Part shown: positions 1-64,000 of the stretch, piece after piece
Position numbering within the stretch: position 1 is the stretch's first letter
Layout of the letters: the number at the start of each line of letters is the position of its first letter
Assembly: GCA_016938035.1 (NCBI GenBank)
Contig: JAFGVK010000047.1
Location: forward strand, 1 to 64,000
DNA: 64,000 nucleotides
Reading direction: 5' to 3'
Source of the DNA: Deltaproteobacteria bacterium
Lineage (GTDB): Bacteria; Myxococcota_A; UBA796; GCA-2862545
The notes under the pieces: generated by a model
Databases searched by the model: none
The model's input: the letters and a program-made list of their open reading frames with translations, nothing else
Told to the model about the DNA's origin: nothing
Translations under genes and position numbers: made by a program

Positions 1-1
1 C

Positions 2-571
2 CAGGAGGAGGACCGCGACGGGAACGGCAGCTACGGCGACGACGACACCGACGGCGACGGGCTGATGGACTACCGCGATCCCGACGACGATGACGACGGC
101 ATCCCCACCGCCCTGGAGGGCGCCTTCGATGCGGACGGCGATGGCCTTCCCAACCACCTCGACGATGACTCCGATGGCGACACCCACAGCGACGCCGACG
201 AGTGGGCTGGGGCCGCCGACCTCGCCAGCGCCCCTGACACGGACGGCGACGGCACCCCGGACTTCCTCGACGCGGACGATGACGGGGACGGCGTCCCCAC
301 CGCGGAGGAGTCCAACGACGACACGGATGGAGACGGGCTGCCCGACTACCTGGATCCCGACGCGGACGGGGATGGGGTGGTGGACGGGGCGGAGCCCGCG
401 GGGGATGCGGACGGCGACGGCGTGCCCGACAGCCTGGACCGCGCTGGTGACGGCGCCGGGCGCCCGACCCCGCCGGCGAGCAAGGGGCTGGGCTGCGCCG
501 CGATCCCGGTGGGTGGCGCCGGTTGGCTGGGCCTGCTCGCGCTCGGCGTGCTCCGCCGCAGGCGCCGGTAG
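2..571 (+). CDS. Secreted Asp-rich calcium-binding repeat protein, C-terminal part (5' truncated)
   Basis: The reading frame is open from the window edge, so the N-terminus lies outside. The visible 189 residues are mostly DxDGDGxxD loops of the thrombospondin type 3 / calcium-binding kind, spaced by short linkers. The last 28 residues have a Gly-Cys, a hydrophobic segment (GGAGWLGLLALGVL) and five terminal arginines. That is the architecture of MYXO-CTERM sorting tails, known for surface-anchored proteins of Myxococcota. The inferred role is an exported, calcium-stiffened surface or adhesion protein; its partner is unknown. A related protein with a similar tail lies at 60205-61374. Confidence 0.85.
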   Translation, partial: QEEDRDGNGSYGDDDTDGDGLMDYRDPDDDDDGIPTALEGAFDADGDGLPNHLDDDSDGDTHSDADEWAGAADLASAPDTDGDGTPDFLDADDDGDGVPTAEESNDDTDGDGLPDYLDPDADGDGVVDGAEPAGDADGDGVPDSLDRAGDGAGRPTPPASKGLGCAAIPVGGAGWLGLLALGVLRRRRR

Positions 572-1579
572 CTCCGCGCCGCCCGCCCCTGGTCCAGTTG
601 CCTGCGCCAGCCCGCCCGCCTTCAGGGGGCCGGCGCCTGCTCGCCCGCGAGGTCCGAGAACCGGCACGGCCCCTGGGGCCTCGGCCCCGCCGGCCCACGG
701 GTGCCGGATCGCCCAGGACGCCGAGGGCGTTGTTGGCCGCGCGCTGTGTTCGCCTGCGTCCGTCGCGAAGGAGCGTTCGCTTCCCTCCTCCTAGCTCTCG
801 ATGCCCTGGACCTCAGCGCTCCACTCGTGGGGGCTCCAAGGCGCCGCATCCAACCGGTGTTCCAGACAGGAAAGCTCGGTCCGAGCGCGCAAGATCGTGG
901 ACATCCCCGCTCGCCCAAGGCTCGGAATGACCCAGCGCCCGGTTCTGAGCGTGAGGCGTGCGTCGATAACATGGGTTCGTTCTGGATTTCGTCCTGCCGC
1001 GACGCTCCCCGTGCTGCTGAGCCCGAACCGATCGGTCACGATGATCGCGACATCGTTTATAGCGCAGGACCTACGATGTGAATCGACGGCGACCTTGAGC
1101 AGGGGGCGGACGCACGGGCCGGGCCTCGGTGATCGTCTCGCCCATGAACAGGAGCTCGTCGGTGCCACCCTCGGCATGGGCGGGAGCCGAGACGAGCGAG
1201 TCGACGCGGTTGCACCCCCGAGCTCCTCCGCCCCCGCCGGGCGCCGCGCAGTATGGCCCGGTTGGGCGACAGGAGGATCGAGGCCATGGGCCGGAGGTCC
1301 TGCCAGAGGTGGCTGTGTCAGGAGGACCGGTAGACCTGGCCCTCTCACCACAGGAAGGCCCCCGCGGTTCGCAACGGGGATGCGGTGGAGTGATGGGGAA
1401 GGGGCGGAGAGCTCGCTCTGCCGCCCCAGACGGACAGACCCTTGCCCGTGGGTGATGCTCCGGATCGAGCGGGGCCGGTGGAGCGCGCTGGTCCGGGGCG
1501 TGCCCCGCTGTCTCGCGCGGTCGGACCGGTGGAGCACCTGCGCCGCGAAGGCGCCGCGCCGCTCGCCCGGCCCCTGGGG
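572..1579. other. Intergenic region, about 1 kb, no convincing gene
   Basis: Open frames here have no recognisable domain and no good ribosome binding site. Positions 694-1065 carry one copy of an imperfect dispersed repeat, described separately. On the minus strand at about 1071-1290 a short stretch has protein-like composition (for example RVDSLVSAPAHAEGG), but it cannot be joined into a gene; it may be decayed coding sequence. Confidence 0.5.
694..1065 (-). repeat. Dispersed mosaic repeat, copy 1 (modules A and B)
   Basis: Read on the minus strand, 1065 to 858 (module B) matches 48194-48425, and 860 to 694 (module A) matches 54486-54660. By eye the matches are roughly 75-80 percent with small indels, so they are not maintained as a reading frame. 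This copy holds both modules side by side. No transposase is present. Confidence 0.6.
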
Positions 1580-2247
1580 TCACCCCGTCGGGGCGGTGGG
1601 CTCCCCTCGGGGGGGGCGCTGCTGAGTGCAGGCCGCGACGGCCAGGGACACCGCCAGGCTCAGGTTCCCCTCCAGGGTGTGGCCCGAGGACAGGCGCGGC
1701 TTGAGGGAGTGCTCCCCGTCGGGAACCCAGGCGACCTCGACCGAGCCGGGCAGCGAGAGCCCCTCCCAGGTGGACCTGTCCCCCATGGGATCGCGCTCGC
1801 CCTGCAGGATGAGGGTGGGGGTCCGGAGCGCCTGCAGCGTGTCCAGCCGCAGCCTGTCCCGCTGGCCCGCGGGGTGCAGCGGGTAGCCGAACACCACCAG
1901 CGCCTGGGCACTCAGCGCGTCCGCGAGGGTGGCCGCGACCCTCCCGCCCATCGACTTGCCGGCGAGCACCAGCTCCCCCGGCGGCACCAGCGCCGCGGCG
2001 AGGCGGAGCGTCTGCTGCAGGGCGGGCAGGGGGTTCGGCCCGGCCCTGACCCCCTCGGTCCGCCGACGGCGCATATAGGGAAATTCAACGCGCAGCACGC
2101 GCAGGCCTCCCGCGGCGAGGCCGGTGGCGACGGCCTCCATGAAGGGGTGGTCCATCGGGGCGCCGGCCCCGTGAGCGAGCACCACCGTCAGGGGCGCGTG
2201 TGTGGGGCCGTCCTCGAGGATCAGCCCCAGGCCATCCACCTCGCGCC

Positions 2248-2251
<4 letters not shown>
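1580..2251 (-). CDS. Alpha/beta hydrolase (KANL3/Tex30 or dienelactone-hydrolase-like)
   Basis: This is a 223-aa cytoplasmic serine hydrolase; the substrate is unknown. An HGAG oxyanion stretch lies at about 27-30, the nucleophile elbow GKSMGG has Ser100, and candidates for the remaining triad are Asp154 (GERDPMG) and His181 (DGEHS). The length and the HGAGAPMDHPFM signature fit the small KANL3/Tex30-like alpha/beta hydrolases. The GTG start at 2251 overlaps the TGA of the upstream aldehyde dehydrogenase (GTGA), so the two are translationally coupled. A shared role in clearing esters or aldehydes is only inference. Confidence 0.8.
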
Positions 2252-3669
<1,418 letters not shown>

Positions 3670-4166
3670 GGGCTCTCCTGTGTGGGTAGGACAGACTACC
3701 GCGCCGCGGTGGGAGGGGGGAGGGGGGACCCACCCTCGGATCGACGTGCTGGCGCCGAGGGGCTGACCGCCAGGCTCCACGGCGGGGCCGCTGGACCCTG
3801 GGCGCGGCCCCCGTCGATCCCCTCGCAGGGCTCCGGTGCGCGGCGCCTCGCAGGGGGTGCGTTCGCGGGGCGATCCGCCCAGGGCCTCGGTGTCCCTCAG
3901 TCCTGCGGGGCGGCACGGGTCCATCCGCCGGACCGTCTCAAAGGAGGCGCTTCATTCTCCTACAGGAACCATCGGAGGAAGCTGCTGGTCGAATCATCCA
4001 GACTGTAGACAGGCGCCGAGTCAGCTTTGCTGATCGGCGTGTGGCAGCCGTTCCCTGGGGAGGACGCGTGCTCTGGCGCGCGACGAGCGTAGGAACAAGG
4101 ACACGCGTCGAGAGGCCAGCGGATCGGTGCCTGCGGTCCGACGGGGCTGGGCCCCTGACGCGAGCG
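3670..4166. other. Intergenic region, no gene seen
   Basis: This stretch lies between the start of the aldehyde dehydrogenase gene and the stop of the TerB-J gene. It must hold the ALDH promoter and the 3' end of the TerB-J transcript. I see no convincing promoter hexamers, repeat or terminator with a U-tract. Confidence 0.4.
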
Positions 4167-5180
4167 CTAGCCACCCAGGGCGCCCTTCAGCTCAGCGTAG
4201 GCGTGGTTGATCGCCTTCACCTTCTCGTTGGCGAAGTCCTGGAAGCCGCGCGCCAGGTGCTGCACCGTGTCGGGGTGGTAGTCCCGCACCAGGCGGCGCC
4301 ATGCCCTCTTCACCTCGGCCAGCTGCGCCCCGGGCTCCAGCTCCAGCTCGGCGTAGTAGGGGCGCAGCCGCTCCTCTCCGAAGCGGAGGTGGTCGTGTAC
4401 CCCCAGCAGGCCGAGCAGCTCGGCGATAAAGGCGTCGCCTCGCTCGGTGATGGGGCCCCGCGACCTCGCGGCGCGGTAGAGCAGCTCGACGAACAGCGCG
4501 TGCTCTGCGTGGGGGAGCACCGCTCGCAGCACCTCGGCGAGGGTCGCGGGGGTGTGCTGGGCCCTGTTGGCTACCTTGAGCACCCTCCGCAGCGCGTGAT
4601 CGCCCAATTCGTCGAGCTCGAAGTGGGTGATGAGCGCCTCGCGGATCACCCCCACCGACTCGCGCGCCAGGGGACCGTCCGCCCTACAGACCGCGATCAG
4701 GGCGTGGGCGGTCACCGAGAGCAGGTCGGGGCTGCGGAGCAGCTCGTCGGGGAGCTCCACCTCGAACCACGCCAGGGCCGCCAGCCCCTCGGGGCCGTGT
4801 ACCGACACCTCCACCGTCATCGGCCCCCCCGCCTCCTCGGGGAAGACCGCGTAGGGCAGGACCATCACGATCTCTTCGGCCAGACCCTGGGCGCTGAGGC
4901 GGAAGGCTGCGCTCACCGCGAGGACCCCGTCGGGGTCCTGGTAGTTGCTGCGCTCGGTCCAGAGATAGTGCTCGCCCCAGCGGAGGCGGAGCACCGCCTG
5001 GTGGTCCTGGCTGGCGCCCCTCGGGGCGGACAGGTCGAAGCTCACCGTCAGGCAGGGGCCAGAGGTGGACACCTCGGAGGTGTCGGTCTCGAACCAGGTG
5101 ATCTCCCCGTGAGGAGGGCGCCACTGATCCCAGACCGCGGCGGGGCGGCTGGAGCCGCTTGTGAGCTGGTACTCGGTCAT
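4167..5180 (-). CDS. TerB-like and C-terminal J-domain co-chaperone (DjlA-like)
   Basis: The 337-aa protein has three parts. Residues 1 to about 145 look like a beta-rich domain of unknown function. About 150-270 is an alpha-helical TerB-like region with two weak repeats (AVCRADGPLARE and AARSRGPITERG). A J domain occupies about 275-333 and includes HPD at 302-304, which stimulates DnaK ATPase activity in this family. The TerB then J order is that of DjlA, but there is no N-terminal membrane anchor, so this should be cytoplasmic. The ATG at 5180 has GGAG just upstream; the longer frame to 5309 has no family support. It is divergent from argS. Confidence 0.75.
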   Translation of the reverse strand: MTEYQLTSGSSRPAAVWDQWRPPHGEITWFETDTSEVSTSGPCLTVSFDLSAPRGASQDHQAVLRLRWGEHYLWTERSNYQDPDGVLAVSAAFRLSAQGLAEEIVMVLPYAVFPEEAGGPMTVEVSVHGPEGLAALAWFEVELPDELLRSPDLLSVTAHALIAVCRADGPLARESVGVIREALITHFELDELGDHALRRVLKVANRAQHTPATLAEVLRAVLPHAEHALFVELLYRAARSRGPITERGDAFIAELLGLLGVHDHLRFGEERLRPYYAELELEPGAQLAEVKRAWRRLVRDYHPDTVQHLARGFQDFANEKVKAINHAYAELKGALGG

Positions 5181-5283
5181 GGGCTCCACTCTAGCCAGCC
5201 GCGGGCTCGGGCGGAAGGCAGGGGTGGCTCGCGGGGGGGGGGTCGGATAGCCGGGGCTCCCCTTTGATCTTGTGGAGCCCCCC

Positions 5284-7005
5284 ATGCAGACCCTCTCCGA
5301 GCACCTCACCGAGCTGATCCGTCAGGCCGCGGTGGCCGCTGGCTACGGCGACAACGACGTCCCCCTGGAGCCCTGCGTCCCCACCGATCCGCGCAACGGG
5401 GACTACCAGTCCAACTACGCCTTCCGGCTCGGCAAGGCGGCCCGCTCCAACCCCAGGGCGGTCGCCGCCGCGATGGTGGAGGCCCTGCCCGCGGATCCCC
5501 TGGTGGCCTCCGCGGAGGTGGCTGGTCCCGGCTTCATCAACCTGCGCCTGCGCGACGAGGCCCTCGCGGCCCACCTCCTGGCGCGGCTCGACGGCGAGGG
5601 CTTCACCCTCAGCCAGCCGGGCGCGGGCAAGACGATGGTGATCGACTTCTCCTCCCCCAACATCGCCAAGCGGATGCACGTCGGCCACCTGCGCTCCACC
5701 ATCATCGGCGACGCCCTGCGGCGGATCTACGCCTCCCTCGGCTGGCGGGTCATCGCCGACAACCACATCGGAGACTGGGGCACGCAATTCGGAAAGCTGA
5801 TGGTCGCCTGGCGTCGCTGGCTCGACCAGGACGCCTTCGACGCGGACGCGGTGGGAGAGCTGCAGCGCCTCTACCAGCTCTTTGGAGCCAAGGCCGAGGA
5901 GGATCCCTCCTTGGAGGACCTGGCGAGGGCCGAGACCGCCAAGCTCCAGAGCGGCGATCCCGAGAACACCGCCCTGTGGCGCCGCTTCGTCGACGCCTCG
6001 CTGGAGGAATTCGACGCGGTGTACGACAGGCTGGGGGTGGTCTTCGACGTGACCCTGGGCGAGTCCCACTATCAGTCCCGCCTCTCGCCCCTGGTCGAGG
6101 GGGTGCTGGCGCAGGGCCTCGCGGAAGAGGACCAGGGCGCGGTGATCATCCGCTTCGGGCCCGAGGACGGCAAGGCGCTGGCGGACACCCTGCTGCTGAT
6201 CCGCAAGTCCGACGGGGCCGCCCTGTACGGCACCACCGACCTCGCCACCGTCGCCTATCGGATGGAGACCTGGCAGCCCGATCTGATCGCCTACGTCACC
6301 GACGTGAGGCAGCGCCTGCACTTCAGCCAGGTCTTCGCCGCCGCGCGCAAGATGGGGATGGCGTTCACGCCGGAGCACGTCTACTTCGGCATGCTCCGCC
6401 TGGCGGGGGGGGCCATCGCCGCGACCCGCTCGGGGGCGGTGCTCAACCTCGTGGACGTGCTCGACACCGCGGTGGAGCGCGCGCGGGGGGTGGTGGACGG
6501 GAAGAGCGGGCACCTCTCCGACCAGGAGCGCGCTGGCATCGCTGAGGCGGTGGGCGTGGGCGCTATCAAATACGCGGACCTCTCCCAGAACCCCCAGTCC
6601 GACATCGTCTTCGACTGGGACAAGATGCTCTCGATGGAGGGCAACACCGCGCCTTACCTGATGTACGCCTACGCGCGCTGCATGAGCATCTTCCGCAAGG
6701 CCGACAGGGACGGATTTGTGCCTGGCGGTATCGCCTTGGAGCACCCCTCGGAGCGCTCGCTTGCGGTGCTCCTCGCGCGCACACCTGAGGTGGTGGAGCG
6801 GGCGGCGGAGCTGTGGCGCCCCAACGTGGTGGCGGACCACCTGTTCGCGGTGGCCAACACCTTCGCGAGCTTCTACCATGACTGTCGCGTCATCGGCGAG
6901 TCCCCCGAGGTGGAGCAGTCCCGCCTGTCGCTGGTCCGCGCCACCGCGGCGGTGCTGGAGCAGGGGATGAAGCTGCTGGGCATCCAGCCCCTCGATCGAA
7001 TGTAG
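5284..7005 (+). CDS. argS: Arginyl-tRNA synthetase
   Basis: This 573-aa class Ia synthetase charges tRNA-Arg. The N-terminal add-1 (Arg-S) domain occupies about 1-95. The HIGH-type motif is HVGH at 132-135, inside NIAKRMHVGHLRS. The KMSKS position is replaced by an AATRSGA stretch, as is normal for many ArgRS, so this is not a defect. The helical DALR anticodon-binding domain forms the C-terminus, with PYLMYAYAR near its start. The ATG at 5284 follows GTGGAG; an upstream in-frame GTG at 5272 lacks a ribosome binding site. It is apparently monocistronic. Confidence 0.96.
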   Translation: MQTLSEHLTELIRQAAVAAGYGDNDVPLEPCVPTDPRNGDYQSNYAFRLGKAARSNPRAVAAAMVEALPADPLVASAEVAGPGFINLRLRDEALAAHLLARLDGEGFTLSQPGAGKTMVIDFSSPNIAKRMHVGHLRSTIIGDALRRIYASLGWRVIADNHIGDWGTQFGKLMVAWRRWLDQDAFDADAVGELQRLYQLFGAKAEEDPSLEDLARAETAKLQSGDPENTALWRRFVDASLEEFDAVYDRLGVVFDVTLGESHYQSRLSPLVEGVLAQGLAEEDQGAVIIRFGPEDGKALADTLLLIRKSDGAALYGTTDLATVAYRMETWQPDLIAYVTDVRQRLHFSQVFAAARKMGMAFTPEHVYFGMLRLAGGAIAATRSGAVLNLVDVLDTAVERARGVVDGKSGHLSDQERAGIAEAVGVGAIKYADLSQNPQSDIVFDWDKMLSMEGNTAPYLMYAYARCMSIFRKADRDGFVPGGIALEHPSERSLAVLLARTPEVVERAAELWRPNVVADHLFAVANTFASFYHDCRVIGESPEVEQSRLSLVRATAAVLEQGMKLLGIQPLDRM

Positions 7006-7106
7006 GGCAGGGGAACCGCCCGCGCCTCCGGGGGTCTGGAGGAGGGGGCGCTGTCCGCGACGCCGCTTTTGCGGGCCCGTCCTAGCGTGTGGGAACGAGG
7101 GGGTTT

Positions 7107-8882
7107 ATGCTGACCGACATGGAGCAGAAGGACACCGACTCATCTCCCGCCCGCGTGCGCCGAATCGGGAGATACCGCATCATTCGACCCCTCTCCAAGG
7201 GGGGCATGGCCCTGGTGTACGAGGGCCGCAGGGAGAGCCTGGCTGGGGTGGCGCCGCGGGTGGCCATCAAGCTCATCCTCCCTGAGCACGCCAACACCGC
7301 CACCTTTCAGGAGCTGTTCATCAACGAGGCCCGCCTGGGCGCCTCGATGCAGCACCAGAACTTGGTCCAGATCCAGGATTTCGATCGGGACGGTGAGCAC
7401 TTCTTCCTGGTGATGGAGTACGTGGAGGGGCTGACCCTGCGGAGGATGATCTCCCTCTGCCACCGCCACGAGCAGCGCATCCCGCTGGAGGTCATCGCGG
7501 AGATCGGGAGGCAGGCCTGTGACGGCCTCCACTACGCCCACCAGGCGGTGGACGAGAAGGGGATGCCGCTAGGGCTGGTCCACCGGGACATCAAGCCCTC
7601 CAACCTGATCCTCAACCCGCAGGGCGTGGTGAAGGTGCTGGACTTCGGCATCTCCAAGGGGGTGCTGCTCCGAGAGCGGAAGGGCTCGGTGAAGGGCACC
7701 TGGGGATATATGGCCCCAGAGCAGGCGGTGGGCGACGAGGTGCTGCCGAGCGCCGACGTCTTCGGCCTCGCGACGGTGCTCTACGAGATCGCTGCGCTCC
7801 GGCCGCTGTTCAAGGGGAAGCGCCCGGAGGAGATCAAGCGCCTGCTGTCCGACGACCACGCGGCGCGGATGGCCGCGCTGCTCGACCCAGCCTACGGCGC
7901 GCTGATCCCGGTGCTGGTCCGGGCGCTGCAGCGCGACCCCAACGCCCGCTTCCCCAGCGCCGCTGCCTTTGGGAGGGCGCTGTCGGCCCTGCTGCCCGAT
8001 CCCATCACCGCCCGGGACGCGGTCACCCGCTTCTATCGGCTGGTGGACGACCTCCGCGAGGGCAAGAGCCCCGGGAGCACTCCGGGGATGGCTCACCCTG
8101 TGGGGTCTAGCGGCGCCAATTCCATCGCCATCACCGAGGGGCGGGATGACGGTCACTCGGTGCTCTGGATCGTGCTCGGCGTGGCCGGCGCGGCGCTGGT
8201 GGTGGTGGGGCTGGTGATCGCGGCGGTGCTGATCGGCGCGGCGCTCCCGCTTGGAGACGCGAGCGAGTCCGAGGTGCCGGCGCTGGCGCCGGTGGGCCTG
8301 GACCCGGAGGACCCGTCCGCGCGCTCCGGTGAGGAGCCGCCTGAGGAGCAGCGCGTGGGCGAGGAGGAGCCATCGGACGAGAATCCTGCTGGCGACGAGG
8401 CATCAGAGGAGGAGTCCTCGGAGGAGGACCCTGCGGACCAGGAGCCCCCGGAGGTCCCCGCGGTGGTTGACGAGCCCACCGTGGCGCGTCCGCCGCCGAT
8501 CCACCGGGGCAGCGCCGGGCCCAGGCCGGTGGAGCCAACCCCTCAGGCGCCCGAGGCCCCCAAGCCAGTGCCCGTGGTGGTTCGGGTGATCGACGAGCCG
8601 ACCGAGGACCCGGAGAGCATCGCGGCGCTGGTCGAGGCGCCGCTCGCCCCCGTGGCCCAGACCGGGATGCTCACCATCTCTGCGACCCAGGCCGCGGAGG
8701 TCTACGTGGACGGGAAGTTCATCCGCAACATCCCGCTGGTGCGACGTGAATTCGACGCGGGGCACCACATCGTGACCATCGTGGCGATGGACGGCAGGCG
8801 CAAATCCTTCGATCTGGAGCTGGTGGCGGGTGAAGAGGTCCGGAAGGTGTGGGATTTCGATCGCGGCGAGTGGAAGCGGTAG
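7107..8882 (+). CDS. Membrane-anchored Ser/Thr protein kinase with PEGA-like C-terminal domain
   Basis: The 591-aa protein has an N-terminal Hanks-type kinase at about 23-310. The ATP-binding Lys is in VAIK (residue 55), the catalytic loop is HRDIKPSN (Asp161), and DFG (179-181) and APE are intact, so it should be active. A single membrane span lies at about 350-377, followed by a long Glu/Pro-rich linker. The C-terminal domain from about 520 (VYVDGKFI) resembles PEGA modules and is predicted to sit outside the membrane. The ATG at 7107 has an AGGGGG just upstream; GTG 7089 and ATG 7119 are alternatives. The phosphatase gene begins at the very next base after its stop. Confidence 0.92.
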   Translation: MLTDMEQKDTDSSPARVRRIGRYRIIRPLSKGGMALVYEGRRESLAGVAPRVAIKLILPEHANTATFQELFINEARLGASMQHQNLVQIQDFDRDGEHFFLVMEYVEGLTLRRMISLCHRHEQRIPLEVIAEIGRQACDGLHYAHQAVDEKGMPLGLVHRDIKPSNLILNPQGVVKVLDFGISKGVLLRERKGSVKGTWGYMAPEQAVGDEVLPSADVFGLATVLYEIAALRPLFKGKRPEEIKRLLSDDHAARMAALLDPAYGALIPVLVRALQRDPNARFPSAAAFGRALSALLPDPITARDAVTRFYRLVDDLREGKSPGSTPGMAHPVGSSGANSIAITEGRDDGHSVLWIVLGVAGAALVVVGLVIAAVLIGAALPLGDASESEVPALAPVGLDPEDPSARSGEEPPEEQRVGEEEPSDENPAGDEASEEESSEEDPADQEPPEVPAVVDEPTVARPPPIHRGSAGPRPVEPTPQAPEAPKPVPVVVRVIDEPTEDPESIAALVEAPLAPVAQTGMLTISATQAAEVYVDGKFIRNIPLVRREFDAGHHIVTIVAMDGRRKSFDLELVAGEEVRKVWDFDRGEWKR

Positions 8883-9362
8883 ATGTCGTTCGAGGATGAC
8901 GAGCCCCTGAAGGTGCTGTTCGTGTGCAGCGGCAACATCTGTCGCTCGCCGATGGCCGAGGGGCTCGCCTCGCACTACGCAGGCATCCGCGCGCGCGACA
9001 TCGAATTTCGCTCGGCGGGGACCCTGCTGCTCCAGGGGCGCCCCGCGGATCGCAAGGCCTGCGCGGTGTGTCAGGAGCTGAGCGTGTCGATCTGGGATCA
9101 CAGGTCACAGGGGGTCAGCCAGGAGCTCGTGGACTGGGCGGACCACATCCTGGTGATGGAGTATCACCACTCCGAGTACATCCGCAGCCACCACCAGGCG
9201 GTGGGGGACAAGCTCAAGATGCTCGGCGCCTTCGGTGGGCTGGGCGAAATTCCTGACCCCACGGGCTTCTGGAAGTTCCGCTACCGCCGGACCCGAGACG
9301 ACCTTCGCCGGTGCGTCGAGAGCTTCATCGACCGGCTCCCCAGGCGCGAGGACGAGGGCTGA
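8883..9362 (+). CDS. Low-molecular-weight protein-tyrosine phosphatase family protein
   Basis: This 159-aa cytoplasmic phosphatase carries the CX5R P-loop as CSGNICRS (Cys15, Arg21) and the general acid in IPDP (Asp125), so it looks catalytically competent. The family includes Wzb/Ptp phosphotyrosine phosphatases and arsenate reductases; the P-loop and length fit the phosphatase branch. The ATG starts immediately after the TAG of the Ser/Thr kinase, so the two form an operon and probably a reversible signalling pair. A U-less 12-bp hairpin follows. Confidence 0.88.
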   Translation: MSFEDDEPLKVLFVCSGNICRSPMAEGLASHYAGIRARDIEFRSAGTLLLQGRPADRKACAVCQELSVSIWDHRSQGVSQELVDWADHILVMEYHHSEYIRSHHQAVGDKLKMLGAFGGLGEIPDPTGFWKFRYRRTRDDLRRCVESFIDRLPRREDEG

Positions 9363-9405
9363 TCGGGCCTGGGGCCCCCGCGGTCCTCAGCGACGCCGCG
9401 GACTT

Positions 9406-9440
9406 CGCGCCCTGCGCCGGTGTGGCCAGCGCAGGGCGCG
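9406..9440. terminator. Perfect 12-bp hairpin between convergent genes
   Basis: The arms CGCGCCCTGCGC and GCGCAGGGCGCG pair perfectly around an 11-nt loop, between the 3' ends of the phosphatase and cyclophilin genes. There is no U-tract on either strand, so it may act as a bidirectional transcript end or a stability hairpin rather than a classic intrinsic terminator. Confidence 0.45.
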
Positions 9441-9517
9441 CCGCCAGCTGGTGGCGTCGCGCGCAATGGGGCGGTCGAGCGGTGCCGCGAGGCACACAGG
9501 ACCGGTCACCCGCTGGC

Positions 9518-10054
9518 TCAGGCGCGGTAGATCTCGACCCGCTCGAGCATGGTCTTTCCGTTCCCGGCGCGGGTGATCTTCGCGATCAGCTCGACGCCAG
9601 CGGTCACCTTGCCAAAGACGGTGTGCTTGCCGTCGAGCCAGGGGGTCGGCACCTCGGTGATGAAGAACTGCGAGCCGTTGGTGCCGGGGCCGGCGTTGGC
9701 CATCGACAGCACACCCGGGACGTCGTGGCGGAGGTTCCGCTTGAACTCGTCGCCGAAGCGCCAGCCAGGGCCGCCGCGACCGGTGCCCTCGGGGCAGCCG
9801 CCCTGGATCATGAAGTCCGGGATCACGCGGTGGAACGCCAGGTTCTGATAGAGGGGCTCCGTGGTCTTCTTGCCGTCTGGGCGCTTCCACTCGACCGCGC
9901 CAGTAGCGAGGGCGACGAAGTTCGCTACCGTGCGGGGGGTGTCCTGCTCGTACAGCACCGCCTCGATGTTGCCGGCGGAGGTGACAAAGCGGGCGCGGAG
10001 CTGCCCCTCGCCGGGGACGCTGACGGGGGGGGCGGGGGTCTCGGGGCTGACCAT
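9518..10054 (-). CDS. Cyclophilin-type peptidyl-prolyl cis-trans isomerase
   Basis: This 178-aa single-domain cyclophilin catalyses proline isomerisation. Recognisable family motifs include [13 protein letters not shown] (catalytic Arg in FHR), [10 protein letters not shown] and [10 protein letters not shown]. There is no signal peptide, so it is likely cytoplasmic and PpiB-like. A ribosome binding site AGGAG lies 6 bases before the ATG. It lies 61 bp downstream of, and in the same direction as, the hybrid histidine kinase, so co-transcription is possible. Confidence 0.93.
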
Positions 10055-10115
10055 GATGACTCCTATCTGGGGTTCCCGTCGACCTTATCCCGACCCGTGG
10101 GGAGGGGCGAGCGGC

Positions 10116-12455
10116 TCAGAGGGACAGGGCCGCGCGTATCGCCTCGCTCATCCGCGCCGTGGTGAAGGGCTTCTGGATGAAGCCGGCGAGCCCGAGCGAT
10201 CGGTGTCGGGATCGGATCTGGTGCTCATCATACCCACTGCAGAGGATAATCCGCGCTTCTGGGACCGCGACGAGCATCCGCTGCGCGGCCTCGGCGCCGT
10301 CCATCTGGGGCATGGAGAGGTCCATCAGCACCAGCGAGATGTCCGCCGCTCTGTCGAGGAAGGTCTCTACCGCGACCGCGCCGTTGTCCGCCTCCAGGAC
10401 CGCGGCGCCCAGCCTGCAGAGGAAGCGCCGAGCCACCGCGCGGACCAGCGACTCGTCGTCCACGAGCAGCACCGTCCGCCCCCGCAGCGCCCCCTCCGAG
10501 AGGAGATCCGCCCCAGGCGCCGCGGCCACTGGCCCCTGATAGGCTGGGATGTACACCGTGAAGACCGTGCCCTTGCCCCGGACGCTGCGCACGTGGAGCT
10601 GCCCGCCGTGAGCCTGCACGATCCCGAGCACCGCCGACAGGCCGAGCCCGTGGCCGCTGGGCTTGGTGGTGAAGAAGGGATCGAAGATCCTGTCGATGGT
10701 CTCCCCGTCCATGCCCTCGCCGTCGTCCTCCACCTCGAACCACACCAGCGGACCGGCGAGGGTGGCGCCACCCAACACCCTGGTGCCGGTGGAGGGCAGG
10801 CAGCGCGGGGCGGTGCCGGTGCGGATGGACACGGTCCCCCGCCCGCTGGCGAGCGACTCCACGGCGTTGGTGCAGAGGTTGAGCACGATCTGGCTCAGGT
10901 GGCTCGCGCTCCCCATCACCAGCGGATCGGCGGGATCCAATTCCAGCCGCAGCGCCTCGGCGGAGAGGGTGGCCACGTCGAGCAGCTGCCGCATCTCAGA
11001 GACCAGCCCGTTGACGCTGACCGGGGCGTGCTGGCTGTCGGTCTTCCCGGTGTAGCTGAGGAGCTGCTGCACCAGCCCCGCGGCGCGCTCCCCCGCGATG
11101 CGGATGTCCTGGACCACGCGGAGGATCTCCGACCCCTCGGGTGTCGCGGCCACCGCCAGATCGGCGTTGCCCAGGATCCCCACCAGCAGGTTGTTGAAAT
11201 CGTGCGCGATGCCGCCCGCGAGCAGGCCCAGGCTGTCGAGGCGCTGCTGGGTCAGCATCTTCCGCTGGAGGGCGGCGCTCTCCTCCGCCGCACGGACCTG
11301 CTCGGTCACATCGACGAGGTAGCCCACGTAGTGGGTGATGAGGCCCTTGTGATCCCGGAGCACGGTGGTGTCGTCGTGGACCCAGATCTCGCGCCCATCG
11401 GCCCGCCGCAGTCGGTAGGTGCTGTGGGAGAAGTGGTTGGTGGAAGAGACGCTCCCCGCAGCGACCTCGTCCAGCACCCGATCAAAATCGTCGGGGTGGA
11501 TGAGGTTGGCGTACATCACCTCGCCCCCGAGCCAGGCCCCGTGGGGGTATCCCAGGAGGGTGGTGACGTTTCGCGACACCCACTCCACCGGCCAGCCCGG
11601 GAGGTTTCGCCAGTGGAACACCACCACCGACCCGTAGTCAAAGGCGGCGCGCTGAGAGAGGAGCTGATTTCTGCTCTCGGAGTAGGCCTCCCGCAGCTTG
11701 GCGATCGCGGTCAGATCCCTGTGGGTCCCCGCCGCGAGCACGGGTTGGCCGTGCTCGTCGCGCTCTACCACCATCCCCGTGTCCAGCACCCACAGGAAGT
11801 CTCCGCGCTTGGTGAGCAGCCGGTGCTCGGTCTGGTACTGCTCGGTGCGGCCCTCCAGGTGGTCGCCCAGCACCCGCGTGATGTCGGCCAGGTCGTCCGG
11901 GTGGACGAGGCGCTCCCACGAGGACAGGTCTGGCGCCACCTCGTCCACGTTGTACCCGAGCATCTCGCACCAGCGCTTGTCGAAGGAGACGCGCCCTGAG
12001 GGGATGTGCCACACCCAGCTCCCCTCAGACGAGCAGGCCATCGCCGCCTCCAGCCTGGTGAGCTCACGGCGCATCGCCTCGTAGGTCGCGGTTCGGATCA
12101 TGGGGCCCCCGGTGAGGGCCGCGAAGTGCTCGACCACCGCGAGGTCCTTGGGCTCGTTCGCCCCGTGGATGCAGAAGGCGGCGTAGGGCTCCTCCTCGGA
12201 GAGGGGGAAGATCGTACAGCCAGGGCCCGCCGTTGGGGCGGGTGGCCCCCCGCTCGCAGAGGATGCAGGCTCTGGGGCCTCCCCGTGCTGGCTGATCACG
12301 TAGACGTGGAGCTTGTCTCGGCCCAGGAGTTGCACCGCGACGCCTCCCAGCGCCGACGAGAGCACTCTCAGCAGCGCGCCCACCAGAGGCTCTGGGGCCA
12401 GGGCTCCGTTCAAGAGCGAGGTGATGTGCTGGACGGCGTGTACGGGGAGGTGCAT
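10116..12455 (-). CDS. Hybrid sensor histidine kinase with PAS domains and C-terminal receiver
   Basis: The 779-aa protein appears soluble. It has an N-terminal GAF-like region (about 1-130), at least two PAS/PAC modules (about 140-400), a HisKA with His at about 418 in GIAHDFNNLL, an HATPase domain with DDGEGM and GHGLGL, and a receiver domain at about 660-779 with the phospho-Asp in LMDLSMP. The ATG at 12455 is chosen because CGGAG lies 8 bases upstream; a longer frame to 12545 lacks one. No separate response regulator is adjacent, so the phosphoryl acceptor beyond the internal receiver is unknown. Confidence 0.9.
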   Translation of the reverse strand: MHLPVHAVQHITSLLNGALAPEPLVGALLRVLSSALGGVAVQLLGRDKLHVYVISQHGEAPEPASSASGGPPAPTAGPGCTIFPLSEEEPYAAFCIHGANEPKDLAVVEHFAALTGGPMIRTATYEAMRRELTRLEAAMACSSEGSWVWHIPSGRVSFDKRWCEMLGYNVDEVAPDLSSWERLVHPDDLADITRVLGDHLEGRTEQYQTEHRLLTKRGDFLWVLDTGMVVERDEHGQPVLAAGTHRDLTAIAKLREAYSESRNQLLSQRAAFDYGSVVVFHWRNLPGWPVEWVSRNVTTLLGYPHGAWLGGEVMYANLIHPDDFDRVLDEVAAGSVSSTNHFSHSTYRLRRADGREIWVHDDTTVLRDHKGLITHYVGYLVDVTEQVRAAEESAALQRKMLTQQRLDSLGLLAGGIAHDFNNLLVGILGNADLAVAATPEGSEILRVVQDIRIAGERAAGLVQQLLSYTGKTDSQHAPVSVNGLVSEMRQLLDVATLSAEALRLELDPADPLVMGSASHLSQIVLNLCTNAVESLASGRGTVSIRTGTAPRCLPSTGTRVLGGATLAGPLVWFEVEDDGEGMDGETIDRIFDPFFTTKPSGHGLGLSAVLGIVQAHGGQLHVRSVRGKGTVFTVYIPAYQGPVAAAPGADLLSEGALRGRTVLLVDDESLVRAVARRFLCRLGAAVLEADNGAVAVETFLDRAADISLVLMDLSMPQMDGAEAAQRMLVAVPEARIILCSGYDEHQIRSRHRSLGLAGFIQKPFTTARMSEAIRAALSL

Positions 12456-12631
12456 GCAGATCTCCGCTCGCGGGACTGTAACACCTCCCACATCTCCCAC
12501 ACCTTCGGGTTCTGGACCGCCGCACCGGGGCGCGCCCGTCAACATAGGAATTCACACCGATTCCGGGGATTGTGGTGGCGAGGGGGGGGCGGTCCGCCTA
12601 AGAACGCGCACCCCAGAGACCACGGATATTC

Positions 12632-14764
12632 ATGACTCAGCTCGCCTCGTTCTCAGACCTCGCCCTGGACCCTCGGCTGCTCGCGGCCATCAGCCGCCTG
12701 GGCTTTGACGAGCCCACTCCCATCCAGGCAGAGGCGCTGCCCCCGCTCCTTGAGGGGCGTGACCTGATCGGTGGCGCGCGCACCGGGTCGGGCAAGACCG
12801 CGGCGTTTGGCCTCTCGCTGCTGGAGCGGGTGAAGGACGGCGGGGATCACGTCCGCGCCCTGGTGCTCGCGCCTACCCGCGAGCTCGCGGTGCAGGTGAC
12901 GCGGGCGCTCGAGAGCTTCGCCGAGGACCTCCCCCAGGTGAGGATGACCACCATCTACGGCGGCGTTTCGATCGTGGAGCAGCTCCGGCAGCTCCACCGC
13001 GGGGTCCACGTGGTGGTGGGCACCCCCGGTCGGGTGCTCGACCACCTCGGGCGCGGCACGCTGGACCTGAGCAAGGTGGAGATGGTGGTGTTGGACGAGG
13101 CGGACGAGATGCTCCGCATGGGCTTCATCGAGGACGTGGAGTCGATCCTCAACCAGACCCCCGAGGGCCGGCAGGTCGCGCTCTTTTCGGCCACCATGCC
13201 GGACCAGATCCGCAAGATCGCGTCGTCCTACCTGAAGGACCCCGTGGAGGCCAGGGTCGAGGAGAAGACGCTCACCGTGGACCACATCGAGCAGCGCTGG
13301 CTGCGGGTGCCCGAGCGCTACAAGGTGGACGCGCTGGTACGGGTCCTGGCCGGTGAGTCCTGGGGAACGACCCTGGTCTTCGCGAGGACCAGGGCCTCCT
13401 GCGCGGAGGTCGCGGACGCCCTGGCGCAGCGGGGCTTCGCGGTAGACGCGCTGCACGGAGATCTGGCGCAGTCCTCCCGCGAGCTGGTGCTCAAGCGGCT
13501 CCGCTCCGGGGGGCTCAAGCTGGTCGTGGCCACCGACGTGGCGGCCCGCGGCATCGACGTGGAGCACATCACGCACGTCATCAACTACAACCTCCCCGAT
13601 GAGACCGAGAGCTACGTGCACCGCATCGGTCGCACCGGTCGTGCGGGGAGGGTCGGGAAGGCGATCTCGCTGGTCACCCCGAAGGAGCGTCGTCAGCTCC
13701 GAGACATCCAGACTCAGCTCAAGGTGAACATCGTCTCGATGACCGTGCCCAGCGACGCCGCCCTGGCGAAGGCCCGTCGAGAGCGGATGGAGGCGGGGAT
13801 GCTCGCCGCCGAGCCCGGTGCGGCGGTCAAGGAGTGGTTTGACAGGCTGGTGGAGCAGGGGATGACCCCCGAGCAGATCAGCCTGGCGCTGTTGAACCGA
13901 CTCGCGGAGGAGGCGGACTTGCACCTGGACGGGGGACTCGACGAGGAGGTGCCCGCGTGGGCGCGTCCTGCGGAGAACCTGCCCCCGCTGCCGCGCGAAC
14001 AGACGAACCAGACCGAGCTCTTCTTCCCCATCGGCCGCAACCGTCGGGTGCGCCCCGGGGACGTGGTGGGCGCCCTGGCTCACGAGGCGGGGGTGGCCTC
14101 GCCGATGATCGGCAGGGTGACCATCCTGGACAACAAGACCTTCGTTGGCCTCCCGGAGGACGTCGCCGCACAGGTCGTCGCCTCCTTTGAGTCCCTGGAG
14201 CTGCGCGGGGTGAGGGTGCCGGTCGCCCTGGCCAGGCAGCACGAGGGTGGCGTCGAGGCCCGTGGCCGCGGGGGCAGGGATCGCCGAGGCGGGTTCGACG
14301 ATCGGCGCGGTGGCCGTGGCTATGACGACCGCGGTGGCCGTGGCTATGACGACCGCGGTGGCCCAGGCTACGACGACCGCGGGGGCTACGAGGATCGCGG
14401 AGCGCGTCCACAGGGCCGCGACGCTCGCCCGGACGCCGGAGGCTATGAGGGGCGCGGCGGTCCTCCCCAGCGGGGGAGCTATGAGGGGCGCGGCGGTCGT
14501 GGGGGCTACGACGATCGCGGGAGGGGTGGGAACCGCGGCTATGAGGACCGCGGCGGGCCCCCTCAGCGCGGGGCGGGGCGCGACGAACGGCGCGGACCTC
14601 CTCAGCGGGGCGAGGGCGCTGCGGAGCGCCCCGAGGGGCAGCAGGACCTCCAGCCTAGGGACACGCGGCGGGACGGCCCGCCCCGCCACGCCAGCGGTGG
14701 GTACTCCGGCGTACGTGGGCCCAGGCCTACCGGCGGCTTCAAGAAGCCCCGTCGTCAGCGCTAG
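12632..14764 (+). CDS. deaD: DEAD-box RNA helicase with DbpA-type RNA-binding domain and RGG-rich tail
   Basis: This 710-aa ATP-dependent RNA helicase is of the DeaD/CsdA type. RecA-like domain 1 has ARTGSGKT (49-56), DEAD (155-158) and SAT; domain 2 has HRIGRTGR beginning at about 330. A DbpA-like RNA-binding domain sits at about 462-535 (FFPIGRNRRVRPGDVV, then GRVTILDNKTFVGLP). The final 165 residues are low-complexity RGG/RG repeats, many as GYDDRGG. Known roles of the family are ribosome assembly and mRNA remodelling, often in the cold. The ATG at 12632 has no strong Shine-Dalgarno. It is divergent from the hybrid kinase, and its 3' end overlaps the next gene by 4 bp convergently. Confidence 0.93.
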   Translation: MTQLASFSDLALDPRLLAAISRLGFDEPTPIQAEALPPLLEGRDLIGGARTGSGKTAAFGLSLLERVKDGGDHVRALVLAPTRELAVQVTRALESFAEDLPQVRMTTIYGGVSIVEQLRQLHRGVHVVVGTPGRVLDHLGRGTLDLSKVEMVVLDEADEMLRMGFIEDVESILNQTPEGRQVALFSATMPDQIRKIASSYLKDPVEARVEEKTLTVDHIEQRWLRVPERYKVDALVRVLAGESWGTTLVFARTRASCAEVADALAQRGFAVDALHGDLAQSSRELVLKRLRSGGLKLVVATDVAARGIDVEHITHVINYNLPDETESYVHRIGRTGRAGRVGKAISLVTPKERRQLRDIQTQLKVNIVSMTVPSDAALAKARRERMEAGMLAAEPGAAVKEWFDRLVEQGMTPEQISLALLNRLAEEADLHLDGGLDEEVPAWARPAENLPPLPREQTNQTELFFPIGRNRRVRPGDVVGALAHEAGVASPMIGRVTILDNKTFVGLPEDVAAQVVASFESLELRGVRVPVALARQHEGGVEARGRGGRDRRGGFDDRRGGRGYDDRGGRGYDDRGGPGYDDRGGYEDRGARPQGRDARPDAGGYEGRGGPPQRGSYEGRGGRGGYDDRGRGGNRGYEDRGGPPQRGAGRDERRGPPQRGEGAAERPEGQQDLQPRDTRRDGPPRHASGGYSGVRGPRPTGGFKKPRRQR
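14260..14700 (+). repeat. RGG/RG-rich coding repeat tract in the helicase
   Basis: Units such as RGGRGYDDRGG and RGGPPQRG recur through this stretch, with near-identical DNA for adjacent GYDDRGG units, suggesting slippage or recombination. In eukaryotes such tracts bind RNA and are substrates of protein arginine methyltransferases. Confidence 0.8.
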
Positions 14765-15414
14765 TCGCCGCTGTCGATCGGCAGCCCGGTGAGGCCAGCC
14801 AGGGCCTCGATGAGGTGTGGCCAGGCGGAGGGGGCGGTGTCCCCCCCGCAGGCCCACAGGCGCGCTCCCCTGTGGGCGATCTCTACGCTCCAGCCGCGGT
14901 CGTCCACGGCGCCGCGGGAGCAGTAGTCGGCGCGCCAGCTCCACACCCCGCCGTGGTCTAGCGCCTGCCAGAACAGCGCCCAGTCTGCGGGCGAGGGTGT
15001 GAGCTCACGCTCCTGCTCCCACCCCCCCGCCGGCTGGTGGGACCAGTAGAGGGTGGTGCCGTCCTGCTCCAGATGTGTCCTGCCCCTGCGGTGGTGGACC
15101 TCCACGCTCAGCAGCTCCGGTGGCGACAGGCGGCGGTCTATCCACCCCTCCAGGCGCTCGGGCAGGGCGGGATCGCTGAGGTCCAGGGGGTCGCTGGAAC
15201 CCGCTTCCCCGGCAGGGGGCTCCCCCAGCAGCAGCGCCGGAGGGACGCGCCCCAGCAGGAGCAGCCCCAGTCCGGGATAGACCAGCGTGCCGCCGTCGAT
15301 CCGCTCCCGATCGGCGGGAAAGCGCTGGAGAATGCGCTGTCGCACCGCCCCCGCTAGCAGCGCCGCGGTGGGAGAGAGGCGACTCAAGAGGTCTTGCGCT
15401 GTGAGCTGTTTCAC
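14761..15414 (-). CDS. Hypothetical protein, 217 aa
   Basis: I do not recognise a family. The product has no signal peptide or membrane span and is rich in Trp and acidic residues in its C-terminal half (for example WALFWQALDHGGVWSW). It opens with a helical segment (MKQLTAQDLLSRLSP). The GTG start has GGAG 8 bases upstream. It is divergent from the diguanylate cyclase gene with only 38 bp between starts, so their promoters must overlap or lie inside the genes, and it converges on deaD with a 4-bp overlap. Confidence 0.7.
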   Translation of the reverse strand: MKQLTAQDLLSRLSPTAALLAGAVRQRILQRFPADRERIDGGTLVYPGLGLLLLGRVPPALLLGEPPAGEAGSSDPLDLSDPALPERLEGWIDRRLSPPELLSVEVHHRRGRTHLEQDGTTLYWSHQPAGGWEQERELTPSPADWALFWQALDHGGVWSWRADYCSRGAVDDRGWSVEIAHRGARLWACGGDTAPSAWPHLIEALAGLTGLPIDSGD

Positions 15415-15452
15415 GGTGATACTCCGGTGAGCACCAATCTATCGGAGGCGCC

Positions 15453-16406
15453 GTGAAATTTGATCAGGAAGAGCTGGAGAAGCTGCATCTGTTTCGTCGG
15501 GTGGCGCCCGAGTCGGTGTGGGGGCTGCTCTCGGCGTGCCCGGTGGTCTGGCTGAGCCCCGGTGAGCTGCTGCTGGAGCGCGGCCAGAGCAACCAGCGGA
15601 TGTTCTTGGTGCTGGAGGGGCGTCTCAGCGTGCACCTGGACGGACCGGACTCGGCGCCCATCGCCTATGTGGAGCGGGGAAGCTCGGTAGGGGAGATGTC
15701 GGTGATCGACGACTCTCCCGCGTCCGCGCACGTGCGGGCGGAGCAGGCCACGCGCGTCGTAGAGGTGGACGAGGAGACCTTCTGGCGCCTCGTGGAGGCG
15801 TCTCACGCCTTCTCCACCAACCTGCTCCTGCTCCTGGCCCAGCGGATGCGCGCCTCAAACCAGCAGCTCCTGAGCGGATCCAGGCAGCGCCGGCAGCTAG
15901 AGGTGGAGGCCACCGTGGACGCGCTGACCGGACTGCACAACCGCCGCTGGCTGGAGGAGACCCTCCCGCGCCTCGTCGAGAGGCACCGTGACGCGGGCGC
16001 CCCGCTCTCAGTGATCCTCTTGGATATCGACCATTTCAAACGGTTCAACGATGACTTTGGGCACGCGGCAGGTGACAGGGTGCTCGCCGCAGTGGGGGCC
16101 GCGATCCGAGGGAGGTTGAGGCCGACGGACCTCTCAGCGCGCTACGGAGGAGAGGAGCTGGTGGTGATCCTCCCCGCGACCGATCTGGCGGGGGCCGCGG
16201 TGGCTGCGGAGCGCCTCCGGGAGGAGGTGGCGGGCCGCCGGGTCCTCTCCGAGGGGAGAGAGCTCCCCCCGGTGACCGTGTCGCTCGGCGTGGCCGCGCT
16301 GTCAGGGACGGAGGACGCTGCGCATGTCCTCTCCCGGGCTGACGTGGCGATGTATCAGGCCAAGGCCGGGGGACGCGACAGGGTTGTGTGCTGGAGCGGC
16401 GCGTAG
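15453..16406 (+). CDS. Diguanylate cyclase with N-terminal cyclic-nucleotide-binding domain
   Basis: The 317-aa soluble protein has a CRP-type cNMP-binding beta-roll at about 10-130 and a GGDEF domain at about 150-315. The active site reads GGEEL (232-236), a functional variant. An allosteric I-site RxxD (RPTD, 223-226) sits exactly five residues upstream, so c-di-GMP feedback inhibition is expected. The beta-roll phosphate-binding cassette is only loosely conserved (GEMSVIDDSPASAHVRA), so the ligand is uncertain. The GTG start follows GGAGG. A U-less hairpin lies 16 bases past the stop. Confidence 0.92.
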   Translation: MKFDQEELEKLHLFRRVAPESVWGLLSACPVVWLSPGELLLERGQSNQRMFLVLEGRLSVHLDGPDSAPIAYVERGSSVGEMSVIDDSPASAHVRAEQATRVVEVDEETFWRLVEASHAFSTNLLLLLAQRMRASNQQLLSGSRQRRQLEVEATVDALTGLHNRRWLEETLPRLVERHRDAGAPLSVILLDIDHFKRFNDDFGHAAGDRVLAAVGAAIRGRLRPTDLSARYGGEELVVILPATDLAGAAVAAERLREEVAGRRVLSEGRELPPVTVSLGVAALSGTEDAAHVLSRADVAMYQAKAGGRDRVVCWSGA

Positions 16407-16422
16407 CGTCGGCCCCCCGATC

Positions 16423-16455
16423 TGCAGGTTCCCGCTTTCGTCGCGGGCCCCTGCA
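16423..16455 (+). terminator. Candidate hairpin after diguanylate cyclase gene
   Basis: An outer stem TGCAGG/CCTGCA and inner stem CCCGC/GCGGG are separated by a symmetric TT/CC internal loop, with a 7-nt apical loop. It begins 16 bases after the stop codon. It lacks a U-tract, so termination is inferred from position only. Confidence 0.4.
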
Positions 16456-16685
16456 TGCTTGGCGAATTCCGGGCTCGCCAGATCACTGCCGCGATCGCGG
16501 AAGCTCAGCGGACACCTGCGGCCGGCCTTGATCCACGGCCCGCGCTGGCGTGGTGAGCGGGACTACGCGAGGCCTCGATGCCGTCTCCAGGTGTTGTCAT
16601 GGATACCTGGTGTACGAGAGGATGAGGGGAGCGCGTCGGCGCGGCTCGCTGCAGACCGGGCCATGGATCCACCCCTGCGGCCGAG

Positions 16686-16856
16686 CTAGGGAGCGGGCTC
16701 CCCCGCGGGGTCGAGGACCACGTGGGGCGCTCCCACCGTGGCCGTCATGTAGAGCACACCTCCGGCGATCACCAGGAAGCCGATCACAAAAACAACAGGA
16801 AGCAACAGGCCTCTGAAGGTCTCTGGCCTCTCCTGCCCTCTCGGTTCGTCGGTCAC
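16686..16856 (-). CDS. Small single-pass membrane protein, 56 aa
   Basis: This short gene starts at GTG 16856, the only possible start because a TGA codon precedes it in frame. GGAGGG lies 5 bases upstream. The product has a charged N-terminus (VTDEPRGQERPETFRG), one strongly hydrophobic segment at about 17-40 (LLLPVVFVIGFLVIAGGVLY) and a short polar tail ending EPAP. I do not recognise a family. It resembles small accessory subunits or regulators of membrane complexes in layout only. It stands alone on the minus strand between two plus-strand genes. Confidence 0.7.
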   Translation of the reverse strand: MTDEPRGQERPETFRGLLLPVVFVIGFLVIAGGVLYMTATVGAPHVVLDPAGEPAP

Positions 16857-16999
16857 TCACTCCCTCCACGCGTCCGGTCTCCCTCCCGTCTAGCGTTTCG
16901 ATCCCAAACGGGCAATGAAGAACGCGTCCAAATTACGCAGTACTACGGAAATGCTCAGCGGGTACAGCCGTGGACCTTGGACCCCTGCTCCCCGCAGGG

Positions 17000-17047
17000 G
17001 AGTCCGAAGCCGGAGGTGGCGTAGAAGAGTCCGAAGCCGGAGGTGGG
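17000..17047 (+). repeat. Two 21-bp direct repeats, 27-bp period
   Basis: GAGTCCGAAGCCGGAGGTGG occurs at 17000 and again at 17027, upstream of the TPR membrane protein gene. It may be a slippage duplication or a paired binding site; there is no further evidence. Confidence 0.6.
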
Positions 17048-17106
17048 GCTCAGGGGGGACTCATCCCAGAGTGGCGGGTTATGAGGCGGGGCACCCAGGG
17101 GACCCC

Positions 17107-17862
17107 ATGTACAACACCCTCCTCTCTGTCGCCGCCGGGCTGGCGGTGTACGCGCTCATCGCCCTCACGACACAGCCACTGGCGGCGATTTTTCCTGCGC
17201 TCATCGCGACCGCGGTGGTGTTCTTCTTTCTCAATCGGCGCACCGGGCAGCAGGTGTCGCTGGCGCTGGAGGCGGCCATGGCCTCCCTGAAGGAGCAGAA
17301 GATCGACGAGGGGGTGAGGGTGCTCCTTGAGGTGCGCGAGCGGTATCGCCTGTGGCAGCCACTGCTTGGGCGGCAGATCGACGCTCAGCTAGGCATGATC
17401 CGGTACGTGCAGATGCAGTGGGATGACGCGCTCCCCCTGCTTCAGCACGGCGCCTGGCGCAATTGGACGGCGCAGACCTGCGTGGGCGCCATCCACTACC
17501 GCCAGGGCGACAAGGATCAGGCGTGGAAGAGCTTCGCTGGGGCCGCCAAGGTGGCGCCGCGCGAGACCATCATCTATCTGGTCTGGGCCACCCTGCTGAC
17601 GCGGGAGGGCCTGCGCGAGGAGGCGCTGGCTGCGCTGGGGCAGGGGCTGAAGGCCGCGCCCGCGAGCGAGGATCTGCAGCGCCTGCAGCGGGTGGTGGCG
17701 AACAAGAAGAAGATCGAGCCGCGGACCTTCCCGCAGAGCTGGTATCAGTTCTTCCCCGAGGATATCGCCAAGCAGCTAGGGGGGCGGACCGTGGCGAACG
17801 GGCCCATGCCCGGCCCTGGCTTCGCTCCCTCGAAGGTGTCCCGGAAGGCGCGGAGAGGGTGA
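17107..17862 (+). CDS. TPR-containing membrane protein, function unknown
   Basis: This 251-aa protein has two closely spaced membrane spans at about 4-24 and 26-46 (YALIALTTQPLAAIFPALIA, TAVVFFFLN). A soluble helical region at about 55-205 has TPR-like repeats, for example ALEAAMASLKEQKIDEGVRV and AWKSFAGAAKVAPRETIIYL. The tail is basic. The N-terminus and topology suggest a cytoplasmic helical domain that serves as a protein-binding scaffold. The ATG at 17107 has AGGGGA upstream; the frame extends further 5' but is Arg-rich and unlikely to be translated. Confidence 0.8.
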   Translation: MYNTLLSVAAGLAVYALIALTTQPLAAIFPALIATAVVFFFLNRRTGQQVSLALEAAMASLKEQKIDEGVRVLLEVRERYRLWQPLLGRQIDAQLGMIRYVQMQWDDALPLLQHGAWRNWTAQTCVGAIHYRQGDKDQAWKSFAGAAKVAPRETIIYLVWATLLTREGLREEALAALGQGLKAAPASEDLQRLQRVVANKKKIEPRTFPQSWYQFFPEDIAKQLGGRTVANGPMPGPGFAPSKVSRKARRG

Positions 17863-17949
17863 CTCTGCGGTGGGTTTGCGGTACCCTCTTGGCCTGATCC
17901 CGGAGGGGACGCCATCGACCTTCTGAACCACCCCGCGCGCACCGCACCC

Positions 17950-18765
17950 ATGGCGGTGCTGGACCTGGAAATGACAGGCCTGGATCCGAACAAGGACAGG
18001 GTCTGTGAGGTCGCGATCCTGCGCGTGGAGGGCGGGGAGGTGGTCGAGCGCTTCCAGACGCTGGTGCGCCCGCCGGTCCGGGTGAAGAGCTCGGCGCGCA
18101 AGGTGCACGGGATCTCCGACGCTGAGCTCGCGGGGGCGCCGGATTTCTTTCAGGTGCGAGGCGACGTGGAGCGGCTCCTGCGGGGTGCGGTGGTGGTGTC
18201 GCACAACGTGGAGTTCGACCTTGGCTACTTGTTCCGGGAATTCGAGGCGCTTGGCCTGTCCCTGGAGGTGCCGGTCACCCTGGATACCCTCGCGATCGCG
18301 AGGCGACTGTTCGCCTTCCCCCGAAATAACCTAGAGACGGTCGCCCGCGAGCTGGGGGTGGAGGCGCCTCTCGCGCACAGGGCGCTGGCTGACGCGTGGA
18401 CCACGCTGGGAGTGGTGCGCGAGATGCTGGCCCGCCTCGATCCGCGGGGCGTCATCACCGTGTCCGAGGTGGAGGAGCTGCTGGGGGCGCTCGCGCCCAA
18501 CGCTCCCAGGCGCCTGCGTCAGCAGCAGCTGCTGCGCGAGGCGTGGCGGGAGCGGAGGACCGTGTGGATCGACTACCAGTCGAGCGCCTCGGTGACCGCC
18601 GGGGTCACCACCAGGGAGGTGGCGGTCTGGCTCCTGCGACCGCCAAGGGTGCAGGGGTGGTGCTACCTCCGTCAGGGGCCGCGGGTGTTCCGCCAAGACC
18701 GGATGCGTGACGTCCGCCGCGGGGAACGGTCCTACGAAATTCCAGATTTTGAGCCGAAGATCTAA
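17950..18765 (+). CDS. DEDDh 3'-5' exonuclease fused to WYL-like domain
   Basis: Residues 1-165 form a DnaQ/PolC-type exonuclease: Exo I DLEMTG (Asp5, Glu7), Exo II HNVEFD (Asp90) and Exo III HRALAD (His143, Asp148), so the catalytic set is complete. Residues about 195-262 resemble a WYL domain (TVWIDYQSS, then LLRPPRVQGWCYLRQG and VFRQDRM), a ligand-sensing fold known from bacterial regulators and defence proteins. The ATG at 17950 lacks a ribosome binding site. The frame continues upstream as LLNHPARTAP, and GGAGGGG at 17902 is well placed for a non-AUG start (ATC 17914 or CTG 17923). The glycosyltransferase starts 2 bases after the stop. Confidence 0.85.
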   Translation: MAVLDLEMTGLDPNKDRVCEVAILRVEGGEVVERFQTLVRPPVRVKSSARKVHGISDAELAGAPDFFQVRGDVERLLRGAVVVSHNVEFDLGYLFREFEALGLSLEVPVTLDTLAIARRLFAFPRNNLETVARELGVEAPLAHRALADAWTTLGVVREMLARLDPRGVITVSEVEELLGALAPNAPRRLRQQQLLREAWRERRTVWIDYQSSASVTAGVTTREVAVWLLRPPRVQGWCYLRQGPRVFRQDRMRDVRRGERSYEIPDFEPKI

Positions 18766-18767
18766 TC

Positions 18768-19859
18768 GTGCGCATTGTCCATGTGTGCAGGATCGGGCTC
18801 CCCCACAGGGGAGGTATGGAGGAGGTGGTGGCGGGGTTGTCCGCCGCGCAGCTGGGGTTGGGCCACAGGGTGGAGGTGGTGACCCTCAGCCGGGCGATCA
18901 CCGACGGGAGCGCGCTGCCGGAGGGCGCGTGGGGGGGCGTGCCTTACCGAAGGGTCGAGCGCCTCGGACCCCGCGCCTGGCCCTGGGCCAGGGGCCTCGT
19001 GGAGCGGGTGCGCGGCGCGGATCTGGTCCACGTACACGGCGTGGACGGCTTGTTGGACCTGCTCCTCGCGACCAGGAGGTGGCACGGCGCCAGGGTCGGT
19101 GTCTCGACACACGGGGCCTACCTCCACACGGGGCGCTGGCGGGCGGCCAAGCAGCTCTGGCTGCGGAGCGGGACCAGGCTCGCGCTGAGGGCCGCGGACG
19201 CCGTGTGGTTCGACTCCGAGCTGGATCGGAGCGCGCTGCGGCCGGCCGGGGCCGAGGGAGAGGTGATCCCCAACGGGGTGCGGATCGAGCCCTTCCTGGC
19301 GCTGCCGCGCAGGCCAGAGCCGGGGCGCTGGCTTGTGCACGGGCGGGTGGACGTCCACAAGGGGACCGACGACCTGATCGAGGTGGTCGCGGCCCTGGGG
19401 GATCGAGGACCGCGCAGGGTGGTGGTTGCGGGGGCAGAGGCGACCCCCGGGCTCATCCGCTCCCTGGAGACCCTCGCTCGGCGTCGGGGGGTGGGTGAGA
19501 CCTTCCGCTTCTTGGGCCCGGTCTCGGAGCAGGCGCTGCTGGACCAGCTCCAGCGCGCTGAGCGCGCGGTGTATCCCTCGCGCTACGAGGGCTTCGGCGT
19601 CGCGGTGGTGGAGGCGATGGCCGCGGGGATCGCTCCGATCGTGTCGGACATCCCCGCCCACCGGGAGCTGGTGACCCTTCCAGCCGAGGGCGCGGTGGTG
19701 GACCTGCGTGACGTGCCCGGGGCCGTCGCGCGCCTGGCCGCGCTCCCGGTAGGGGGCTCGGAGGCGCCGAGGCTGAGGGCGGCGCGCTTCGGGTGGGAGC
19801 AGGTGGTGGAGCGCTGGGAGCAGGCCTACCGCGCCGCCCTAGGGGCGGTGCTGCGGTGA
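18768..19859 (+). CDS. Family 4 glycosyltransferase
   Basis: The 363-aa GT-B enzyme transfers a sugar from an activated donor, likely to a polysaccharide or lipid-linked intermediate. The N-terminus MRIVHVCRIGLPHRGGMEEV carries the typical acceptor-side glycine loop. The C-terminal half has the GT4 signature YPSRYEGFGVAVVEAMAAG, with the EX7E motif, and VIPNGVRIEPF. It starts with GTG. Its end overlaps the PssD-like gene by 4 bases (GTGA), opening a run of four coupled genes that ends with a Ser/Thr kinase. Confidence 0.92.
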   Translation: MRIVHVCRIGLPHRGGMEEVVAGLSAAQLGLGHRVEVVTLSRAITDGSALPEGAWGGVPYRRVERLGPRAWPWARGLVERVRGADLVHVHGVDGLLDLLLATRRWHGARVGVSTHGAYLHTGRWRAAKQLWLRSGTRLALRAADAVWFDSELDRSALRPAGAEGEVIPNGVRIEPFLALPRRPEPGRWLVHGRVDVHKGTDDLIEVVAALGDRGPRRVVVAGAEATPGLIRSLETLARRRGVGETFRFLGPVSEQALLDQLQRAERAVYPSRYEGFGVAVVEAMAAGIAPIVSDIPAHRELVTLPAEGAVVDLRDVPGAVARLAALPVGGSEAPRLRAARFGWEQVVERWEQAYRAALGAVLR

Positions 19860-20305
19860 GGCTTGGGCTGATCACCTCCTCGGGAGGTCACCTGGCTCAG
19901 CTCCTCTCGCTGCGGGAGTGGTGGGGACGGGAAGACCGCTTCTGGGTGAGCTTCGACACCCCCGACGCGGTGGAGCTGCTGCGCGGCGAGCGGGTCTACT
20001 GGGCGCACCACCCCACCAACCGCGATCCGGTGAACCTGGGGCGGAACCTTGCGCTGGCGGCGAAGGTGCTGGCGCGCGAGCGGCCCGAGGTGCTGGTCAG
20101 CGCGGGGGCGGGGGTGGCGCTCCCCTTCTTCGCTCTAGGGCGCGCGGCGGGGGTGGGGCTGGTGTTCCTGGAGGTCTTTGACCGCATCGAGGCGCCCTCC
20201 TTGACCGGTCGCCTGCTCCGCCCCTGGGTCGGCGCGGTGGCGCTCCAGTGGGAGGAGCAGCGCAGGGCCTACCCGGACGGGGTGGTGATCGGGAGGACCC
20301 TGTGA
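19856..20305 (+). CDS. PssD/Alg14-like polysaccharide biosynthesis protein
   Basis: This 149-aa protein has the Alg14 hallmarks: N-terminal SSGGHLAQLL, a conserved FWVSFD strand, and AGAGVALPFFALGRAAG followed by LVFLEVFDRIEAPSLTGRLL. Alg14-type subunits act at the membrane face and recruit the catalytic Alg13-type partner, here the next gene. The GTG start overlaps the preceding TGA. Together the two encode a split beta-glycosyltransferase of the kind known in exopolysaccharide loci such as pssDE or epsEF. Confidence 0.88.
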   Translation: MRLGLITSSGGHLAQLLSLREWWGREDRFWVSFDTPDAVELLRGERVYWAHHPTNRDPVNLGRNLALAAKVLARERPEVLVSAGAGVALPFFALGRAAGVGLVFLEVFDRIEAPSLTGRLLRPWVGAVALQWEEQRRAYPDGVVIGRTL

Positions 20306-20862
20306 TCTTGGTGACCACCGGCACCCACGTCCAGCCCTTTGACCGCCTCGTGCGTGCGGCGGAGCAGGTGGCGCTTGCGGTGGACGAGGAGGTGGTGGTG
20401 CAGCGGGGCGCCTCCAAGGAGCCTGCGCCTCACTGCAGGGTGGTGGACCTGCTCCCGTGGAGCGAGCTGGAGGCGCTGATGGGGCAGGCGCGGGTGGTGG
20501 TCTGCCACACCGGGCCCGCGACGGTGTTCCAGGCCGCGTCCCACGGGCACGTCCCCGTCGTCGTCCCGCGCTCAGCGTCCCACGGGGAGCACGTGGACGA
20601 TCACCAGCGGTGGTTCGCGAGCTGGCTCAGGGACAAGGTGGATCTGGTAGAGGACCCCGCTGAGCTGGTCGAGGCCGTGACGCGCCACGAGGATCGCGTC
20701 AGGGGGCTGGCGCCGCTAAGATCCTCACCGGAGGAGATTGCGGCCACCGCCGATCAAATGGCGTCGCTGGTGCGGCAGGTTGCCCGCAGGTCTCCCCGCA
20801 GCTACAACGCAATGAACGCACTTGTCTCCCTCTTCCAGCGAAAGCGCCGAAGCGATCGATGA
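20302..20862 (+). CDS. PssE/Alg13-like glycosyltransferase subunit
   Basis: The 186-aa protein matches the C-terminal half of GT28 enzymes: VTTGTHVQPFDRLV at the start and a donor-binding region with CHTGPATVFQAASHG and VPRSASHGEHVDDHQ. It should supply the UDP-sugar binding half, with PssD as its membrane partner. The GTG start overlaps the pssD-like TGA, and its own TGA overlaps the ATG of the downstream kinase. It is therefore linked to signalling at the translational level. Confidence 0.88.
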   Translation: MILVTTGTHVQPFDRLVRAAEQVALAVDEEVVVQRGASKEPAPHCRVVDLLPWSELEALMGQARVVVCHTGPATVFQAASHGHVPVVVPRSASHGEHVDDHQRWFASWLRDKVDLVEDPAELVEAVTRHEDRVRGLAPLRSSPEEIAATADQMASLVRQVARRSPRSYNAMNALVSLFQRKRRSDR

Positions 20863-22649
20863 CCCAGCCCCAGTCCCTTGCCGAAGGCCGCTACCTGCTC
20901 GTCAAACCCCTCGGCGAGGGGGGGATGGCCACCGTGTACCGCGCCTATGATCAGCGCCTCCAGGTGTGGCGGGCGGTCAAGATCCTCGCCCCGGAGTACT
21001 CGACCAAGCCCAAGCTCTGCCAGCGCTTCGAGGGCGAGGCGCAGACGATGGCGCTGCTCGAGCACAGCCACATCGTGCGGGTCTACGATGTCGGCCACGA
21101 GGGCAACACCGCCTATATCGTGATGGAGCTGGTGGAGGCTGGCTGCCTGGTGGACTGGCTCGATGAGTTCGGGCCCATGCCCCCGCGGATGGCGGTGCGG
21201 GTGACGCAGCAGATCTGCGACGGACTCACCGCGGCGCACGCCAAGGGCGTCATCCACCGGGACATCAAGCCCCACAACGTGCTGGTGACCCGCGACGGCA
21301 CCTGCAGGGTCACGGACTTTGGCATCGCCCGGGTGATGGACGGTGACGCCGGCATGACCAAGACCGGCGCGGTGATGGGCACCTGGGGCTATATGGCCCC
21401 AGAGCAGCGGACCGACGCCAAGCACGTGGACGCCCGGGCCGATCTCTACGCCACCGCCGCGTCCCTCTACTCGCTGCTCACCAACCGCCTGCCGATGGAC
21501 CTGTTCCTCGCCGAGCGCGACGACTCGATGATGGAGGGCATCCCCGCGGCGCTGGTGCCCGTGCTGATCCGCGCCACGGAGTACCGGAAGGAGGATCGGT
21601 ACGACTCGATGGTGGCCTTCAAGATCGCCCTGGAGGACGCCCTCGCCCTGCTCCCAGAGGATCCCCCCGAGACCCCGCCGCTGGCCAGGGACCCCGGCGA
21701 CCCGCTCCCGCCCCCGGATCCGGCGCTGTTCGCTGGGCTGGGCGCCGGGGTGACCGGCGCCGACTTCCTGGAGGAGGGAGGGGGGGCGGGTCGCACCATC
21801 CTGCCCCTTGGGTCGGACGCGGGCCAGACCTTGTCTCCGGAGCAGGGGGGGCTGTCTCCCAACCCGACGATCGCCCCGGATCAGCGCCACCTCACCCTCC
21901 CACCGGAGTACGTCAGCGGAGCCCAGATGTCGGGGCAGGTGGGGGCCACCTGGCAGCCGGGGCAGTCCTTCCCCCCCGCCGGAGAGGTGCGGGGGACCAA
22001 CAGGGCCGTGCTGGTGGGCTGGGTCCTGGCCGGTGCGATGGGGCTCGGTGGTCTAGGGCTCGGTGGGCTGGCCCTGGCGCTGGTGCTCAACACAGGTCGG
22101 GAGCTGCCCCCGGCGGATCCGGTCCCCGTGGTAGAGGCACCCACCGATCCTCCCCCACAGGTCGAGGCGCCGCCGGTGGTGGAGGTCCCCGAGGAGCCCC
22201 CCGTGGTCCAGGAGCCGCCGCCCGATCCGGCACCGAGACCCGATCGGCCGCCGGTGTCGAAGCCACCGGTGTCGAAGCCGCCGGTAGAGGCCGGGCCTGT
22301 GCGGGTGGTGGTGGTCCCCGACCCCGATCCAGTCGAGCCACCGGTCCCCGAGGAGCCCCCCGCGGTCAAGCAGTGCGTCACCGGGGTCGCCGCCCCAGGG
22401 CAGCTGGATCTAGCCGCTGGGGCACGGTTCTCAGCGAAGCTGTGCGTCGAGGATGGCACCGCGATGGAGCTGTGGTTCAGGCCGCGCGGTGGAGCCGCCT
22501 GGAGCTCGGTCAGGATGCCCTTCGCCTTGGGGACCCACCGGACCAAGCTGGATCTGGACGATCGCTTCTCGGCGGGGCTGGAGTACTACATCACCGCGGG
22601 GGACCACGGCTACGGCTCCCCGTCGGCGCCAATCTTCGTCCCGCGCTGA
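20859..22649 (+). CDS. Membrane-anchored Ser/Thr protein kinase in polysaccharide operon
   Basis: This 596-aa protein has a Hanks kinase domain at about 11-270, with Lys41 (AVKIL), HRDIKPHN (Asp135) and DFG (153-155) all intact. A juxtamembrane linker leads to one span at about 383-408. A Pro/Val/Glu-rich stretch follows, and then a C-terminal, probably extracytoplasmic beta-sandwich of about 95 residues with two cysteines (KQCVTG, KLCVEDG) that could form a disulfide. The ATG overlaps the stop of the pssE-like gene. Inference: it senses an envelope signal and controls polysaccharide synthesis. Confidence 0.92.
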   Translation: MTQPQSLAEGRYLLVKPLGEGGMATVYRAYDQRLQVWRAVKILAPEYSTKPKLCQRFEGEAQTMALLEHSHIVRVYDVGHEGNTAYIVMELVEAGCLVDWLDEFGPMPPRMAVRVTQQICDGLTAAHAKGVIHRDIKPHNVLVTRDGTCRVTDFGIARVMDGDAGMTKTGAVMGTWGYMAPEQRTDAKHVDARADLYATAASLYSLLTNRLPMDLFLAERDDSMMEGIPAALVPVLIRATEYRKEDRYDSMVAFKIALEDALALLPEDPPETPPLARDPGDPLPPPDPALFAGLGAGVTGADFLEEGGGAGRTILPLGSDAGQTLSPEQGGLSPNPTIAPDQRHLTLPPEYVSGAQMSGQVGATWQPGQSFPPAGEVRGTNRAVLVGWVLAGAMGLGGLGLGGLALALVLNTGRELPPADPVPVVEAPTDPPPQVEAPPVVEVPEEPPVVQEPPPDPAPRPDRPPVSKPPVSKPPVEAGPVRVVVVPDPDPVEPPVPEEPPAVKQCVTGVAAPGQLDLAAGARFSAKLCVEDGTAMELWFRPRGGAAWSSVRMPFALGTHRTKLDLDDRFSAGLEYYITAGDHGYGSPSAPIFVPR

Positions 22650-22991
22650 TCGCGGCCGACCAGGGGCGGTGTGGCCCCCCGTGTCCCCGCCGGCGTGCCT
22701 CAGTCGGGTGCGAGGGCGCTCGCTGACCCTCGCGCTGGTCTGGCTGCGGGCCTCCGCGGGAGGCAGGGTGGCGCGCACCGCCGCAGCGAGGTCGAGCTGC
22801 CCCGGCAGTGGGAGCCTCTCCACGCCGAGGGGAGAGTGCCCGGCAGGAGCGATCTGTGCCTCACACCCACAGGACCTCCCGGGCGCGAGGCCGAGCGACC
22901 CGCCCCCCCCCGCGCTCCGACCCTGCTGACCGCGCCCCTGAGCAGAGGAGGCGGACCCTGGGGCCCGCCTCGCGCGACCGACGCGGTGGCG
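22650..22991. other. Intergenic region between convergent genes
   Basis: This is the shared 3' space of the kinase and ppdK genes. I see one short hairpin at 22948-22971 and no gene. The sequence is very GC-rich with no U-tract terminator. Confidence 0.5.
22948..22971 (-). terminator. Candidate hairpin after ppdK
   Basis: GAGGCGG pairs with CCGCCTC around a 10-nt loop, about 20 bases past the ppdK stop. There is no U-tract, so this is a weak call. Confidence 0.25.
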
Positions 22992-25754
<2,763 letters not shown>

Positions 25755-26282
25755 TGGGTGCCTCCGAATAGGGATCGCTGATGATCCGAAAGGTTCGTCA
25801 CCCTCATATGGCGAACAGGCCTCCCCTTCAAGGACGTGTCTCGTTTGTGAGTTACTGGCCCCGTGATCCTCCTGCGGTGCGTCCGGCTGGTCCGATCGGC
25901 GAGGCCCCGTGGGAGGTGGGCGAAGGGTTGCAGCGCGCGGTGAAACATCTCGCGCGAGGCACCTCGTCGGCGGCCTCGGTGTTTCCGGTGCAATCGCGGT
26001 GACCCACCGTGAGATCTTGGCAGGCAGGCCGCCACGCGGATAAGAGGTGACACGCTTTGTGTAGAACCCCAAAGGCGGCGTTGGTAAAGGAACATTATTT
26101 CTATTTGACGTCAGGTGCAGGTCGGTTACATCGCGTGGCCTGGGCTACAGAATCCTCTTATCGTTCCTTGAACGGCGGGGCCTGTTGGCCTTCAATGCGC
26201 CTCTGGTCACAAGTCAGCACGCCGGTTCCCCCCACAGCGGGAGGGCGGCCTCCACCAAAACCCCAACGGGTCAGGAGAGTTC
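25755..26282. other. Divergent intergenic region of ppdK and gltA
   Basis: This 528-bp space must hold both promoters. It is noticeably more AT-rich near 26085-26110, and a weak sigma-70-like promoter is annotated there. No small gene is convincing. Confidence 0.5.
26105..26132 (+). promoter_or_regulatory. Possible gltA promoter
   Basis: TTGACG at 26105 is a 5/6 match to a -35 box, with TACATC (3/6) 16 bases downstream. It sits 150 bp before the gltA start in a locally AT-rich patch. The -10 is poor, so confidence is low. Confidence 0.25.
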
Positions 26283-27587
26283 ATGTCCATTCTGAAAGAT
26301 CGGCTCGCCAGCAAGATCGAAGCGCATCGTCCCCGCACCACCCGCCTCCTCAAGGAGTACGGTGATTTCAAGGTCGGCGAGATCACGATGGAGCAGTGCA
26401 TCGGCGGGATGCGCAGCATCAAGGCCCTGGTCACTGACATCTCCTACCTCGATCCCAACGAGGGGATTCGCTTCCGCGGGATGACCATCCCCGAGACCCT
26501 TGAGGCGCTCCCCAAGCCCGAGGGCAAGGAGTACCCCTTCGTCGAGGGCCACATCTTCCTGCTCCTCACCGGTGATGTCCCCACCCTGCCCGAGGTGATG
26601 GAGCTCGTCGAGGAGTTCAAGGCTCGCCGCGCCGTGCCTCAGTACGTCTACGATGTGCTCGCGGCCATGCCGGCCGACGCCCACCCCATGGCGATGTTCA
26701 CCGTGGCGATCAACGCCATGCAGGGCGAGAGCAAGTTCGCCAAGGCCTATGAGGAGGGGATGAAGAAGACCGAGTACTGGGAGCCCATGTACGAGGATGC
26801 CCTCGATCTGCTCGCTCGCGTCCCTGTGATCGCCGCCTACATCTACCGCCTCAAGTACCGGAACGGCGAGCAGATCGCGCCGCACGCCGACCTGGACATG
26901 GGCGGCAACTTCGCGCACATGATGGGAATCGACGCGCCTTACGACGACCTGATGCGCCTGTACTTCCTCCTCCACTCCGACCACGAGAGCGGGAACGTCT
27001 CCGCGCACACCACCCACCTGGTCGGCTCGGCCCTGTCCGACGCCTACTACAGCCTCGGCGCGGCGATGGGCGGCCTCGCGGGCCCCCTGCACGGCCTGGC
27101 GAACCAGGAGGTGCTCCGCTGGATCCAGGGCGTGCTCGACGAGATGGGGGGCGTCGCTCCCGACAGCGAGGGCCTCAAGAAGTTCGTGTGGGACACCCTC
27201 AACTCCGGCCAGGTCATCCCCGGCTACGGCCACGCGGTGCTCCGCAAGACCGATCCCCGCTACGAGTCGCAGCGCCAGTTCTGCCTCAAGCACCTGCCGG
27301 ACGACAAGATCTTCGCGCTGGTCAGCGGCCTGTACGACGTGGTGCCCGACATCCTCCGCGAGCACGGCAAGGCCAAGAACCCCTGGCCCAATGTCGACGC
27401 GCAGTCCGGCGTGATCCAGTGGTATTACGGCGTCACCGAGTATGACTTCTACACCGTGATGTTCGGTGTCGGCCGCGCGATCGGGGTGCTCTCCAACCTG
27501 GTGTGGGACCGCGCCCTCGGCTACCCGCTCGAGCGCCCCAAGTCCCTCACCACCGACATGCTCGAGAAGATGGTCGGCATCCAGTAG
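26283..27587 (+). CDS. gltA: Citrate synthase, mitochondrial (eukaryotic) type
   Basis: This 434-aa enzyme condenses acetyl-CoA and oxaloacetate. Active-site residues are His270 (GPLHGLANQE), His317 (GYGHAVLRKTDPRY) and Asp372 (WPNVDAQSG). The sequence closely follows the animal/mitochondrial enzyme along its length, for example IHSDHEGGNVSAHT-like LLHSDHESGNVSAHTTHLVG and GKAKNPWPNVD, rather than the E. coli hexameric type. Eukaryote-like citrate synthases are known from Geobacter and relatives. AGGAGAG precedes the ATG, and a strong intrinsic terminator follows. Confidence 0.96.
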   Translation: MSILKDRLASKIEAHRPRTTRLLKEYGDFKVGEITMEQCIGGMRSIKALVTDISYLDPNEGIRFRGMTIPETLEALPKPEGKEYPFVEGHIFLLLTGDVPTLPEVMELVEEFKARRAVPQYVYDVLAAMPADAHPMAMFTVAINAMQGESKFAKAYEEGMKKTEYWEPMYEDALDLLARVPVIAAYIYRLKYRNGEQIAPHADLDMGGNFAHMMGIDAPYDDLMRLYFLLHSDHESGNVSAHTTHLVGSALSDAYYSLGAAMGGLAGPLHGLANQEVLRWIQGVLDEMGGVAPDSEGLKKFVWDTLNSGQVIPGYGHAVLRKTDPRYESQRQFCLKHLPDDKIFALVSGLYDVVPDILREHGKAKNPWPNVDAQSGVIQWYYGVTEYDFYTVMFGVGRAIGVLSNLVWDRALGYPLERPKSLTTDMLEKMVGIQ

Positions 27588-27611
27588 GCCGGTCGCGTCG
27601 AGCTGAAATGC

Positions 27612-27650
27612 GGCCTCCCCCTCTTTGTTGAGGTGGGAGGCCTTTTTCTT
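27612..27650 (+). terminator. Intrinsic terminator after gltA
   Basis: The stem GGCCTCCC/GGGAGGCC continues through CCTC/GAGG with one bulged T around a short T-rich loop. It is followed directly by TTTTTCTT, making it the clearest Rho-independent terminator in the window. Confidence 0.92.
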
Positions 27651-27751
27651 GTGAACATCTCGGCGTGGCGAGACACCCTCTCCCCGCCGGCCCTGGGGGT
27701 GCGGGTCGCCACCCTGTTCGTTATGAGCGGTTGAATCCAACGGGAGTATGC

Positions 27752-29650
27752 ATGTCCTCGTCCCTGCGCGGAGTGATGATCACGATGATGGCCTTCTTTT
27801 CAGTGAGCGGTGCCGCTCTGGGTGCCAAGCCCACCACCCTCGATCGCGAGCAGATCCCCGAGGCCTACAAATGGAACCTCGCGGACATCTACACAGACTG
27901 GAGCGCTTGGGAGGCGGATCTCAAGAAGTTCGAGACCAAGATGGCCGACATGAACGCGCTCAAGGGCACGCTGGCGTCCGGAGCTGACGCGGTGCTGCTC
28001 GCCTACAAGACGATGGACGAGCTGCAGATGGTGGCCGAGAAGACCTACTTCTACCCGGGTCTGATGGGCACTCAGGACACGCGCGACAACGAGGTGCAGG
28101 CGCGCCTGCAGCAGGTCACGATCCTGTACTCCAAGTTCGAGCAGGACACGGCCTGGTTCACCCCTGAGCTGCTGGCTATTCCCAAGGACACCATGGTGGG
28201 GTGGATCGACAGCACCCCCGGCCTCGTGCCATACCGCTTCCCGATCCTGGAGGCCTATCGCCAACAGGAGCACGTCCTCTCCGAGGACGGCGAGCGCCTG
28301 CTCGCTTTCGGCTCGCAGTTCTCTGACGTGCCAAGGCAGACCTACTCGATGATCTCCACCGCTGATGTGGAGTTCCCCTCTGTCACCCTGGCCGATGGCT
28401 CCGAGATCAAGGCGACCCACGGCGCCTACGAGGTTGCCCGGCACGCCAACCGCAACCAGTCTGATCGCGAGGCGATCTTCAAGGCCCATTTCTCGACCTT
28501 CAACCACTTCGAGAACACCTACGCCGCGATCTACAACGGGGTGCTGCAGCGGGACTGGTTCCTGGCCCGCTCCCGCTCTTACAGCTCCTCCGCTGAGGCG
28601 GCGCTCGACAGCCACGCCATCCCGGTGGCGGTGCTCGACAACCTGATCAACACCGCCAAGACCGGCTCGGCGCCCCTCCAGCGCTACCAGCGCATCCGCA
28701 AGGAGCGCCTCGGGCTGGAGACCTACCACTACTACGACGCCTACCTGCCCCTGGTGGATGTGGACTGGCAGATCCCCTACGAGGAGGCGCAGCCCCTGGT
28801 GCTGGCCTCGGTGGGCATCTACGGGAAGCAGTACCAGGGCACCGTTCAGGAGGCCCTGAGCAGCCGGTGGATCGACGTGTACGAGAGCGAGGGCAAGCGC
28901 TCTGGCGCCTTCTCCTGGGGAACCTACGGGATGCACCCGTACATGCTCCTCAACTACGGCGACACCCTCAACGACGCCTTCACCCTCGCGCACGAGCTGG
29001 GTCACACCATGCACTCGGTGCTGTCGAGCGAGGCGCAGCCCTACGCGACCCACGACTACACCATCTTTGTGGCCGAGGTCGCGAGCATGACCAACGAGAA
29101 CATGCTCCTCGACCACCTCCTCACGGTGACCACGGACCCGGCGAAGCGCGTGGTCCTCCTTCAGCACGCGATCGACGACATCTCCTCGGGCTTCTATCGC
29201 CAGGCGATGTTCGCGGACTTTGAGCTCAAGGCGCACCGGGCGGTGGAGGCTGGCCAGCCGGTCACCGCCGAGACGCTGCAGGCGCTCTACCTGGAGTCCC
29301 TGCACGACTTCTTCGGCGATAGCCTCGACGGCCAGGAGGAGTACAAGAACACCTGGGCGCGCATCCCCCACTTCTACAACAGCCCCTTCTACGTGTACCA
29401 GTACGCGACCTCAAAGGCCGCGGCTACCCTCGAGTTCGAGCGGATGACCACTGGCAAGAAGAAGGACAAGGCGGCGGCGGTAGAGACCTACCTCAACCTG
29501 CTGAAGGCGGGGGGGAGCGACCACCCCATCACGCTCCTGCAGAAGGCGGGTGTCGACTTCTCCACGACCGCGCCGGCCGAGGCGCTGGTGCAGAAGATGG
29601 ACGATCTCGTCTCTCAGCTCGAGGTTGAGCTGGCGAAGCTCGACAGGTAG
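27752..29650 (+). CDS. Exported M3-family oligoendopeptidase (PepF-like)
   Basis: The 632-aa zinc peptidase has HELGH at 414-418 in LAHELGHTMHS and the downstream Glu in AEVASMTNE, the full gluzincin set. Similarity runs the length of oligoendopeptidase F. Unusually, it begins with a signal peptide (MSSSLRGVMITMMAFFSVSGAALGA), so it should act in the periplasm or outside, whereas PepF proteins are usually cytoplasmic. The ATG at 27752 follows GGGAG; an upstream extension has no signal or family match. Likely role: degrading short peptides for nutrition. Confidence 0.9.
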   Translation: MSSSLRGVMITMMAFFSVSGAALGAKPTTLDREQIPEAYKWNLADIYTDWSAWEADLKKFETKMADMNALKGTLASGADAVLLAYKTMDELQMVAEKTYFYPGLMGTQDTRDNEVQARLQQVTILYSKFEQDTAWFTPELLAIPKDTMVGWIDSTPGLVPYRFPILEAYRQQEHVLSEDGERLLAFGSQFSDVPRQTYSMISTADVEFPSVTLADGSEIKATHGAYEVARHANRNQSDREAIFKAHFSTFNHFENTYAAIYNGVLQRDWFLARSRSYSSSAEAALDSHAIPVAVLDNLINTAKTGSAPLQRYQRIRKERLGLETYHYYDAYLPLVDVDWQIPYEEAQPLVLASVGIYGKQYQGTVQEALSSRWIDVYESEGKRSGAFSWGTYGMHPYMLLNYGDTLNDAFTLAHELGHTMHSVLSSEAQPYATHDYTIFVAEVASMTNENMLLDHLLTVTTDPAKRVVLLQHAIDDISSGFYRQAMFADFELKAHRAVEAGQPVTAETLQALYLESLHDFFGDSLDGQEEYKNTWARIPHFYNSPFYVYQYATSKAAATLEFERMTTGKKKDKAAAVETYLNLLKAGGSDHPITLLQKAGVDFSTTAPAEALVQKMDDLVSQLEVELAKLDR

Positions 29651-29756
29651 GCTCCGCGGGACGCTGGCCGCCGCTGGGCCCGCCCGTCTCCGGACGCGGC
29701 GGGTCACACATTGGTGGCCTGACGGCTCCGTAGGGGACCCGCTACAGGAGCTTCGG

Positions 29757-30305
29757 ATGAAGGGCATCACCATCGCAGGGATCATCGGCGTCGCGGCATC
29801 GCTCTCGGTGTTCGGCGTCGCGCTGGTCGGGGACGAGACCGCCGCCAGCACTGTGAAGGAGAAGGAGCCCGCGGCCGTCGCGGCGTCTGCGTCAACGAGC
29901 TCGGCGTCAGCGCACGAGTTTGAGGTGGAGGGGCTGCTCGGAGAGCCCGTGCGCCTCTCCGACTTCAGGGGCAAGCCGGTGGTGCTGAACTTCTGGGCCC
30001 CCTGGTGCCCCCCCTGCAGGGCGGAGCTGCCCGCCTTCTCGGCCTACGCCAAGGCCAACCCGGACGTGAAGGTGATCGGGATGGCGGTGGACGCCGGGGC
30101 CACCACCAAGGCCGCGGACGCGGCGGGAAAGCGGATGGGCATCGTCTACGACATCTACCCGGCGACCCGCTCGATCATGAGCGCCTTCCAGGTCCCTGGG
30201 CTGCCCACGACGGTCATCCTAGACGCGCGGGGTGAGGTGTCGAGCACCCACACCGGCGCGATGACCGAGGCTCAGCTCAGCAGGGCGGTGGACGCGGCGC
30301 GGTAG
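29757..30305 (+). CDS. TlpA/ResA-type membrane-anchored thioredoxin
   Basis: This 182-aa protein has an N-terminal signal anchor (GITIAGIIGVAASLSVFGVAL), a Ser/Ala-rich linker and a thioredoxin fold with the redox motif WCPPC (Cys84, Cys87) and the cis-proline in GLPTT. Proteins of this type reduce periplasmic disulfides, often for cytochrome c maturation. AGGAG lies 7 bases before the ATG. It follows the peptidase gene by 106 bp on the same strand. Confidence 0.9.
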   Translation: MKGITIAGIIGVAASLSVFGVALVGDETAASTVKEKEPAAVAASASTSSASAHEFEVEGLLGEPVRLSDFRGKPVVLNFWAPWCPPCRAELPAFSAYAKANPDVKVIGMAVDAGATTKAADAAGKRMGIVYDIYPATRSIMSAFQVPGLPTTVILDARGEVSSTHTGAMTEAQLSRAVDAAR

Positions 30306-30365
30306 GCGTGATGGCGCCTCGGATCAGGGGCTAGCACCCCGCCTCGGTTGGGGTATGCTGCGCCT

Positions 30366-31358
30366 ATGAGCCTCATCCTCACCCTGTTGTCGGTCGTGTT
30401 CGCGGTGGCCCCCATGCTCGCCTTTGTTGCGCTGGTGTGGTGGATGGACCGCTATGATCGCGAGCCCGTGTGGCTCTTCGCCCTCACCTTCCTGTGGGGG
30501 GCGATCGGCGCGGTGCTGCTGGCGCTGCTCTTCAACCCGCTGGTCTCCATCCCTCTGGAGTGGCTGGCTCCCGCCGCTTGGAAGGATGCGGTGGGACCGG
30601 TGCTGGTGGCCCCGCTGGTGGAGGAGCCAGCCAAGGCGCTGTTCTTGCTCTTCGTGCTCTGGAATCGGCATTTTGACAACATGTCGGACGGCTTCGTCTA
30701 TGGCGCCGCCGCCGGGCTCGGCTTCGGGATGACAGAGAACTTCCTCTACTTTGCGCAGGTGGGGGCCACCGGCTCGATGGGCGCGTGGCTCGCTACGGTG
30801 GTCATCCGCACCCTGTACAGCGCCGTGATGCACGCCACAGCGTCCTCCGTCGTCGGAGCGGCGATGGGCTGGGCGCGGTTCCGCGGGCTCCTGACGCTGG
30901 TCCCGGTGGCGCTCTTGGGCCTGGGCTTGGCGATGGGGATCCACTTCCTGTGGAACGGGCTGCTGACCCTTGATCCGCTGGTGAGCGGGGAGGGGAGGGT
31001 CGCGGGGGCCAACTTCTTCCTGTTCCCCATGGAGCTGCTGGCTGTCTTCGCGATCTTCCAGGTCTCGCTCCTCGACGAGTCGCTCTCGATCCGCAGAGAG
31101 CTGCGGGAGGAGGCGGAGCGCGGCTTGATCGACGCGCAGACCCCCGGCGTTGTCGCCTCGTGGTGGGCACGGACCCTGCGGTCGGACTGGGTGCCGCCCG
31201 GCGTGCCCCGACGCGCCCTGCTCGAGTCCCTCACCGCCCTCGCGAAGCGAAAGCGGCAGGCCCGCCTGACCGGCAGCGAATTCCACCGCGACGAGGTGGT
31301 CAGGCTGCGGCGGAAGCTAGAGCGGATGCTCTCCCCAGGTGGGAACACCCCCCCGTGA
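30366..31358 (+). CDS. PrsW-family intramembrane protease
   Basis: This 330-aa polytopic membrane protein has about seven spans. The family motifs are APLVEEPAKA (Glu86, Glu87), FGMTENFLYF (Glu124) and a later HATASSVVG-type histidine stretch. PrsW-type proteases cut regulators such as anti-sigma factors inside the membrane; the substrate here is unknown. The C-terminal about 100 residues are soluble and charged. The ATG at 30366 has no Shine-Dalgarno but a TATGCT six bases upstream, so a leaderless transcript is possible. Confidence 0.88.
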   Translation: MSLILTLLSVVFAVAPMLAFVALVWWMDRYDREPVWLFALTFLWGAIGAVLLALLFNPLVSIPLEWLAPAAWKDAVGPVLVAPLVEEPAKALFLLFVLWNRHFDNMSDGFVYGAAAGLGFGMTENFLYFAQVGATGSMGAWLATVVIRTLYSAVMHATASSVVGAAMGWARFRGLLTLVPVALLGLGLAMGIHFLWNGLLTLDPLVSGEGRVAGANFFLFPMELLAVFAIFQVSLLDESLSIRRELREEAERGLIDAQTPGVVASWWARTLRSDWVPPGVPRRALLESLTALAKRKRQARLTGSEFHRDEVVRLRRKLERMLSPGGNTPP

Positions 31359-31427
31359 GTGGGATGGGGTGGCAACAGGGATCGCCCACCAGCCAGAGAG
31401 CGGCTATTCTATCGGTGTGGAGGAACC

Positions 31428-31859
31428 ATGTGGTATCCGCTCATCCTGTCGCTGGCGCTCAGCTCCCCCGCGGTCGCGGGTTCGGATGGTCTCAAGCTGG
31501 CAATTTACGTCGCAGATGGAGCAGGCGTGCCCATCCCTACGGCGGTGATCCGCCACGTGGAGGAGGGCGACAGGCACGCGGTGAACCGGCGCACTGGGGG
31601 GTGGATGGCGGACCGGCTGTACCTCGCCGAGGGGCAGGAGCTGGTGTTTGAGCGGGGCTCGATGCTGGAGTTCGAGATCTCAGCACCGGGATATGAGACG
31701 GCGCACGTGATCTACTCGATGCGGAAGCGCAAGAACCGCCTCACCGTCACCCTGGCCCAGATGGAGGAGCTGGTGAATGACTCGGAGGACGTAGATCCCG
31801 TCATCCAGTTCTTTCGGGACAAGCCTATCGAGCACGACGCCTCAGGGCCGGCGCACTAG
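31428..31859 (+). CDS. Small secreted beta-sandwich protein
   Basis: The 143-aa product has a signal peptide (MWYPLILSLALSSPAVAGS) and then a single domain reminiscent of carboxypeptidase regulatory-like or CNA-B folds (VPIPTAVIRHVEEGD, FEISAPGYETAHVIYS). No catalytic motif is visible. GGAGG precedes the ATG at 31428. It converges on the following histidine kinase with a 4-bp overlap of the stop codons. Confidence 0.75.
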   Translation: MWYPLILSLALSSPAVAGSDGLKLAIYVADGAGVPIPTAVIRHVEEGDRHAVNRRTGGWMADRLYLAEGQELVFERGSMLEFEISAPGYETAHVIYSMRKRKNRLTVTLAQMEELVNDSEDVDPVIQFFRDKPIEHDASGPAH

Positions 31860-33775
31860 TCCTCTCGCGGTGCATGCTCCAGGAGGGCGTCCAGCGCCTC
31901 CTTCAGCTCCGCCTGGGTGAAGGGCTTGGGCAGGAACCGGACCCCGGGAGTCCACGAGAGGCCGTCGAGCGGAGCTCCGTGCAGGCCTGAGACGAGCAAG
32001 ACCGGCACCTTCGGGAACCCGTCGCGGACCACGCACTCCAGCCCGGAGATCTCGGGCATGTTGAGGTCGCTCACCACCACGGTGGGGGTGAGCCGCTCAC
32101 AGAGCGCGAGGGCCTCTCGGCAGCTCTGAGCGGGCACCACCGTCAGCCCCAGCCGCTTGAGCGCGCGCTCGTGGGCGCGAAGCACTACCGGGTCGTCGTC
32201 GATGAGCAACGCGGTCCCGGCGAGGGGGGGCGGGGCGGCGCGCGCCGGCTCGGTCTGGGCGTGTGCCCGGCCCTCGGCGAGGGGGAGCGCCAGGGTCACC
32301 GTGGTGCCGCGGCCCTCCTGGCTCTCGATCCTCAGGCCACCCCCCTGCGCCAACAGGGTGCTGTGGACCAGCGCTAGCCCTAGCCCGGTGCCCTCACCGC
32401 TGGGGCGCGTGGTGAAGAAGGGCTCCATCGCTCGCTGGAGCACCTCCTCGCACATGCCGACGCCGTTGTCTTGGACCACGCATCTCAGGTAGCGTCCGCT
32501 CGCGAGCTCTGGCCAGAGCGGCGCGGGGAGGAGCAGCTCCGAGGTGATGATGCGGATGTCTCCGTCGTCTCTGATGGCTCGCACCGCGTTGAGCAGCAGG
32601 TTCATCACCATCAACTCAAGCCGCCGCGGGTCACCCATCACCAGGTCGGAGGTGGCCAGCAGCGACAGGTGCAGGCTCACCCCCGAGGGCGCGGAGCGCT
32701 GGATGATGTTCCCGACCTGGTGGACCACGTCGTGAAAATGAACAGGCGCCACCGGCCTCGGAGAGGGGTGGGTGAAGGCGAGCAGGTCCTCCGTGAGCGC
32801 GCGGCCCCGGAGCACGCTGGCGATGATCTGCTCCGCGTCCGCTCTGAGCGCCGGCAGGAGGTGCTCCTCGCGCAGCCCCTCTGCGAAGCTCATGATCCCG
32901 GCCATGACGTTGTTGAGGTCGTGCGCGACGCCCCCGGCGAGGGTGCCCAGCGCGGCGAGCTTCTGGCGCTGGAACAGCGCCTCCTCCGCCCGGGCCTTGT
33001 CGGCCCTGAGCTGCGCGAGGGGGGTGAGGTCGTCGACCATCCCGTGCGCGCCTGTCACCCGGCCCTGCGCGTTGCGGAGGGGGCGGAACCGGAAGTGCAG
33101 GAGCACCTCCTTGCCCCAGGCCGAGGTGTACGGGATCGTGTCGGCGGTGTCGCGCTCCTCATCCACGCAGGCCGCGTAGCACTGCGCCACCCCGACCTTG
33201 ACCAGCGGGGGGAAGGTGCGGAGGTTGATGTTCATCGTCGCCTGGGGCGACGGGGATCCGAGCAGCTCGACGAGGCGGTCGTTGACCTCGGTGATGGTCC
33301 CGTTGCGGGTGGCCACCAGGTAGCCGATGTTCGCACCTTGGGTGAGGCTGATGAAGCGCTGGGCGCTCTCCTCTTGGGCGCGCTGCTTGTGGATGCGCCG
33401 GAAGGCGCTGCAGAGGGCGACGTGCCATCGCCGGTCCAGGTCAACCGGCGGTCCGTCGTCGTCCCCGGTGATCAAGGCCAAGGCACCGATCGCGGCCTCC
33501 CCCTGTCTCGCGGCGAGCAGCGTGAGACCTGGGGCGCTGAGCACCCTCGCGTCACCGAGCAGCGGCCAGATGCCCTCATCCCGCCTGAGCTTCTCTAGCT
33601 CCTCCTCGTGGCCCGGCCCTACCTCACCCGCCACGGACTGCTCCTGCGGATCTCGCCAGAGGCATGCCACACCTCGACCCAGCGCGGAGGCCATCATGGC
33701 GACAAAGCGCTGCATCCCATCTCTGGACTCCACCATCGTCAGGACGGTCAACAGGTCCTCATGAGAGAGGGACAT
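31856..33775 (-). CDS. Hybrid sensor histidine kinase with C-terminal receiver
   Basis: The 639-aa soluble kinase has an N-terminal GAF-like region (about 1-135), a PAS domain (about 140-260), a HisKA with His at about 284 (GVAHDLNNVMAG), an HATPase (QDNGVGM, GTGLGLAL) and a receiver at about 520-639 with the phospho-Asp in VVSDLNMP. The start at 33775 is chosen by domain coverage; GGAG is 12 bases away. It is divergent from the five-gene dehydrogenase/dehydratase operon across 150 bp, so it may regulate that operon, but no DNA-binding output is present. Confidence 0.9.
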   Translation of the reverse strand: MSLSHEDLLTVLTMVESRDGMQRFVAMMASALGRGVACLWRDPQEQSVAGEVGPGHEEELEKLRRDEGIWPLLGDARVLSAPGLTLLAARQGEAAIGALALITGDDDGPPVDLDRRWHVALCSAFRRIHKQRAQEESAQRFISLTQGANIGYLVATRNGTITEVNDRLVELLGSPSPQATMNINLRTFPPLVKVGVAQCYAACVDEERDTADTIPYTSAWGKEVLLHFRFRPLRNAQGRVTGAHGMVDDLTPLAQLRADKARAEEALFQRQKLAALGTLAGGVAHDLNNVMAGIMSFAEGLREEHLLPALRADAEQIIASVLRGRALTEDLLAFTHPSPRPVAPVHFHDVVHQVGNIIQRSAPSGVSLHLSLLATSDLVMGDPRRLELMVMNLLLNAVRAIRDDGDIRIITSELLLPAPLWPELASGRYLRCVVQDNGVGMCEEVLQRAMEPFFTTRPSGEGTGLGLALVHSTLLAQGGGLRIESQEGRGTTVTLALPLAEGRAHAQTEPARAAPPPLAGTALLIDDDPVVLRAHERALKRLGLTVVPAQSCREALALCERLTPTVVVSDLNMPEISGLECVVRDGFPKVPVLLVSGLHGAPLDGLSWTPGVRFLPKPFTQAELKEALDALLEHAPRED

Positions 33776-33925
33776 GAGGGGGTCTCCATAATGCGTGTTT
33801 CGCTGCCAGTGGATCACCACAAGTGTAGTGTAGACGGCTTGATCACTCCAGTGAAGCGCGCTCATTTCCCTTGAAGCCCGTCCGCAGGGCGATAGGTGAG
33901 GGCACTCTCAAACAGGAGATCCCCA

Positions 33926-35110
33926 ATGGCCAAGCACACCATCGTCACCATGCCGGGCGACGGCATCGGCAACATCGTCCTCAGCGAGACGCTCCGCGTC
34001 CTGGACGCAGCAGGCTTCGACGCAGAGTACGTCCACGCGGACATTGGCTGGGAGTTCTGGCGCAGCGAGGGGAACCCCCTCCCTGAGCGGACGATCAAGC
34101 TGCTGGAGAAGCACCGCATCGGCCTGTTCGGCGCGATCACCTCCAAGCCCCCCGCCGAGGCGCTGGAGGAGCTGGACCCGTCCCTCCGCGACAAGGGCTA
34201 CGTCTACTTCAGCCCCATCGTCGGCCTGCGGCAGCACTTCAACCTCGACGTCTCCATCCGCCCCACCCCCTCGCTGCTGGGGAACCCCCTCAACTTCATC
34301 CGCCGGGGGGCGGACGGCGGCATCGAGGAGCCCAAGGTCAAGGCGGTGATCTTCCGTCAGAACACCGAGGGGCTGTACGGCGGTGTGGAGTGGACCAACC
34401 CCCCCGCGCAGGTGCGCGCCGCCCTCGACACACACAAGAAGATGGCCAACTTCAAGGACACCCCCAACGAGGACCTGGCGATCTCCACCAGGATCTTCAC
34501 CCGTAAGGCGGTGAAGCGCATCGTGCGCCGCTCCTTCGAGTTCGCCGACAAGTTCGGCCTCAAGTCGGTGACCGTGTGCGAGAAGCCCAACGTGATCCGC
34601 GAGACCTCCGGCATGATGCTCCACGAGGCGCGTCTGGTGCAGCAGGAGTTCCCCCACATCCAGCTCTGGAACACCAACATCGACGCCCAGATGATGTGGC
34701 TCACCAAGAACCCCGAGGACTACGACGTCATCGTCAGCGGCAACATGTTCGGCGACATCGTCTCTGACGGCTTCGCCGGCCTGATCGGCGGCCTCGGCTT
34801 CGCCGCCAGCGCCAATATTGGCGATGACTGCGCGATCTTCGAGCCCACCCACGGCTCCGCTCCCAAGTACGCCGACTACGAGATCCCCATCGTGAACCCC
34901 ATCGCGATGGTCCTGTCAGCCTGCATGATGCTCGACCACATCGGTGAGTTCGACCTCGCCACCCGGATCCGCACCGCGGTCGAGAAGGTGGTCGCGGACG
35001 GGCAGGTCCGCACCTACGACATGCTCAAGCTGCGCGGCACCCAGGAGGTCATCCACCAGGGCGCGGCGAGCACCGTCCAGATGACCGACGCCATCATCGC
35101 GGCGCTCTAG
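33926..35110 (+). CDS. Isocitrate/isopropylmalate-type beta-decarboxylating dehydrogenase
   Basis: This 394-aa cytoplasmic oxidoreductase belongs to the isocitrate/isopropylmalate dehydrogenase superfamily. It has the nucleotide site MPGDGIGN, the arginine-rich substrate region (DVSIRPTPSL, FRQNTEGLYGG) and the metal-binding aspartates in NMFGDIVSDGFAGLIGG, plus HGSAPKYA. The substrate (isocitrate, isopropylmalate or homoisocitrate) cannot be set from sequence alone. The downstream genes encode two aconitase-family enzymes, which usually provide its substrate. It has a good AGGAG and leads a five-gene operon. Confidence 0.88.
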   Translation: MAKHTIVTMPGDGIGNIVLSETLRVLDAAGFDAEYVHADIGWEFWRSEGNPLPERTIKLLEKHRIGLFGAITSKPPAEALEELDPSLRDKGYVYFSPIVGLRQHFNLDVSIRPTPSLLGNPLNFIRRGADGGIEEPKVKAVIFRQNTEGLYGGVEWTNPPAQVRAALDTHKKMANFKDTPNEDLAISTRIFTRKAVKRIVRRSFEFADKFGLKSVTVCEKPNVIRETSGMMLHEARLVQQEFPHIQLWNTNIDAQMMWLTKNPEDYDVIVSGNMFGDIVSDGFAGLIGGLGFAASANIGDDCAIFEPTHGSAPKYADYEIPIVNPIAMVLSACMMLDHIGEFDLATRIRTAVEKVVADGQVRTYDMLKLRGTQEVIHQGAASTVQMTDAIIAAL

Positions 35111-35118
35111 GAGGCACC

Positions 35119-35706
35119 ATGATCGGACCCCAGGATATTCAGGTCCTCTTCGGAGACCTCCTCGACCAGATCCAGGACCGCGACCTCGCCGCCAAGGTGA
35201 TCGCCGCCTGGGTAGACGCCTGCGATCGCGGCGGCTGGCGCACCCTGGAGCAGCTCGCCGAGATGCCCTACACCCTCCTCGCCGACACGATGGGGATCTC
35301 CTTCCCGGAGCACGTCTCCGCGGTGACCTACGGCGCCATGGGCCTGGCGCAGGCCCAGCTCAAGTACTTCAAGGTGGTCCCCTACGAGATCGACCTGGAC
35401 GCCCTGATCGCTGGGGGGATCCTCCACGACCTGGGCAAGCTGGTGGAGATCGAGCCCAACGGGCAGGGCGGATACCGCAAGTCTCACAACGGGCGCTGCA
35501 TGCGGCACCCGATCTCGGGCACGGTGATCGCGGCTCAGCATGGGCTCCCCCCTGGGATCCTCAACATGATCGCGAACCACGCCTCGGAGGGCGTGGGGCA
35601 GCCGCAGCGGGTTGAGACCGTGCTGATCCACCAGGCGGACTACGCCACCTTCAACCCAATGGTGATGAAGTCCAAGGGTCAGCTCATCACCGAGCGGGAC
35701 GCCTGA
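35119..35706 (+). CDS. HD-domain metal-dependent phosphohydrolase-like protein
   Basis: The 195-aa soluble protein contains an HD domain: GGILHDLGKLVEI (His103, Asp104), a second histidine at His130 (MRHPISG), His141, NHASEG, and a final Asp174 in HQADY. The fold suggests nucleotide or phosphomonoester hydrolysis. It sits inside a metabolic operon, 8 bp after the dehydrogenase and overlapping the next start by 1 bp (TGATG), which is an unusual place for it. The substrate is unknown. Confidence 0.85.
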   Translation: MIGPQDIQVLFGDLLDQIQDRDLAAKVIAAWVDACDRGGWRTLEQLAEMPYTLLADTMGISFPEHVSAVTYGAMGLAQAQLKYFKVVPYEIDLDALIAGGILHDLGKLVEIEPNGQGGYRKSHNGRCMRHPISGTVIAAQHGLPPGILNMIANHASEGVGQPQRVETVLIHQADYATFNPMVMKSKGQLITERDA

Positions 35707-37520
35707 TGGGCGCCACCCTCGTCGAGAAGATCCTCGCCGCTCATGCGGGCAGGCCGACGGTCCAGCCAGGTGAGGTGATCGATCTGGGGATCGACGCCCG
35801 CGTGGCGCGTGATTTTGGCGGCCCCAACGTGGTGCGCAACCTGCGCGCGGCGGGGCTGGGGATCGATGATCCCTCGCTCACCCATTTCACCTTCGACACC
35901 AACCCCGGCGGCTCCGATCAGAAGTACGCGGCGAATCAGCAGATCTGCCGGGTGTTCGCCGAGGAGCTGGGCATCCAGGTCCACGACATCGACATGGGCA
36001 TCGGCACCCATCAGGCGATGGAGGAGGGCTTCATCTGGCCGGGCGGCACCCTGGTCTCCACCGACTCCCACGCCAACATCATGGGCGCCATCGGCGCCTT
36101 CGGGCAGGGGATGGGCGACGCGGACATCGCCGCGGCCTTCGCCTTCGGGAAGGTCTGGTTCAAGGTGCCCCCCACCATCAAGGTGAACTACATCGGGGTG
36201 CCGCCAGCGGGCGCTACCGCCAAGGACCTGGTGCTGGCCACCGCAGGGGCCCTGGGCGCCAAGGGCCTGCTTGGGCACGCGGCCGAGCTGTACGGCGAGG
36301 CGGTGGAGCGCCTGGATCTGGCCGGACGGATCACCGTGGCCTCTATGGCCACAGAGATGGGGGGCATCATCGCCCTCATCCCGCCCTCGGACGAGGTGGT
36401 CGCCTGGTGTCGGGAGCGCTCGGTGCGGCCCTTCGAGCCGGTCTACGCCGACCAGGACGCGGTGTACGCCCGCGAGATCACCATCGACGTCGGGGCGGTG
36501 ACGCCGCAGATCGCGCGTCCCGGGCACCCCGAGGACGTGGTGTCCGTCGCGTCGCTCCCGGCCACCAGGGTGGACTCGGTCTTCATCGGCTCGTGCACCA
36601 ACGGGCGGATGGAGGACCTGCGCGCCGCCGCTGAGGTGCTGAAGGGGCGCAAGGTGGCCCCGGGGGTGGTGCTGAAGATCGTCCCCGCTACGGACGCGAT
36701 CTGGCGCCAGGCGATGGACGAGGGCCTTTTCGACGTCTTCAAGTCCGCTGGCGCCCTGATCGGCAACGCGGGCTGCGGCGGGTGCGCCGCCGGACAGATC
36801 GGTCAGAACGGCCCCGGCGAGGTGACGGTGAGCACGGGCAACCGCAACTTTGCCGGCAAGCAGGGGCAGGGCTCGGTGTTCCTGGCCAGCCCCGCGACCG
36901 CCGCGGCCTCCGCGGTGGCGGGGGTGGTGGTCACCGCCGAGCAGCTGACCTCGGGGCAGGTGCCGGTGCGCCCGGTCCGCGCCCCCACCCCCCGCAGGGT
37001 GGTCGACGACGCCGACGCGGGCGCTGCGCGTCCTGAGGTGCTGGAGGGCAGGGTGTGGGTGGTCGAGGAGGACTCCATCGACACCGATATGATCTTCCAC
37101 AACCGGCACCTCGCCGAGACCGATCCCGCCAAGATGGGGCAGCACGCCTTCGGCAACCTCAAGGGGTGGGAGGACTTCCCGCAGCGCGCACAGCCCGGGG
37201 ATCTGATCCTCACCGGGGCCAACTTTGGCGCCGGCTCCTCGCGGCAGCAGGCGGTGACCTGCTTCAAGAGCCTGGGCGTTACCGCCCTGATCGCGCGGTC
37301 CTTCGGGGCGATCTACGAGCGCAACGCCATCAACGAGGCGATGCCGGTCCTCAGCTGGGACTGGTCTGCCGACCAGGTGCAGGACGGCGATCGCCTGCGG
37401 GTCGAGCTCGCCACTGGGCGGATCACCAACCTGACCCGCGGTACGGAACACCACGCCCGCCCGATGTCCGAGGTAGAGATCGCGATCTACCGGCGCGGCG
37501 GCCTGCTCAGGAGGAGCTGA
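35706..37520 (+). CDS. Aconitase-superfamily hydro-lyase, large and small domains fused
   Basis: This 604-aa protein joins a LeuC/aconitase-like large part (about 1-415) to a small swivel domain (about 435-600). The [4Fe-4S] ligands Cys297 (GSCTNGR) and Cys357/Cys360 (CGGC) are present, as is the catalytic serine loop GAGSSRQQ at about 509-516. At 604 residues it is shorter than AcnA/AcnB and looks like a fused isopropylmalate- or homoaconitate-type dehydratase, or a short aconitase. Specificity is open. It is coupled to the HD gene before it and followed by a split version of the same enzyme type. Confidence 0.85.
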   Translation: MGATLVEKILAAHAGRPTVQPGEVIDLGIDARVARDFGGPNVVRNLRAAGLGIDDPSLTHFTFDTNPGGSDQKYAANQQICRVFAEELGIQVHDIDMGIGTHQAMEEGFIWPGGTLVSTDSHANIMGAIGAFGQGMGDADIAAAFAFGKVWFKVPPTIKVNYIGVPPAGATAKDLVLATAGALGAKGLLGHAAELYGEAVERLDLAGRITVASMATEMGGIIALIPPSDEVVAWCRERSVRPFEPVYADQDAVYAREITIDVGAVTPQIARPGHPEDVVSVASLPATRVDSVFIGSCTNGRMEDLRAAAEVLKGRKVAPGVVLKIVPATDAIWRQAMDEGLFDVFKSAGALIGNAGCGGCAAGQIGQNGPGEVTVSTGNRNFAGKQGQGSVFLASPATAAASAVAGVVVTAEQLTSGQVPVRPVRAPTPRRVVDDADAGAARPEVLEGRVWVVEEDSIDTDMIFHNRHLAETDPAKMGQHAFGNLKGWEDFPQRAQPGDLILTGANFGAGSSRQQAVTCFKSLGVTALIARSFGAIYERNAINEAMPVLSWDWSADQVQDGDRLRVELATGRITNLTRGTEHHARPMSEVEIAIYRRGGLLRRS

Positions 37521-37522
37521 TC

Positions 37523-38788
37523 ATGGGGATGACCTTCGCAGAGCGGGTGCTCGCTCGCTACGCGGGCAAGGATGTGGTGGTGCCGGGCGAGATCGCGGTG
37601 GTCCGCCCGGACCACCTGCTCACCCACGACAATACCTCGGCGATCATCGGAAAGATCGCGCCCGAGCTGGAGAAGTACGGGGTGGTCAGCCCCTCGATGC
37701 CGATCGTGGTCCTGGACCACGTCACCCCTGCGTCGGACACCAAGACCGCCACCGGTCACAAGAAGGTCCGCGACTTCGCCAAGCAGCACGGGCTCAAGAA
37801 CTTCTACGACGTGGGCGAGGGGATCTGCCACCAGCTGGTCGCCGAGCAGGGCCACGCGCTGCCCGGCACCATCGTGGTGGGCTCGGACTCCCACACCTGC
37901 TCCTACGGGGCGCTGGGCTGCTTCGCGACCGGCGTGGACCGCACCGAGGCAGCCTCGTTGCTGCTCACCGGAGAGACCTGGCTTCGTGTGCCGCGCACCA
38001 TCAAGATCAACCTCACCGGGACCCTCCCCCACAGGGTGGGCGCGAAGGATCTGGTGCTGACGGTCATCGGGGCGCTGGGCGCTGACGGCGCGACCTACTC
38101 GGCGGTGGAGTTCCACGGCCCTGGGGCAGCCTCGCTCTCGGTAGAGGATCGCCTGACGGTGGCCAACATGGGCATCGAGATGGGCGCCAAAATCGCGGTG
38201 TTCCAGGTGGACGACAAGACCCGCGCCTGGCTCGCCGAGCGCGCGGTGGATCCCACCGCGTGGCAGGAGGCCTGGGCCGACGAGGACGCGGTCTACGAGC
38301 GCGAGCTGAGCTTCGACCTGTCGGCGCTGGTGCCGGTGGTGGCCCTCCCCCACGCGGTGGACAACGTGCACCCTGTCTCCGAGCACCTGGGCCTGGAGAT
38401 CCACCAGGTGCTGCTGGGGACCTGCACCAACGGGCGCCTGTCCGACCTGCGGGCCGCGGCAGAGCTCCTGCGCGGCAAGCGGATCGCCCCCTCGGTGCGC
38501 TTCCTCCTGCTCCCCGCGAGCCGCACGGTGCTCAAGGAGGCCATGGCGGAGGGCCTGATCCAAGACCTGGTGGAGGCGGGGGCCACCCTGCTCCCGCCGG
38601 GGTGCGGCCCCTGTCTGGGCGCCCACCAGGGGGTGCTCGCCCCAGGGGAGCGCGCCCTCTCCACCTCCAACCGGAACTTCCGCGGGAGGATGGGGACCCG
38701 CGAGTCCGAGATCGTCCTCGGCAGCCCCCAGACCGTGGCCGCGTCGGCCCTGTTCGGCGTGATCACCGATCCCCGCGAGGTGTTGTGA
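37523..38788 (+). CDS. LeuC/HacA-type dehydratase large subunit
   Basis: The 421-aa iron-sulfur subunit has VVGSDSHTCSYGALGCFATG, GTCTNGRLSDLRAAAELL and CGPCLGAHQG, giving the three cluster cysteines. It resembles the archaeal/Thermus-type 3-isopropylmalate dehydratase and homoaconitase large subunits. It pairs with the small subunit that overlaps its stop by one base. An AGGAGG is present before the ATG. No leuA- or homocitrate-synthase-like gene is in the window, so the pathway is unproven. Confidence 0.9.
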   Translation: MGMTFAERVLARYAGKDVVVPGEIAVVRPDHLLTHDNTSAIIGKIAPELEKYGVVSPSMPIVVLDHVTPASDTKTATGHKKVRDFAKQHGLKNFYDVGEGICHQLVAEQGHALPGTIVVGSDSHTCSYGALGCFATGVDRTEAASLLLTGETWLRVPRTIKINLTGTLPHRVGAKDLVLTVIGALGADGATYSAVEFHGPGAASLSVEDRLTVANMGIEMGAKIAVFQVDDKTRAWLAERAVDPTAWQEAWADEDAVYERELSFDLSALVPVVALPHAVDNVHPVSEHLGLEIHQVLLGTCTNGRLSDLRAAAELLRGKRIAPSVRFLLLPASRTVLKEAMAEGLIQDLVEAGATLLPPGCGPCLGAHQGVLAPGERALSTSNRNFRGRMGTRESEIVLGSPQTVAASALFGVITDPREVL

Positions 38789-39276
38789 TGAAGGTCTGGC
38801 GCTACGGTGACGACGTCAACACCGACATGCTCTTTCCCGGCAAGTACACCTACACCTGCTCCACCGCCGACGAGATCATCCCGCACCTGCTGGAGGACCT
38901 CGACGGGAGCTTCTCTGGGGCGGTGCAGGCGGGGGACGTGCTGATGGTGGGCCGCAACTTCGGCTGCGGCTCCTCCCGCGAGCAGCCCGCGCTGGGGTTG
39001 AAGGCGGTGGGCATCCAGGCGGTGGTGGCGGAGTCCTTCGCCCGCATCTTCTATCGGGCGGCGATCAACCAGGGCCTCGTGCTGGTGGAGTGCCCCGACG
39101 CGGTGCGCGCTTACAAGCCGGGCGATACCGTGGAGCTCGACGTGGAGCGGGGCCTAGTCACGGTCGCGGGAGAGGTCTACACCTTCCCCGGGCTGCCACC
39201 TCAGATCCTCGCGATCCGTGACGCTGGCGGCCTGCTCAACTACGCCAAGGCCAAGCTGGCGGCGCGCGAGGGGTGA
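38788..39276 (+). CDS. LeuD/HacB-type dehydratase small subunit
   Basis: The 162-aa swivel-domain subunit has the active-site serine loop FGCGSSREQPALG. At the substrate-selecting loop after PGK it reads YTYT, unlike the YLRT and YLVY versions I recall for homoaconitase and isopropylmalate isomerase. The substrate may therefore differ. The ATG overlaps the large-subunit stop (TGATG). It is the last gene of the operon. Confidence 0.88.
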   Translation: MKVWRYGDDVNTDMLFPGKYTYTCSTADEIIPHLLEDLDGSFSGAVQAGDVLMVGRNFGCGSSREQPALGLKAVGIQAVVAESFARIFYRAAINQGLVLVECPDAVRAYKPGDTVELDVERGLVTVAGEVYTFPGLPPQILAIRDAGGLLNYAKAKLAAREG

Positions 39277-39393
39277 GCCTTCCCCGAGGTCGCGCCTTGT
39301 GATCCCGCTCCGCGGGCGCACCAGGGGTGACGCGGGGGCCGCGCGCCGCTCGCCGGTGGCGGTGCAGCAGCTCGGCCGGTCGCGGGGGGCCCC

Positions 39394-40137
39394 TCAGCGC
39401 CCTCCGAGGACCCCGGACCGCAGCGCGGCCCCGAACCGCCCGACCAGGGTGTCCGCGGCGGGTGAGGGGCGGAAGGTCTCGCGCAGGGCGATGGCCTCGT
39501 CCAGCCCCAGCTTGCGCACGTACATCTCCCAGTAGCGGTCGAAGCGGGTGAGGTTCGCCTCCCCCGACAGCTCCGGGTGGAATTGGCAGGCCCACACCGG
39601 CGCGCCATTCACGCGGATCGCTTGGTAGGGGCACCGCTCGGAGGTCGCCAGCACCGACACACTCGCCGGAAGCAGGGTGGCGGAGTCACCGTGGCCCTCC
39701 TGCACCGCGAAGCGGGGCGGCAGCGCCCCGAAGAGCAGGTCTCCCGCGGCCGAGGCGGTGCGCTGCGCCTCCACCGTGCCGATCTCGGACCGGCTAGGGT
39801 CCGCCTCCACCTCGCCCCCCAGGGCCACCACCAGGGCCTGGAAGCCGAAGCACGAGGCCAGCGTGGGGAAGCGTGCCTCCACCAGCCCCCTCAGGGCGGC
39901 GAAGAAGTCCTCCAGCCAGGGGTCTTCGTCCAGCACCGAGAAGGCGGCGCTTCCCCCCACCAGCACCGCGTCCACGCCCTCCATGATCCGGGCGGCGTCG
40001 AAGCCTCCGGGGAGCATGTCGAAGGGGAGCACGTCCTTCAGGGGGACCCCCAGTCCTTCGGCGAAGGCCACCCGCTCCTCGTGAGCGACGCGGTCCTCTG
40101 GCAGGCGGGCCTGGAGCAGGCGGTAGCGGATCGGCAT
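39394..40137 (-). CDS. Class I glutamine amidotransferase-like protein (GMP synthase-like)
   Basis: This 247-aa protein has the type 1 GATase triad: nucleophile Cys96 in ASCFGFQ, and His187 and Glu189 in FHPE. A conserved GG near 61-62 (LVGGSAAFS) fits the oxyanion strand. It is a stand-alone domain of the kind annotated as GMP-synthase-like amidotransferase. The acceptor is unknown; family relatives act on glutamine or gamma-glutamyl amides. It lies 3 bp after the CPBP protease gene and is the last member of the minus-strand cluster. Confidence 0.85.
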   Translation of the reverse strand: MPIRYRLLQARLPEDRVAHEERVAFAEGLGVPLKDVLPFDMLPGGFDAARIMEGVDAVLVGGSAAFSVLDEDPWLEDFFAALRGLVEARFPTLASCFGFQALVVALGGEVEADPSRSEIGTVEAQRTASAAGDLLFGALPPRFAVQEGHGDSATLLPASVSVLATSERCPYQAIRVNGAPVWACQFHPELSGEANLTRFDRYWEMYVRKLGLDEAIALRETFRPSPAADTLVGRFGAALRSGVLGGR

Positions 40138-40140
40138 GGG

Positions 40141-40992
40141 TCAGGGCTCCTGTGGGTGGGGCGTGCGGGAGAGCAGCACCAGCAGGGTGGAGGTGCTCAG
40201 GCCGGCGAGGCCGACGTACCAGCTCACCGAGGCGTCTTCGGTGGCGAGGAAGGTGCCCGCCGCTGCGAGGGCGTTGTTGCCCAGATGGACGAGGACGGCG
40301 GGCCAGATCGAGCCGGTGGTCCAGCGGATCGCCCCGATGAACAGGCCGGTGAAGAAGACCGCGGTGGACTGGAGCGGGTCCATGTGCCACGCGGCGAAGG
40401 CGAGGGAGGTGCCCAGCCAGACCAGCCACAGGGGCAGGTGCCGGGCGAGGCTGTGCCAGAGCAGGCCGCGGAAGATGGCCTCCTCCAGCAGCGGCGCGCC
40501 GAGCACCACCGCGCCCAGCATGATGGCGTTCTCCCAGGGGGCTCCCCCCATCAGCAGCTCGCTGATCAGGGCCAGGCTGCCCTCTCCCAGCGAGGGCCAC
40601 GCCTCCACCAACGTCGACGCGATCCACGAGGGGAACAGCCCCACCGTCAACCCCAGGGCGAGTGCGACGGGCCAGGCGCGGAGCGCTGGGGCGCGCAGGG
40701 CGAGCGCGTCGCGCTGGGGCATGTCCGACAGCCACGCCAGCGCCACCCCCCAGAGGGCCACCCCGCCCAGGCTCACCACGTAGCCCACCCCCGCCAGCCA
40801 GCCGGGGAGCAGCTCGAGGGGGTCCTCGGGCAGCGCGGTCTGCCCGGAGGCGAAGTAGATCCCCACCGCGATCAGGCCGATCATCACGTTGGAGAGGACC
40901 AGCCAGATCAGCCCGCCGACCATGAAGGCGGTGGCGAGGATCAACCCGTAGCCCTTGAGGCCGGTGACGGAGGAGGGGAGGCGAGGCATCAT
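40141..40992 (-). CDS. CPBP-family intramembrane metalloprotease (Abi/CAAX type)
   Basis: This 283-aa integral membrane protein has about eight spans. The CPBP signature is LLEEAIFRGLLWH (Glu170, Glu171, Arg175), followed by later conserved histidines (FAAWHMDPLQ and VHLGNNALA). Members process prenylated or other membrane proteins or modulate membrane complexes. It lies 71 bp after the TRAP permease and 3 bp before the amidotransferase gene, suggesting co-transcription. Confidence 0.88.
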   Translation of the reverse strand: MMPRLPSSVTGLKGYGLILATAFMVGGLIWLVLSNVMIGLIAVGIYFASGQTALPEDPLELLPGWLAGVGYVVSLGGVALWGVALAWLSDMPQRDALALRAPALRAWPVALALGLTVGLFPSWIASTLVEAWPSLGEGSLALISELLMGGAPWENAIMLGAVVLGAPLLEEAIFRGLLWHSLARHLPLWLVWLGTSLAFAAWHMDPLQSTAVFFTGLFIGAIRWTTGSIWPAVLVHLGNNALAAAGTFLATEDASVSWYVGLAGLSTSTLLVLLSRTPHPQEP

Positions 40993-41063
40993 CGCTGCGA
41001 CCTATCTCGAATTGGGGGGGAGGACACCGCGGCGGGGAGCCGCTGACAGGGAGCCCCGCCCTC

Positions 41064-43418
41064 TCAATAGAACAGCAGCGGCCCAAAGGCCACGATCAGC
41101 AGGGCGGCGCCCATCACCGCCATCGGCATCAGCAGGTGTTCGTGGCGCGCCAGCCCTGTGACGCCCTCGTCGCGGAGGTCCGCCTCCGGCCCCACCACCT
41201 GTCGGGCGAGCAGGTGGTTCAGGGCCACAGGGGGGGTCAGGTATCCCAGCTCGAAGGCCACCAGCACCATCATCCAGAAGTGGACCGGCGCGATGCCCGC
41301 GTCGTAGGCGACCCCCGCGAGGGACACCGACACCAGGATCACCGCTCCCATCGCGTCCATCGTCATGCCTACCAGCACCATCGCCACCACCAGCACCGAC
41401 ATCGCGGCCCAGGGGGAGCTGAGGGCGGGCACCAGCCGCATCAGCTCTGCCCGCTCCACCACTCCGCCCAGCCCCACAGAGGCGACCATCAGCGGGAGTA
41501 TGGCGCCAACGTGGACTCCGCTCTCGGCGGTGGCGTGGGACAGGTGCTCCCCGAGGGATCGCCAGGAGCCCCGCGCTGCGAGGGCCTCCCAGCCCACCAC
41601 CGCCAGGAGCACCAGCGGCAGCACCGAGGGGGCGGAGTGCTCGTCCATCCACGCCCCCAGCACTAGGCCCACCGCTAACACCGTGCCCGAGGCCACGGCC
41701 AGCGAGGGGAGCAGCGCCCTGCTGGCGCGGAGGGTCGCGGGCAGCGCCTCCCTGGGGGCGGTCAGCCGGAGGGGGCGCCGCAGCTTGAGGAGCATCGCCA
41801 TCAGGAACAGGCCCGCGGTGAGGGCGAACACCCACCTGCCCCAGTGGAACAGCTCGGTGGTGGTGACCTGCTTGTTCATCACCGAGATCAGCACCACCAC
41901 TAGGCAGGGGGCCAGCACCACCCCCAGGCTCCCCGACATCGCGGTGGCGCCCAGGGCCAGGGCCCGGCTGGAGCCGGCCTCGCGGAGCTGGTGGAAGATC
42001 ACCGCGCCCGCCGCGATGACGAAGATGCCTGAGGCCCCAGACCACGCGGTGGGCACCGCCGCCAGCACCACCACCAGCCAGGCGAGGAGCGGGGCGGGGA
42101 GCCCCCAGGGGCGGAGCAGGCCGAACACCCTGTCGGCCACCTGAGTGCGCGAGAGGAGCATCCCAGACCAGATGTAGAGGCCGATGCCCACGTAGATGCT
42201 CGGGTGCTGCGCGAAGCGGTGCAGGTAGGTGGCCTGCCCCGAGGGGTAGCCCTCCACCAGCAGGAACCAAGCAGCCGCGATCAGGCCCAGCCAGGCGTAG
42301 AGCGGCACCACCAGCGGCGCGCGGGCCCAGCTCCCCTCGGGTGTCAGGTCCGCGGGGGGGCGCGCCAGGTGGCGCAGGTTGATCAGCGCCGCGACGCTGA
42401 AGACCCCTGCCCACAGGAGGGGCAGGGAGGGGTTCTCGGCCTCGGCGCTGGAGCCAGAGGCCACCAGCCTGTCCGCCAGGGCGGACGCGGCCCACAGCAG
42501 GTGCACCGCGAGCTGCGAGAGCTGCGAGACCCTGTGCTCGAGCAGGGTGGCGGGGTCGCGGAGGGCGATCGGCCTCGCGTCGGCGGTGGCGCGGAGCAGC
42601 CCCAGGCCCACCAGCACCACCAGCAGGTGCTTCCACCACGGGAAGCCCGCCAGCGAACCGATCGTCAGGTCCACCGATCGCCAGGCCATCACCGCGGGGG
42701 TTCGGCGGCGCTGAGTGTCTTCCCACCGGCTCAGGGCGCTCTGGCACTGGGCCCTGGCGGCGAACACCGAGGCGCAGGCCGCGCCGTCGGGCGCCGCGCC
42801 GACCCCCATCGCTGGGATCGCGAAGGGGTCGTGGCCTGCGAAGGGGTCCGCGGCTGGGGCGTCGGGTGCTGGGGTCGCGAAGGGGTCGTCGCCTGCGAAG
42901 GGATCTGCGGCCGCTGTGGGGTGCGCGGGCTCGGCGAAGGGGTCGTCGCCTGCGAAGGGGTCGGCCGCGCCGGATGGTGGTGGCGCCCCGCGTCTCGCAG
43001 GGGTGGGCTCCCCGGAGGGGGCCACCGCCGCGGTCGTGGGCGCGGGCTCGGCGAAGGGGTCGTCGCCCGCGAAGGGGTCTGCGGCTCGGGCGTCGGCCGC
43101 TGTGGCGTGCGCGGGCTCGGCGAAGGGGTCGTCGCCCGCGAAGGGGTCGTCGCCTGCGAAAGGGGCGGTGCTGTCGCCATCAGCGGGGGATCTGACCCCA
43201 CGCACCGGGTCGCAGCTGGCAGCCCGCGCCGCTAGCGCGTCGAGGTCACAGGTGGGAGGGGCGGGGTCGGCGCGCAGCTCCGAGGCGTAGCCGGGCCACA
43301 GCGCCTCGCCGCCCTGCACCAGCCTGGTGGTGGTCTGGGGGGCGATCCCCACCACCACCGCAACCAGGAACACCCCGATCAGGGCCCAGATCGGGAGGGC
43401 CCTCGTCCACCTGCGCAT
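41064..43418 (-). CDS. Fused TRAP transporter permease (DctQ-DctM) with DPFA-repeat insertion
   Basis: This 784-aa membrane protein has one N-terminal span (WALIGVFLVAVVVGIA) and then about 200 residues of low-complexity sequence with eleven PFA units (DPFAGDDPFAEPA type). A DctQ-like four-helix part follows, and from about 430 a DctM-like large permease with a GATAMSGSLGVVLAPCLVVV-type region and ELGYLTPPVALN. TRAP systems import organic acids or other solutes using ion gradients and a binding protein, encoded just upstream. The DPFA insertion is probably periplasmic if the first span is a signal anchor. Confidence 0.85.
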   Translation of the reverse strand: MRRWTRALPIWALIGVFLVAVVVGIAPQTTTRLVQGGEALWPGYASELRADPAPPTCDLDALAARAASCDPVRGVRSPADGDSTAPFAGDDPFAGDDPFAEPAHATAADARAADPFAGDDPFAEPAPTTAAVAPSGEPTPARRGAPPPSGAADPFAGDDPFAEPAHPTAAADPFAGDDPFATPAPDAPAADPFAGHDPFAIPAMGVGAAPDGAACASVFAARAQCQSALSRWEDTQRRRTPAVMAWRSVDLTIGSLAGFPWWKHLLVVLVGLGLLRATADARPIALRDPATLLEHRVSQLSQLAVHLLWAASALADRLVASGSSAEAENPSLPLLWAGVFSVAALINLRHLARPPADLTPEGSWARAPLVVPLYAWLGLIAAAWFLLVEGYPSGQATYLHRFAQHPSIYVGIGLYIWSGMLLSRTQVADRVFGLLRPWGLPAPLLAWLVVVLAAVPTAWSGASGIFVIAAGAVIFHQLREAGSSRALALGATAMSGSLGVVLAPCLVVVLISVMNKQVTTTELFHWGRWVFALTAGLFLMAMLLKLRRPLRLTAPREALPATLRASRALLPSLAVASGTVLAVGLVLGAWMDEHSAPSVLPLVLLAVVGWEALAARGSWRSLGEHLSHATAESGVHVGAILPLMVASVGLGGVVERAELMRLVPALSSPWAAMSVLVVAMVLVGMTMDAMGAVILVSVSLAGVAYDAGIAPVHFWMMVLVAFELGYLTPPVALNHLLARQVVGPEADLRDEGVTGLARHEHLLMPMAVMGAALLIVAFGPLLFY
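42812..43171 (-). repeat. DPFA tandem coding repeats in the TRAP permease
   Basis: About eleven GCGAAGGGGTC-type units (plus-strand view) encode PFAGDDPFAEPA-like peptides with Ala/Pro spacers. Codons are near-identical between units, suggesting recent expansion. The same motif ends the TatT-like protein. Confidence 0.85.
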
Positions 43419-43421
43419 CGG

Positions 43422-44438
43422 CTACTCGCGGGGAGAGGCGCACTCGGCGCGGGAGGGGGATCTGGCGCAGCGCAGCTTGCGCAGGGCCGACAGCATCGCC
43501 GGATCGTAGGCCCCCAGCTCGTCCCGCAGGCGCAGGCGCACCTCCAGGAACAGGGCGTCCCACTCGGCCTGCTGCGGGGCGGAGGGGACGATCCACATCG
43601 CCTCGGGGATCTGGGCGTCGGCTCGCTTCGCCACCGCCACAGAGTCCGCGAAGTGTTCCGCAAACCAGGTGCGCGATCTCGCGCCGAAGTCCTCCGGGAA
43701 GGCGGGCGCGCGCACCATCAGCTGCAGGGTGGCCTGCGCGAAGGGGGCCCGCATCACGCCGCCGGAGGTGCCCAGCCCTCGCCACAGCTCGAAGGGCGCG
43801 TAGCCCGGCGCGGACATGTAGCACAGGTCCACCGCGCCGTTGTTGAACTGGGGCCCGATGCTCCCCAGGTCGGCGGGGACCATGATCGCACCCACCCGCT
43901 TCACCATCTCCGGGGCGGCCTTGTCGTAGTCCATGGTGGCGACCCGCTTGCCCGCCAGCTCCGGCACAGTGTCCATCGTGCGGTCGCGGAGGAACAGGTA
44001 CACCGCCCCAGCAGAGAGCATCCCCACCGTCTCGTGGTCACCGGAGCGCAGCCTGGCCGCGGCGGAGGGGTAGCGGGCCAGGGTCCACATCATGTCCGAG
44101 AGGTGGTCGTAGTCGGGCACCGCGCCCATCGCCTCCAGGGTAGAGGGGAAGCGGTTGAAGCGCTGGAGGCGGACGCCCGTGGCGAGCACGCCGTCGCAGC
44201 TCCCCGCCTCGTAGTCCCTGGTGGCGGTCTCCTCGTCGGTGTAGGGGCGCAGGCTCAGGTCCACCCCCCAGCCCGCGGCGGCGAGGGCGAACTCGTCGAT
44301 CTGCGCGTAGAATTCCCCAGCCTTTCCGGCGGGATCGTACACACAGAGGGCGTGTGGGGTGGCCAGCGCTGGTGCGGCGAGCAGGAGCGAGAGGCCCGTC
44401 AGGAGCAGGCGGCGCAGGGAGGGGAGAGTAGGCGACAT
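43422..44438 (-). CDS. TRAP-type solute-binding protein
   Basis: The 338-aa periplasmic protein starts with a signal peptide (LLLTGLSLLLAAPALATPH) and has the alternating alpha/beta pattern of DctP-like binding proteins, with LAGKRVATMDYDKAAPEMVKRVG near the hinge and the conserved region LGSIGPQFNNGAVDLCYMS. It lies 3 bp before the fused permease gene and 17 bp after the TatT-like gene. It delivers the substrate to the permease; the ligand is unknown. It diverges from classic DctP proteins and fits the putative-solute-binding TRAP subset. Confidence 0.8.
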   Translation of the reverse strand: MSPTLPSLRRLLLTGLSLLLAAPALATPHALCVYDPAGKAGEFYAQIDEFALAAAGWGVDLSLRPYTDEETATRDYEAGSCDGVLATGVRLQRFNRFPSTLEAMGAVPDYDHLSDMMWTLARYPSAAARLRSGDHETVGMLSAGAVYLFLRDRTMDTVPELAGKRVATMDYDKAAPEMVKRVGAIMVPADLGSIGPQFNNGAVDLCYMSAPGYAPFELWRGLGTSGGVMRAPFAQATLQLMVRAPAFPEDFGARSRTWFAEHFADSVAVAKRADAQIPEAMWIVPSAPQQAEWDALFLEVRLRLRDELGAYDPAMLSALRKLRCARSPSRAECASPRE

Positions 44439-44455
44439 CCGTGGTGCTCCAGAGA

Positions 44456-45451
44456 TCAGGGTGCGAAGGGGTCCGCGGCGAAGGGGTCGGCGTCTGGGCC
44501 GCGCCCCTGGGGTTTGGGGTCAGAGGGGAGCAGGCCGAACACCTCGGTGCGGTGCCCCGACGCTCCGGTCCAGATCAGGTCCGACTCGTGCAAGCTGACC
44601 TCGTAGGCGAAGGCGTCGAGCAGGGCCCAGTCCCGGTCTGGCTCGTACGCTGTCAACGCCTGGGCGTGGGCGCGGATTCCCGCCTCCACCTCCTCCTCGC
44701 GGCCTGCGTTTGCCGCGAGCAGCACCTGGAGGGCGCGAGAGAGGCGCACCCCCGAGCGCGCCCCCCGCCCCGCGGCGTCCTCCAGGGCGTCCCAGGGGTC
44801 CACCCCGTCGGGCCCGGCGCCGGGGATCACCGCCCCCACCGCGACCTGCATCGCGGTGGGCACCTGCCACCAGCGCTCGGCGTTGAGGCAGGTGGCGCCG
44901 CTAGAGATGGCGGACAGGGTGTCGTCGGGGATGTGCCGGACCGAGACCTCGCCTCTGCGCTCGTGGAGCAGGCCCATCAGGCCGGAGAACATCCCCAGCA
45001 GGTAGACGAATTCCTCGTCCTGGTCCATGTCAGGGCACGCGCCGCGGAGGTTGCCGTAGACCGCCTGGGTGTGGTCCCAGGCCCGGCCATAGCGGGCAGC
45101 GGCCCGCTGGTGCGCCCGCTGCTCGCGCAGGCGCGCGTCCATGGCCAGCGCGGCGCGCCCCTCGCCGAGGGGACCCAGCAGGCGCCTCGCCCGCAGGCCC
45201 TCCAGCTCCGCCTCCCGCACCTCGGTCTCGCCGCACAGGGCGCCCACCGTCTCTGCGACGATCAGCGCCTGCTCCGGGGGCCTGCGGGGGGGGGTGGCGG
45301 CGGACAGCGGCGCTTCCAGGGCCAGCCCCATGGTGCAGGCGAGCTGCACGTCGGGGAGGCGCACCGCCCGGTCCACCACCCGCTCCACCACCACCCTGTC
45401 CACCGCACCTGGGGCGCAGGCGAGGGCCGAGAGCAGCAGCAGCGGGGTCAC
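44456..45451 (-). CDS. TatT-like TRAP-associated lipoprotein
   Basis: The 331-aa product begins with a likely lipoprotein signal (LLLLSALACAP) and is alpha-helical thereafter, consistent with TPR-type TatT (the T component described for treponemal TRAP systems). That family link rests on gene order and helical content more than on motif identity. Its last residues are DADPFAADPFAP, repeating the motif of the permease. The GTG start overlaps the methyltransferase stop (GTGA). It lies next to the binding-protein gene. Confidence 0.6.
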   Translation of the reverse strand: MTPLLLLSALACAPGAVDRVVVERVVDRAVRLPDVQLACTMGLALEAPLSAATPPRRPPEQALIVAETVGALCGETEVREAELEGLRARRLLGPLGEGRAALAMDARLREQRAHQRAAARYGRAWDHTQAVYGNLRGACPDMDQDEEFVYLLGMFSGLMGLLHERRGEVSVRHIPDDTLSAISSGATCLNAERWWQVPTAMQVAVGAVIPGAGPDGVDPWDALEDAAGRGARSGVRLSRALQVLLAANAGREEEVEAGIRAHAQALTAYEPDRDWALLDAFAYEVSLHESDLIWTGASGHRTEVFGLLPSDPKPQGRGPDADPFAADPFAP

Positions 45452-46326
45452 GCCGGCTCCCCCGCCGTGAGGCCGTCCTCGTCGACGGAGAAGCGGATCG
45501 GGATCGGCCGGTCGGCCCTGCCGCCCAGCTCCCTGTCCCAGGCGCAGACCAGCTGCCCCCAGTGCCCACTGACCCCCGGCGCGTTGCTCATCACCAGCCC
45601 CTCGTCGAGCTGCGCCTCGAACCAGAGCACGACCCCCCCCACCGGCCCGGGCTCCAGCGGCAGCAGCGGCACCACGCGCTCCTCCTCCGGCTCCTCGTCG
45701 GTGCCTAGGGCCAGATCCCAGATCAGGGCCGGGGCGCTTGCGAGGGCCGGGGCGGCGGCCACGTAGCTGTAGGGGCCCGCGTCACCGAGGGCGTCGAGGA
45801 GGCTCCCCAGGTTGAGGTCGAGGCGCGACGCGAGGGCGCGCACCTGATCGCGGGCCGCGCGGGCCTCCTGCGCGCTGCCGGGCTCGCGCACCAGCGCAGC
45901 CCAGACCCGCAGCCTGGAGGGGGCGAGGTGACCGCGGGGGGCTAGCCACTCGGCGCCGGCAGCCGAGGCGTCGAGCACGCCCTCCACGAAGGGATCGGCG
46001 TTGAGCAGCTCCGAGAACACCAAGTCTACCGGCCGGGGCGCGAGGTCCTGCACCTCGCCGCGCAGCACCTCGACGATCCCCTGCAGGCCGTTGTCGCGGA
46101 CCAGCTGCTCGGCCACCTCCACCAGCGGTGTGGGCTCCACCGCGTAGACCTTGCGCGCCCCTAGCTTGGCCGCGGCGAGGGAGAGCAGGCCGGTGCCGCA
46201 CCCGATCTCCAGCACCCTGTTCCCAGGCGCACGGCGCCGCAGCAGCTCCAGCAGCGCCTCGTTGCGCGGGGCGTCAGACAGGAGGCGGAGGTGTTCCCAG
46301 GGGTTGGCGAAGAGGCTGAGGTCCAC
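45448..46326 (-). CDS. PRMT-like protein arginine methyltransferase (PRMT7/9 type)
   Basis: This 292-aa SAM-dependent enzyme has motif I VLEIGCGTGLLSL (38-50) and an acidic post-I residue (AVEP). The loop SELLNADPFVEG places Glu106 and Glu115 nine residues apart, exactly as in the double-E loop that binds arginine in PRMTs. The C-terminal part has a beta-barrel-like GGVVLWFEAQL and SGHWGQ, matching the THW-loop region. The SEL...EG form is closest to PRMT7/PRMT9. A ribosomal-protein or other methyltransferase is the alternative. It is first in the TRAP operon and overlaps the TatT-like start. Confidence 0.75.
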   Translation of the reverse strand: MDLSLFANPWEHLRLLSDAPRNEALLELLRRRAPGNRVLEIGCGTGLLSLAAAKLGARKVYAVEPTPLVEVAEQLVRDNGLQGIVEVLRGEVQDLAPRPVDLVFSELLNADPFVEGVLDASAAGAEWLAPRGHLAPSRLRVWAALVREPGSAQEARAARDQVRALASRLDLNLGSLLDALGDAGPYSYVAAAPALASAPALIWDLALGTDEEPEEERVVPLLPLEPGPVGGVVLWFEAQLDEGLVMSNAPGVSGHWGQLVCAWDRELGGRADRPIPIRFSVDEDGLTAGEPA

Positions 46327-46477
46327 GGTGGCTCCAGGGCTGAGGGCGGCAGCGGGGCTCTTATCTCGCGCGCGGAGTGGGCGCCCCCGGGCCGTCCGCG
46401 GTCAAAGCGCGTCGCCCGGTCCCTGGGCCCACCTCAGGCGGATACGCTCCACGCTCACCCCAAGCCCCTGAGCCCTC

Positions 46478-47962
46478 ATGCCACCCTCTCGCTCGCTCCA
46501 GCGGACCTACGCGCTCTGGGTGACCGTCTTAATCCTGGCGCCGCTGCTGGCCTGGTTCGCGGTGGAGATCCGCGCGCAGCAGGCGAGCATCCTCGAGTCA
46601 CGGGTGGAGGTGCTCCAGGCCTTCGGCGATCTGCTGGTGGCGCGGGTGGAGGAGGGCTGCGACGGCGTGGCCCTCCAGGGCCTGCTGGAGCGCTTTGAGG
46701 GCGAGCACCCCGAGCTGGACATACTCCTCCTGGACGATCAGCTCACGGTGCTGGCCGCGACCGAGGCGGACTGGCTTGGGCGCCCCTGGGACGAGGCGGG
46801 CGATGAAGAGGAGATCTGGCGGGTGGTGCGCGGCGAGGAGGACCGCCCCTGGGCCCTGGACTCCCACGACGGGGTGCCGGTGCTGGAGCTGACCCTCGCG
46901 GTGCACGACGCGCGCGGCGCGGTGGCGGCGGTCCACGTCGCTGAGTCCCAGGACACCCTGCTCCGAGAGGTGCGCGCCGCGTGGATGCGGCAGGGGTTCT
47001 TCGCGGCGGGGCTGCTGGTGGCCCTCGCCGCCCTGGTGATGGGGCTGACCCACCGCCTGATCCTGCGGAGGGTGGTGCGGCTGGAGCTGAGGATGCGTCA
47101 GACCGGCTGGCTGCCCGAGGCGGTTCGGATCGGGGGAGGCAACGAGCTGGACGCGCTGGGGGTGGCGCTGGAGGCGCTGCTGGTCGCGATCGCAGACCGG
47201 ACCAGGGAGCTGGAGGGTGCGCTGGCCGAGCGGGGGCGCCTGCTGGTGCAGGTGGAGGGCTTCAACGCGCAGCTCACCGCCGAGGTAGAGGCGGCGCGGG
47301 CGGAGATCGTCGCCATGCAGGCCGAGCTGGTGAAGCGGGAGCGCCTCGCGGCGATGGGGGAGCTCTCCGGGGCGCTGGCCCACGAGATCCGCAACCCGCT
47401 CCAGATCATCAGGGGCACCGCGGAGCTGGTGCGGCGGCGCCACCCTGAGGCGGCCGAGGGGCTGAGCGACGTGATCGGTGAGGTGCTGCGCCTCAACGAC
47501 ATGGTCACCCGCCTGCTCCAGTTCACCAGGCCCCTTGATCTGCGCGCTGCGCCCTTCTCGGCCCACAGGATGGTCACACGGGCGGTGCAGGAGCTGCCCG
47601 CGCTGCCCCTGCTGGAGCAGCGTTGCCCCCCCGAGCTGGAGGGCTACGGGGACGAGCTGCTGCTGGGCAGGGTGCTGGTCAACCTGCTGCAGAACGCCGC
47701 GGAGGCGGGGGCGGAGCACCTGATCCTGCGGGTGGAGCGCGGACACGACCGGTGGTCTATCGCGGTCACCGACGACGGCGAGGGCATTGACGAGGAGGAC
47801 GTGACCCGGCTCTTCACCCCCTTCTTCACCAGGAAGCCCGCGGGGACCGGGCTGGGGCTGGCCTTCTCGCGCAAGGTGGTGGAGGAGCACAGGGGGAGGA
47901 TCGAGGTCAGCAGCCAGCGGGGGAAGGGCACCACCATGACGGTGGTGTTGCCGGTGGGGTGA
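46478..47962 (+). CDS. Membrane sensor histidine kinase
   Basis: The 494-aa protein has a first span at about 11-29, a periplasmic sensor region of about 140 residues (sCache/PAS-like length), and a second span at about 171-191. A coiled-coil linker follows (about 240-285), then HisKA with His302 in ALAHEIRNPLQIIRG and an HATPase with DDGEGI and GTGLGLAFS. There is no receiver domain, so a separate response regulator is needed but none is adjacent. Its final 49 coding bases plus 7 bases past the stop recur at 51000-51055. Confidence 0.92.
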   Translation: MPPSRSLQRTYALWVTVLILAPLLAWFAVEIRAQQASILESRVEVLQAFGDLLVARVEEGCDGVALQGLLERFEGEHPELDILLLDDQLTVLAATEADWLGRPWDEAGDEEEIWRVVRGEEDRPWALDSHDGVPVLELTLAVHDARGAVAAVHVAESQDTLLREVRAAWMRQGFFAAGLLVALAALVMGLTHRLILRRVVRLELRMRQTGWLPEAVRIGGGNELDALGVALEALLVAIADRTRELEGALAERGRLLVQVEGFNAQLTAEVEAARAEIVAMQAELVKRERLAAMGELSGALAHEIRNPLQIIRGTAELVRRRHPEAAEGLSDVIGEVLRLNDMVTRLLQFTRPLDLRAAPFSAHRMVTRAVQELPALPLLEQRCPPELEGYGDELLLGRVLVNLLQNAAEAGAEHLILRVERGHDRWSIAVTDDGEGIDEEDVTRLFTPFFTRKPAGTGLGLAFSRKVVEEHRGRIEVSSQRGKGTTMTVVLPVG

Positions 47963-47966
47963 GGGC
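47911..47966 (+). repeat. 56-bp direct repeat, left copy (3' end of histidine kinase gene)
   Basis: It starts CAGCCAGCGGGGG and ends GGTGGGGTGAGGGC. The right copy at 51000-51055 matches at 54 of 56 positions. This copy includes the genuine stop codon of the kinase. Confidence 0.95.
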
Positions 47967-49079
47967 AGGCAGCGCCCCTCCCGTCGTCGGCGCCAGATCA
48001 CCAGGATGCCCGTAGGGAGGTGCGGGACGTCTCCCGGCTTGGCGGAGCACCAGGGGCGTGTCTTGTCCTCGAACCAGTTCCCGACACCTGGGCGTGGTCT
48101 CGGCGCCCATCTCCCGAGGACCACTCCGACAGGAGATCCGGCCCATGCGTCCGTCCTTGATCACGATAGCCGGCGATTCGCAAGAAAGATACTGCGCGAT
48201 AGACAGTGTCGTGATCATCGATGACCGATCCGCTCGGGCTCAGCAGTCCCTTGCAGCCCCCCGCGGCGCTCGTGGAGCGTCCCGGCAGGGTGCTGTTGCG
48301 AACGAACCACCGTTATCGGCGCGTGCCTCGCGCCCCCGCGCCGGGCGCTGGGGCCTGCCGGCCCTCGGACATGCGGGTGGTTCCACGACCTTGTGCGCTC
48401 GGACCGGAGTTCCTGTCCTAAGGTCGCCCACTCCTGGGCCTCGCCGCCTGACCTGGCCGCTCTCAGCGATCCGTCCTCCGGTCCAGCGAGCTCACGGCTC
48501 CTCCGGGTGCAGCTTGTGTCGGGGTGGTCACGGGTGGTGCCGATGGCACAAGGGTCAGCGGGCGAGAAGACCCTGGCTCGTGACGCGCGGTGATGCGCGT
48601 CCGCCACTGTGGCGCGTGCGTCCGAACAAGATGCGGATGAACGCCGAGGCGCTCGCCGGAGACGCCCGGTTTCCCTTGGTCTTCGTGAGGGCAAGTGGCA
48701 CAGCAGGTCCTCCGGAACGACCTCAGCCTCGCCAGGTGGCCCGTCCGATGCGTCGCTGAGCAGCCAGTGGCTCGCGGGCGGCGGCTGTTCGTCCGGTTCC
48801 AGCCGCCTTCAAGGAGGTTCCTGCCTTGTTGTCCTGCGCTGGCGCCCCCAGGGCGCTTGAGAGGAGATCCTACCTTGGAGCGCGGTCAGGCGCGCCCAAA
48901 GGCGAGCATCACTAGAAGTGTTGGAAGGGACGGGACGAGGTGTGGAACCATCGATTCCGATCGCTCTCCCGAGCCCCTTCATCGCGGCTGAACGAGCGGC
49001 GCCGCCGCGCGCGAGGGTGCTGGCGGTCGCCGTCGCGATCGCATAGCTACGCTAGACTCCGGCCGAGGTCGCTGCAGCC
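47963..49079. other. Gene-poor stretch, left part of putative insertion
   Basis: This 1.1-kb stretch holds module B of the dispersed repeat at 48194-48425 and no convincing gene. Frames are open through GC bias but show no domain, no signal peptide and no good ribosome binding site. Confidence 0.55.
48194..48425 (+). repeat. Dispersed mosaic repeat, copy 2 (module B)
   Basis: It matches the reverse complement of 858-1065, with the best blocks around GATCATCG, CGGGCTCAGCAG, CCGGGCGCTGGG and GCGCTCGGACCG. Small indels break any reading frame. Confidence 0.55.
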
Positions 49080-49355
49080 ATGACCTACGAGAAGATCGCC
49101 GACTACCACATTGCCCTACGCGCGGGAGATCCGCCTCGCATCTCACGCCGGGGCAAGTCGAAGTGCGCCGCTTCGCTCAACGTCGCCCAAGCGCAGGCTC
49201 TCCTCGAAGGCGGCTATCGCGTGCCGGAGGGGGCCGACGACCCCGAGCACGTCTACGCCAAGCACGCCACACCCGCGGGTTGGCTGGGAACTGCAGCGCG
49301 AGGGGCCGACGACCCCGAGCACGTCTACGCCAAGCACGAGGGCACATGGTACTAG
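49080..49355 (+). CDS. Small protein with duplicated GADDPEHVYAKH motif
   Basis: The 91-aa product is not recognised. It is polar, with no signal or membrane span, and contains the 12-residue motif GADDPEHVYAKH twice, encoded by exact 36-bp repeats. The start ATG has GAGGT about 9 bases upstream. It lies 86 bp before the ImmA/IrrE-like gene on the same strand. The position is that of the regulator that often precedes such peptidases, but no helix-turn-helix is evident. Confidence 0.55.
   Translation: MTYEKIADYHIALRAGDPPRISRRGKSKCAASLNVAQAQALLEGGYRVPEGADDPEHVYAKHATPAGWLGTAARGADDPEHVYAKHEGTWY
49230..49337 (+). repeat. Two exact 36-bp direct repeats, 72-bp period
   Basis: GGGGCCGACGACCCCGAGCA begins each copy, at 49230 and 49302. 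Both are in the same frame of the small gene, so the duplication is coding and recent. Confidence 0.9.
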
Positions 49356-49441
49356 GCGAACCGCCACGGATCGCGGCGCTACCATGGGTTCCCGGTTCCT
49401 GATTCGCGTGTTCCTCCTGCCATCCGGGAGCGGAGTCGATC

Positions 49442-50866
49442 ATGAGGTTCGGTGATCCGCAGCGTTTCGCGTGGGTGGTAGAGCCGCTCGGTTTGTCGCC
49501 AGAGGAAGCGGAGTCGTCTGCGGCTCGCTCTCTTGTGCGCCTGCAGGTCTGGTGTGCGGGCCAGAACCTCTGCTCCGGTGTGGACGAGGAGGGTGACTTC
49601 GACACCCTAGAAGTGCCGTTGATTGACCTAGCTGTCTGGCTTGTCAAGGGCTGGGAGGAGCGACTCTTTGATGCGTCCCTCCAGCGCGTGTTGGCGACCG
49701 GGTTTCTGCACCGGGTCTCCGTCGCCGCCCGGTGGGAGGTCAGTGGCGCGCTGGCGTTGGGCCTAGCGGATGCTGAATCGCTGCATACTTGGGCATCGGT
49801 TCGCGCATTGGAGTTCGCGGGCAGCGACTACCTTCTGCCCAACGTCGTGTTCGACAGGATCGACGACTTCATCCGCATCTCTTGGTCGCAGCGCTCCGAC
49901 AGGCAGTCGTTTGTCGATGTCGCGTTCGCGCAATCCAAAGGCACGGTGTTGGTGGATGCACGGGACTTCGTCGCGGTCTGCATGGACCTGATTCGCACGA
50001 CCTACGAGCTGACGAAGGCGGTCCACATCACAGATGACGTTCGGGTCGTCCAGCTGGCAGAATTCCTCGATCGGGATCCCGCTGTCGTGGGCCGGCGCGC
50101 GGTTCAGCGCTGGGTGCCGGGAGTGGATATCGACGCCATCATGGCGCAGGAAGAGCTGGTTCAACTTGGCAAGAGCGGTCGCGGTGGCGTTGTCGCGGCC
50201 TTCCTGCGTTCGTCGGACCAGGTCCTCGCTGCGAGGATTGTCACGAGGTGCCTTCACCGCTTCGGAGAGAGGACGTCGCAGCTTGACAAGGGGAGTCTGG
50301 AGGCCCTCACCGCCGGGGCCGACACCTCGATCGATCCGGCCGAGCCCTGGGCGTCAGGGCTTCGGCTGGCCCGACATGTGAGGGCACGGTTTGCGGAGAT
50401 CGGTCTGTGCCCGGTGGATGGGCCTGTTCCGATCACCGCGGTGATCTCGGACCTTGGCATCGCCGTCGCGTTGGAGGATCTTGGCACCACAGACGCGGAC
50501 GGCGTCTGCCTCCTGGACCAAGAGGGGCGGGCGCTGGCCATCCTGAACACAGGCGGTAGGCTGTCCGCCTCCGCCGTTGGGAGGCGTTCGACGCTCGCCC
50601 ACGAGCTGTGCCACTTCGCATTTGACGCGCCTCGGTTCAAGACGATCGGGCAAGCGGATCTCCGCCGCTCCCCAGACTCCATCGTCGAGAAGCGCGCCAA
50701 CGCCTTCGCCGCGGAGCTTCTCCTGCCGCGCAGCCTCATCCGACGCTATGCCCGTGGAGACACCCTCCATCGCTCAACCCTCGCATACCTCGCCAAGAGG
50801 TTTGGCGTAGGGATGCAATTGGCCGCGCATCAGGCGGAGAACGCTGGGATCCGCCTCTCGAGCTAG
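49442..50866 (+). CDS. ImmA/IrrE-type metallopeptidase with long N-terminal domain
   Basis: This 474-aa protein has a C-terminal COG2856-like domain from about residue 315, with zinc motif HELCH (387-391) in STLAHELCHFAFD and the downstream acidic stretch EKRANAFAAELLLPRS. Related peptidases cleave repressors of mobile elements or act as toxins or stress regulators. The first about 300 residues are unrecognised and do not resemble an XRE helix-turn-helix. The start has GGAG 8 bases upstream. It lies inside the repeat-flanked insertion, and its codon choice looks less GC-extreme than the neighbours. Confidence 0.8.
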   Translation: MRFGDPQRFAWVVEPLGLSPEEAESSAARSLVRLQVWCAGQNLCSGVDEEGDFDTLEVPLIDLAVWLVKGWEERLFDASLQRVLATGFLHRVSVAARWEVSGALALGLADAESLHTWASVRALEFAGSDYLLPNVVFDRIDDFIRISWSQRSDRQSFVDVAFAQSKGTVLVDARDFVAVCMDLIRTTYELTKAVHITDDVRVVQLAEFLDRDPAVVGRRAVQRWVPGVDIDAIMAQEELVQLGKSGRGGVVAAFLRSSDQVLAARIVTRCLHRFGERTSQLDKGSLEALTAGADTSIDPAEPWASGLRLARHVRARFAEIGLCPVDGPVPITAVISDLGIAVALEDLGTTDADGVCLLDQEGRALAILNTGGRLSASAVGRRSTLAHELCHFAFDAPRFKTIGQADLRRSPDSIVEKRANAFAAELLLPRSLIRRYARGDTLHRSTLAYLAKRFGVGMQLAAHQAENAGIRLSS

Positions 50867-50999
50867 GGTGCAGGGGCCCACGTCGATGGGCCAGCACCGC
50901 GAGGATGCGGAGCCTCCTGCTCCAAGACCTCCTGCAGCGAATGAGGGGATCACTCGGGCAGCCGGTGGCCGCCAGGGTGGGGCCATCGGAAGCGGACCG

Positions 51000-51055
51000 C
51001 AGCCAGCGGGGGCAGGGCACCACCATGACGGTGGTGCTGCCGGTGGGGTGAGGGC
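51000..51055 (+). repeat. 56-bp direct repeat, right copy
   Basis: This copy repeats the kinase 3' end (TTMTVVLPVG and stop) with two substitutions. It has no kinase gene in front of it and ends 2 bp before the mpl stop, so it is either the displaced original junction or a duplicated target. Confidence 0.95.
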
Positions 51056-51057
51056 GC

Positions 51058-52503
51058 CTAGCGCTTGCCCTCGAACCGCACCTCGAGCAGGTCGAGCAGC
51101 TGCGCGTGCAGCCCGCCGAAGGCCCCGTTGGAGAGCACCGCGATCACGTCGCCCGGGTGGGCCCTCGCGGCGAGGGTGTGGGCGATGTCGGAGGGATCGG
51201 CGAGGGTGAGCGCATCCTTGCCCCTGGCGCTGAGCGCCTCCACCAGCTCGCCGGCGGAGAAGCGCTCGCCGTCCTCTAGGCGGGACTGGTCGTAGGGGGC
51301 GCCGATGATCACCTGGTCGGCCTCGTCGAAGGCCTCGGCGTAGGCGTCCTGGAAGACCCTGGTGCGCGAGGTGGCGGAGCGGGGCTCCCACACCGCCCAC
51401 AGGCGGCGCTGCCCGAAGCGCTGCCGCAGCGCCTCTAGCGTGACCTTCACCGCGGTGGGGTGGTGCGCAAAATCGTCGACGACCGTGACCCCGCCCGGCT
51501 CCCCGCGGACCTCCTGCCGGCGCTTGATGCCCCGGAAGGAGGCGAAGCCCTCCGCGAGCGCCTCGGGCGAGACCCCCTGGCGGATGGCGGCAGCGGCGGC
51601 GGCGACCTGGTTGTAGAGGTTGTGCTCCCCCACCATGATCGAGGTGTAGGTCCCAAGCGCCTCGCCGTCGCGCAGCACCGTGAAGCGCATCACGCCCCGC
51701 TCTGTGTCGATCTCCTCGATGCGGCCGTCCCACTCGAAGCCGGGGCCGTAGCGCCAGACCTCGCACCGAGCGGCCTCGGCCACCTCCACCGCGCCTGGGT
51801 CGTCCCCCCGCAGGATCAGCAGCCCGTCCTCCGGCAGGATCTCCATCAGGGTGCGGAAGGAGCGCTTCACGTGGTCGAGGTCGGTGTAGATGTCGGCGTG
51901 GTCGAATTCCACCGAGGTGAGGATGCAGGTGCGCGGGCGGTAGTGGATGAACTTGGGCCGCTTGTCGAAGAAGGCGGTGTCGTACTCGTCGCCCTCGATC
52001 ACGAAGTGGGTGCCCGCTCCCCGCCGAGCGGTGCGGTCGAAGTTGAGGGCGCGCCCCCCGATCAGGAAGCCCGGCTCCAGACCGGCGCTCTCCAGCAACC
52101 AGGCGGCGATCGCGGTGGTGGTGGTCTTCCCGTGGGTGCCGGCCGCGACCACGGCGTGGGCGTCGCGCAGGAAGAGCTCCCCCAGGATCTGTGGGAAGGA
52201 GAGGTAGGGCAGGTCGGAGGCGACGAGCGCCGCGGCCTCCTCGTACACTGCGCGGATGACGTTGCCCACCACCACGAGGTCTGGACCATAGTCAAGGTTC
52301 TTGGCATTGAACCCTTCCATGACTGGGATGCCCAGGTCGGCGAGGTAGTCGGACATCGGCGGGTAGACCGCGGTGTCGGAGCCGGTCACGGCGTAGCCGG
52401 CGTCCTTGAGCATCCCGGCGAGGGAGCCCATCGCGGTGCCGGCGATGCCCATGATGTGGATGGTGCGGAGGGGGGACGGGAGGGAATCGCGGAGGTGCGG
52501 CAA
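51058..52503 (-). CDS. mpl: UDP-N-acetylmuramate:L-alanyl-gamma-D-glutamyl-meso-diaminopimelate ligase
   Basis: The 481-aa Mur ligase attaches recycled murein tripeptide to UDP-MurNAc. Motifs are IMGIAGTAMGSLAG at the N-terminus (MurC/Mpl-type Rossmann), the ATP loop GTHGKTTTT (122-130), EGDEYDTAFFDKRPKF, and FAHHPTAVK in the centre. The EGDEYDTAFFDKR stretch separates Mpl from MurC. The start is TTG at 52503 with GAGGAG 6 bases upstream. It implies meso-diaminopimelate peptidoglycan and wall recycling. It converges on the putative insertion. Confidence 0.93.
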   Translation of the reverse strand: MPHLRDSLPSPLRTIHIMGIAGTAMGSLAGMLKDAGYAVTGSDTAVYPPMSDYLADLGIPVMEGFNAKNLDYGPDLVVVGNVIRAVYEEAAALVASDLPYLSFPQILGELFLRDAHAVVAAGTHGKTTTTAIAAWLLESAGLEPGFLIGGRALNFDRTARRGAGTHFVIEGDEYDTAFFDKRPKFIHYRPRTCILTSVEFDHADIYTDLDHVKRSFRTLMEILPEDGLLILRGDDPGAVEVAEAARCEVWRYGPGFEWDGRIEEIDTERGVMRFTVLRDGEALGTYTSIMVGEHNLYNQVAAAAAAIRQGVSPEALAEGFASFRGIKRRQEVRGEPGGVTVVDDFAHHPTAVKVTLEALRQRFGQRRLWAVWEPRSATSRTRVFQDAYAEAFDEADQVIIGAPYDQSRLEDGERFSAGELVEALSARGKDALTLADPSDIAHTLAARAHPGDVIAVLSNGAFGGLHAQLLDLLEVRFEGKR

Positions 52504-52632
52504 GGTTTCTCCTCTGGCAGGAGAGCAGGTTAGCTGCTGCCGGTGAGGTGTACCACGTCGCAGGTGGGGAGCGTGTCACGCTCGCCGGCCTGGCGGTCTC
52601 TTCCCCTCCAATCCACTCGCCACGGAGTCCCC

Positions 52633-53118
52633 ATGTGGGTCCTTCTTCTCGCAGCCATCGCCCTCGCCGAGCCCCCCCTGGACGACGTGCAGTCGGTCGC
52701 GTCCTACCTCGTGGAGGATCAGCCCTGCCGCTGGCGGGTGGAGCGCCTGCCGGAGCTGCGGGTGGGTGAGCAGGGGGTGCTCTCCTTCCGTCTCAACGTG
52801 CCGCCCGACCACCACGTGTACCGCGAGGCGCTGGAGATCGCGGTGATCAGCAGCGGCGGCCTGACGGTAGGCGAGACGCGCTACCCGGCGCCGGTGGTGG
52901 TGGAGGACCCCGATTTTGGACCTCAGCTCGAGTATCGAGGTGACGTGGTGGTAGAGGTCCCGATCACCGCGACCACCTACACCGACGCCCCGGTGGACCT
53001 CGTGGTGGCGCTGCGCCACCAGGGCTGCAGCGTCGAGGTCTGTCATCCCCCGCGCGAGGCGACCGAGAAGGTCCGCGTCCCGGTCAAGCTCAAGCCCGCA
53101 GCCCCACAGGAGCGCTGA
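52633..53118 (+). CDS. Periplasmic DsbD-alpha-like (disulfide corrector) protein
   Basis: This 161-aa secreted protein has a short signal peptide (MWVLLLAAIALAE) and one immunoglobulin-like domain ending in HQGCSVEVCHPP (Cys132, Cys137). That matches the redox pair of the N-terminal domain of DsbD (QGCAxxGxCYPP type). It lacks the DsbD membrane and thioredoxin parts, so it is a stand-alone partner that would carry electrons in the periplasm. Its TGA overlaps the ATG of hslO by one base. The start at 52633 was chosen for the signal peptide. Confidence 0.8.
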   Translation: MWVLLLAAIALAEPPLDDVQSVASYLVEDQPCRWRVERLPELRVGEQGVLSFRLNVPPDHHVYREALEIAVISSGGLTVGETRYPAPVVVEDPDFGPQLEYRGDVVVEVPITATTYTDAPVDLVVALRHQGCSVEVCHPPREATEKVRVPVKLKPAAPQER

Positions 53119-54008
53119 TGTCCTTCGAAGATCACCTCCTCCGCGCCTTCATCGCAGAGGGCGCCGCTCGCGTCCTCGCGGTGGACGTGCGCGAGGTCGC
53201 TCGCACCACCCGATCCTCCCACTTCCTGGGGGCGGGCGCGGCCCGGCTCGCGGCGGAGGGGGCGGTGGCGACCGCGCTGTTCTCGGCCTACCTCAAGGGC
53301 GAGGCGAAGGTCAGCCTCCAGATCCAGCTCGAGCACCCCAAGGCCGCCTACATGGGCGACGTGAGCGGTGAGGGGCAGATGCGCGCCCGGTTCACCCCCG
53401 CCCACGTGCCGCTGCCCGAGGACGGCGCCCTCCGCGGGGCGCTGATGGTGATCCAGTGGTCTGGCGACAAGGAGGTCTACCGGGGCACCAGCGCGATCGA
53501 TGACACCTCCCTCCAGGGGGCGCTCGCCCACCACCTCCGCACCTCCTCGCAGGTGGACGTCGCGCTCAGGATCGCGGTGGAGCAAGACGAGGACGGCGAC
53601 ATCACCAGGGCGATCGGGGTGCTGGTGGAGCGGCTCCCCACCCACGACGAGCTGCCGTCGCTGGAGCCAGAGGACTTCTACAGGACCTTCGGTGCGGTGG
53701 AGTCGCTCTCGGCCAGCGCGCTGGAGGCCGCGCTGGACGCGCGGGAGCTGGCGGGGTCGGAGCTCTCGGTGCTGGACCAGAAGCCCGTCACCTGGCACTG
53801 CGGGTGCAGCCAGGAGCGGGTGGAGGGGATGCTGTTGAGCCTCGGGTCCGATGAGCTCCAGAGCATGCACGACGAGGACGGTGGCGCCTCGGTCACCTGC
53901 CACTTCTGCAACACCCCTTATGCGGTGAGCGCGCCCCGGCTGCTGGAGCTGATCGGTGCGCTGAGGCGATCTCCCGAGGTGGGCGCGTCGCCGGTGGCCG
54001 AGGCCTGA
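53118..54008 (+). CDS. hslO: Redox-regulated chaperone Hsp33
   Basis: The 296-aa protein follows Hsp33 throughout (DHLLRAFIAEGAARVLAVDV, VEGMLLSLGSDELQSM). The C-terminal zinc switch is complete: CGC at 228-230 and CHFC at 261-264. In this family, oxidation of these cysteines releases zinc and activates holdase function. Translation is coupled to a periplasmic DsbD-alpha-like gene, an apt but unusual pairing across the membrane. Confidence 0.95.
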   Translation: MSFEDHLLRAFIAEGAARVLAVDVREVARTTRSSHFLGAGAARLAAEGAVATALFSAYLKGEAKVSLQIQLEHPKAAYMGDVSGEGQMRARFTPAHVPLPEDGALRGALMVIQWSGDKEVYRGTSAIDDTSLQGALAHHLRTSSQVDVALRIAVEQDEDGDITRAIGVLVERLPTHDELPSLEPEDFYRTFGAVESLSASALEAALDARELAGSELSVLDQKPVTWHCGCSQERVEGMLLSLGSDELQSMHDEDGGASVTCHFCNTPYAVSAPRLLELIGALRRSPEVGASPVAEA

Positions 54009-54855
54009 TCCCACGCCAGGTGGACTGCCGTGGCGAGCGGCCCGCAGGGGACCAGATCTCCAGATCGCCCCAGGGGGGACGGCCGGTCTCCCCACGCGAT
54101 CCGGAGGTTCACCCAATGGGGAAGGAGCCATCGCGCATTTGCCGATTTGCCTCACGCGTCCTGCTCTTCGTCCACTGAGCGCCGAAACAGGCTCTAGATG
54201 CTGCTCGGTTACATCTAGGCTGTGGCGCGGAATCCTGGAAGGTCCTCTCTAATCCGCGACCCAAGGTCCCCGGGGGGGGGCCACGGTCCACGGGCTGTAC
54301 GACGCATCAGGAGGGCTACGTGTTCTGCTGTGGCCCCTAGGGTCAGCCCGTCTGGGGACGTGGGATAGGCTCGCCGCCTCCTCGCCGTCCATGCACGCAC
54401 CGCTCTTCGTGTCGCGAACCCAGAGGTCCGTTCAGTGATCGGGCTCGGCCTACCGTTCCTCGTGGCCCACGCGAGCCACCGCTGAACCACCGGCTGGACG
54501 CGAGGCCTTGGAGTCCCCACGGGTGGAGCGCCGAGGTCCAGGGGGTCGAGGGCTAGGAGGAAGGCGACGACCTCTCGTTCGCGACGGACGCACGCGAGCA
54601 CAGCGAGGGGCCGACGACGCCCTCTGCGTCCTGGGCCCAGCGATCCGGAGCCCGTGGGTCTATGAGCCGGCGGCGTCAGGGGCTGCTGGGGCGCTGGCGC
54701 CGGTCCCTTTGGGGACAAGCCCGCGCCAGGGGGACGCGGGCCCGGCGCTGAGGACCTGCGCCGGGCGCTCCGCTCGCGATGATCTGCCGGAGGAGGGGGA
54801 CGGACAGGCGCGGGTCAGGCTATACCTTCGTCTCCCCACTCGCGAGAGGGCGCTC
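54009..54855. other. Intergenic region, about 850 bp
   Basis: No gene is supported. It contains an inverted repeat CTAGATG/CATCTAG at 54194-54218 with an 11-nt loop, and module A of the dispersed repeat at 54486-54660. The frame of the next gene runs open back to 54508, but the region reads as repeat-derived Arg/Gly-rich sequence. Confidence 0.5.
54486..54660 (+). repeat. Dispersed mosaic repeat, copy 3 (module A)
   Basis: It matches the reverse complement of 694-860 at about 80 percent by eye, including CCTTGGAG, GGTCCAGGG, GCTAGGAGGA and CGCGACGGACGCA blocks, with indels. Confidence 0.65.
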
Positions 54856-56151
54856 TTGCTGCTGTCGATCCTCCTCCTCCCCTTTGCCTGGGCCGATGGG
54901 CCGCCGAGCGATGCCCCGCAGGCAGCCCCGCGCTGCGAGCACTCGATGAGCGCCGAGCAGCTCAAGGCCACCCTCAGCGAGGGCGAGGCCGCGGCGATCG
55001 CCAGCGACATCTGGAGCTTCAGGGGCAGCCACGGGCGCTCGCTCGCCGCGGTGCGCTGCCTCGACGCCTTGGTCGAGGCCCGCGCGGTGACCCTGCTCCA
55101 CACCCACGAGGCGCTGGCCGCGCAGGTGAGGGGAGACGAGCCGGCGGCGGTGGCTGCCTTCGTCGCCGCACAGGCCCACCCCGCGGTGGAGGCTCCCGGT
55201 TGGTTGGGGGCCTCGGACACCGCCATCCGCGCCCGCTGGACCGAGGCCACCAGGGCCGAGCCCCAGGTCTGGGAGCGGGTCCGCCTAGCGCCGGAGGTGC
55301 AGCTGTGGATCGACGGGGAGCGGGTCTGGGCGCGGCCGGTCGGCCACCCCGCAGTGGCTCAGATCACCGACGCGACCGGGGCGGTGCTGTGGTCCGCCTA
55401 CCTCACCGGCGCGCAGCCGCTCCCCTCGGAGTACGCCACCCCCGGCCCGGAGCTGCTCGGCTCAGAGGGGGACGAGGCCCTGGCCCTGGCGGTCCGTCTC
55501 CTCAACCAGGGCGACTACGCCCAGGCCCTGCGGGTGTCGGTCCCCGCGGTGTCCAAGTACCCTGGGCTCTCGCTCTCGTTCCTGGCGGTGGCCCAGCTGG
55601 CGATGAACCACCAGGACACCCACCCCGGCGGCTACCCCACCGGCAGCTACGCCCCCCTGTCCCCGTACCTCGCGCCTGGCGAGCTGGAGGCCACACCCAT
55701 CACACCCAGGGGCTCCGGAGTGCTCAACACCGGCACCTTCGTGCCCCCCAAGGGGCTGGAGCACGGGGGGGGGCGCCTGCTGATGGGGGTGGACATGGGC
55801 CTCCCAACCGGCTTCAGGGCCGAGTGGAAGTTCCCCGCAGACGAGGACGAGGCCGGCTCGCTCGGCACCCTGGACAGCGTGGGGATGCGGATGGGCATGG
55901 GGTGGATGATCCCCTGGCAGTGGTACTCCGGCACCACCTTCGCCATGCTCGGCACCCTGGACTGGGGGGCGGGGATGGATCTTCAGGTAGAGACCTCCAT
56001 GGGGATGATCTACCTCATCGACTGGGGCGGCTCGCTGGCGGTGGGCAGCGCCCTGCAGTACGACCCCAAGGGCCCGTTTCAGGCGAGCCTCGGCGGCTAC
56101 ATCGACGTGAACGGGGTCACCCCCGAGGCCTCGGTCGCCTTCCTCTGGTGA
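54856..56151 (+). CDS. Secreted outer-membrane-like protein, unknown function
   Basis: The likely start is TTG at 54856 (GAGAGGG 5 bases upstream), giving 431 aa with a signal peptide (LLLLSILLLPFAWADG). The middle (about 30-230) is helical and repeat-like. The last about 150 residues alternate Gly and aromatic residues (for example GMGWMIPWQWYSGTTFAML) and end in Phe-Leu-Trp, typical of a small beta-barrel. I do not recognise a family. It converges with the next lipoprotein gene, 7 bp between stops. Confidence 0.65.
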   Translation: MLLSILLLPFAWADGPPSDAPQAAPRCEHSMSAEQLKATLSEGEAAAIASDIWSFRGSHGRSLAAVRCLDALVEARAVTLLHTHEALAAQVRGDEPAAVAAFVAAQAHPAVEAPGWLGASDTAIRARWTEATRAEPQVWERVRLAPEVQLWIDGERVWARPVGHPAVAQITDATGAVLWSAYLTGAQPLPSEYATPGPELLGSEGDEALALAVRLLNQGDYAQALRVSVPAVSKYPGLSLSFLAVAQLAMNHQDTHPGGYPTGSYAPLSPYLAPGELEATPITPRGSGVLNTGTFVPPKGLEHGGGRLLMGVDMGLPTGFRAEWKFPADEDEAGSLGTLDSVGMRMGMGWMIPWQWYSGTTFAMLGTLDWGAGMDLQVETSMGMIYLIDWGGSLAVGSALQYDPKGPFQASLGGYIDVNGVTPEASVAFLW

Positions 56152-56158
56152 GCCGCCC

Positions 56159-56557
56159 CTAGCGGGTCCGCTCCCAGCCGTCGCCGTCGGCCCACGCGCC
56201 GTCGTCGAGATAGGTCAGATCGAAGGTGATGTTGTTGCCCACCGCCGCGTACAGGTGCGCTGAGGTCCACAGGTCGGGATAGCCCTCGCAGGCAGCCACC
56301 ACCACGTAGAAGTCCTCGTGGTTGTACATGCCGCAGGTGTAGATCTCCTCCGCGTAGGCGTTGCACGGCTCCGGCTCGCTGCCGCCGCTGATCTGGTCCC
56401 AGGTGGCGTCGGGATCATCCTCGTGCTGCCCGAGGAGCCAGGTGAGGGTCGCCCTGGCGTCCACCCCGTCGGGATAGCTGGCGTGGATCTCGATCGGGCC
56501 GTCTCCGTCGGCGGGCTGGGCGGTCTGGCAGGCGACGAGCGCGGCGAGCAGGATCAT
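56159..56557 (-). CDS. Small lipoprotein, unknown function
   Basis: This 132-aa product starts MILLAALVACQTAQ, a lipobox-like LVAC, and continues as an acidic domain with three further cysteines (EPCNAYAEEIYTCGMYNHED, AACEGYP). ATG 56557 is preferred over ATG 56569 because GGAG lies 7 bases before it. It is probably membrane-anchored and secreted. No family is recognised. It is in line with the minus-strand envelope genes that follow. Confidence 0.65.
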   Translation of the reverse strand: MILLAALVACQTAQPADGDGPIEIHASYPDGVDARATLTWLLGQHEDDPDATWDQISGGSEPEPCNAYAEEIYTCGMYNHEDFYVVVAACEGYPDLWTSAHLYAAVGNNITFDLTYLDDGAWADGDGWERTR

Positions 56558-56717
56558 CTCGGACTCCATGGTGACGAGAGCCCTACGGGATCGGGCTCGG
56601 AATATTCACCCCGTCCGCCGCGTCGGTGGATCACCCGGTCGGGAGCGCGCTCCCCCGGGGCCGGGCTGGCCGCTCGGTGGACCGCGCCAGCGCTCGCCGC
56701 CGCACCACCTGTCCGCG

Positions 56718-57620
56718 CTAGCCCCCACAGAGCGCTTGGACCGCCCCGTCGGTGTCGTCGCAGTCGCCAGAGTTGAGCACGGCGCCAGCGGGCCTCTCGC
56801 AGGAGACCGAGGCGACAGCAGGGTCACCGTAGCCGTCGCCGTCCGCGTCGGCGTACCAGGTGGGGGCGTCGGTGGCGTCCTCGTCGATTCCGCCGTCGCA
56901 GTCGTCGTCCCGCAGGTCGCAGCGCTCCTCGGCGGCGGGGGAGGTGAGGGGATCCCCGTCGTCGCAGTCGGCGCCGTCGGCCACATAGCCCTCTGGCTGG
57001 GAGCAGCTCAGGCGCTGGTCTGAGGGGTCGCCGTACCCGTCCCCGTCGCGATCCCTGTACCACGCGTCCGCGTCCGCCGCGCCATCCTCGTCCGTCCTGC
57101 CGTCGCAGTCGTCGTCCTGGCCGTTGCACCACTCTGGGGCGTTGTCGTAGACCAGCGGGTCCGCGTCGTCGCAGTCCAGGCCCTGCACCTGCCACGCGTC
57201 CTGCCCGTCTCCGTCCTGATCGCCGCTGGCCTGGCCCAGCACCGGCACCTCCAGCGCCGGGCGCTCCGGGTCGTTGGAGGCGATAAACAGCACCGCGGCT
57301 TGGGCGGTGTAGCGGTCGGTGGTGAATTGGACCTGCACCTCGCCGGCCTCGCCGGGGGCCAGCACGGTGGGGGCGTCTACCAGGGCGAAGGCGGGGTGAT
57401 CCTCCAGGCTGAGGTCCAGCTCCAGCGGGGCGGCGCCGTCGTTCTGGAGGGTGAGCGACCTGGTGGTGGGCTGCCCCATGGGCACCTCGGACCACTGGAG
57501 CAGCTCGGCCCCCAGGGTCAGGGCAGGGGGGGCCTCGGGCTCCTCCCGCTGGCCGAGGTCGATCCCGCACTGGGTGAACACCGCGGCGATGACCGCGCTA
57601 GCGCCGATGAGGACGCGCAT
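56718..57620 (-). CDS. Secreted protein with SPD-2/Hydin-like domain and MopE-type metal-binding repeats
   Basis: The 300-aa protein has an N-terminal signal (MRVLIGASAVIAAVFTQCG), an ASPM/SPD-2/Hydin-type immunoglobulin domain at about 40-130 (ALELDLS-like LELDLSLEDHPAF, APGEAGEVQVQF), and two to three MopE-like repeats of the DCDDxDPxxxxxAxExCxxxDDDCDG kind. Such repeats are predicted to bind copper or calcium. The stop of the OmpA-like gene immediately precedes its start, so both lie in one transcript. Confidence 0.85.
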   Translation of the reverse strand: MRVLIGASAVIAAVFTQCGIDLGQREEPEAPPALTLGAELLQWSEVPMGQPTTRSLTLQNDGAAPLELDLSLEDHPAFALVDAPTVLAPGEAGEVQVQFTTDRYTAQAAVLFIASNDPERPALEVPVLGQASGDQDGDGQDAWQVQGLDCDDADPLVYDNAPEWCNGQDDDCDGRTDEDGAADADAWYRDRDGDGYGDPSDQRLSCSQPEGYVADGADCDDGDPLTSPAAEERCDLRDDDCDGGIDEDATDAPTWYADADGDGYGDPAVASVSCERPAGAVLNSGDCDDTDGAVQALCGG

Positions 57621-60074
57621 CTACCACCTCCCTTCGATCACGGCCCAGGTCATCAGCCCCGCGGCGGCCACCCCGAGGGTGCCGCTACCCACCACGCTGG
57701 CGTGGTTGAGGCGGGAGTAGTTCCTGGCGGCGGGCCAGGACTCCGCGTGGTTGAAGGAGGTCTGCGCGGCCAGCGCCGCCATCCCCAGGCCCAGGGCGGC
57801 GCTCCCGGCCACCGACGAGGCCATGGTCAGGTCGCGGGAGTCCAGCCCGCGCACGAAGGCCTGGAGCGGGGTGACCGGCTCAGGGCGCACGAACACCGCC
57901 GAGGGGTCCGCGAACGGGGTCCAGGGCTGAGGGCTCACCTCGGCGAACAGGGCGGGGACCTCCTGTGGCGCCTTGGGCCAGGGCACGTCCGCGGTGATCC
58001 CGGGCCTGGGCCTGCTGGGGCTCGCGACCAGGGCGGTAGCCCAGGGGTCGTGGGCGGTGGCGCCCAGGTGGATCGCGCCGGTGGTGACCTCGGTGCTGGC
58101 GGCCACCACCGTCTCTCTGGCCCGCGCTACGTCGACGATGCGGGCGAAGCCCGCCCGGGAGCCCTGCCCTGCCTGCACCAGATGGAGCCCGGTGGGCAGC
58201 GCCCTGGTGTCGTCCACCAGCAGGCCGTCCACCGCCACCCACCAGTCCGGGGGGGTCTGGATGGTGAGCCAGCCCAGCTCGGCCGGGCGCTCGCCCAGGG
58301 TCTCGGCGAGCGCCCGCAGCGCCGGCGGCCAGCCCTCCAGCGACAGGTCGGGGGCGGCGCGCTGACCCGCGACCAGGGCGAGGGTCGCCCGGTCCAGGTC
58401 GCCCTGCCGGGCCGCCACCGCGCTCGCGGCGAGCCAGTACCGGCCCAGCAGCTCACCACCTACCCGAGGCGCGCAGCTCATCGCGGACTCTGCTCTGGCC
58501 AGCAGCGCTGAGAGCTCGGTGTCGTCGTAGTCCTCGCCCCCCTTCACCGTGTCCTCCGCCTCGGCGATCTGGTCGCGCACGTCCTCTCCGCAGGCCCACT
58601 CCTCGCCCATCCGCGGCGCCCACTCAGCGAGGGCGCCCATCGCCATGAGGGACTCTGGCCCGCGCGGAGGGGGCTTGGGCCAGGTGACCAGGTGGTCCTC
58701 CCCTGTCCAAGGGAGCCGCACCGCCGAGACCTCTGGGTAGCGCTCCTCCCCGCCCTGCAGCCAGCGGATGACGTGGAACTCCACCCTGCGCGAGGCCTCC
58801 TGCCCCTCCTCGGTGGGCTCCACCTCGCCCATCCCGCGGACCGAGACGCGCTTGGGGTGGACCCCCATGTCGACCAGGGTGCGGAAGATCGCCGCCGCCC
58901 GCCGCATCGACAGGTCGTAGTTGTACTCGAAGGTGCCCTCGTCCGAGGCGTGCCCCTCGATCAGCACCTCCCCGATGGTGCCGTCCTCGGAGAGAATGTC
59001 GGCGACCGCCTGGAGGGTGGGGATCGACTCCTCCAGCAGCACAGGGGTCCCCAGCTCGAAGCGGATCGGGTGCCTGAGCTCGATACGGTCCGCCTTCAGG
59101 CGGGCCCGCTGCCCGTCGCCCCAGGCGTCGGGGGCTGGCTCCTCCTCCTCCAGCTCCTCGGGGATGGGGGGCGGCGCTGCCTCCTCGACCCTGGCGAGGT
59201 GGACGATCAGCTCCTCGTCAGCAGGGGCCTGAGTCCAGGTGAGCGCGGTGATAGCGCGGAGAGAGGAGGTGCCGTAGCCGTAGCCCACGCCCTTCCCCAG
59301 GCCCACATCGAGCCGCCAGCCGTCGCCAAGCTGGGCGTGCAGCGCCCCGGTCAGCTCCAGCGGGAGCTCGGCGCTCCCGTGCCAGCGGGTGAGGCCCAGC
59401 CGCGAGAGGGCCGAGAGGCTTGCCTGGAGGCGGTCGCCGACGATCGGCGCCGAGGCCCCCGCGTTGAGCACCAGCTCCTGCCCCAGCACCAGGTCTGTGT
59501 CGGTGTCCACCGGGGCGCGGAGGGTGAGGCCCGCGTCGCCGATGAGCTGCGCCGCGCCGAGCTGGTAGGCGGCCAGCCCGCCCAGGTGCAGCCTGGGCAT
59601 GGGCTCTCCGATCCACGCGTTGGCTAGGCCCACCGGCATCGACACGTCCGCTCTGGTGCCGAGCTGCAGCCGCTCATGGCGGGAGGCGCGCCAGCGGAAG
59701 CCTGCGGTCAGGTCGCCCATCCCCGCCATCTCAGCGGCGAGGTCCGGCACCTCTGTGCCCCACTGAGCCACCAGCGGCGCCACCACCCTGAACGAGAGGT
59801 CATCGCGCGCGTCCCAGGACACCCCGAGCTGCGAGACGAGCCGGTGCTGGATCACCGCGCCGGAGTAGGTGCCCCACGCGTAGAGCACCAGGGGGTCCTC
59901 CACGTACTGAAACACCGCCCCCGCCCGCACCGCGCCCTGTCCGGCGATCTCGGGGCTGTCGACCCCCACCGGGAGGCCGGACGAGAAGCTGGGCCGCACC
60001 ACCTCGATGTCAGCGCTCAAGCCGGCGCCGAGCCCCGTGGCGGGGAGAAGCAGGGACAGCAGTAGCGAGGGCAT
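57621..60074 (-). CDS. Composite outer membrane protein: beta-barrel, OmpA domain, PEGA-like and C-terminal spans
   Basis: The 817-aa protein starts with a signal ([18 protein letters not shown]). Residues about 20-290 have barrel-like alternation, an acidic linker follows, and an OmpA/peptidoglycan-binding domain lies at about 335-445 ([45 protein letters not shown]). A helical region comes next, then a PEGA-like stretch at about 603-640 ([14 protein letters not shown]) and two hydrophobic segments near the C-terminus. It likely ties the outer membrane to murein. The barrel-plus-PEGA-plus-span order is unusual. Confidence 0.8.
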
Positions 60075-60204
60075 GGGCGAGGTCGACCTCTCAGCGGGTG
60101 CGGTGCGCGGCGCGTGCAGGTACTATAGTGGGCCTCGGTCAAGGAGTCAGACTGATGTTCGCTCGTTTCCTCGCGGTCGCGGCTTCTCCGGGTGGGAGGG
60201 CCCT

Positions 60205-61374
60205 GTGACCCTCCTGGCGCTCCTGGCGGGGCTGGCCTGGGGGGGGTGCTCCACCTCGCTCACCCAGGACTACAATTGCAACACCATCGACGGGAGCCTG
60301 GAGGCGCCGGTCGATCTGACCGACCCGCTCTGCGCCGGAAACCGCGACGAGGACGGCGTCTCGTACCCCAGCGGCGACTACTATTTCGACATCTTCAGCT
60401 GGGGCTGCCGCTTCCCGGTGCGGGACTTTGACGAGGACGGTGACGGCTTCTCGTACGGGGTCCTCACCTATGACTCCGGGGACGGCTTCCCGGACATCAC
60501 CGCGTCGCTCACCTGTGACAACTGCCCCGCGCAGTACAACCCGCAGCAGGAGGACGTGGACTGCGACGCGGCGGGCGACCTGTGCGACAACTGCCTGACC
60601 GACTTCAACCCCGACCAGAAGGACGTGGATCTGGACGGGATCGGCGACGTGTGCGACATCTGCCCTGCGGTCTACGACCCCGGCCAGGAGGACTCGGACG
60701 GGGACGGCTTTGGAGACGCCTGCGACAACTGCCCGGACCTCCGCAACAGCCAGGCCGACGCGGACCTTGACCGGGTGGGCGACGCGTGCGACAACTGCCT
60801 GTTCCGCGCCAACCCCAGCCAGGACGATCGGGACGGCGACAGCTTCGGTGATGCCTGCGACACCTGCCTCTACCTTCCCAACCCGGAGCAGGAGGACTCG
60901 GACGGGGACGGCTTCGGCGACGCTTGTGACAACTGCCCCGAGCAGCTCAACCTGTCGCAGGAGGACTCGGATGGGGACGGCTTCGGCGACGCCTGCGATC
61001 CCTGCCCCCGCCTGGCGGATCAGGACCTCGCCGACCGGGACGGGGACGGGGTCGGCGACCGCTGCGACCTCTGTCCCGACGACGTGGACCCCGGGCAGCT
61101 CGACGGGGACGGCGACGGGCTGGGGGATGCCTGCGACACCTGCCCCGACGACCCCTTGCGCCTGGACACGGACGGCGACGGGATCTGGGACCCCTGCGAC
61201 AACTGCCCGCTGGAGGCCAACGAGGGGCAGGAGGACGAGGACGACGACGGTGTGGGCGACGCCTGCGCCGGTCAGACCGGCCTGCGCGGGGGGGGGTGCC
61301 GCGGGGGCTCCAGCGCCTCGCTGCTCCTGTTTGGCGCCCTCGGCCTGATCCGCCGCCGCGGGAGGTCCGCGTGA
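60205..61374 (+). CDS. Thrombospondin type 3 repeat surface protein with MYXO-CTERM-like tail
   Basis: The 389-aa protein has a signal segment ([16 protein letters not shown]) and about eleven calcium-binding thrombospondin-3 units ([15 protein letters not shown] type). Its C-terminus ([28 protein letters not shown] region) has a Gly-Cys, a membrane segment and an Arg cluster. The GTG at 60205 is chosen because GGGAGGG lies 4 bases upstream. It is probably cell-surface anchored. The stop overlaps the start of the next small gene (GTGA). Confidence 0.88.
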
Positions 61375-61703
61375 GGTGGGGGTACGGCGCCCTGCTCGCC
61401 GCGGTGCTGGGGGGAGGCTGCTGGGTGAACCCCGCGGACTACTGGGAGGAGGCGGACTACGAGCGGGAGTACCGCGACGCCTACTGCACCTGGAGCTGGC
61501 GCTGCTTCGGGCAGGGGAGCGGCTATTTCTCGCGGGAGGACTGCGTCGACCGGCTGGAATTCAGCGCCGGCGACACCGAGGCCTGCGTCTATGATCGGGA
61601 CGCCGCGCAGCGCTGTGTGGGGGACTGGCTCACCCTCTCCTGTGAGGCGGGCGAGCACAACGATTTCCCGCAGATCTGCGACGAGGTCTACGACTGCCCG
61701 TGA
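61371..61703 (+). CDS. Small Cys-rich secreted protein coupled to the TSP3 protein
   Basis: This 110-aa product starts at GTG with a signal ending GGGC, so it may be a lipoprotein. The mature part is rich in Tyr, Trp, Asp and Cys (eight cysteines including the GGGC one, for example [12 protein letters not shown]) and lacks a known domain. The start codon overlaps the TGA of the thrombospondin-3 gene, so the two are made together and probably interact at the surface. Confidence 0.7.
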
Positions 61704-61707
61704 CCGA

Positions 61708-63258
61708 TCAGTCGCACGCGGTGGTGAGCGCGTAGCCGATCCGGATCAGGCTGCCTCCCGCGGGCATCGTATCGGTGATGATCGCGTTCTGGACGGGGTC
61801 GTAGCTCCAGGCGCTGCTGAGCACCCCGTCGATCTCCACCGTCACCGTGGCGGGGTCCGGGGTGTAGCTCAGGGGGAAGGTGTCGGTGGGCTCGTCTACC
61901 AGGGCCGCGACGTGCTGGAAGTGATCGGTCCAGTCGGTGGAGCAGACCGAGAGCGACACCCCCTGGCTCGCCATCGCCGCGTGGTGGTAGCCCGCGCCGG
62001 GGCTGGCGCCCTCACAGCCGTCTGGGAAGTCGCCCACCACCGCCGCGACCGAGGCCGAGGGCGCGTAGCCCTGGATCGCCGTGAGCAGCTCCTCCCACGG
62101 CGTCCCCGACTGCTCGGCCTCGTCGGAGATCATCACCAACAGCGGCTTGGCGTCCTCGCGGAGGAAGCCCTCGTTGCACCCGCCCGCGCCGGTCTGGGAG
62201 AGGGCGGCGAGCGCCACCGAGAGCCCCGACTCCGCCAGCAGGCCTGACGGGCCCCACACTGCCTCCGAGAAGGTGGTGCCCGCGTAGGGATCGGTGGAGG
62301 TGATCAGCCCCTCATTGGCGCACCCGTCGTCGTCGGTGACGACGATCACCTGCCAGTCGACCCCGTCGTCGTTGAAGCGCCTGGCGAGGGTGGAGAAGCC
62401 CTGGTTGAGGCGCGCCGCGTCGTTGTCCATCGAGGCGGACTGGTCGACGAAGAACAGCACGTCGGCCTTGTGCCACGGCTGCTCTGGTTGGCGGAAGGTG
62501 TCGAGGTACTCGGTGATCGACAGGTGGGTGCCGGTGCCGCTGATGGGGGCGGTGTCGGTCCCGGAGATGTCGTCACTCTCCACCCACAGGGTGCCGGCGT
62601 AGGGCCCTCGGGCGACCGGCGCGAAGCGCAGGGTGAGGTAGCGGGTCTCTGAGGGTGCGAGGGTGAACGGCACCTCGGCCCCCACCGGATCCAGGCCGTC
62701 GCCGGTGAGGGCCACCCCGCTCACGTGCAGGTCGGCGTCACCCCGGTTGAGGAGGATCACCTCGCGCTCGTCGTCGTTGCAGACCGCCACCTCACCGAAG
62801 TCGATCTCCGGCGGGAGGATCTGCAGCAGGGGGTACAGGCCGCTCCCCAGGAGCTGCACCGGCACCTCGGCGATCGCGGTGTCGTCCGAGCGCACCACCA
62901 GCCCCCCCTCGTCCTCGGGGCCAGAGGGGGTGTACCTGACGTCGATCACCGCCTCGGCCCCAGGGTCCAGCAGGGTCCGGCCCCAGGGCTCCACCAGGGT
63001 GAAGGCTCCGCTGCCCTCCAGGTCCACCTGATCGACGTACAAGCCGGCGTCCCCCACGTTGCGGAGGGTGAGGCTCAGGGTCACGTCCTCGTCCCACGGC
63101 ACCTCGCCGAAATGGAGCAGCCGCGGCTCCACCTCCAGCAGCTGCCGCACCTGCGCGTCGGTGTCGATCACCGTCACCTCGTTCTCGGTGCATTTGGCAG
63201 CGAGGAGGGGCATCGCGAGGAAGGGCAGGAGTATGGCGCAGATCCGCTTCATCATCAC
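61708..63258 (-). CDS. VWA-domain protein with SPD-2/Hydin domains
   Basis: The 516-aa secreted protein has a signal (ICAILLPFLAMPLLAA), two choice-of-anchor/ASPM-SPD-2-Hydin domains (about 40-135 and 145-235, for example LLHFGEVPW and IDFGEVAVC), and a von Willebrand A domain from about 260 with the MIDAS motif DQSAS (Asp at about 270). It is likely a surface adhesion or complex-assembly protein. The start may be GTG 63258 or ATG 63252. It is divergent from a related gene. Confidence 0.85.
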   Translation of the reverse strand: MMMKRICAILLPFLAMPLLAAKCTENEVTVIDTDAQVRQLLEVEPRLLHFGEVPWDEDVTLSLTLRNVGDAGLYVDQVDLEGSGAFTLVEPWGRTLLDPGAEAVIDVRYTPSGPEDEGGLVVRSDDTAIAEVPVQLLGSGLYPLLQILPPEIDFGEVAVCNDDEREVILLNRGDADLHVSGVALTGDGLDPVGAEVPFTLAPSETRYLTLRFAPVARGPYAGTLWVESDDISGTDTAPISGTGTHLSITEYLDTFRQPEQPWHKADVLFFVDQSASMDNDAARLNQGFSTLARRFNDDGVDWQVIVVTDDDGCANEGLITSTDPYAGTTFSEAVWGPSGLLAESGLSVALAALSQTGAGGCNEGFLREDAKPLLVMISDEAEQSGTPWEELLTAIQGYAPSASVAAVVGDFPDGCEGASPGAGYHHAAMASQGVSLSVCSTDWTDHFQHVAALVDEPTDTFPLSYTPDPATVTVEIDGVLSSAWSYDPVQNAIITDTMPAGGSLIRIGYALTTACD

Positions 63259-63281
63259 CTCGTGGGGAGCTGCTCCTCAGG

Positions 63282-63296
63282 GTATGTTCTACATAC
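63282..63296. promoter_or_regulatory. Palindrome GTATGT-TCT-ACATAC in divergent promoter region
   Basis: This is a perfect 6-bp inverted repeat with a 3-base centre, in the 61 bp between two divergent starts (63258 minus, 63320 plus). Its position makes it a candidate operator for both genes; no binding protein is known. Confidence 0.35.
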
Positions 63297-63319
63297 AAGA
63301 GCTGCCAGAGGAAATCACC

Positions 63320-64000
63320 ATGCGAAGCGCCCTCATCGCCCTGCTGTTCGCCACCGGCTGTGACAAGCGGATCGACCCGGAGCCAGACCCTACCGTTCTC
63401 ACCAAGCCAGTGCTCAAGATTGCGCCTATCGAGCTTGGTTTTGGCGCGGTAGAGGTCCACTCACCCGGCGCGGAGGCCAGCTTCCAGATGGGGAACGCCG
63501 GCACCGGTCCGGTGCGGGTGCTCGACGTGGCGCTCACCGGCGAGGGGCAGGGCTTCTCGATCGACGGCTTCGAGCCCCTGACCCTGGAGCCTGGGGAGCA
63601 GACCACGGTGGACGTGCGCTTCGCGCCCCCCGTGGCGGGCACGGTGAGCGGCACGGTGACGGTGGTGTCCGACGACCCAGAGCGGCTGGTGACCAAGATC
63701 TCGCTCCAGGGGAGCGGCTCCAACCTGGGTGACGATCCCGGCCCCACCGATCCCACCGATCAGAAGCTCGACGTCTTCCTGCTCCTCGACACGGCCTACT
63801 CCTACTCCTGCTACCACCCCGACCTGGAGCACTTCGCGGCCTCCTTTGTAGGGCGGCTGTTCTCCGACTTCTCCGACGTGCGCGTCGGGCTGGGCCTGTA
63901 CGACGACTACGTGGGGATGGCCGGGACAGCGGACGGGAGCGCCGCCTCTGGCGGGCACCCCTTCCGGGTGATCCACCTGCTCTCCAGCGACGAGCAGAGC
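63320..64000 (+). CDS. Lipoprotein with SPD-2/Hydin and VWA-like domains (3' truncated by window)
   Basis: The visible 227 residues begin with a lipoprotein signal (LIALLFATGCD), followed by an ASPM-SPD-2-Hydin-type domain at about 40-130 (IELGFGAVEVHSPG, EPLTLEPGEQTTVDVRF) and the start of a VWA-like domain (DVFLLLDTAYSYS). GAGGA lies 8 bases before the ATG. It runs off the window. It mirrors the domain order of the divergent gene, so the two are likely paralogues with a shared promoter. Confidence 0.85.
   Translation, partial: MRSALIALLFATGCDKRIDPEPDPTVLTKPVLKIAPIELGFGAVEVHSPGAEASFQMGNAGTGPVRVLDVALTGEGQGFSIDGFEPLTLEPGEQTTVDVRFAPPVAGTVSGTVTVVSDDPERLVTKISLQGSGSNLGDDPGPTDPTDQKLDVFLLLDTAYSYSCYHPDLEHFAASFVGRLFSDFSDVRVGLGLYDDYVGMAGTADGSAASGGHPFRVIHLLSSDEQS

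Follow-up and report, generated by a model that had tools for sequence, protein, structure and literature searches.

The locus and its genes

The window, by which we mean the whole analysed stretch of 64,000 nucleotides (contig JAFGVK010000047.1), carries a methyltransferase gene followed on the same strand by three genes of a TRAP transporter:

45448..46326, minus strand: PRMT-superfamily methyltransferase gene (292 aa, GTG start codon, GGAG before the start)
44456..45451, minus strand: TRAP T gene, for a TatT/TPAT-like, all-helical putative lipoprotein; its start overlaps the methyltransferase stop
43422..44438, minus strand: gene for the TRAP solute-binding protein P, AdeT1_2 family (Pfam PF19582, E=2.5e-54)
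41064..43418, minus strand: gene for the TRAP large permease M (DctM), with DPF repeats (Pfam PF06808, E=5.4e-17)

The open reading frame at 45448-46326 had been picked out in the initial annotation without a strand, and our analysis bears it out on the minus strand; the plus-strand frame over the same interval is interrupted by stops. The GC content at its codon positions 1/2/3 (0.81/0.49/0.94) and the concentration of nucleotide differences from the nearest ortholog in the third position (86/75/140 at codon positions 1/2/3) speak for a genuine coding gene. The sequence GTGA on the minus strand holds both the stop of the methyltransferase and the start of the T gene. The T protein has no match among Pfam families or PDB sequences, and its AlphaFold model is all-helical. 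Foldseek ranks a TPAT-family protein first (probability 0.97, E=0.25) and Treponema TatT seventh (probability 0.89, E=0.72) and, since these E-values are weak, the description of T as TatT-like is plausible, not proven.

Fold and catalytic motifs

Four parts of the methyltransferase, all encoded on the minus strand, recur in the argument below:

46189..46215, minus strand: SAM-binding motif I, VLEIGCGTG, residues 38-46, read from the sequence, with Gly42 and Gly46 invariant in the 17 orthologs
45982..46011, minus strand: double-E loop from Glu106 to Glu115, both invariant in the 17 orthologs and aligned with AtPRMT10
45784..45879, minus strand: helix-turn-helix at the place of the dimerisation arm, residues 150-181, from the AlphaFold secondary structure
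45553..45564, minus strand: HWGQ, counterpart of the THW loop (His255 and Trp256, with Gly for Thr), from conservation and alignment

Used as a single query against PDB sequences, the protein retrieves only PRMTs among the best 60 matches listed, with Arabidopsis PRMT10 (a PDB entry deposited as PRMT 4.2) at the top (E=3.9e-21). A profile of the orthologs, a set of 17 that includes the window protein and whose other members are 42-61% identical to it, reaches E=6.8e-36 and spans the methyltransferase part and the barrel part as far as the HW loop; the best PDB sequence matches are AtPRMT10 and PRMT6. The AlphaFold model (pLDDT 90.7) is matched over its whole length by PRMT3, CARM1 and PRMT6, which make up the best 50 Foldseek matches in the PDB (E ~1e-22, TM-score 0.75-0.84 on query length, ~300 columns). 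In the model, strands are predicted between residues 128 and 288, and two helices (150-169 and 174-181) sit between two barrel strands, a position that suggests they are the counterpart of the PRMT dimerisation arm. The Pfam family PRMT_C is matched by four of the 17 orthologs (E up to 2.8e-5), and in the window protein it scores 11.4 bits, below the cutoff of 27. We regard the 292-aa protein as almost certainly a bacterial enzyme of the PRMT superfamily. The initial annotation had arrived at a PRMT-type enzyme from the two loops and had proposed HMM comparison and structure prediction as checks. The searches against PDB sequences and the fold comparison place PRMTs first, and the double-E loop, the HW loop, the barrel half and helices at the arm position are all there; best matches to L11-type or small-molecule methyltransferases, with neither double-E pocket nor barrel and arm, which it had named as the contrary outcome, are not what we found.

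The individual motifs are as expected for such an enzyme in most, but not all, respects. Glu106 and Glu115 do lie nine residues apart in SELLNADPFVEG, and the HWGQ reported after WFEAQL is present as GHWGQ, with His255 and Trp256. In the alignments, the double-E loop falls on the SEWMGYFLLRES loop of AtPRMT10, and HWGQ on its THWGQ (ortholog profile against PDB sequences). None of the 17 orthologs departs from the window protein at Asp18, Arg21, Glu64, Glu106, Glu115 or His255, and Trp256 is conserved in at least 90% of them. By alignment with PRMT sequences, Asp18 and Arg21 are the N-terminal D..R and Glu64 is the ribose-binding glutamate, while alignment with solved PRMTs makes Glu106 and Glu115 the double-E pair and His255 the His of THW. 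The SAM-binding features are complete, with the post-I motif VYAVE, at the acidic end of strand 2, in addition to VLEIGCGTG.

The departures lie elsewhere. The position of the Thr in THW is mostly Gly among the 17 orthologs, but also S, T or N. As PRMT7 has DHW, Thr is not strictly required in this loop, and the change to Gly is by itself no argument against activity. The type I helix YFxxYxxxxxH..M is absent at full length and is replaced by a shortened FANPWEHLRLL, of which no more than the His and the D..R after it stay in register. The clade has an N-terminal motif F-x-[DN]-P-W-E that differs from the eukaryotic protein-modifying PRMTs, and an invariant Trp10 that is peculiar to it. Together, the Gly for Thr, the shortened helix and Trp10 point to a pocket that may be different on its substrate side.

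Distribution of PRMT-like genes

Orthologs of the window protein occur in 14 of 57 related genomes. A scan of named genomes yielded four loci, three of them orthologs, all three from Myxococcota, including a Sandaracinus MAG. The genome of the window contains three further PRMT-like genes, which brings its number to four:

G000:C62, 4949-5884 (also delimited as 5033-5836): paralog L043, adjoining an Eco57I-type methylase gene
G000:C151, 2619-3335: paralog adjoining a PilJ/MCP chemotaxis receptor gene
G000:C198, 689-1432: paralog

These paralogs (labels L043-L045) are ~31-34% identical to the window protein, fall outside its clade and all score above the Pfam PRMT_C cutoff. In a sample of the phylum, the profile matches in 92 of 284 genomes, some of these matches being partial and confined to the generic methyltransferase core; a manual count of rows spanning most of the profile gives a full-length PRMT-like protein in ~45 of the 284. 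PRMT_C was found in none of 14 control genomes, and a search for relatives on plasmids returned none. PRMT-like genes are common in Myxococcota. In some of these Myxococcota proteins the double-E is lost, as in L023, where Asp stands at both places (SDFMGRFVVDDGM), which hints at a different substrate or chemistry.

Protein arginine methylation is well known in eukaryotes; to our knowledge, it has hardly been studied inside bacteria. The statement of the initial annotation that it is scarcely described there fits the biochemistry, but not the genes, given how frequent they are in this phylum. Our search of the open literature found no study of Myxococcota PRMTs, and for bacterial PRMTs and SznE it found just reviews and passing mentions. 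A 2022 review gives as bacterial cases two predicted PRMTs of Legionella and Rv1988, an arginine methyltransferase of Mycobacterium tuberculosis (PMC10117894). The two Legionella proteins, from L. pneumophila (PMC10117894), are earlier bacterial examples of the PRMT type. Another is the arginine methyltransferase SznE. All of these come from other phyla, and we liken the window protein to them by description only. A single Myxococcota genome can contain several PRMT-like genes, which may offer a lead on the origin of the eukaryotic PRMTs.

Relation to PRMT7/9 and other PRMTs

A maximum-likelihood tree built from 52 sequences unites the orthologs in a clade with support 100/100, which is sister to another bacterial group (96/89) and lies outside the PRMT1/6/10 clade. 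It is a separate, undescribed clade of Myxococcota, with the window protein as a member. The initial annotation had likened the protein to PRMT7/9, and some features agree: 'D..RN' following the N-terminal helix and a double-E loop with 'E...EG' are PRMT7/9-like, and an AU test with the orthologs forced together with PRMT7/9 does not reject the grouping (p=0.262; forced with PRMT1/6/10, p=0.082). However, the placement beside PRMT7/9 has support of only 34/14, the best matches are to other PRMTs, and the protein has a single module, whereas the PDB chains of PRMT7 and PRMT9 comprise two modules and ~690-720 aa. Trypanosomal PRMT7 is a single-module exception to this tandem architecture. PRMT1/3/6, CARM1 and Arabidopsis PRMT10 give the best sequence and fold scores and share the whole fold, the double-E, the HW loop, the SAM motifs and the arm helices, at ~20-23% identity to type I PRMTs/PRMT10 in structural alignment; the window protein differs from them in its lack of a full-length YFxxY helix and in the Gly for the Thr of THW.

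The same tree, which is narrowly sampled and has no known root, places the eukaryotic PRMTs in two positions, PRMT1/6/10 with two bacterial proteins (97/93) and PRMT7/9 apart from them. The paralog L043 from the window's own genome and L081 are involved in this pattern. A single eukaryotic PRMT clade is rejected (AU p=0.009), in a test of the grouping made once a tree had been seen. One may imagine that the eukaryotic type I PRMTs and PRMT7/9 come from different bacterial branches, that the Myxococcota sets truly methylate protein arginine, and that the clade of the window protein is a further, undescribed branch; we consider this scenario possible, though doubtful.

Chemistry and substrate

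The conserved residues suggest a model for the enzyme. SAM would be bound via the VLEIGCGTG and VYAVE motifs, a guanidino group would be held between Glu106 and Glu115, His255 and Trp256 would close the pocket, and the methyl group would then be passed to a guanidino nitrogen. The substrate would most likely be an arginine residue of a bacterial protein or peptide. The enzyme would stand alone and would probably form a dimer through the helical arm 150-181. Judging from the residues, methylation of a guanidino group is probably the reaction, with protein arginine as the favoured target. With such a small enzyme of bacterial origin, its catalytic pocket intact, one could test directly if bacteria methylate arginine in their own proteins.

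Other readings start from the same data. Pfam's top match for the protein is PrmA (40.8 bits), and NCBIfam too reports PrmA (35.3 bits), as if it were a ribosomal protein L11-type or other generic class I methyltransferase. Yet these matches are confined to the SAM-binding core (residues 31-112), the NCBIfam cutoffs are 183 and above (equivalog cutoff 183.15), and outside that core the alignment is with the barrels of PRMTs, so that this reading is extremely improbable. We reject the PrmA identity because the matches span the SAM core only and the score lies far under the NCBIfam cutoffs; automatic annotation as PrmA or generic methyltransferase masks PRMT-type enzymes such as this one. If the substrate were not a protein but a small guanidino compound, such as free arginine, agmatine or a metabolite that contains arginine, this would fit the invariant double-E, which suits any guanidino substrate. 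It would also fit the compact size of 292 aa, with a short N-terminal helix and no domain besides the PRMT-type module, and the F-x-[DN]-P-W-E motif unlike that of the eukaryotic protein-modifying enzymes. SznE of streptozotocin biosynthesis is a reported free-arginine methyltransferase. However, the orthologs examined show no recurrent or biosynthetic neighbourhood: only the gene itself and opposite-strand frame artefacts are shared by more than five loci, and the neighbours that Pfam can name are unrelated to each other, with no conserved one that would indicate a substrate. A small-molecule substrate therefore appears unlikely to us. As for the reaction itself, the cyanobacterial NRPS protein LynB3 contains a PRMT-like domain that is presumed to perform tyrosine O-methylation (PMC10127204), and so the PRMT fold alone is no proof of chemistry. 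This precedent, together with those Myxococcota paralogs that, like L023, have Asp for both glutamates, could argue for methyl transfer to an O, S or C atom in a metabolite. Since both glutamates are invariant in all 17 members of the clade, we judge such chemistry very unlikely for the window protein and favour guanidino methylation.

Genomic context and the TRAP genes

The initial annotation had also coupled the methyltransferase to the TRAP operon. The GTGA overlap of stop and start is real and may couple the expression of the two genes in this genome, where they may be co-transcribed, but the step to a functional link does not hold up. Such a link, for instance methylation of the solute-binding protein or of the transported solute, draws on the overlap, on the common strand of the methyltransferase and T, and on one further genome (G027), in which T and an ortholog lie within ~7 kb on the same strand with ~6 kb between them. 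T orthologs are present in 13 of 22 genomes. Against the link, T, P and M are kept together in 12 relatives, in none of which the methyltransferase stands beside them; in a comparison that took in the loci of 17 orthologs and 12 loci with TRAP genes, the adjacency is found in the window's genome only. Two genomes (G004 and G005) have T without a methyltransferase match and five (G007, G017, G033, G045 and G047) have a methyltransferase ortholog without a T match, several of these assemblies being incomplete. An overlap seen in a single genome is no evidence of shared function, and on this comparison of loci we reject the partnership, which we hold to be most unlikely; the overlap is local to the window's genome and looks accidental.

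The TRAP proteins have a peculiarity of their own. DPF motifs occur twice in the C-terminus of T (44459-45451, minus strand) and ten times in the permease M (41067-43418, minus strand), where they lie between membrane segments one and two, and not at all in P. Among the 12 relatives (loci L100-L111), nine have DPF in both T and M and the gene order T-P-M, and three have it in neither protein and the order P-T-M. Across the whole 5.2-Mb genome of the window, the tandem patterns DPFx2DPF and DPFx3DPF are found only in the T and M genes. The matched repeats are possibly a periplasmic docking motif.
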